Shown: in pieces, positions 1 to 29,322 of the stretch
Layout: the number at the start of each line of letters is the position of its first letter
How positions within the stretch are numbered: the stretch's first letter is position 1
Source of the DNA: a virus
IMG/VR virus record: IMGVR_UViG_3300034198_011944
Coordinates: 1-29,322 of that record
Strand: one strand, 5' to 3'
DNA length: 29,322 bases
Notes under the pieces: model-generated
Databases searched by the model: none
What the model saw: the letters and a program-made list of their open reading frames with translations, nothing else
Told to the model about the DNA's origin: nothing
Translations under genes and position numbers: made by a program

Positions 1-6
1 TAAATA
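1..6 (+). promoter_or_regulatory. possible late promoter cut by the window edge
   Basis: The window opens with TAAATA, which would be the last six bases of a T4 late promoter octamer TATAAATA if the two missing bases are TA. An ATG follows at 15, a spacing similar to that of the promoter at 548. The first two bases cannot be seen, so this is only a possibility. Confidence 0.25.
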
Positions 7-14
7 GTAAATAT

Positions 15-143
15 ATGATTGATTTTGACAAAATTGATGATTTATCATTTATGATTGATGATATTGATTCGAAAAAACCAAAAAAGGTAAAAAATTATGG
101 CAAAAAAAGTAAAAGGAAATACAAATTCCTCAAAAAAAGATAG
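15..143 (+). CDS. small charged protein of unknown function
   Basis: This is a 42-residue frame that I do not recognise. It is strongly polarised. Residues 1-19 are rich in Asp and Ile, while residues 20-42 are almost entirely Lys, Arg and Tyr. Its last 47 bases overlap the next small gene (97-246) in a different frame. No clear Shine-Dalgarno sequence precedes the ATG, but a truncated late-promoter-like sequence does. The split between an acidic and a basic half argues against random sequence, but a frame this short in AT-rich DNA could be spurious. Its place just before the baseplate block suggests late expression. Confidence 0.4.
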   Translation: MIDFDKIDDLSFMIDDIDSKKPKKVKNYGKKSKRKYKFLKKR

Positions 144-246
144 TACACCTAAAAAAACAAGTATAGGTCGTGGGCATTTCAGTACAAAAACATTAAACAA
201 ACATAAAAAAAGAAGTTTAAAACCTTATAGAGGTCAAGGTAGATAA
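97..246 (+). CDS. small basic protein of unknown function
   Basis: This 49-residue, strongly basic protein starts MAKKVKG and ends KPYRGQGR, with about a third of its residues Lys or Arg. It lacks hydrophobic stretches, so a membrane role is unlikely. A nucleic-acid-binding or virion-packaged peptide would fit, but no family is assigned. Its stop codon overlaps the ATG of the PAAR gene in a TAATG arrangement, which implies translational coupling and supports it as real. The upstream gene overlaps its first 47 bases in another frame. Confidence 0.6.
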   Translation: MAKKVKGNTNSSKKDSTPKKTSIGRGHFSTKTLNKHKKRSLKPYRGQGR

Positions 247-545
247 TGCCAGCAGTTTGCAGACAAGGAGATACTCTTACTACTGGACATTCTTGTTCAA
301 GTACAACAACTTTAGACGTACCAAGTCAAGGTACAGTAAGAGCCAACGGAATATTAATTGCAAGAGTTGATGACGTAACAGTTTCTCATTCTGCCCCTCC
401 CGCACCTCCTTGTCCCAATCACGTTAGATTTGTTAATATGGGCTCTTCTACAGTTAGTGTTGTAGGTAAATTTATTGCAAGAATAGGTGACTCAACAGAT
501 TCAGGCGAAATGATTACAGGTTCTGCTAATGTCTTTGCTGGGTAA
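246..545 (+). CDS. 5.4: PAAR-repeat baseplate spike tip protein (T4 gp5.4-like)
   Basis: This 99-residue protein is nearly the length of T4 gp5.4 (97 residues). It starts MPAVCRQGDT and has the PAAR pattern of short beta-strands with conserved His and Cys: H15, C17, H48, C56 and H59 are the candidate zinc ligands. In this family the protein forms a sharp cone that caps the gp5 beta-helical spike and helps pierce the cell envelope. The start is set by overlap with the upstream stop (TAATG) and by AAGG at 236-239. The next gene is gp25, so the spike tip and wedge genes are adjacent, as in other marine T4-like phages. The family call is secure. The exact metal ligands are inferred from spacing. 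Confidence 0.92.
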   Translation: MPAVCRQGDTLTTGHSCSSTTTLDVPSQGTVRANGILIARVDDVTVSHSAPPAPPCPNHVRFVNMGSSTVSVVGKFIARIGDSTDSGEMITGSANVFAG

Positions 546-547
546 CG

Positions 548-555
548 TATAAATA
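548..555 (+). promoter_or_regulatory. T4-type late promoter (TATAAATA) before gene 25
   Basis: This is an exact match to the T4 late promoter octamer recognised by the gp55 sigma factor, starting three bases after the PAAR stop codon. The gp25 ATG is at 563, only seven bases downstream. In T4, transcription starts about five to seven bases after the octamer, so the mRNA here would begin at or within a base or two of the ATG. Confidence 0.6.
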
Positions 556-562
556 TTGTAAT

Positions 563-997
563 ATGCCAAATTACGATGCATCAAGTACAGTTTCCTTAAA
601 CAAAAGTAAACGAGCTACTAGATTATATAAAGATTTAGATTTAGATTTCGGTCGTAATTTAGTAACAAATGATGTTAATAAATTGACTGATGTTGAAGCT
701 GTTAAAAGAAGTGTTCGTAACTTAATTAACACATCACACTTTGAAAGACCTTTCCATCCAGAGATAGGTTCTAATGTTAGAGCGATGTTATTTGAACCAA
801 TGACGCCGTTAACTGCATTGAATTTGCAAAGAAAGGTACAAGAAGTATTAATTAATTTTGAACCTAGAATAAGATTAGTTCAAATATTAGCAAGACCTGA
901 TTATGATAAAAATTCTTATGATTTAAGAATTATGTTTTATGTTGTAGGAACACAAGAACCGGTAGAAGTGCAAACATTTTTAGAAAGATTAAGATAA
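563..997 (+). CDS. 25: baseplate wedge subunit gp25 (lysozyme-like fold)
   Basis: This 144-residue homologue of T4 gp25 (132 residues) belongs to the GPW/gp25 family, the most conserved small protein of contractile baseplates. The signature Glu-Pro-Arg is at residues 100-102 within NFEPRIRL, after the typical PFHPEIGS (63-70) and LFEP (76-79) segments. Despite the lysozyme-like fold it is structural: it binds gp6 and gp53 and connects the inner baseplate to the sheath. An exact late promoter octamer lies immediately before its ATG and there is no Shine-Dalgarno sequence. Gene 6 starts one base after its stop codon. Confidence 0.94.
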   Translation: MPNYDASSTVSLNKSKRATRLYKDLDLDFGRNLVTNDVNKLTDVEAVKRSVRNLINTSHFERPFHPEIGSNVRAMLFEPMTPLTALNLQRKVQEVLINFEPRIRLVQILARPDYDKNSYDLRIMFYVVGTQEPVEVQTFLERLR

Positions 998-998
998 G

Positions 999-2858
999 AT
1001 GGCAAGTAATAAATTAGAAATATCAGATTTTGATTTTGACAGTATAAAAGCCAATTTAAAAACATTTTTACAAAGTCAATCAGAATTCCAAGATTATAAT
1101 TTTGAAGGTTCTGGATTTTCAATTCTTTTAGATACACTTGCTTACAATACACACTACCTAGGTTTTAATGCTAATATGTTAGCTAATGAAATGTACTTAG
1201 ATAGTGCTGACATTAGAAAAAATATTGTGTCATTAGCAAAGATGTTAGGTTACACACCAACTTCAGTAAGAACACCTATTGCAAATATTAATATAGCTGT
1301 CAATGATGGAACAGGTAATTCAATTACTATGACAAAAGGAACTACATTTACATCTACTGTAGATGGTATTGGATATCAATTTATAACAAATTCGGATATA
1401 ACAATTACTCCTATCAATGGAGTTTATAATTTTTCAAACGTATCAATATATGAAGGTACTCCTGTTTCATTTAGATATGTGGTAGATACAAATGACCCAG
1501 ATCAAAAATTTGTAATACCAAGTTCTTTAGCTGATACATCAACACTTGTTGTTAAAGTACAAAATAGTTCAGTTGATACAACTACATTTACATATTCATT
1601 AGCTAATGGATTACAAAACGTTTCAAATTTAACAAAAGCATATTTTTTACAAGAGGCAGAAGATGGTAAATTTGAAGTTTATTTTGGTGATGGAATAATA
1701 GGTACATCTTTAATAGATGGTAACATAGTCATCTTAGAATATATCGTTACAAATGCTACAGGAGCCAATGGAGCAGCTACATTTTCTGCAACTTCTACTA
1801 TAAGTGGATTTAGTAATTTAACTATAACAGTAAATTCAGTTGCACAAGGTGGAACTTCTGCTGAAAGTAAAGAGTCAATTCGTTTCAATGCTCCTTTAAA
1901 TTATGCAGCACAAAATAGAGCAGTAACTACAACTGATTATGAAACAATTGTTAAATCTATTTATCCAAATGCTCAATCTGTAAGTGCTTGGGGTGGAGAA
2001 GATGAAGAAAATCCTGTTTATGGTATAGTTAAAATTGCAATTAAACCATTGTCTGGTTCATCATTAACATCGGCTACTAAAGCAAGTATTGTTACTCAAT
2101 TAAAAAAATATAATGTTGCGTCTGTTAGACCTGTAATTGTTGATCCCGAAACTACTACAATATTATTAACGTCATATGTTAAATATGATCAAAAGTCAAC
2201 TACTAAAACAGCTGAAAATTTAAAAACAGATATAGTATCATCATTAACAAATTATAATAATAGTACTTTACAAAAATTTGACAGTATTTTTAGATATTCA
2301 AAAATATTAAGATTGATAGATGATGCTGATACGAGTATTGTATCAAATATTACTACATTAAAAATAAGAAAAACATTTACACCCATATTAGAATCTTCAA
2401 CTAGATACGATATTTACTTTAGAAACCCAGCATATAATCCAGTTGCAGGATATAATGCTTTAAATGGTGGTATTTTAGAATCAAGTGGTTTTAAAATATA
2501 TGGAGATAGTACAAATGTTTATTTTTTAGATGATGATGGTTTAGGAAATGTAAGAAGATACAGATTGATAGGTTCAGTAAAAATTTATAATGCAACACCA
2601 CAGGGTACGATTAATTATTTAACAGGTCAAATTACTTTAAATTCATTAAACGTATCAGATGTTGAGGATATTAGAGGAGAACTATCTACAGCTATTGAAT
2701 TAACTATTAAGCCAAATTCTAATGACATAGTTCCAGTAAGAGATCAAATTATTAATATTGATATTTCAAATTCTACAATCATTGTTGACCCAGATACTTT
2801 TTTAGGAGGTTCAGCTGATGCAGGTATAGGTTATACAACAACACCTAGTAACAATTAA
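999..2858 (+). CDS. 6: baseplate wedge subunit gp6 (baseplate J-like)
   Basis: This 619-residue protein is close in length to T4 gp6 (660). It has the order expected for gp6/baseplate J-type proteins: an N-terminal segment with FSILLDTLAYNTHYLGFNAN (about 42-61), a central beta region with YFGDGIIG (about 229-236), and the conserved RAVTTTDYE followed by YPNAQSVSAWGG (about 307-332). gp6 forms the dimeric backbone of the wedge ring and contacts gp25, gp53 and gp7. Genes 25, 6 and 7 are separated by one or two bases and lack clear Shine-Dalgarno sequences, so they are probably translated in a coupled way from one late transcript. Confidence 0.92.
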   Translation: MASNKLEISDFDFDSIKANLKTFLQSQSEFQDYNFEGSGFSILLDTLAYNTHYLGFNANMLANEMYLDSADIRKNIVSLAKMLGYTPTSVRTPIANINIAVNDGTGNSITMTKGTTFTSTVDGIGYQFITNSDITITPINGVYNFSNVSIYEGTPVSFRYVVDTNDPDQKFVIPSSLADTSTLVVKVQNSSVDTTTFTYSLANGLQNVSNLTKAYFLQEAEDGKFEVYFGDGIIGTSLIDGNIVILEYIVTNATGANGAATFSATSTISGFSNLTITVNSVAQGGTSAESKESIRFNAPLNYAAQNRAVTTTDYETIVKSIYPNAQSVSAWGGEDEENPVYGIVKIAIKPLSGSSLTSATKASIVTQLKKYNVASVRPVIVDPETTTILLTSYVKYDQKSTTKTAENLKTDIVSSLTNYNNSTLQKFDSIFRYSKILRLIDDADTSIVSNITTLKIRKTFTPILESSTRYDIYFRNPAYNPVAGYNALNGGILESSGFKIYGDSTNVYFLDDDGLGNVRRYRLIGSVKIYNATPQGTINYLTGQITLNSLNVSDVEDIRGELSTAIELTIKPNSNDIVPVRDQIINIDISNSTIIVDPDTFLGGSADAGIGYTTTPSNN

Positions 2859-2860
2859 CA

Positions 2861-5464
2861 ATGGCAAAGTTTAAAAACAAAATATCTAACCTGATAAATT
2901 CTCAGGTTCCAGAATTTGTATTATCAGAGCACCCTAAATTTTTAGAATTTTTAAAAGTGTATTACACTTTTATGGAATCTGCTGAATTAAATATTACAGG
3001 AATTCAAACTACTGATGGTATTGCTTTAGAAGCAGAAAGTCAAGTATTACAAAACATATTATTAGATGGAACACGTATTGAATCAGATAGAACACCAGCA
3101 GATGAGGGTGATAAATTAATTTTAGAAAGTTCTTCTTTTGGTAAATTTACTAGAGGTGAAATAATACAAGGACAAACATCAAAAGCACAATCAACAATAT
3201 TAGCAGAAGATATAGATAGCTCTAAACTTTATATTTCTTCTCAAAATAAATTTATAATGGGCGAAACCGTACTTGGTTTAACGTCTAACGCAAGTGCAAT
3301 TGTAAATAACTACCGTCCTAATCCAGTAACAAATATACAAGAATTATTAGACTTTAGAGATCCTGATAAAGTAATCTCTAATTTTTTAAAACAATTTAGA
3401 AATGAATTATTTGCTACTTTACCTGACAAAGTTGATGATAATATTAATAAAAGAACATTAATAAAAAATATTAAATCTTTATATCGTTTAAAAGGTACAA
3501 ATGTAGGTAATCAAATATTTTTTAGATTATTATTTGGTTTAGAATCAGAAACTTCATACCCTAGAGAACAAGTTTTAAGACTTTCAGATGGTAAATGGAA
3601 TACAAGTAAAATATTAAGAGGAATAGCAACACAGGGTGATACAGGTTTATTGATAGGTAGAACAATATTGGGTGTAACTTCAGGAACTACTGCCATAATT
3701 GAAAACGTATTTAAATTTCAAATTGGTAGTGATGAGGTAACTGAATTTGTTTTGAACATTGGTTCTATTTCAGGCAATTTTATTATAGGAGAAGAAATTA
3801 GAGGAACACAATTTAATAATGATTTCAATTTTATAAAAGCAAACGTTACAGGAGTACCAAATATTCCCGTTATAACAAATTCAGGAAACTTATATACAGA
3901 AAATACAGTAATTGATTTAATAAGTGGTGGTCAAGGAGCATTAATACAAGTAGAAAATGTTGGTCGTTCAGGATTGACAGATATATTTGTAGAAAATGGT
4001 GGAACAAATTACGAAATAGGTGATGACGTAGTATTTAATAATGCAAATACTAATGGTGGAGCTGCTGTTGCTAAAGTTTCAGTTGTAAATGGTGGATTTA
4101 CACAAGAAGAAAGTTCAAGTTTGATTGATGATCATATTATTTTAGAAGATGAAACTGTTAAAGGTGATTTATATGTAGGAAATAAATTTGTACAAGAATC
4201 TAGCACTGGAAATAAAGATATTACTGATGTTAGACTTATAAGTCCAGGTTTTAATTATTCTAATTTACCTACAGCAACTGTAAATAGTTTTTTAGGCAGT
4301 TCTGCCATATTAAAAACGTATAGTCCTAATATTGGAAAAATTTTATCATTAAAAATAGTAGAACCTGGTAAAGGATATCAAAATTCTCCTGCTCTTACTT
4401 TAAATCTTCCAGTTAATCTATTTTATTTAAATCGTGCAGGAACATTTTTAGTTGGAGAAACTGTATCTGCTTTAAGTAACGATAATTCTACTATAATTAC
4501 AGGAACATTAAGATCACAAAATAGTGGAATAAACGTTTTGTATTTAAATCCCGTAACAGGCACGTTTAAAAAGAATGCAACTATAACAGGATTAACTTCA
4601 GGAGCAACTGCAACAATAAAAGAATTTAATCAAGCAACTGCAACTTCTAATATTGTTTCAGTTTTAAATACTAATGGAACTTATATAAATCAAGACGGAC
4701 AAGTTTCAGAAAATACAATTAAAATACAAGATAGTTTATTATATCAAGATTTTTCTTATATTATAAAAGTAGGAAGAACAATTAATGATTGGAGAGATAG
4801 TTTTAAAAAAACAAACCATTCTGCAGGATTTTATTTTATAAGCACTTTAAATATCGAATCAAATCTAAACGTAAGAATATCATCTCCTGTTGCTGGAATA
4901 ACTTCAGGCATTATTGATACGCCTATATACAGTGTTGTCAACACGTTATTTGCTACAATTTTTGGTAGAAGATTAGGAACATTAACAGATGGAACTTCTT
5001 TAAGAGCAAATGCTAATAGAGGAGTAGCAGCAGATTTAAATCCTGCAACAATTGAACATTTTACACCTAATACTAGAGATTTAACTTTAAGATCAACAAG
5101 GAATTTTAACTTTGTTTTAAAAGAAAATACAAATATAAGAAATAATGATACGAGATTTGGTAGAGCTCTTAGTATTAATTTAAAATCATTGGATTCTTTG
5201 TTATTAGATCAAAATTTTTCTACACAAATAGATTTACAACAATTAAGTTCAGTTACACTTATAGGAACTAAAAATGTTGCAATAGATGGCGAATCATTAA
5301 ATATGGGAGATTTTCTATTTAAAAATAAAACGTATTTTTCGATACCATCTGAATCAACAAGAGATTTAACAAATGGAGCAGATACTTTTGATGAAGATAT
5401 CAACACTTTTGATAATACTATTGTAACAACTGACGCCACTCCTGTTCCTAATCCGGGTATATAA
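2861..5464 (+). CDS. 7: baseplate wedge gp7-like protein with rearranged architecture
   Basis: This 867-residue protein sits where T4 has gene 7 (1032 residues). Two blocks resemble the C-terminal third of T4 gp7. One, at about 206-226, contains LYRLKGT and FFRLLFG, matching the gp7 'TKG...YKFLF' block. The other, at 633-660, contains IIKVGR, DWRDSFK and HSAGFYFIS, matching gp7's final conserved block. The N-terminus (17-35, PEFVLSEHPKFLEFLKVYY) is a helix seen at the start of many phage structural proteins. The large N-terminal beta region of T4 gp7 is absent. Copies of a short beta-module (GETVLGLTSNASA type) and GGTNY/GKGY motifs lie before, between and after these blocks. gp7 is a peripheral wedge protein bridging gp6, gp8 and gp10. 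The homology is my reading from recalled T4 sequence; the position supports it. Confidence 0.75.
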   Translation: MAKFKNKISNLINSQVPEFVLSEHPKFLEFLKVYYTFMESAELNITGIQTTDGIALEAESQVLQNILLDGTRIESDRTPADEGDKLILESSSFGKFTRGEIIQGQTSKAQSTILAEDIDSSKLYISSQNKFIMGETVLGLTSNASAIVNNYRPNPVTNIQELLDFRDPDKVISNFLKQFRNELFATLPDKVDDNINKRTLIKNIKSLYRLKGTNVGNQIFFRLLFGLESETSYPREQVLRLSDGKWNTSKILRGIATQGDTGLLIGRTILGVTSGTTAIIENVFKFQIGSDEVTEFVLNIGSISGNFIIGEEIRGTQFNNDFNFIKANVTGVPNIPVITNSGNLYTENTVIDLISGGQGALIQVENVGRSGLTDIFVENGGTNYEIGDDVVFNNANTNGGAAVAKVSVVNGGFTQEESSSLIDDHIILEDETVKGDLYVGNKFVQESSTGNKDITDVRLISPGFNYSNLPTATVNSFLGSSAILKTYSPNIGKILSLKIVEPGKGYQNSPALTLNLPVNLFYLNRAGTFLVGETVSALSNDNSTIITGTLRSQNSGINVLYLNPVTGTFKKNATITGLTSGATATIKEFNQATATSNIVSVLNTNGTYINQDGQVSENTIKIQDSLLYQDFSYIIKVGRTINDWRDSFKKTNHSAGFYFISTLNIESNLNVRISSPVAGITSGIIDTPIYSVVNTLFATIFGRRLGTLTDGTSLRANANRGVAADLNPATIEHFTPNTRDLTLRSTRNFNFVLKENTNIRNNDTRFGRALSINLKSLDSLLLDQNFSTQIDLQQLSSVTLIGTKNVAIDGESLNMGDFLFKNKTYFSIPSESTRDLTNGADTFDEDINTFDNTIVTTDATPVPNPGI

Positions 5465-5480
5465 AGTTTATGAATAAGTA

Positions 5481-5488
5481 TATAAATA
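5481..5488 (+). promoter_or_regulatory. T4-type late promoter, first of a tandem pair
   Basis: An exact TATAAATA octamer lies in the 54-base gap between the gp7-like gene and the TTG-started gene at 5519. Transcription would begin around 5494, giving a leader of about 25 bases that includes the Shine-Dalgarno sequence at 5508. It is twelve bases upstream of a second exact copy. Confidence 0.65.
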
Positions 5489-5492
5489 GTCG

Positions 5493-5500
5493 TATAAATA
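5493..5500 (+). promoter_or_regulatory. T4-type late promoter, second of a tandem pair
   Basis: This second exact TATAAATA is preceded by CG, as is the octamer at 548. A start about six bases downstream would fall near 5506 and just keep the AGGA at 5508-5511 in the mRNA. Two overlapping late promoters suggest strong expression of the gene that follows. Confidence 0.65.
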
Positions 5501-5507
5501 ATATAAA

Positions 5508-5511
5508 AGGA
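5508..5511 (+). promoter_or_regulatory. ribosome binding site that decides the TTG start at 5519
   Basis: AGGA within AAAAGGA is seven bases before the TTG at 5519. An in-frame TAA at 5504-5506 closes the frame just upstream, and the conserved N-terminal anchor begins right after this codon. TTG at 5519 is therefore the only sensible start. Confidence 0.75.
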
Positions 5512-5518
5512 ATTACAA

Positions 5519-6193
5519 TTGTCTAAACAATCAGTTAATATTGGAAGTGTAGCAAACGACGGTACAGGTTCAACACTACGTGCTGGCGGTAATATAATCA
5601 ATTCTAATTTTACAGAACTATATAACAATTTAGGTGACGGTAGTAATTTAAAAATAAACGTTGCTGGTGCATCAGCTAATAATGTTTTAATATATGATTC
5701 GGTAAATGCTAGATTTCAACCTGGTGCTGTGGCAGCTACATACTCACTATTTGTACAAGGTACTTCTGGTGCAGCTCAACTATTAAATAGTGGAGACACA
5801 TTAAATATATTAGCTGGTACTGGTATTAATACAATATCAGCATCAACAGATACAGTTACAGTTTCAGTTGATAATAGTGTTGTTACTCTTACAGGCAATC
5901 AAACTTTAACTAATAAAGTTTTGACTTCTCCTGTTATAAATGGAGGAACAACTCTTACAGCAACATCAACAGAATTAAATTTATTAACTGGAGCAACTGG
6001 TATAGTTACAGCAAATAATGCAGTAACTTTAACAAATAAAACAATTAATGGATCAAACAATACAATTACAAACATTAATGCTTCTTCTATAGGAAGTGGA
6101 AATGTTTCAAATGCAGAATTTGAATACTTAGATGGTGTATCAAGTAATATTCAAAATCAATTGTATGTTTTATCTGTGGCATTAGGTTCTTAA
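5519..6193 (+). CDS. short tail protein with gp9/gp10-type N-terminal anchor
   Basis: This 224-residue protein starts at TTG. Its first 41 residues, with VNIGSVANDGTGSTLRAGG and FTELYNNLGDG, closely follow the N-terminus of T4 gp10 (NIG...DDGTGDYLRKGG...ELYYELGDGD), and T4 gp9 begins in a similar way. In T4 this region anchors the protein to the wedge. The rest is fibre-like: TLTNKTINGSNNTI-type strands, TSTELNLLTG (149-158) and FEYLDGVSSNIQNQL (201-215), beads found in many trimeric phage fibres. It ends there, with no tip domain and far short of gp10 (602 residues). It is therefore probably an anchor or adaptor whose outer part is supplied by the next gene product. Two late promoters and a good ribosome binding site suggest high expression. 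Confidence 0.75.
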   Translation: MSKQSVNIGSVANDGTGSTLRAGGNIINSNFTELYNNLGDGSNLKINVAGASANNVLIYDSVNARFQPGAVAATYSLFVQGTSGAAQLLNSGDTLNILAGTGINTISASTDTVTVSVDNSVVTLTGNQTLTNKVLTSPVINGGTTLTATSTELNLLTGATGIVTANNAVTLTNKTINGSNNTITNINASSIGSGNVSNAEFEYLDGVSSNIQNQLYVLSVALGS

Positions 6194-6194
6194 T

Positions 6195-9100
6195 ATGGCA
6201 AAAAAATTACGTCAAAATTATTACTTTCAACCTGGTATACCTTTAACTAGTAATAGAAATCCTATTGCATATGCAAAAATTGTAGCAAATAAAGAATTTA
6301 TAAAAGATGAAGTTGAGGCATATGTTAATCAGCAAAAGCTGGCTGGTAACGCTCCATACATTGGTTATGTTTTTTCAAGTGCTGCATTACAAAATGATAT
6401 TGATGCAATTATAGAAGCAGCAATATTTGATTTAAGATATGATGGTAATGCTTCAACTAGAACAAAAGCTGCAACATATTGGGTAGGTGCAACTCCTATA
6501 ATTTCTGGTACAAGAGTTCCTGAAACTACTTATATTACTTATTGTAGAACTATTATCAATAGTTATATTTTAACAAATACAATATATCCTACATTACAAA
6601 GTCCTGTAATGACTACTCAAAATATAAATGCTGCAACAACAGCAGAAGCAGGCGCAACTGCAAAAATTACTACCGGATTTACAACAATCACAAATACTAT
6701 AACAAATGGATTATCTAGTTTACCTGTTCTATCTCCTAACGTAATTAGTTCTATAGAATTAATAGGAAAAGTAGATTTAAATGATTTATTATTAATTACA
6801 AATGTTACAGATAATGAAGTACTTTATAGTTTTGGTGATCCTCTAAGAGGAGCATCAGTTACTTTTTCAGCTGCAAATTCTGTAAACTTTCCTAATGCAT
6901 TAACAGTTGATAATGGTACAACAACAATTTATTTAAAATACAATACTGATACAATGGCAACTTCTGATACTTTACAAATATTTGAAGAAAATGCTGAAAT
7001 GATTGTAAGACCTTACGATTTTGGAACAGATGCAATTGAGCGTATGAGAGTTGCAAGACCTCAAGCGATGATTGATGCTGACTTTGAATATGGATTACAA
7101 CCTACTAAGTGGCAAGCAATTGCAACACAAAGAGGATATCCATCTACTTACGAAATACCAGGTACAGAAAAAAATGTACAGTCTGTTACAACTGATGCCT
7201 CTGTTACAAGTGCTGGAGTTGGACCTTCAATTATTACTGTGACTACTCAAGGAGCGCATGGATGGAGTGTAGGACAACCTTTTACAATTAAAGCATTATC
7301 TCCGTCTACTTTAGGATTTTCAAGAGCTGAAGGAAGTTTTATTGTAAATACTGTACCAACTTCTTCCACATTTACTTATTACGCTAAAGCAAAAGTTGGA
7401 ACTTCAAGTGGACAAACAGTAGTAACTTCAACAACTCTTTTAAGAGAAGCAGGATTTTATACTGGAGCAGGAGTAGGTAATCCTACATATTCAATATTTT
7501 CAAATGGTTCAAGTGGTTCTTTTTCAACAATATTAGCAGCGCCTCTAGGTGCTACAAGTTTAACTTTTACAGGAGCAGTTCCACCAAGTGGCGCTCCTAT
7601 AACTGCATCTTCAACAACTTCATCTGCTGCTTATATAACAGTAGGTACACAAGTTACTTCAAATTCAGGAACAGGAGGAACAGTTTCAACAAATTACGTT
7701 GCTTCAGATGCTGCATTAGGTTCATCATCAGTTACACTTTCAACTGTATCGGGATTAGTTCCAGGAATGGCTATTAATAATGGAACAGGAACACAAGCTA
7801 TAATTACTAACATAGTAGGAAGTACATTATCTTTAAGTTCTGCTTTAACAACATCACTTCAAGGAGATGTTCAAACATACACAACTGTAGCATATTCAGA
7901 AATTTTATCAACTGGAGTAAATGCTAGATTTAACATTTCAAGAGCTGGTGGTTCTTATACTATTGCGGGAATTCCTATACCGGGTTCAGGTTATTTTGTA
8001 GCAGACACTTTAAAAATTTTGGGTTCAGATTTAGGTGGAGTTGAAAATAATAATGAAACATATAATTCTGTAACATTAACTGAAATTGTATCAACAGGAA
8101 CAAGTGCAACTTTTAACGTAAATAAAACTGCAGGAGTGTATGATACTGTAACGATAAACAATGCAGGTACTGGATATTTTAAAGGAGATGCAATTAATAT
8201 ACCAGGAACAAGTTTAGGGGGAACTTCTCCTACACACGATTTAAGTATTATTATTACCGGTGTAACAAATGATGTTACAGGTGGTGCTATTACAACAATT
8301 GGTTTTGGTGGAACTGCAAATGGTTCAGGTGCTTATACTGCAGTTTTTGGTACAAATACTTCTACATTAGCATCAGGACTTGATATTAATATTAATAGAA
8401 ATGCTGGAGTATATACTGTTCCAACAATTAATAACGGCGGAAGTAATTACTTTTTAGGCACAAGATTTTTATGTTCAGGAGCTTCTTTAGATGGAACTAC
8501 TCCTACAAATGATGCTACAATAAGAATAGCTACTACAAGCGTAGGTGCTGTAACGTCAGTTACAATAACGGGAACTGCAGTTTTAGGAAATGATTTAATA
8601 TTAAGAGTGGCAACACTTTCTGGTTCAGGTATTGCTACAGTAACAATAGTTTCTGGATTAGCTGTTGCAGGTACTGCAAGCTATTCAAGTAGAATTCCTT
8701 ATGCAACAAGTAATGGTTCTACTGGTGCTTCTCTTAATATAACAAGAAATGGTGGATTATATACTTCCGCAGTTACTGCTGGGGGTAGTGGTTATGTTAT
8801 AGGTCAAAGATATAAAGTATTAGGAACTCAATGCGAAGGATTAGATGTTACGAATGATGTTGCAATTACAGTAAGTGGTGTAAGTACAGGTGCTGTAACT
8901 ACTTTTACTACAACTGGAACAGCTATTAGAGGTAGTCAAATTCCTATATATTCAACATTAGCATTAAGTGCTCCTACTATATTAGCTTCTGCAGCAACTG
9001 CTACAGCGTCTTATGCTTCAATTGCTGTAGTTCAAGTTGATTTTGCATCACCACACGGATTTGTCCCTGGTATGTCTTTATTATCTGTTGTTAGTTCTGA

Positions 9101-11663
9101 TGCTGGTTCAAATAATCATAATTTAGCTTCTGGTCCTATTATAGTTAATGATATTCAAAGTTCTACTAGAATAAGATACACTGCAAGAGCATCAGGTACC
9201 ATTTTAACGTTATTAAATGATTCTTCTGTAGGTGCTGCAAATATTCAAGGAACAATTTACGTAAGACCAGATGCATTTTTTGTACATAGACCTTTTGATG
9301 GTGGAGTTCAATTAGGTACTGGAGGTCCTCAGCATGGAGGTCAAGCAATTCGTCAAAGTAAAAAATATATTCGTTATCAATCAGGAAAAGGCGCTATGTA
9401 TAATACAGGTGCTCTTTTTGCTCCTAGTTATCAATTAAGAAGTGTTACTGCATCAGGAACAGCAGTAAATTCTTTAATTACAATTGTTGCAGATGATACT
9501 GACCACGGATGCCAAGTAGGTGCTGAAATTAGAATAGAAGGTGTTATTACGCCAGGTTATGACGGACACTATGTTGTATCAAGTATTATTGATGAAAGAA
9601 CTTTAACAGTTATTGCAACTAATGTTCTTTCTAATTCTACAGCTGAATTAAGTGCTGATGCTAAAATGAATTTATATAAATGGAAAGGGGCTGTTGTAAG
9701 ATCAGGTCCTTATGATGATCAAAATGGAATATTTTGGCAATATGACGGACAAAATTTTTCTGTAGGAAGAAGATCATCAACATTTCAATTAGGCGGTACT
9801 ATTGCAATTAATGCAAACTCAAATAGTATTACAGGTACAAATACAAGATTTAATGATCAATTAAAAGCTGGAGATAGAGTTGTTATAAAAGGTATGACAC
9901 ACGTGGTATCTAATATTACAAGTCAAACTTCAATGTCTATTACTCCTGATTTTAGAGGTGTATCAAATGTAACTGGTGGATCAATTTGTAAAGTACAAGA
10001 TTTAATTATACCTCAATCAGAATGGAATTTAGATAAGTGTGACGGTACAGGACCAAGTGGATATGTAATAGATCCTACTAAAATGCAAATGATAGGTATA
10101 CAATTTAGCTGGTATGGTGCTGGATTTATAGATTGGATGCTAAGAGGTCCTAACGGTAATTATGTATTCTGTCATAGATTAAAAGGAAACAATTTAAATA
10201 CTGAAGCTTATATGAGAACAGGTAACGCACCAGTTCGATATGAAGTTTTAAATGAAATACCAAGTACTAGACTAGATGGAGCTATTAATAGTTCAGTAAC
10301 AACTATTACAGTGGAAGATGTTACAGGTTTACCAACTTCAGGTGTTGTATATATTGATAATGAGCTAATTTCATATACAGGTAAAAATGCTACAGCAAAT
10401 ACATTAACGGGTTGTGTAAGAGGTACAACATTAACTAATTTTAATGCTGGAGCAACACGTTCATACTCTGCTGGAGCCGCTGCTTCACACAATGATAATG
10501 CAGGAGTAATTTACGTAACAAATACTTGTAGTCCGGCAATATCTCATTGGGGTTCTGCATATTTAATTGATGGAGAATTTGATGAAGATAGAGGATATAT
10601 TTTTAACTATGCTCAAACAAACTTATCAGCAACAACTACTAAACAAACTGCATTTTTAATTAGATTAGCACCTAGCGTATCAAACGCAATTATAGGTGAT
10701 CTAGGAGAAAGAGAATTATTAAATAGAGCTCAATTATTACTTGAAGGTATTGAAATAACTTCAGATTCAGGTAGTACGGGTGCAATTATTGTAGAAGGTG
10801 TTTTAAATCCACAAAATTATCCTATTGATCCAGCTTCAGTATCTTGGACAACATTACAAGGTGTTGCTCAAGGAGGACAACCTAGTTTTGCTCAAATTGC
10901 ATCAGGAGGTTCTGTAACTTGGAAATCTGGAGCGGGTACAACAACTCAAACAGGAACTACTACGGCTGCTTTAACTGCTTCAGCAACAATTGCTTATAAC
11001 ACAGGTAGTGGTAGTTCAACACTATATTTTACTTCAGCAAGTTGGAACACAACAGGAATAGTTGTAGGATCATCAATTACAACTGCTGGATATAATAATG
11101 CTGTTATAACTTCAATAACAGATTTTGGATTTTATACACAAGTTAATTTTAATAGATCATTGCCTTCTACCAATTCTGGCGCATCAATTGCATTTACTTT
11201 TGCTGGTAACGCTGCATCAGGTACAAGTATTTTATATTTCACAAAAGCAACTTTAGACGCTAGCGGAGCAGTTGCAGGAACATCTGTTGTAGATGCAAAA
11301 TTCCCTGCAAATACAAAAGTAGCTACAATATCAGCTACACTTACATATGGTGGAACACAATACTATAGAGTAACATTTACACAAAACGCTGTTTCTGCAG
11401 TAACTGCTGGATCTACAGTTACGTTCCAGTTTTTTCAACCTGCTTATGCACTACCAGGTGAAACAGTATTTTCGTTTATTGCAAACTCGGGAGAAAGTAA
11501 CAGTTTATCCCTATCAAAACTAAAAGAATTAACAACTACTACATTAGGTGGTAGAGGAACATTTCCAAATGGTCCCGATGTTTTGGCGATAAATATATAC
11601 AAAGCTTCTGGTACTTCTGTTAATACAAACTTATTATTACGTTGGGGAGAAGCACAAGCTTAA
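6195..11663 (+). CDS. giant repeat-rich virion structural protein
   Basis: This 1822-residue protein is rich in Gly, Ser, Thr and Ala. I link it to large virion proteins of marine T4-like phages but know no T4 counterpart. Residues 1-150 are largely helical. DFEYGLQPTKW (296-306) precedes beta domains. About four diverged repeats with GxGY/GGSGY and LGGTSPT motifs fill 569-914. A stretch near 1070-1110 has HRPFDGG and QHGGQAIRQ. A recurrent phage beta-motif, IDNELISYTG, is at 1387-1396, and a conserved-looking DLGERELLNRAQLLL starts at 1502. Two copies of a ~65-residue beta unit (SSTLYFT / TSILYFT) lie near 1607-1740. The gene starts one base after the anchor protein's stop, without a Shine-Dalgarno sequence. 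A baseplate-periphery or tail-fibre role fits. Catalytic function is not visible. Confidence 0.75.
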   Translation: MAKKLRQNYYFQPGIPLTSNRNPIAYAKIVANKEFIKDEVEAYVNQQKLAGNAPYIGYVFSSAALQNDIDAIIEAAIFDLRYDGNASTRTKAATYWVGATPIISGTRVPETTYITYCRTIINSYILTNTIYPTLQSPVMTTQNINAATTAEAGATAKITTGFTTITNTITNGLSSLPVLSPNVISSIELIGKVDLNDLLLITNVTDNEVLYSFGDPLRGASVTFSAANSVNFPNALTVDNGTTTIYLKYNTDTMATSDTLQIFEENAEMIVRPYDFGTDAIERMRVARPQAMIDADFEYGLQPTKWQAIATQRGYPSTYEIPGTEKNVQSVTTDASVTSAGVGPSIITVTTQGAHGWSVGQPFTIKALSPSTLGFSRAEGSFIVNTVPTSSTFTYYAKAKVGTSSGQTVVTSTTLLREAGFYTGAGVGNPTYSIFSNGSSGSFSTILAAPLGATSLTFTGAVPPSGAPITASSTTSSAAYITVGTQVTSNSGTGGTVSTNYVASDAALGSSSVTLSTVSGLVPGMAINNGTGTQAIITNIVGSTLSLSSALTTSLQGDVQTYTTVAYSEILSTGVNARFNISRAGGSYTIAGIPIPGSGYFVADTLKILGSDLGGVENNNETYNSVTLTEIVSTGTSATFNVNKTAGVYDTVTINNAGTGYFKGDAINIPGTSLGGTSPTHDLSIIITGVTNDVTGGAITTIGFGGTANGSGAYTAVFGTNTSTLASGLDININRNAGVYTVPTINNGGSNYFLGTRFLCSGASLDGTTPTNDATIRIATTSVGAVTSVTITGTAVLGNDLILRVATLSGSGIATVTIVSGLAVAGTASYSSRIPYATSNGSTGASLNITRNGGLYTSAVTAGGSGYVIGQRYKVLGTQCEGLDVTNDVAITVSGVSTGAVTTFTTTGTAIRGSQIPIYSTLALSAPTILASAATATASYASIAVVQVDFASPHGFVPGMSLLSVVSSDAGSNNHNLASGPIIVNDIQSSTRIRYTARASGTILTLLNDSSVGAANIQGTIYVRPDAFFVHRPFDGGVQLGTGGPQHGGQAIRQSKKYIRYQSGKGAMYNTGALFAPSYQLRSVTASGTAVNSLITIVADDTDHGCQVGAEIRIEGVITPGYDGHYVVSSIIDERTLTVIATNVLSNSTAELSADAKMNLYKWKGAVVRSGPYDDQNGIFWQYDGQNFSVGRRSSTFQLGGTIAINANSNSITGTNTRFNDQLKAGDRVVIKGMTHVVSNITSQTSMSITPDFRGVSNVTGGSICKVQDLIIPQSEWNLDKCDGTGPSGYVIDPTKMQMIGIQFSWYGAGFIDWMLRGPNGNYVFCHRLKGNNLNTEAYMRTGNAPVRYEVLNEIPSTRLDGAINSSVTTITVEDVTGLPTSGVVYIDNELISYTGKNATANTLTGCVRGTTLTNFNAGATRSYSAGAAASHNDNAGVIYVTNTCSPAISHWGSAYLIDGEFDEDRGYIFNYAQTNLSATTTKQTAFLIRLAPSVSNAIIGDLGERELLNRAQLLLEGIEITSDSGSTGAIIVEGVLNPQNYPIDPASVSWTTLQGVAQGGQPSFAQIASGGSVTWKSGAGTTTQTGTTTAALTASATIAYNTGSGSSTLYFTSASWNTTGIVVGSSITTAGYNNAVITSITDFGFYTQVNFNRSLPSTNSGASIAFTFAGNAASGTSILYFTKATLDASGAVAGTSVVDAKFPANTKVATISATLTYGGTQYYRVTFTQNAVSAVTAGSTVTFQFFQPAYALPGETVFSFIANSGESNSLSLSKLKELTTTTLGGRGTFPNGPDVLAINIYKASGTSVNTNLLLRWGEAQA
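7900..8935 (+). repeat. four diverged GxGY beta-repeats inside the giant protein
   Basis: The protein read here repeats a unit of the form 'A.[FL]N[IV]...AG.Y......G.GY..G....I.G..LGG..P.ND..I.I'. Copies start near 7900, 8085, 8370 and 8715. The shared words are RAGGSYT, KTAGVYD, RNAGVYT and RNGGLYT, followed by GSGYF, GTGYF, GSNYF and GSGYV. DNA identity between copies is low, so these are old duplications at the protein level. Confidence 0.75.
11010..11430 (+). repeat. C-terminal tandem beta-unit in the giant protein
   Basis: Two adjacent units of about 65-75 residues share the words GSSTLYFTSASW / GTSILYFTKATL, then GSSITTA / GTSVVDA, then a strand ending in IAFTF / VTFQF. They look like tandem beta-sandwich domains of a fibre or baseplate protein. 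The boundaries are approximate. Confidence 0.55.
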
Positions 11664-11669
11664 AAAAAT

Positions 11670-13139
11670 ATGCCGGCAATTATAACAAATAAATTTAGAA
11701 TACATAATAGTGAACAGTTTGTAGAATCTTTTTCTGAAGCTGCGCCTAATGCTTATTATCTAGGTATTGGTGCTCCTTTATCTTGGGGAACATATACAAG
11801 AGCAGATTTAAGAACTGACATTACAGGTTCTGATACTTCTCCTATTGTACCTGCGGATAGTGTTACAGAAGAACTTTATACTTTTGATGATTTATTAGCT
11901 GCTAAAAAAATTACAGCTTCAAATGTAAGTTATGTTATTCCTAGAAGAAATTGGACTGTTGGTACAATTTACGATATGTATAGAAATGATTATGGTAATA
12001 GAATAACAGGAACAACAACTACTTTAACATCAACAAGTGGTGCTTCAAATTTATTTGACTCAACTTTTTATGTTTTAAATTCCGCATACAACGTATATAA
12101 ATGTTTAGATAATAATAATGGCGTTGCTTCTACAGTTGAACCTACAGGAACTTCAGCTTCTATACTTTCAACAGGCGATGGTTATAAATGGAAATTTATG
12201 TACACTTTAAGTGCCTCTCAACAAATAAATTTTTTATCTACAGATTTTATGGCTGTTCAAACAAACAGTACAGTACAAAGTGCAGCAGTAGATGGTGCAG
12301 TAAATATAATTAAAATTAAAAATGGTGGTACTGGAGGAACAAACGGTACTTATGCAGGTATTCCTTTAAGAGGAGATGGTTCAGGTGGATTTTGTACAGT
12401 AGTAATTTCAGGAACAGCTGTTACAGGTGTAACAGTTACAAGTGCAGGTACTGGTTATACTTTTGCTTCAGTAAGAAACGCTGATATTAATACTGCAAGT
12501 TCTGGATTCTTAACAGGAGCAGAATTAGATTGTATTATTGAACCTAAAGGTGGACACGGTTATAATGCAGTAAAAGAATTAGGTGGATTTTTTGTAATGT
12601 TGAATATTAATTTAGAAGGAACAGAATCAGCAAACACTGGAGATTTTACAACTGAAAACGATTTTAGAAAAATAGTATTATTAAAAGACCCAGAATCATT
12701 AGGAAATGTTGCAACATCATCTACGTTAAGAACAACAAAAGCTATTAGAATTGCTGCTTCACCTACACCAGGAACTTTTCAAGTAGATGAAAAAATTAGT
12801 CAAGCAACTACAGGTGCTGTAGGTAGAGTTGTAGAATGGGACTCTGTTAATAGAATTTTACATTATGTTCAAACAAGATTTGTAGATGGTGGTATTAATG
12901 CTAGTGGAAATTTAGTTGCATTTAGTGGATCAAACATTATTACTGGCGCAACATCTGGAGCAACAGCTACTCCAAGTGCTTCTGCTAGTGAAACAGCTGA
13001 TAGTATAACGTTTTCTAATGGTTATGCTGCTTCAGAATTAGATGTTGATAAAGGTGATGTTATTTACATTGAAAACAGAGCACCAATTACAAGAGCAGCG
13101 GACCAAACTGAAAATATTAAACTAATTATTGAATTTTAA
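11670..13139 (+). CDS. 8: baseplate wedge subunit gp8, enlarged
   Basis: This 489-residue protein matches T4 gp8 (334 residues) at both ends. The N-terminal part has TNKFRIHN (6-13), VIPRRNW (89-95; T4 VIPRRDW), YKCLD and GDGYKWKFMYTL (T4 GDGYVWEYLFEI). The C-terminus has GDVIYIENRAP and DQTENIKLIIEF (T4 GEMIYMENRPP, DQTEEINILFTF). Between these blocks lies an insertion of roughly 150 residues with GTGGTNGTY, GTGYTF and GATSGATA motifs like those of the neighbouring giant proteins. gp8 forms wedge dimers that contact gp7 and gp10. The ATG comes six bases after the upstream stop, with no Shine-Dalgarno sequence. Confidence 0.93.
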   Translation: MPAIITNKFRIHNSEQFVESFSEAAPNAYYLGIGAPLSWGTYTRADLRTDITGSDTSPIVPADSVTEELYTFDDLLAAKKITASNVSYVIPRRNWTVGTIYDMYRNDYGNRITGTTTTLTSTSGASNLFDSTFYVLNSAYNVYKCLDNNNGVASTVEPTGTSASILSTGDGYKWKFMYTLSASQQINFLSTDFMAVQTNSTVQSAAVDGAVNIIKIKNGGTGGTNGTYAGIPLRGDGSGGFCTVVISGTAVTGVTVTSAGTGYTFASVRNADINTASSGFLTGAELDCIIEPKGGHGYNAVKELGGFFVMLNINLEGTESANTGDFTTENDFRKIVLLKDPESLGNVATSSTLRTTKAIRIAASPTPGTFQVDEKISQATTGAVGRVVEWDSVNRILHYVQTRFVDGGINASGNLVAFSGSNIITGATSGATATPSASASETADSITFSNGYAASELDVDKGDVIYIENRAPITRAADQTENIKLIIEF

Positions 13140-13147
13140 AGGAAGAT

Positions 13148-16100
13148 ATGCCAAGTCCAACTGACTTTAATCTTTCTCCATACTATGATGATTTTAATGA
13201 AAATAAAAATTTTCATAGAGTACTGTTTAGACCTTCATTTGCAGTACAAGCGAGAGAATTAACACAGTCACAAACAATATTACAAAATCAGATTGAAAAA
13301 TTTTCTGATCACGTCTTTAAAAAAGGCGCAATGGTCATACCTGGTCAAGTAGCATTTGATTTAAATTACTATGCTATTAAATTAAGTGCTAAATCTTTAA
13401 GTAATATAAATTCATATATCGGTGTAATTTTAACAGGTGTAACTTCAGGAGTTCAAGCAGAAGTTGTTAATGCTGTAGCAAGTACTAGTACTGATCCTGA
13501 TACTCTTTACGTTAAATATATTAAAACTGGAACTAATAATACTAGTTTTGTATTTACGAATGGTGAAATTTGTAATTGTACCGTAAGTTCAGCTGCTCAG
13601 ACAGTAACAGTTAATACAACTGCAACAGGTTCATCTGCATCAATTGCAAAAGGTGTTTATTATATTAATGGATATTACGTTACAATTTTAGATCAAACAA
13701 TAATATTAGACAAATATACAGATACTCCAAGTTATCGTATTGGTGTTGATATAGTAGAATCATTTATAACTGCTAACGAAGATGGTACACTAGTTGATAA
13801 TGCAGCAGGTACATCTAATTTTAATGCTCCAGGTGCACACAGATTTAAAATATCATTAACACTATCAAAAAGAGCTTTAAATTCTGTTGATGATTCAAAC
13901 TTTATAGAATTATTAAGATTAGAAAATGGAATACTACAAAATCAAATTAGAACAACTGAATATTCTGTTTTAGAAGATACGTTTGCAAGAAGAACGTATG
14001 ACGAATCAGGAGACTACAGTGTAAAAGATTTTGATATAGATTTAAGAGAACATTTACTATCAGGAACTAATAGAGGTATTTACGCATCTGGTAATGGTGG
14101 GGTAGAAACAAAATTAGTAGCTGCAATTGGTCCTGGTAAAGCTTATGTTAAAGGTTATGAAATTGAAACAATAGGTACAACGTTTTTAGATGTTGATAAG
14201 GCAAGAGATTTTAGTACATCTAATAATTTTAAAACTAGATTTGATTTAGAAAGTTATGTAAATGTTTCTAATGTTTATAATGCTCCAGATATTACATACA
14301 ATCCTGGAGAAACTGAAACATTTAAAAATGTAAATTTATACGACACCAGTACAACTAATAATAGATTATCATATTTAAGTGCTACAGGAGCTGATGTAAG
14401 AGGTTCATTAAAATCTACATCTGGTGTGGCTGTACCTCAAATAGGTAGAGCAAAGTCTAGAGGTTTTGAATTAAATAATGGTATTGCAAGTTCTAATTTA
14501 TTTGTAACATCATCTTTAACAAGTAACGTTTATAAACATTATCTTTTTGATATAGAAATGTTTACACATCTTAACGTATCTAAAGCAGTCGCATTTACTA
14601 ACGGAGAAAAAATTACAGGAAGTACATCTGGAGCTACAGGTTACGTTCAAACTATTTCATCATACAAATCGGCTGTAATTAGCAATATGTCTATTGCAAA
14701 TCCTTCTATTGTTACTTCTACAGCTCATACATTTAAAGAAGGTATGCAAGTTGAGATTTCAGGAGGTACTTGGTCAATTAATTCAGTTTCAGTTCTTACT
14801 GCTGCTGTTTATACAGTAAAAAATCCAACAGCAAATACTTTTGAATTATATGCATCTAATGGAACTAGTCCTGTAAATGTTACATCATTTAGTTCTGGAG
14901 GAACTGCAAATCACGGTGTTGTTGTATTAGCTAACGTTTTAGGAATATTTACTAATGGAGAAAGTATTACAGGGTCAACATCACTAGTAACATCAACAAT
15001 ACAAAATAACGTTTTAGGATTTCACGGTGTACAAAACTTTGATTTTTCTTCTGTAAAACAAATTGGTATGACAGGTGGAGCAGGAATAAACTATACTGCT
15101 GATACAGAAACTAGTGCAGCTTTTGGAGATAATTACCAACTATTTGGAACGTTTTCAATTGCAAACAATGGAACAGTAGTTACTGGTTATGGAACATTAT
15201 TTTTAACAGAATTAAGACTAGGAGATACAATACATTTTACAGCTGACAATGGAACTATTATAACTAAAATTGTTGAGTCTGTAACATCTAATACTAGTTT
15301 AACATTTTCAACTGCAGTAGGTGCATCTGATGTATCAACAAAAACAGTTGGTGTAAGAAGAAGATCAAAATTAATTGGATCTAATAAAAACATTTCAATA
15401 TTTAAGTTACCATACGAAACTATCAAAACTTTAAAAACATCATCTAATAATAATATTACAGATACAAATTTTTACGTAAGAAGAAATTTTATAGCATTGT
15501 TATCTGCAAATGGTGATGCTCAAATAACTGCAGGAACAAATGAAACATTTACAGGATTATCTGAAAGAGATTTCACTGTTTCTATTATAAATCTAGGCGC
15601 TGGTCCTTCTGGAAATATAGGAGATATTTTTAGTTTATCAGGAAATAATCACGAAGGTGATCCAATATTTACTTTAACCGGTACTCCTACTGGAAAAACT
15701 CTATCATTAGATTTTGGTGCAAATTTTGCAGGACATAAAATAAAAATAGTTGCCACAGTATCACGTACTGTTGCTAATGAAAAAACAAAAACGCTTGTAT
15801 TAAATTCTAGTTTATCTATTTCAACTCAAACAATAATACAATCTGGTTTAATAGGTTTAAGTAAAGCAGATGTATACAGAATTAATGCAGTTTATATGTC
15901 AGCAAATTTTTCTACAAATGCTACATCTTCTGATACTGATATTAAATCAAGATTTGATTTAGATACTGGACAAAGAGATAATTTTTATGATATAGGTAGA
16001 CTTAAATTAAAACCAGGTTCTCTTAATCCTACCGGTAGATTATTAATAGACTTTGATTATTTTTCTCACGGTTCTGGAGATTATTTTTCTGTTGATTCTT

Positions 16101-19100
16101 ATACAAGTGTTATTGACTATAAGGATATCCCTTCTTATACTTCAGATACTTCAGGATTAACATATCAGTTACGTGATTGTTTAGATTTTAGACCTAGAGT
16201 TGATGATGCATCTATTGTTGTTGGTTCTGGTCAATTAAGACAATACAACGGATTGGGAGCATCTGCCGTAGATCCTGTTCAATTCAATTCTGATATTACT
16301 ACAGATTTAGAATATTATTTAAAACGATTTGATAAAATATTTTTAGATAAAGATGGTAATTTTAAAGTTGTTAAAGGAGCAAGTTCTTTAACTCCTCAAC
16401 TTCCTAAAAATTTAGATAATGCTATGCATTTATTTACATTAGCTTTAAATAGTTATACATTATCATTAAAAACTTCAGATATAGATATTGAAAAAATTGA
16501 TAATCGAAGATATACAATGAGAGATATTGGTCGTTTAGAAAAAAGAATATCAAATGTAGAATATTATACTCAATTATCTTTACTAGAAACACAAGCACAA
16601 TCTTTACAAATACAAGATGCAGAAGGTTTTGACAGATTTAAAAACGGATTTATTGTAGATAATTTTACGGGTCACGGTATTGGCGATGTAGGAAATTTTG
16701 ATTATAAAGTTTCTATGGATATGGCTGGTGGATTCCTTAGACCAATGTTTAATTCTGAATCTGTAAAATTGATTGAAGCAACAAGTTCAGGAAACACTAC
16801 AATTTTAACAGCTGATAGACTAGCTTCTAATTATCAAAAAACTGGAGATTTAATTACTTTACCTTACACAGAAGTAAATTTAATAGAACAACCTTATGCT
16901 AGTAAATATCTAAATGTTAATCCTTTTAATATATTTACTTGGGCAGGTTCAGTTGCACTTGATCCTCCAGGCGATGAATGGAAAGAAACAAATAGAGTTC
17001 CTGATTTATTAGTTAATGAAAGAGGTGCTTTTGATACAATGGTTGAAGCACTAGGTAATCCTAATTTAGATAGCGTAGAAATTGATACTGTATGGAATGA
17101 GTGGCAAGATTTTTGGCAAGGATCTTCAGCAGATAGAATTAGTAGCGAAAGTACAAGATGGGCTGGAAGAGCTCTTGTAAGAGATAGAACAATTGAAACA
17201 TCACAACAAGTTTCTCAAACAAGAACAGGTATTAGAACATCTTTAGTACCTCAAGTTGTAAGAACTGCTTTGGGTGATAGAGTATTAAATATAGCATTTA
17301 TACCTTTTATAAGAAGTAGAGTAATAAATTTTACAGCTACAAGAATGAAACCAAATACAAGAGTTTATCCATATTTTGATAACATAAGTATTGCATCTTA
17401 CATAACTCCTACAGGAGGAGCTCTTGGAGGACCTTTAATAACAAACGTAAATGGTTCTGTATCAGGTACTTTTAGTATTCCTGATTCTACTAATAATAAT
17501 AATCCAAGATGGAGAACTGGTCAAAGAGTATTCAGATTAACTAGTTCAATTACAAATTCTACAACAGATGTTGAAACTTCTGCTGAAGCAGATTATATAG
17601 CTAAAGGTTCTTTAGAAACTGTACAGAATACAATTGTATCAACAAGAGAGCCACGTTTAGTAAGAATTGACGTTAATGATACTAGAAATATTACAAGAAC
17701 ATCAACAAGAGAAACTTCTGATATTATAGGTTGGAATGATCCTCTTGCACAAACATTTTTAATAGATAATACTGGTGGAGTATTCATTACTTCAATAGAT
17801 TTATATTTGCAATCTAAAGATACAAATATTCCTATTACAGTACAAATTAGAGAAGTAGTAAACGGTTATCCTTCTAGGACTGTAATACCATTTGGTGAAA
17901 TAACATTAAATCCATCTTCAGTTAATACTAGTGAAGATGCAAGTGTTGCAACTAAATTTACTTTCCCATCTCCTGTGTATTTACAAGAAAAAACAGAATA
18001 TTGTTTTGTAGTATTATCTGATTGTAATAATTATAATGCTTTTGTTGCAAGATTAGGAGATACTCAAATTGGTTCAAATAGAACAATATCTGAAAATCCT
18101 TATGCTGGAGTATTATTTAAATCTCAAAATGGTTCAACTTGGACAGCTGAACAAATGGAAGATATAAAATTTAAAATTAATAGAGCAGAATTTGAAAACG
18201 TAAGTGGTAGCGTTACTTTAGTAAATGATACTGTACCTACAAGAACATTAAATCTTAACCCTTTAAGAACAACGTCTGGTTCCGGTGTTATTACAGTTAC
18301 TTGTAAAAATCACGGAATGCATAGTTTAACTAATAATGTTACAATTTCAGGTGTACCTGCTGGAACATATAATGGTATAGCTCATACACTAATAAATGGA
18401 ACTTACACTTCTATTTCAAATGTAACTTTAGATACATTTAGTATTACTACTGCTGGTACTGCAACATCTACTGGTGACGTTGGAGGAAGTTCTGTTGTAA
18501 CAACACAAAATAGATTATTTGATGTTGCTTGTTTAAATATTTCAACTATGACAGTTCCAGGAACTAGATTAGGATACTCTTTAAGAACAACAAGTGGAAG
18601 TTCAATACACGGCACAGAAACATCATTCTTATTAGAATCATCAAGTCAAGCAATCAATGTAACTCCTTCAGATAACATTAATTTTACTTCTCCTAGATTA
18701 GTTGCAAGTTCAATTAATGAAACTAATGAAATGTCAGGTAGTAAATCATTATTTAATATTTTAACTTTAACTACTGAAAATACAAAAATTTCTCCTGTTT
18801 TAGATACCTCAAGAATGAGTATGGTTGCGGTACAAAATAGATTAAATAATCCAACAGTTTCAAATACGCCAAATTTTGTTTCTGATTTTAACTCATCAGG
18901 AACATCATCAGCTGCAGTATATGTAACTAGACCTATATTGTTAGAAAATGCGTCAACTGCATTAGATGTAAGACTAACTCAAAATGTAAGAACTTCATCT
19001 TCAGTAAAAGTATTTTTTAGAGTAACTGGTGCTGATGAAGTTAGAAATATTAACGATTTAACTTGGAATGCTTTTAATATTGACGGTAGTGAAGATGATT

Positions 19101-19264
19101 CTGTATCTCCTGCTGAAAATGATAGTTCATTTAAAGAATACAAATATAGTATCAATGGATTAGGTGAATTTACAGCGTTTCAAATTAAAATAGTATTAAA
19201 AGGAACTAATTCTTCTTATCCTCCTATTATTAGAGATTTAAGAGGTATAGCATTAGCGTTGTAA
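13148..19264 (+). CDS. giant DUF4815-type baseplate or tail-fibre structural protein
   Basis: This 2038-residue protein has the DUF4815 N-terminus at about 11-60: YYDDFNENK, RVLFRPSFAVQARELTQSQ, and LQNQIEKFSDHVFKKG. That family is found in large structural proteins of marine T4-like and jumbo phages. Further along are beta-modules (GEKITGSTSGATGY, GESITGSTS), a helical or coiled region near 1111-1180 with RDIGRLEKRISNVEYYTQL, a conserved block near 1376-1411 (GDRVLNIAFIPFIRSRVINF), and a jelly-roll-like segment beginning DPLAQTFLIDNTGG (1531), which could bind carbohydrate. The start is supported by AAGGA just upstream. It probably forms an extended appendage of the baseplate. T4 has no obvious equivalent, so its exact place in the particle is unknown. 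Confidence 0.85.
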   Translation: MPSPTDFNLSPYYDDFNENKNFHRVLFRPSFAVQARELTQSQTILQNQIEKFSDHVFKKGAMVIPGQVAFDLNYYAIKLSAKSLSNINSYIGVILTGVTSGVQAEVVNAVASTSTDPDTLYVKYIKTGTNNTSFVFTNGEICNCTVSSAAQTVTVNTTATGSSASIAKGVYYINGYYVTILDQTIILDKYTDTPSYRIGVDIVESFITANEDGTLVDNAAGTSNFNAPGAHRFKISLTLSKRALNSVDDSNFIELLRLENGILQNQIRTTEYSVLEDTFARRTYDESGDYSVKDFDIDLREHLLSGTNRGIYASGNGGVETKLVAAIGPGKAYVKGYEIETIGTTFLDVDKARDFSTSNNFKTRFDLESYVNVSNVYNAPDITYNPGETETFKNVNLYDTSTTNNRLSYLSATGADVRGSLKSTSGVAVPQIGRAKSRGFELNNGIASSNLFVTSSLTSNVYKHYLFDIEMFTHLNVSKAVAFTNGEKITGSTSGATGYVQTISSYKSAVISNMSIANPSIVTSTAHTFKEGMQVEISGGTWSINSVSVLTAAVYTVKNPTANTFELYASNGTSPVNVTSFSSGGTANHGVVVLANVLGIFTNGESITGSTSLVTSTIQNNVLGFHGVQNFDFSSVKQIGMTGGAGINYTADTETSAAFGDNYQLFGTFSIANNGTVVTGYGTLFLTELRLGDTIHFTADNGTIITKIVESVTSNTSLTFSTAVGASDVSTKTVGVRRRSKLIGSNKNISIFKLPYETIKTLKTSSNNNITDTNFYVRRNFIALLSANGDAQITAGTNETFTGLSERDFTVSIINLGAGPSGNIGDIFSLSGNNHEGDPIFTLTGTPTGKTLSLDFGANFAGHKIKIVATVSRTVANEKTKTLVLNSSLSISTQTIIQSGLIGLSKADVYRINAVYMSANFSTNATSSDTDIKSRFDLDTGQRDNFYDIGRLKLKPGSLNPTGRLLIDFDYFSHGSGDYFSVDSYTSVIDYKDIPSYTSDTSGLTYQLRDCLDFRPRVDDASIVVGSGQLRQYNGLGASAVDPVQFNSDITTDLEYYLKRFDKIFLDKDGNFKVVKGASSLTPQLPKNLDNAMHLFTLALNSYTLSLKTSDIDIEKIDNRRYTMRDIGRLEKRISNVEYYTQLSLLETQAQSLQIQDAEGFDRFKNGFIVDNFTGHGIGDVGNFDYKVSMDMAGGFLRPMFNSESVKLIEATSSGNTTILTADRLASNYQKTGDLITLPYTEVNLIEQPYASKYLNVNPFNIFTWAGSVALDPPGDEWKETNRVPDLLVNERGAFDTMVEALGNPNLDSVEIDTVWNEWQDFWQGSSADRISSESTRWAGRALVRDRTIETSQQVSQTRTGIRTSLVPQVVRTALGDRVLNIAFIPFIRSRVINFTATRMKPNTRVYPYFDNISIASYITPTGGALGGPLITNVNGSVSGTFSIPDSTNNNNPRWRTGQRVFRLTSSITNSTTDVETSAEADYIAKGSLETVQNTIVSTREPRLVRIDVNDTRNITRTSTRETSDIIGWNDPLAQTFLIDNTGGVFITSIDLYLQSKDTNIPITVQIREVVNGYPSRTVIPFGEITLNPSSVNTSEDASVATKFTFPSPVYLQEKTEYCFVVLSDCNNYNAFVARLGDTQIGSNRTISENPYAGVLFKSQNGSTWTAEQMEDIKFKINRAEFENVSGSVTLVNDTVPTRTLNLNPLRTTSGSGVITVTCKNHGMHSLTNNVTISGVPAGTYNGIAHTLINGTYTSISNVTLDTFSITTAGTATSTGDVGGSSVVTTQNRLFDVACLNISTMTVPGTRLGYSLRTTSGSSIHGTETSFLLESSSQAINVTPSDNINFTSPRLVASSINETNEMSGSKSLFNILTLTTENTKISPVLDTSRMSMVAVQNRLNNPTVSNTPNFVSDFNSSGTSSAAVYVTRPILLENASTALDVRLTQNVRTSSSVKVFFRVTGADEVRNINDLTWNAFNIDGSEDDSVSPAENDSSFKEYKYSINGLGEFTAFQIKIVLKGTNSSYPPIIRDLRGIALAL

Positions 19265-19265
19265 T

Positions 19266-19484
19266 ATGAAATTAAAAGTGGAAGGTTTTGAAAATTTAGA
19301 AAGAGATGTTAGAACAAATGCTATTGTTAATACATCTAAAAACGAATACACAATTTATATGAAAAGAATGAAGATGAGAGAACAACAAAGCGATCAAATA
19401 AGAAGTACAATAAAAGAAATAAATACTTTAAAACAAGAATTGTTTGAAATTAAAAATTTATTAAAAGAGGTTATTAAAAAATAA
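19266..19484 (+). CDS. small coiled-coil protein of unknown function
   Basis: This 72-residue protein has a globular start (MKLKVEGFENLERDVRTNAI) and a heptad-like helix from about residue 36 to the end with regularly spaced Ile and Leu among Lys, Glu and Gln. That suggests an oligomeric coiled coil. It starts one base after the giant protein's stop, and its own stop overlaps the next ATG (TAATG), so it belongs to the same translational unit. Similar miniproteins occur among tail genes of marine T4-like phages, but I cannot give a function. An assembly adaptor or minor virion component would fit. Confidence 0.75.
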   Translation: MKLKVEGFENLERDVRTNAIVNTSKNEYTIYMKRMKMREQQSDQIRSTIKEINTLKQELFEIKNLLKEVIKK

Positions 19485-20107
19485 TGCCTATAAGAACAGT
19501 TGCTACAACAGATACAGTTAACACGTTTAGAACAACGTTTAACTCTTTGGGTACAGACGTAGGAGATTTATCTGGTCTATCTACTTCAAATAAAACAAGT
19601 ATTGTTGCTGCTATTAACGAAACTTATGCTGCTCCAAAAGATTTTATTTTTAGAGATAGTGCTTTAAATCAAACAACAGTAAGTTCAAATGATGTTGTTA
19701 ACGTAACGGGCTCTACTGGAATTACTGCAGTCGTATCTACAGATACTATAACTATTTCAGCAGATTTATCTGATATATTAACAGGATTAACTTTTGCAAC
19801 AGTTGACACTGATAAATTTTTAGTTGCTGATGGTAACACTTTAAAATATAGAACTGGTAATGAAATTAGATCCGATATAGGTGCATTATCAGGAGTTACT
19901 TTTAACGTTAGATCTTATACAGGAGATGGTACTCAAACATCTTTTGGTGTAACTGTAGGTCAATCTACAGCCACAATAATAGTAACGGAAAATGGAATAG
20001 TTCAAAGACCAACAACGGATTATAGCGTTGTAAGTAATAACTGTATATTTACTTCTGCTCCTGATAATGGAAATGCCATTCAAATAAGAGAATTAATACT
20101 AACATAA
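19484..20107 (+). CDS. tail-fibre-like structural protein
   Basis: This 207-residue protein has an N-terminus of a kind common in phage fibre proteins (TVNTFRTTFNSLGTDVGDL, then NKTSIVAAINE, about 12-46). A Ser/Thr-rich beta region follows. The C-terminal domain (about 143-207) has SYTGDGTQTSFGV, TVGQSTATIIVTENGIVQR and TTDYSV, ending AIQIRELIL. This type of module is often found at the end of phage fibre or baseplate-attached proteins, and T4 gp10 has a loosely similar 'NGILQE...DYSV' stretch. No catalytic motif is seen. It is probably part of a fibre or connector together with the two following proteins. Confidence 0.7.
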   Translation: MPIRTVATTDTVNTFRTTFNSLGTDVGDLSGLSTSNKTSIVAAINETYAAPKDFIFRDSALNQTTVSSNDVVNVTGSTGITAVVSTDTITISADLSDILTGLTFATVDTDKFLVADGNTLKYRTGNEIRSDIGALSGVTFNVRSYTGDGTQTSFGVTVGQSTATIIVTENGIVQRPTTDYSVVSNNCIFTSAPDNGNAIQIRELILT

Positions 20108-20110
20108 ATA
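20103..20110 (+). promoter_or_regulatory. possible late promoter (CATAAATA)
   Basis: CATAAATA matches the late octamer at seven of eight bases and overlaps the stop codon of the preceding gene. The next ATG is at 20116, just where a transcript would be expected to begin. In DNA this AT-rich a seven-base match is common by chance, so the call is weak. Confidence 0.3.
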
Positions 20111-20115
20111 ATATT

Positions 20116-20313
20116 ATGACACAACGAATTACAAATAAAAATATTACGGATACAACAATATTGGCTGATGATTTGGCTTCAGACTCAGTTACTAATCCTA
20201 AAATTCAAAATTCAGCAGTAACAATTAATAAATTTAGTACTCCAGTTACTTTGAATATTATAGCTTCAGACGGAACAACAGTTTTAAAAACTTTAGTAAC
20301 ACCTGGAGTATAA
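20116..20313 (+). CDS. short fibre-like protein
   Basis: This 65-residue protein begins MTQRITNKNITDTTILADDL and continues with SDSVTNPKIQNSAVTINKF. 'Ixxxx[IL]xDxS-VTxxKI' beads of this kind are typical of phage tail-fibre shafts. It then has one predicted beta-hairpin (TLNIIASDGTTVLKTLVT). It is far too short to be a whole fibre and lies between two other fibre-like genes, so it may be a separate small component or a remnant of a longer fibre gene. There is no Shine-Dalgarno sequence, and a weak late-promoter-like sequence abuts the start. Confidence 0.6.
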   Translation: MTQRITNKNITDTTILADDLASDSVTNPKIQNSAVTINKFSTPVTLNIIASDGTTVLKTLVTPGV

Positions 20314-20327
20314 CCTAGGTATATACA

Positions 20328-21617
20328 ATGGCTATTAGAACACCTTTATATTATAACACACTTACAGGAAATTTAACTAATCTAACTAGTGGTGAAATTA
20401 ATCAAATTATAAATCATATTGCTTATAGATGGTCTATAAATCCTACAGTCACTCTTTCAGTTACAGCTAATAGTGGTTCAAATTTAACAGCCATAAATGA
20501 TACTCGTTGGAGTGCTGGAACATCATCGCAAACAAATACGGCATTTCCAACTGAAGCTACAACACAAGAACCTCAGTTAGTAACAGTATCATATCAAAAA
20601 ATTTTACAAACAGTATCGTCACTATCTTTACCTACAAGTACGCTTACAGATTGGCCAGCTTATTTAACATCAGGTGGTAATATACAAGCAATGAGTTTAC
20701 AAGATATGAAAGATACTTTTTTTCACCCTGCAATAGATTTAATAACTTCTGCTTCAACTGCATCTACATTAACAGGAAATACGTATTCAATTTCCACTTC
20801 AACTGTTTTAGCTAATCATACTGCTGTTATTCAGCCAGTTGTTGGTATAACAAGAAATTATAACGTAACGAATGCTGGTAGTGGTTCATATACTTTTTCA
20901 GGAGATATATCAGGATCAAATCCTACTGTAAACGCTACTGTAGGAGATACATTAGTATTTGTTCTAAACGCATCAGGTCACCCTTTTTGGATAAAAGCTG
21001 AAGCATCAACAACTCCTGCAAATGGTTTAACAACAGGAACAACAAATAATGGTTCTGCTGTAGGAACTATTACTTGGAATACTACAGGTTATGCGCCAGG
21101 AACATATTATTATAATTGTGAATTACACGGGTCAATGAGAGGTCAAATAGTATTAGTAAATCCTCCAGCAACTGCAGTATTTACAGATACTAGAGCTGAT
21201 TTAACTTTATTTACTGCTGCTGGTATACCAGAAGCACAAGATCAACCTATTACAATTAACAATTATTATTTACATAAAAGAAACACAGGCAGTGATCCTG
21301 ATTATACCGTAGTACCTGTTTTTATAACTCCAACAGGTAATATACAGGTGTATGATAAAACAACTTTTTCAAACAATTTAACTACTTGGCTTAGATATTT
21401 AACTGTAAACTCTGCTGATACTTTCAGAATAAGATATAATATAAATGGAACAGGAAATCAAAGAGGAACAAGTATGTTAAATTCAATTGTAGGAGTAGTA
21501 AACACAGGTAATTATCAAACAGTACAAATTGGTGATGATTATAGAGCTCAAGAATTTCCTGCCGATGTTGCTGTTGAAATTGCAAATGTGTATAATTTAA
21601 CGATAGATAAAACATAA
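20328..21617 (+). CDS. tail structural protein with a cupredoxin-like domain
   Basis: This 429-residue protein has three parts. Residues 1-160 begin MAIRTPLYYNTLTGNLTNLT and look like a structural attachment domain. Residues about 185-278 resemble a plastocyanin-type cupredoxin: GDTLVFVLNASGHPFWIK carries H218, and YYYNCELHGSMRGQIVLV carries C264, H267 and M270. That His plus Cys-x2-His-x2-Met layout is the type-1 copper pattern, with a slightly short last loop. Residues 285-429 are a further beta-rich domain with no recognised motif. No signal peptide is present, so this is not an exported electron carrier. It lies among fibre genes and is most likely a virion component. Whether it binds copper or only keeps the fold cannot be told from sequence. 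Confidence 0.75.
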   Translation: MAIRTPLYYNTLTGNLTNLTSGEINQIINHIAYRWSINPTVTLSVTANSGSNLTAINDTRWSAGTSSQTNTAFPTEATTQEPQLVTVSYQKILQTVSSLSLPTSTLTDWPAYLTSGGNIQAMSLQDMKDTFFHPAIDLITSASTASTLTGNTYSISTSTVLANHTAVIQPVVGITRNYNVTNAGSGSYTFSGDISGSNPTVNATVGDTLVFVLNASGHPFWIKAEASTTPANGLTTGTTNNGSAVGTITWNTTGYAPGTYYYNCELHGSMRGQIVLVNPPATAVFTDTRADLTLFTAAGIPEAQDQPITINNYYLHKRNTGSDPDYTVVPVFITPTGNIQVYDKTTFSNNLTTWLRYLTVNSADTFRIRYNINGTGNQRGTSMLNSIVGVVNTGNYQTVQIGDDYRAQEFPADVAVEIANVYNLTIDKT

Positions 21618-21627
21618 TAATATAATG

Positions 21628-21633
21628 AAGGAG
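21628..21633 (+). promoter_or_regulatory. strong Shine-Dalgarno sequence for the gene at 21639
   Basis: AAGGAG lies five bases before the ATG at 21639. It is one of only two full AAGGAG sites I see before a gene here, the other being at 27360. It sits in a 21-base gap and marks an independently translated gene. Confidence 0.75.
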
Positions 21634-21638
21634 TTGAT

Positions 21639-22103
21639 ATGGCTGTTTTTAGTAATAAAATAAAAGAGGTTTGTTTTTACGATAAAAATAAAACTACGAT
21701 TGAAGTTTTATATAATGAAAATAATAGTACGGTAAATTATTTTGTACCAGTAGATTTTCAAAATTCAGATTTTAAAGACTTATTAACTGAAGTAGATTTG
21801 GAACAGATAGAAAAGAATACTAAAAATAAACAAAAAGTATATCGTCAACAATTGACTAACTATATAACTAACGTAACTGATAGTTTAAAATATCAATCAG
21901 AAAATAGTGATGAAAAATTTTTAGATAGATTTGATAAATTTTTATTTAATTATGATGACAAAGATGATGAACTTCTATTTAAACTAAAATTAAAAATGTT
22001 TGAATCAGCTAAACTTAAAAATTGTAATGATACTGATAAAAAATCAAAGATAAGAACAGCAACAAATCCCTTACAATTAGTAAAAGAATTTGAAAACATA
22101 TAA
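21639..22103 (+). CDS. conserved-looking phage protein of unknown function
   Basis: This 154-residue, Lys/Asp/Asn-rich protein is not recognised with confidence. Residues 1-35 predict a small beta-sheet (IKEVCFYDKNKTTIEVLYNE). The rest is mostly helical, with a charged block near 100-125 (FDKFLFNYDDKDDELLFKLK) and an end containing IRTATNPLQLVKEFE. It has no membrane segment or catalytic motif. Unlike the fibre proteins around it, it is not Gly/Ser/Thr-rich, so it is more likely an assembly factor or non-structural protein. The AAGGAG sequence before it sets the start. The accessory enzyme cassette begins eight bases after its stop. Confidence 0.75.
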   Translation: MAVFSNKIKEVCFYDKNKTTIEVLYNENNSTVNYFVPVDFQNSDFKDLLTEVDLEQIEKNTKNKQKVYRQQLTNYITNVTDSLKYQSENSDEKFLDRFDKFLFNYDDKDDELLFKLKLKMFESAKLKNCNDTDKKSKIRTATNPLQLVKEFENI

Positions 22104-22111
22104 AAATTACA

Positions 22112-22696
22112 ATGAACAAAATAACTGTTTATTGTCTTAAATGGGGAGTTAAGTACAATAGAAAATTTGTAGAAGATTTAAAATCGTCATTAGAAAAGTA
22201 TTTAACTATTGATTATGATTTTAAATGTTATACAGATAAACCCGAAACTGATTACGATATACCTGTTAAATATAATTATTTAGAAGGTGTGTGGCATAAA
22301 ATTGCTTTATTAGAATTTACCGGACCTTCTTTATATTTTGATTTAGATGTTAAAATTAGCGATAACATAAATTTTTTAGCAAGTGATTTTAAAGACTTTA
22401 CAGTTATTGATTCTCAGCCTTGGAAAAAAACATCAAGTAAAACTTCTTTTGATTTTAAATTTAAATTATTTAATAACACCTTTATAAACACTTCTATAAT
22501 GCGTTGGTCAAATAGTACAGATATATGTAATTATTTTTTATCAAACAAAGATAAGTTTATAAAAGATTATAAAGCAACAGATAGATTCATATACAACGAA
22601 AAATTGTCATATAAATATTTTATAACAGACAAAATTTCTAGTTGGAAAGAGAACAAAGAAAATACAATTGTCTTATATAATGGATTTTACAAATGA
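22112..22696 (+). CDS. glycosyltransferase-like protein (DxD motif)
   Basis: This 194-residue protein starts with a strand typical of phage and bacterial GT-A-like enzymes (KITVYCLKWGVKYNRKF). It then has FKCYTDKP, a VWHKIALLEF segment, and SLYFDLDVKI with D77-L78-D79 as the candidate metal and sugar-nucleotide binding DxD. These features in this order resemble glycosyltransferases related to family 8 that transfer a sugar from a nucleotide donor. The protein is short for the family but not obviously truncated. No signal peptide is seen, so it would act in the cytoplasm. Its stop overlaps the next ATG (ATGA). The sugar and acceptor are unknown. Confidence 0.65.
   Translation: MNKITVYCLKWGVKYNRKFVEDLKSSLEKYLTIDYDFKCYTDKPETDYDIPVKYNYLEGVWHKIALLEFTGPSLYFDLDVKISDNINFLASDFKDFTVIDSQPWKKTSSKTSFDFKFKLFNNTFINTSIMRWSNSTDICNYFLSNKDKFIKDYKATDRFIYNEKLSYKYFITDKISSWKENKENTIVLYNGFYK
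22610..22617 (+). promoter_or_regulatory. possible internal late promoter
   Basis: An exact TATAAATA lies inside the glycosyltransferase-like gene, about 75 bases before the oxygenase gene. It could boost the downstream enzymes. However, by my rough estimate exact matches are expected by chance several times in a window of this composition, and this one is within a coding region. Confidence 0.25.
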
Positions 22697-23373
22697 AAGA
22701 TTACTATAAAATAGCAAGAGATATTATAGAAAATCATAAACTATACTATCTTAAATTAAATATTACTTTACCTAAAGAATCTTTAGAAGAAGTATTGGCT
22801 GTTTACAATCAAAAATTTTTTGTAAAACATAGAGGTTGGAATCATAAAGGTTGGTTATCCGCTGCATTACATTCTGTCAATGGAGATTTTTGGAAAACAA
22901 TGAGTGGTAAACAATATGGTTATGAAAATGATTCTGATGAATCTATAAAATGGAATTGGACTGATGTTTGTGATTATGCTCCAAAAACAACTGAATTTTT
23001 TAAAAAAGAATTTCCCGCAAATGGTTATAGAAGATTAAGATATATGTTATTAGAACCATCTGGTTTCATAGAAGAACATTGTGATGCGCCTAGTAAAGTA
23101 CCTTACAATCCTAGAAAAGTAGATTCTATTTTTAGTGCATTGAATATGTGTATTACTCAACCCAACAATTGTGAATTAACTCATTTAGATAATGGTCCTG
23201 TTCCGTTTAAGCCATTTGAAATATATCTTTTTAATAATGATGAAATGCATTACGCATTTAATAAATCAGATAAAAATAGATTTCATATTATAGCTCACGC
23301 TAATTATAATGATGATTTTTGTAAGTTATTTGTAGAAAGTTTTGAAAAAAATTATGAACCTATTTACAAGTGA
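22693..23373 (+). CDS. Asp/Asn beta-hydroxylase-like 2-oxoglutarate/Fe(II) oxygenase
   Basis: This 226-residue protein has the iron and 2-oxoglutarate binding layout of the aspartyl/asparaginyl beta-hydroxylase family. RYMLLEPSGFIEEHCD gives H129-x-D131, MHYAFNKSDKNRFHI gives H186, and R196 is ten residues after it. The ten-residue His-to-Arg spacing is the same as in mammalian aspartate beta-hydroxylase. NNCELTHLDNG and PFEIYLFNND lie between, as expected for the jelly-roll core. Such enzymes hydroxylate Asp, Asn or other groups using 2-oxoglutarate and O2. The substrate here is unknown: a virion protein, host protein, amino acid or sugar are all possible. The gene overlaps its upstream neighbour by four bases and the next one by about twenty. 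Confidence 0.78.
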   Translation: MKDYYKIARDIIENHKLYYLKLNITLPKESLEEVLAVYNQKFFVKHRGWNHKGWLSAALHSVNGDFWKTMSGKQYGYENDSDESIKWNWTDVCDYAPKTTEFFKKEFPANGYRRLRYMLLEPSGFIEEHCDAPSKVPYNPRKVDSIFSALNMCITQPNNCELTHLDNGPVPFKPFEIYLFNNDEMHYAFNKSDKNRFHIIAHANYNDDFCKLFVESFEKNYEPIYK

Positions 23374-24808
23374 AAATCAATCCTTAAAAGGTAATCCAAA
23401 AATAAAACCCAATACTATTGCTATTGCTGTTATTGATGATAGAGAAATAATAAAACACGACTTAGTAAGATACCTTGTAGAGACTTATACTGAAAATACT
23501 TTATTTAATTTACAAAAACGTAGATGCGATATATTAGGATTTTTTAAAGAAACAGAAATAGATGATATAATAGAAACTTCATATAAACAAAACTATGAAT
23601 TATTAGTTATTATAAAAACAGGAACTTTTATTAACAGTAGTTTCTTTTTTGAAAATTTAAAAGAAATGATTAATAATAACATAGCTTTAATGGGACACGT
23701 TTTAGATTATAAAGAGTCTTATTATTTTTTACACGAACAATGTTTTTTTATAAACTTAAAGTCTTGGAAACTGTCAGGATCTCCTCAGTATTTTTCAACA
23801 GAAAACAATCTTATTAATGTAGATAGATCAATTGATAATTTCCACGATAACTATACACCAAAATGGATTAAAGTAGGAAAAGATAAAAAGAAATATGATA
23901 AGACATTACCGGGAGGTTATTTGATATCTTCTCTATTAGAAAGTGGTTATAATGTAAGTCCATTTAAACACGAAAGAGATTTAAAATTCTTTACATATCA
24001 TAGTGATACTATGAAGTCTTTAATGAAGTTTATTAATTTAAGTAATACAAAATATACGGTTGGTTTTTTTTCAACTGAAACTGAAACTATTAAGAATATT
24101 GATTTAAAAGATAAAAATATAGATACGGTATTAAGTGTTGCTTCTGCCTTTCACCCATTTAAATTAGTTAAGAAAACAAATATAGAAAGTACATTAAAAA
24201 ATTTAATTATATATGATTATAGTCCTGTGGCTATAGATGTGTATAAAAATATGTTACACGTTTGGGATGGTAAGAACTATTTAAGTTTATTAAAAAACAC
24301 AAAAACTTTTGAATTTAAAGCAGGTCATAATGAAGTACTATCTGAAAAAAGTTTTGTAGAAATGATAGAATTATGTAATGGTAATTCAAATTGGATTGAA
24401 TATTTTAATCATATTTGTAAATTAAATAAAGATTTTTTAACTGGTAACTTAATATCGGAAACTTTTCATAAAAAAATTACTAATAAATTAAAAAAAGATA
24501 ATATATGTCTATTTAATGTGAGTAACATATTTACATATGAAACCGAAACGTTTTGGATAGATATATTTCAACGATATTTTTCTTTTTTCAATTTATATAT
24601 GTTAATGAAACACAACACTAAGACGACTTACTTTTTAGGTTCATTATTTAATTTTGACAGTTTAATGTCTACGAATGATTTTACACTTGAAGATTTTATT
24701 ATAAAATCTAAAGAATTAGCAATAACTCCTTGGCAAAAAGAAAGATTAAAAGACTTTGAAAGTTCTTTAATTAAAAGATATGAAGATATTAGCAATAAGA
24801 ATAGGTAA
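23354..24808 (+). CDS. unknown protein, possibly glycosyltransferase-like with an extra C-terminal domain
   Basis: This 484-residue protein has no secure family. I chose ATG 23354; a TTG at 23342 would add four residues. Residues 1-190 contain NTIAIAVIDD, YELLVIIKTGTFI and IALMGHVLDYKESYYFLHEQCFFINLKSW, a pattern I associate with unusual glycosyltransferase-like proteins of marine phages. The second half has FKLVKK, LKNLIIYDYSPVAIDVYKN (Rossmann-like strand then helix, reminiscent of a methyltransferase core) and LFNVSNIFTYETETFW. No complete DxD or SAM-binding motif is seen, so activity cannot be assigned. It overlaps the oxygenase gene by 20 bases and the next gene by 29, which ties it to the cassette. 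Confidence 0.5.
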   Translation: MNLFTSENQSLKGNPKIKPNTIAIAVIDDREIIKHDLVRYLVETYTENTLFNLQKRRCDILGFFKETEIDDIIETSYKQNYELLVIIKTGTFINSSFFFENLKEMINNNIALMGHVLDYKESYYFLHEQCFFINLKSWKLSGSPQYFSTENNLINVDRSIDNFHDNYTPKWIKVGKDKKKYDKTLPGGYLISSLLESGYNVSPFKHERDLKFFTYHSDTMKSLMKFINLSNTKYTVGFFSTETETIKNIDLKDKNIDTVLSVASAFHPFKLVKKTNIESTLKNLIIYDYSPVAIDVYKNMLHVWDGKNYLSLLKNTKTFEFKAGHNEVLSEKSFVEMIELCNGNSNWIEYFNHICKLNKDFLTGNLISETFHKKITNKLKKDNICLFNVSNIFTYETETFWIDIFQRYFSFFNLYMLMKHNTKTTYFLGSLFNFDSLMSTNDFTLEDFIIKSKELAITPWQKERLKDFESSLIKRYEDISNKNR

Positions 24809-25484
24809 TAAGTACGGACCCGAGTACGAAACCTATTTAGAAAAAAAATTACCAGAATACGAATTTATATGGTTAAGAGAAGCATATGATAGTAAAGTAC
24901 TATTACAGTGGAATAAAATGTATGGTATGGCTTTAGATATTGATGAGCCTATCTGTGTTATAGATATTGATATATTATTAATTAATGAATATAAAAAACT
25001 ATTTGAGTATCCTATTAATCGTGGAGAATTTTTAGCAATCCCTGGTTGGTGGAGAGATACTAAAAAAGAAGGATATAAAATTAATGGTGGATTTTTTAAA
25101 TACTATCCAAAAGATTGTAAATATATCTATGATAAGTTTATGTCAAATATTGATTACTGGCAGAATTATTATATTAAAAAGGGTGTTACCGCTGGTCCTG
25201 TAAATGGAGAACAATATTTTGTTGAAGATAGTGTTAAAGAAAAATTAACTTTAAAAACTATACCAAATTCTTGGGTTACACGTTGGGTGTCGAATGATAT
25301 TATTGTAAGTTCTGAAGATAATAAAGAGTGGCAAACAAAGTTAACAACAAAATATAAAACATTAACAGGTAATCAATACATATACTTAGGTGGTGAATTT
25401 CACAATGATATAAAATTGGTTCATTTTACTCACGCCATAAATAAACCTACTGAATGGAAAGAATACACAAAATTTAATGACTGA
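24780..25484 (+). CDS. second glycosyltransferase-like protein (DxD motif)
   Basis: This 234-residue protein begins with a strand and helix (KILAIRIGNKYGPEYETYLE). It then has EFIWLRE, LLQWNKMYGMAL, and ICVIDIDILLI with D62-I63-D64 as the candidate DxD. PGWWRDTK and GYKINGGFFKYYP follow, like the acceptor or donor-side loop of GT-A enzymes, and LVHFTHAINKP near the C-terminus supplies a late His often used in metal binding in family 8. It resembles the gene at 22112 in plan but not closely in sequence. It overlaps the previous gene by 29 bases and the radical SAM gene by eight (ATGACTGA). Donor and acceptor are unknown. Confidence 0.62.
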   Translation: MKILAIRIGNKYGPEYETYLEKKLPEYEFIWLREAYDSKVLLQWNKMYGMALDIDEPICVIDIDILLINEYKKLFEYPINRGEFLAIPGWWRDTKKEGYKINGGFFKYYPKDCKYIYDKFMSNIDYWQNYYIKKGVTAGPVNGEQYFVEDSVKEKLTLKTIPNSWVTRWVSNDIIVSSEDNKEWQTKLTTKYKTLTGNQYIYLGGEFHNDIKLVHFTHAINKPTEWKEYTKFND

Positions 25485-26793
25485 TAAAAAACAATTTAGC
25501 TCATTTGAAAATATAGAAAAAGATTTTGTTGATGAAACAGGTATTGAATGGTTTTGTCCCGAACCCTATGGTAATATTTACACTGAAACAACTGGTGAAT
25601 ATAAAGCGTGCTGTTCTGGTGCAGATTTTTATGATGTTAAAACTGATACACATACTCCTATTGAGGCAATGAATTGTAGTAAGGCAAAAGAATTAAGAAA
25701 AGCTTTTGTTACTAAAGATAAAAAAATATTAAACGAACATTGTCAAATGTGTATTGTACAAGAGAAAAGTGGTATAAAAAGTTCTAGGCAATATTCAATG
25801 GAACACTATGTTGATAATAAAACTGGTTTTGATAGTGCAGTAAAAATAGCTAAACAAGTAAAAGAAGATCCTAAAATAGATATTAAGCCAGAGTTTTTTC
25901 ATACAATGGAGCATTTGGCTGGAGGAGGTAATTTTTGTAACTTAAAATGTTTAATGTGTCACCCTTATAAAAGTTCTTCTTTTGCAAGTGAGGCTTTAGA
26001 ATTAGGAGAAGATATTAGCGTATTTAATGTAACTAAACCTTTAATAAAACCTCCAACTAATAAAAAAGTTAATGATGAAATACAAGGTTACATATTAGAA
26101 AGGTTAGATGAAATAAAATTTACTGGTGGTGAACCATTAATGATACCTTACAATTATGAATTGTTACAAAAAGCTGTAGATTTAAAAACATCTTACAAAC
26201 AAAATTTAAGAATTATTACTAATGGTACAAATATTCCTAAAATGAAAGGTAAAGATATTTTTGATTATATACCTCATTTTAAATATGTTACTTTTAATAT
26301 TTCTATAGAAGCTTGGGGAGTAAGAAATAATTATATAAGATATCCTAGTGATTTTAATAAAATTTTAGATAACGCAAATAAACTAGCAAATACTTTTTCT
26401 AATGTTAGTGTTTCTTTTGTATCTACGATTAATTCTCTAAACATAGGATATGTAGATGATTTTTTTAGATATCCACCTTTAGTCAATAAAAAATTTAGAC
26501 AACCTGTTATGTCCTCTTATGTATTAAAATGGGAAGATTTTAAAACTGACTCATATCACGGTATGAATATATCTTCTTTGCCTTATGATATTAGAGAAAA
26601 ATATTTAAATAGATACTTTACATTAGAATCCGATATCGCTATAAAAATGAGACCATATATAAAAATATTAGAAAATAGAGATCATAATATGGACGATACT
26701 AAAATTTTAATTAGTAGATTAAAAAAACGAGACAAGTTAAGAAATACAAATCTTTTAGAAATGTGGCCAGAGTGGGAAAAGTACTATGTATGA
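25477..26793 (+). CDS. radical SAM enzyme with N-terminal twitch-type domain
   Basis: This 438-residue protein has the radical SAM cluster motif Cys-x3-Cys-x2-Cys at C154, C158 and C161 (GGNFCNLKCLMCHP) and the SAM-binding GGEP at 217-220. Before the core are C27, C45, C46, C67, C89 and C92. They form the extra cysteine set of the N-terminal twitch radical SAM family, in which the auxiliary-cluster domain precedes the barrel rather than following it as in SPASM proteins. Members are common in marine T4-like phages. It would carry one SAM-cleaving [4Fe-4S] cluster and probably an auxiliary cluster. The substrate is unknown, but related auxiliary-cluster enzymes often modify peptides or sugars. 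It overlaps both neighbours by eight bases. Confidence 0.9.
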   Translation: MTDKKQFSSFENIEKDFVDETGIEWFCPEPYGNIYTETTGEYKACCSGADFYDVKTDTHTPIEAMNCSKAKELRKAFVTKDKKILNEHCQMCIVQEKSGIKSSRQYSMEHYVDNKTGFDSAVKIAKQVKEDPKIDIKPEFFHTMEHLAGGGNFCNLKCLMCHPYKSSSFASEALELGEDISVFNVTKPLIKPPTNKKVNDEIQGYILERLDEIKFTGGEPLMIPYNYELLQKAVDLKTSYKQNLRIITNGTNIPKMKGKDIFDYIPHFKYVTFNISIEAWGVRNNYIRYPSDFNKILDNANKLANTFSNVSVSFVSTINSLNIGYVDDFFRYPPLVNKKFRQPVMSSYVLKWEDFKTDSYHGMNISSLPYDIREKYLNRYFTLESDIAIKMRPYIKILENRDHNMDDTKILISRLKKRDKLRNTNLLEMWPEWEKYYV

Positions 26794-27361
26794 AATTAAA
26801 GAATTTAACGAACATTTAAATTTAAATTTTTTTTATAACAAATGTAACGAAAAAAAATTTTATAATAACAGTTCTAAAGAGAAGTTATATGATTCATTAA
26901 AAAATGAAAAAGAATTTAAATTGTGGATATTGTATTACAATAACAACCCTGTTGGTAGTACTGCTGTTCATAGTTTTGATGATGTAATGGGTACAAGTAG
27001 TTATAGAATATGTGCAAGAACGTGTGTACTTAGTGAAGAAACACATTTACATAATATAAGAACTTTAAACAAAACTATTTTACAACATCAAAATATAACC
27101 TCTCAATTTTTTATACCTATATGTTTAGAGTGGGTTAATAAAAAAGGTAATGTATATATTACTACAAGTAACAAAGATGTAGCTAGTATGAAAGGTGTAC
27201 ATAATGTATATGCCCCTGCATTATCTAAAAAAGGTATATTAAAGAACATAAAAGACGTTCTTTATAAAGGAACAAAACAAACTGTATGGCAACTATTTCC
27301 TGATATTTTCTTAAATAGTTTAAATAAGTATCATAAATGGGATTATAAATATATAAATTAA
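26786..27361 (+). CDS. possible GNAT-type acetyltransferase
   Basis: This 191-residue protein has a helix followed by WILYYNNNPVGSTAVHSFD (47-65), the beta-strand pair that opens the GNAT fold. A conserved-looking RICARTCVL (74-82), a TLNKTILQHQNIT helix, and ICLEWVNKKGNVYITTSNK (112-130) follow. The usual acetyl-CoA loop (R/Q-x2-G-x-G/A) is not evident, so the call rests on the general plan only. Its start overlaps the radical SAM gene by eight bases (ATGTATGA), so it ends the cassette. A late promoter octamer lies within its last codons and serves the next gene. Confidence 0.42.
   Translation: MYEIKEFNEHLNLNFFYNKCNEKKFYNNSSKEKLYDSLKNEKEFKLWILYYNNNPVGSTAVHSFDDVMGTSSYRICARTCVLSEETHLHNIRTLNKTILQHQNITSQFFIPICLEWVNKKGNVYITTSNKDVASMKGVHNVYAPALSKKGILKNIKDVLYKGTKQTVWQLFPDIFLNSLNKYHKWDYKYIN
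27344..27351 (+). promoter_or_regulatory. T4-type late promoter before the gene at 27372
   Basis: An exact TATAAATA lies in the last codons of the preceding gene. A start around 27357 would give a leader of about 15 bases that contains the complete AAGGAG (27360-27365), so promoter, ribosome binding site and ATG are correctly ordered. Confidence 0.6.
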
Positions 27362-27365
27362 GGAG
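27360..27365 (+). promoter_or_regulatory. strong Shine-Dalgarno sequence for the gene at 27372
   Basis: AAGGAG sits six bases before the ATG and overlaps the stop codon of the acetyltransferase-like gene. Confidence 0.75.
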
Positions 27366-27371
27366 TGAATT

Positions 27372-27560
27372 ATGACAATTAAAATTAATGGTAAAGATTA
27401 TGATGAAACTAAATTTAGTGATAAATTAAAAAATTACATCATAGCAAGACAAGAGATACAAAACAATAAAACAAGATTAATTGTAGAACTTGAAAAAATA
27501 GACGTATTGACTGAATATTATAATAATAAGATAACAGAAGAATTAAAAATAGAAAGTTAA
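27372..27560 (+). CDS. small helical protein (DUF6447-like)
   Basis: This 62-residue protein opens with a short beta-hairpin (TIKINGKDYDETKFSDK) followed by one long helix from about residue 18 with repeated Ile and Leu, probably a coiled coil. The plan 'IDG-x-x-Y...LS...K..' then helix matches a small family found beside tail genes of marine phages, which I associate with DUF6447. No function is established. It has its own late promoter and strong ribosome binding site, which suggests substantial late expression and a return from the enzyme cassette to structural genes. Confidence 0.65.
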   Translation: MTIKINGKDYDETKFSDKLKNYIIARQEIQNNKTRLIVELEKIDVLTEYYNNKITEELKIES

Positions 27561-27566
27561 TATTAA

Positions 27567-27908
27567 ATGGCAGCTGTAGCAAACCTATCAATAGATCAAG
27601 GAGCAACATTTTCTTCAGATGTTACGATTAAAGGATTTGATGGAAATGTTTTTAACTTGACAGGTTACACAGCTAGAGCAAAGTTAGCCAAAGGTTATTC
27701 ATCTACAAGAACAAGAACAAATATTACTTGTACTATTGCCAATGACGCCACTTCTGGCGTAATTACATTGTCTCTTACAGATGCTCAAACTGCTGCTTTA
27801 GACGCAGAAAGATATGTTTACGACTTGGAAATAGTCTCAGGTAACGGTGTAGTTACAAGAGCTTTAGAAGGTATAATAACTGTTAGACCAGAAGTTACTA
27901 CCGCTTAA
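27567..27908 (+). CDS. small beta-sandwich virion protein (BppU-N-terminal-like)
   Basis: This 113-residue protein has the sequence of strands LSIDQGATFSSDVTI, NVFNLTGYTARAKLA, SGVITLSLTDAQTAAL and ERYVYDLEIVSG, ending GIITVRPEVT. The 'G-x-T-F ... D/NLTGYTARA ... LSLTxxQTAAL ... YVYDLEI' pattern is widespread in small phage structural proteins with an immunoglobulin-like or BppU N-terminal-like fold. Such proteins usually attach fibres or decorate the tail. It is complete for the family. The start lies six bases after the previous stop, with no clear Shine-Dalgarno sequence. Confidence 0.7.
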   Translation: MAAVANLSIDQGATFSSDVTIKGFDGNVFNLTGYTARAKLAKGYSSTRTRTNITCTIANDATSGVITLSLTDAQTAALDAERYVYDLEIVSGNGVVTRALEGIITVRPEVTTA

Positions 27909-27935
27909 TTATTGTATATTATAAGTTAAAATTAA

Positions 27936-27943
27936 TATAAATA
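27936..27943 (+). promoter_or_regulatory. T4-type late promoter before the gene at 27962
   Basis: An exact TATAAATA sits in the 53-base gap between two small structural genes. A start near 27949 leaves AAGG (27952-27955) in the leader, six bases before the ATG at 27962. Confidence 0.65.
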
Positions 27944-27961
27944 TAGAGAAAAAGGTACTGA

Positions 27962-28246
27962 ATGGCTAACATAACTGCTACTATTAATTCTAATAATACA
28001 ACTAGCGCACAGATTAACTCACCGACTTCAACGGGTCCTCAAAGAGTATCAATTACTATACCTGCGGGTTCAGCAGTTGTTAATGGCCAATTACAATTAA
28101 AATTATTAGCAGATGTAGATACTGTAACAGAAGGTTTAAATGATGGCGCAATGTTACAATATAGAGCAAGCGATCAAAAATTTGTTACACGTAACGAAAT
28201 AATTACTACTACAGGAAATCTTACTATGAACGGAGGAGAGTACTAA
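27962..28246 (+). CDS. small tail-fibre-associated protein
   Basis: This 94-residue protein has a Thr/Asn-rich start (ANITATINSNNTTSAQINS) and a central strand (QRVSITIPAGSAV). It ends with LADVDTVTEGLNDGAMLQYR followed by KFVTRNEI, a motif common in phage fibre proteins. It is short and complete, with its own late promoter and ribosome binding site. The last codons encode NGGEY, and the AGGAG within them serves as the ribosome binding site of the next gene. It is probably a connector of the fibre encoded downstream. Confidence 0.68.
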   Translation: MANITATINSNNTTSAQINSPTSTGPQRVSITIPAGSAVVNGQLQLKLLADVDTVTEGLNDGAMLQYRASDQKFVTRNEIITTTGNLTMNGGEY

Positions 28247-28249
28247 TTA

Positions 28250-29322
28250 ATGGCAACAATTTTAAGGATAAAACGTTCATCAGCTGCAGGAAAACCTACT
28301 ACACTTAAATTAGGAGAAATTGCTTATGCTTATGGTACTACGCCCGGTAGTTTTCCACAACAATTATTTTTAGGGGTAGATGGTGTTGATGGTAATGGTG
28401 ATGCCCAACGTATTGCAGTAATAGGTGGAGAATTTTTTACAGCATTATTAGATCATGCACCAGGTACATTAACTGCTGGTTCAAGTATAATTGTAGATTC
28501 TAATAAAGCTATTGATTCTTTAATTATTGGTAACTCAACATCTTTAGGTGGTGAATTACAATTAAAAGAAGCTACTAATAATGGTGCTAATTATATAGGA
28601 TTAAAAGCTCCTAATAATGTTGCAGTAACTAAAGTTTATACACTACCTTTATCAGATGGTAGTTCTGGACAGTATTTAAAAACTGATGGTAATGGCCAAT
28701 TATCTTTTGGCGTTGCAGATGAATTTGTTATAGGAAATAATGCTTCAGCTGGTGGGGTATTAAAATTAAATGAAGCCACAGCTAATGGAACTAATTATGT
28801 AGGATTTCAAGCTCCTGTTGCTCTTGTTGGTAATCAAATTTGGACATTACCTACAGTAGATGGAGCTGCTGAAGAATATTTAAAGACAGATGGTTCAGGT
28901 AATTTATCTTTTGGTATAGCAAACAATATAAATGTAGGTAATAGTTCTTCTGTAACTGGTAGTGTTAGATTTAGAGAACTTACTACTAACGGAACACATT
29001 ATGTAGAATTAAAAGCTCCAACCGCACTTGCAGCTAATAGATCTTTTACTTTACCTTCAACAGATGGAACTGCTGGTCAATATTTAAAAACTGACGGTTC
29101 AGGTAATTTAGCTTTTCAAACAGTTGATACTACACTTGAAATATCCACTGATTCTGGTTCAGGATCTTTTGAAACAAATCAAACATTAACAATTACCGGC
29201 GGTACAGCATTAGATTCATCTTTTGATGATTCAACAAATACAATTACAATTAATGTAACTAATGCTTCAATTGGTACAACACAGTTAACAGATGCTGGTG
29301 TTACAAACGTAAAATTAGCAAA
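28250..29322 (+). CDS. tail-fibre protein, partial (runs off the window)
   Basis: An open frame of 357 codons starts at ATG 28250 and continues past the window end without a stop. The N-terminus (MATILRIKRSSAAGKPTTLK, then LGEIAYAYG, about 1-30) is the attachment domain found on many marine phage fibres and baseplate proteins. Residues about 94-290 hold three repeats of 68-69 residues, each with 'ATxNGxNYVGxKAP ... TLPxxDGxxxQYLKTDGxGxLSFG'. After residue 291 a Thr/Ser-rich shaft region follows, ending TDAGVTNVKLA. The tip is outside the window. AGGAG at 28234-28238, inside the previous gene, is about eleven bases before the start. It is probably one of the long or side fibres that contact the host. 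Confidence 0.8.
   Translation, partial: MATILRIKRSSAAGKPTTLKLGEIAYAYGTTPGSFPQQLFLGVDGVDGNGDAQRIAVIGGEFFTALLDHAPGTLTAGSSIIVDSNKAIDSLIIGNSTSLGGELQLKEATNNGANYIGLKAPNNVAVTKVYTLPLSDGSSGQYLKTDGNGQLSFGVADEFVIGNNASAGGVLKLNEATANGTNYVGFQAPVALVGNQIWTLPTVDGAAEEYLKTDGSGNLSFGIANNINVGNSSSVTGSVRFRELTTNGTHYVELKAPTALAANRSFTLPSTDGTAGQYLKTDGSGNLAFQTVDTTLEISTDSGSGSFETNQTLTITGGTALDSSFDDSTNTITINVTNASIGTTQLTDAGVTNVKLA
28530..29120 (+). repeat. three tandem 68-69-residue fibre repeats
   Basis: Copies begin near 28530, 28733 and 28937, about 204-207 bases apart. All three contain the words VGN/IGN, then 'ATNNGANYIGLKAP', 'ATANGTNYVGFQAP' and 'LTTNGTHYVELKAP', then 'GQYLKTDGNGQLSFG', 'EEYLKTDGSGNLSFG' and 'GQYLKTDGSGNLAF'. 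They form a tandem beta-repeat shaft in the fibre protein. Confidence 0.8.

Follow-up and report, generated by a model that had tools for sequence, protein, structure and literature searches.

A recurrent enzyme cassette beside the tail-fibre genes of a marine T4-like phage as a candidate modular tailoring pathway

Genes of the cassette

In the window, a stretch of 29,322 nucleotides that makes up positions 1 to 29,322 of an IMG/VR virus record (IMGVR_UViG_3300034198_011944), six open reading frames follow one another on the plus strand between positions 22112 and 27361. All six were found where an earlier note, made from the letters alone, had placed them, and successive genes overlap by 4, 20 (32 if the third gene starts at its TTG), 29, 8 and 8 bases. 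The island comes after a VrlC homologue (13148-19264), and structural genes lie on both sides of the cassette; fibre genes close the window, which stops short of any neck gene. A tail-fibre connector (20328-21617, plus strand), phrog_677-like by its PHROG matches, marks the edge of the module on its upstream side. Between connector and cassette lies c4 (21639-22103, plus strand), a non-enzymatic protein of 154 aa without a known family. The claim that structural genes flank the cassette thus stood, except that c4, which had been counted among them, behaves as part of the module on account of its co-occurrence with the enzymes.

The cassette proteins were found at 97-100% identity in independent contigs, and their genes showed pN/pS values mostly between 0.03 and 0.16 and no stops, indicating purifying selection. 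Taken with the presence of the module in dozens of other phages, these results indicate that the cassette is more than a chance assembly. A strongly hydrophobic segment was not found in any cassette protein. Late-promoter-like sites (TATAAATA) were all located on the plus strand, just 5' of several structural genes and none directly before the cassette; we estimate that about six per strand would be expected from base composition.

As had been noticed by eye, the cassette is AT-richer (GC 0.253 vs 0.315), but the acquisition read from this did not hold. FYMINK residues account for 43% in the cassette vs 28%, GC3 is higher in the cassette (0.155 vs 0.091), synonymous codon usage correlates at r = 0.98, and the flanking 154-aa and 62-aa genes are as AT-rich as the cassette itself. 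The low GC is attributable to amino-acid composition and is therefore not a sign of acquisition, and we rejected the inference of a foreign origin from AT-richness.

The first and fourth genes, gtA (22112-22696, plus strand, 194 aa) and gtB (24780-25484, plus strand, 234 aa, with a C-terminal HFTHAINKPxxW), encode GT8-like glycosyltransferases with a DxD motif, the former of GT-A type. Neither gave a family match singly. A joint gtA/gtB family profile matched GT8 glycogenin structures (E 0.0055), the Pfam GT8 model matched one of 38 family members (E 0.004), and a profile of the gtB subfamily alone gave no GT8 match. Residues D77, D79, W104 and N126 of gtA are invariant in family alignment A1, and the DxD residues D77/D79 with their aligned gtB counterparts are invariant in all 38 sequences, bearing out the proposal of two DxD glycosyltransferase-like genes.

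The second gene (22693-23373, plus strand, 226 aa) encodes an Fe(II)/2-oxoglutarate hydroxylase of the Asp/Asn beta-hydroxylase family (PF05118, E 2.7e-8; 34.2 bits against a gathering cut-off of 22.6), in agreement with the initial assignment. Its catalytic residues are intact: H129, D131 and H186 of the iron triad are invariant in 47/47 family members, and the 2-oxoglutarate-binding R196 is kept in 46 of the 47.

The third gene, u488, starts at 23354 (ATG) or 23342 (TTG) and ends at 24808 on the plus strand, giving 484 or 488 aa. It had no Pfam or PDB sequence match; full-length homologues occur in phages as unnamed proteins. An AlphaFold model computed with 31 relatives (family alignment A9, 31 members) reached a pLDDT of 87.4 and a pTM of 0.86, against a pLDDT of 36 from the single sequence, and resolved what had been listed as a protein of 484 residues without assignment into two domains. 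For the N domain, Foldseek returned the GT-A folds of LH3, COLGALT1 and R699 as best matches (E 2.8e-5 to 6e-4), with low TM-scores of 0.20-0.27 on the whole query; the C domain matched the NNMT-type class I SAM-methyltransferase fold with a probability of up to 1.0. At the GT-A position, inspection of A9 by eye revealed IIKTGT / VSVGM and no canonical DxD, so we did not file the N domain as a GT25/LH3-type member. Profile comparison detected no kinship with the separate methyltransferase and glycosyltransferase families of the module. We conclude that u488 is, by its predicted structure, a GT-fold plus methyltransferase-fold protein and the founder of an undescribed family.

The fifth gene (25477-26793, plus strand, 438 aa) was rightly called an N-twitch radical SAM enzyme (NF033640, 250.6 bits vs a cut-off of 170). 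Its CxxxCxxC is invariant in 36/36 sequences, and the N-terminal twitch cysteines and a GG motif are conserved. A scan of cellular genomes with the window protein found nothing; with the family alignment as query, the matches in cellular genomes were mainly Bdellovibrionota tandem arrays and phage contigs binned in bacterial genomes. Genes neighbouring the cellular N-twitch enzymes included some glycosyltransferases and no consistent partner, so this tally did not settle the substrate. The sixth gene (26786-27361, plus strand, 191 aa) had been labelled a possible acetyltransferase; the label was not confirmed, as its product matched no family in Pfam, PHROGs or NCBIfam at E values up to 1. The protein has distant relatives in the phage islands L091 (E 5e-7) and L178 (35%).

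Recurrence of the module and its partner protein

At 37 non-redundant loci the module was found at the same site with a fixed frame, c4-gtA-(usually a methyltransferase)-exchangeable middle-gtB. The idea that the enzymes form a co-conserved set within the tail region is thereby supported: the set recurs in dozens of related phages, in a fixed frame and with strict pairs. Among these loci, the hydroxylase was found only together with u488 (14/14, Fisher 5e-7), and hydroxylase middles and nitroreductase middles are almost mutually exclusive (p 0.0016). In L232, only the methyltransferase domain of u488 accompanies the hydroxylase. An N-twitch radical SAM enzyme is fused to a carbamoyltransferase in L053, and SPASM-GT fusions occur in L019, L023, L034, L035, L061 and L090. 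Such fusions point to a shared pathway, as the earlier note had supposed, and so does the strict hydroxylase-u488 pairing. Sister islands hold an epimerase, a DegT aminotransferase, a carbamoyltransferase, a methyltransferase and a nitroreductase.

We found c4 in 89 of the 90 loci with module enzymes and in none of the 8 without them (Fisher 6e-11). An independent scan seeded on c4 recovered module enzymes in 76 of 77 readable loci, and a GT8-like gene neighbours c4 78 times, with both orientations represented. It is 150-210 residues long and conserved over its full length. Among 50,697 phage records, the c4 of the window found no match, and a relative used as query matched only Mosig; a match to TFIID (E 6e-4) was taken as an artefact of charged sequence. 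The connector keeps adjoining c4 and the module where the unit is inverted (33/78) or has moved to a place beside gp8. Module and structural genes lie on opposite strands in many relatives, indicating that the two are not generally co-expressed.

Relatives of gtB number at least 275 in viral contigs. It is the most conserved gene of the module, at a median pairwise identity of 0.665, compared with 0.45 in the connector and 0.26-0.42 in the remaining genes of the module. This conservation spans phages with different nearest gp8 relatives, a SAR11 phage in some and OM43 methylophages in others. It fits an acceptor carried by the phage; recent spread could also account for it.

In an unrelated phage type (L229-L231), the u488-hydroxylase pair occurs alone, directly behind fibre genes that end in a DERLKxN...GVIAQExEKVLPEVV sequence, which we take to be an S74-type chaperone. 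A link to collagen-like fibres was considered and rejected: collagen-like repeats occur in 2/90 module loci vs 7/8 loci without the module, and none were seen in the window.

A proposed pathway and its possible targets

Recurrence at the same site in dozens of phages, always beside c4, argues that the module forms a genuine modification pathway maintained by selection. Our leading reading, a tentative one, takes the cassette as one form of a modular tailoring pathway that is conserved in marine T4-like phages and most likely decorates a tail component of the phage. Its fixed parts are c4 and the pair of GT8-like glycosyltransferases, in most cases joined by a methyltransferase, and the middle genes are swapped between phages. 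Here, the hydroxylase and u488 form the middle, with the radical SAM enzyme and the 191-aa protein downstream. In what we infer to be the order and timing of the steps, the hydroxylase would put a hydroxyl on the acceptor, u488 and the GT8-like enzymes would build or cap a short glycan at this hydroxyl, and the radical SAM enzyme would remodel the sugar or the acceptor. The acceptor would be a tail component, with c4, a candidate acceptor or adaptor, or the adjacent connector as first candidates. The outcome would be a tail component bearing an unusual sugar, with altered adsorption or virion properties.

A tail target is favoured by the linkage of c4 and the connector, the conservation of gtB and the u488-hydroxylase pair behind fibre genes. 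The earlier logic of glycosyltransferase plus hydroxylase gains from the GT8 profile match and the predicted u488 structure, whose N domain ranks first LH3 and COLGALT1, both of which add sugars to hydroxylated side chains; we counted this for the pathway. The missing DxD of u488 and the lone methyltransferase domain in L232 leave a collagen-like order of hydroxylation and then glycosylation insecure. It is rather unlikely that the full scheme holds in every detail, namely that a side chain of c4 or the connector is hydroxylated, that the new family of GT-methyltransferases then glycosylates and methylates it, that two GT8-type enzymes lengthen the product and radical SAM chemistry remodels it, and that phages swap the middle enzymes to vary the decoration.

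A close rival, somewhat less probable than tail decoration, is that the module modifies a surface glycan of the infected host (LPS O-chain or equivalent), for example excluding competing phages or preventing adsorption of progeny to debris. The same island has been read this way (PMC7029224), and Mosig infects SAR11. Epimerase, DegT aminotransferase and carbamoyltransferase genes of sister islands, typical of surface-glycan clusters, count against a tail target and, together with the methyltransferase and nitroreductase there, agree with host-surface modification (the carbamoyltransferase being taken as an O-carbamoyltransferase). The GT8-like enzymes agree with it too, as does the presence of carbamoyltransferase and GT2/GT4 genes in the vicinity of some N-twitch radical SAM arrays of cellular genomes. 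However, we saw neither a flippase nor a polymerase nor a membrane-anchored acyltransferase in the families of the module, and the cassette proteins lack strongly hydrophobic segments. A host target would also leave unexplained the tightly linked, small and soluble c4 and the constant connector linkage, and it sits uneasily with gtB conservation across phages of unlike inferred hosts and with the PF05118-u488 pair adjoining fibre genes without GT8 genes.

We consider it improbable that the enzymes make a soluble small molecule, a modified peptide or a nucleotide sugar (RiPP-like or signalling), with c4 as precursor or carrier. N-twitch/SPASM radical SAM enzymes, hydroxylases, methyltransferases and carbamoyltransferases are of types usual in natural-product tailoring, about eight consecutive radical SAM genes accompany the hydroxylase in a related phage, and the small, dedicated c4 always accompanies the enzymes. 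Yet c4 is conserved throughout and is not divided into leader and core as peptide precursors are; we recognised neither a protease nor an exporter among the module genes, and the fixed part of the module consists of two to three glycosyltransferases. That no common pathway exists and a hypervariable island merely collects unrelated genes is very improbable: phages do differ widely in gene content here, and HTVC008M and Melnitz lack the island, but the strict statistical pairs, fixed frame and order, c4 partner, fusions and purifying selection already disfavour it.

SAR11 bacteria are among the most abundant in the ocean. Should a virion protein be the target, these relatives of SAR11 phages would carry an elaborate tailoring pathway, in which an exchangeable enzymatic slot could tune adsorption. 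If it is the host surface, the module would be the defined, testable unit behind the proposed pelagimyophage O-chain modification. Either way, the 'hypervariable' island becomes a module whose frame is fixed, with a partner protein dedicated to it and a new enzyme family of confident fold, so that the question of the substrate can be tested directly.

Comparison with known systems

The source phage is marine and a relative of SAR11 phages (gp8 65% to Mosig). Pelagibacter phage Mosig EXVC030M (MT647606) carries, at the same site beside VrlC, the connector and c4, a cluster (at ~57-72 kb) with gtA- and gtB-like genes, a PF05118 gene and radical SAM genes. That cluster, however, is oriented opposite to the structural genes, its gtB is only ~30% identical, it lacks u488, and it has an extra aminotransferase, carbamoyltransferase and nitroreductases.

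The island has been published as the pelagimyophage host recognition cluster (HRC), which lies downstream of VrlC with the neck gene gp14 as its other boundary and was interpreted as modifying the host O-chain (LPS) (Zaragoza-Solas et al. 2020, PMC7029224). Like the HRC, the window island is a variable island of the structural region downstream of VrlC, in the same phage group, with tail-fibre genes, GT8-type glycosyltransferases and a radical SAM cassette. By contrast, PMC7029224 describes variability and an LPS role and not the frame c4-gtA-methyltransferase-X-gtB, and the hydroxylase-u488 pair, obligate c4 partner and gene fusions are absent from its description. In the literature searched we found no description of the conserved core, the c4 partner or the GT-MT family; the earlier view that these genes were not known as a defined set thus survives for the fixed core and the GT-MT family, and not for the island.

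The nearest solved folds, LH3/COLGALT1 and mimivirus R699 (PMC9546862), likewise pair a 2-oxoglutarate hydroxylase with a GT-A-fold enzyme. They share no sequence similarity with u488, which lacks a canonical DxD and has a methyltransferase fold as second domain; the module hydroxylase is of another family (PF05118), and collagen-like repeats are nearly absent from module loci. Within NF033640, the window enzyme is a full-length member above the cut-off that keeps the twitch and core cysteines. Its Bdellovibrionota relatives mostly form tandem arrays of 2-8 paralogues, whereas here a single copy stands in a phage glycosyltransferase module.

Reality and composition of the enzyme cassette

The window, a 29.3 kb virus record, comes from a T4-like phage. 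Its gp8, a baseplate wedge protein, shares 65% identity with that of Pelagibacter phage Mosig and 51% with that of HTVC008M, making the phage a relative of the pelagimyophages. The six ORFs proposed in the earlier note (22112-27361, + strand) are all present on a single strand and overlap by 4 to 29 bases. Family scans agreed with its naming of a hydroxylase (PF05118) and an N-twitch radical SAM enzyme (score far over the cut-off), and its two DxD glycosyltransferase-like genes, gtA (22112-22696) and gtB (24780-25484), belong to one common family whose profile retrieves GT8 glycogenins. No family was assigned to the 484-aa and 191-aa proteins in family scans. Copies at 97-100% identity in other contigs, together with pN/pS values mostly of 0.03-0.16 and an absence of stops, show that the cassette did not arise by accident of assembly and is not decaying.

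The AT-richness previously read as a sign of acquisition was confirmed but is amino-acid driven (FYMINK 43% versus 28%). As GC3 is higher in the cassette than in the remainder of the window, synonymous codon usage of the two correlates at 0.98, and the neighbouring 154-aa and 62-aa genes are equally AT-rich, the acquisition argument falls. No strongly hydrophobic segment was found in any cassette protein. The 62-aa gene (27372-27560) lies ahead of a fibre-assembly gene at 27567, a position kept in related phages (cluster c23). The motif TATAAATA occurs at 548, 5481, 5493, 27344 and 27936, always on the + strand and never on the − strand; these sites lie 15-53 bases ahead of structural genes and resemble T4-type late promoters; in pelagimyophages, prediction of late promoters is reported to have failed (PMC7029224).

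Fold and partners of the 484-aa protein

An AlphaFold model of the 484-aa protein (u488, 23354-24808), built with 31 family members, was confident (pLDDT 87.4, pTM 0.86). Foldseek placed human LH3, the hydroxylysine galactosyltransferase COLGALT1 and mimivirus R699 at the top for its N domain, and NNMT-type methyltransferases for its C domain; whole-query TM-scores were low because two domains were aligned to one. As a canonical DxD is absent from the u488 family, we do not claim it as a member of a known glycosyltransferase family. Unnamed full-length phage homologues exist. At three loci (L229-L231), u488 and the hydroxylase occur without the remaining enzymes, directly behind fibre genes whose C terminus, by eye, resembles an S74 chaperone. 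At another (L232), only the u488 C domain precedes the hydroxylase, so that the hydroxylase's constant partner is the methyltransferase-like domain.

A fixed module and its small partner

The earlier note called for a search for co-conserved sets in other phages. Closer relatives were collected by scans with gtB and with the hydroxylase, and a fixed module recurred in 37 non-redundant loci where the region was intact. Its order is c4 (the 154-aa gene, 21639-22103), gtA (34 loci), the methyltransferase-like c9 (33), an exchangeable middle and gtB. Its middle is occupied by a nitroreductase-like gene in 15 loci or by u488 in 18, the latter mostly accompanied by the hydroxylase (14). The hydroxylase is never found at this site without u488 (Fisher 5e-7), and rarely together with the nitroreductase (p 0.0016). 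The version in the window has no c9. The entire unit is inverted in two loci (L227 and L228) and placed before gp8 in two others (L146 and L156).

Identity of gtB between loci is 62-79%; median identities of the connector, c4, gtA and c9 are 28-45%. The gtB median between phages (0.665) stands far above the values of all other genes compared, whether module or structural, reflecting either strong constraint or recent spread. In some module-bearing phages gp8 is closest to that of methylophage Melnitz, so that, by kinship, their hosts probably differ.

Although it lay outside the earlier finding, c4 belongs to the module: it is present in 89 of 90 loci with the enzymes and in none of 8 without, and when c4 itself was used to seed a separate scan, 76 of the 77 loci whose flanks could be read carried module enzymes. 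Of the phages in 50,697 records, Mosig alone yielded a family member. In 78 cases c4 adjoins a GT8-like gene, sharing its strand in 45 and converging on it in 33; Pfam, PHROGs and PDB gave no credible match for c4. At residues about 198-276 the tail-fibre connector (20328-21617) has a cupredoxin-like insertion (GHPFWIK ... YYYNCELHGSM; Pfam Copper-bind matches at only E 0.14), whose H, C, H, M spacing resembles a type 1 copper site; just 4 of the 89 distinct connectors possess this insert.

Probable pathway, proposed acceptor and the published island

The enzyme set is conserved, selected and modular, has an obligate small partner and is anchored to the tail-fibre connector. Judged from sequence, catalytic residues are intact in the hydroxylases (HxD...H, 47/47) and the radical SAM proteins (CxxxCxxC, 36/36). 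In six loci the GT8-like protein is fused with a SPASM-like Fe-S domain, and one 978-aa ORF (L053:5465-8401) joins N-twitch radical SAM and carbamoyltransferase, though a frame error in sequencing may have merged two genes. Both the fusions and the intact residues bear on a shared pathway, and the enzymes very probably act in one. In cells, N-twitch relatives mostly occur in Bdellovibrionota as tandem arrays of up to 8 paralogues (L093, L095, L103, L104, L117, L118). L232 and L105 are one 46,940-base contig, filed as a Rickettsiales genome and classed as viral by IMG/VR; it carries a PF05118 hydroxylase and an unbroken series of radical SAM genes, about eight of the N-twitch type and two others. 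L090 and L091, too, are phage contigs binned with bacterial genomes.

We tentatively favour a phage tail component as acceptor, because the module stays linked to the connector and c4 through inversions and relocation, phages whose hosts probably differ share an unusually conserved gtB, and an unrelated phage has the u488-hydroxylase pair beside its fibre genes. As acceptor or adaptor, c4 is the foremost candidate. A host surface glycan is a possible, less favoured acceptor: nucleotide-sugar enzymes are present in sister islands, and modification of the host O-chain is the published view of the same island (PMC7029224). That the enzymes make a small product is improbable.

Connector relatives carry at the corresponding site a variable enzyme island, with an epimerase, a DegT aminotransferase, a carbamoyltransferase, TauD-like and PF05118 oxygenases, a fatty-acid desaturase and several radical SAM types. 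This island has been published as the host recognition cluster of pelagimyophages, and GT8 enzymes and radical SAM cassettes are recorded in it (PMC7029224). In HTVC008M and Melnitz the same site holds fibre or oxygenase genes only.
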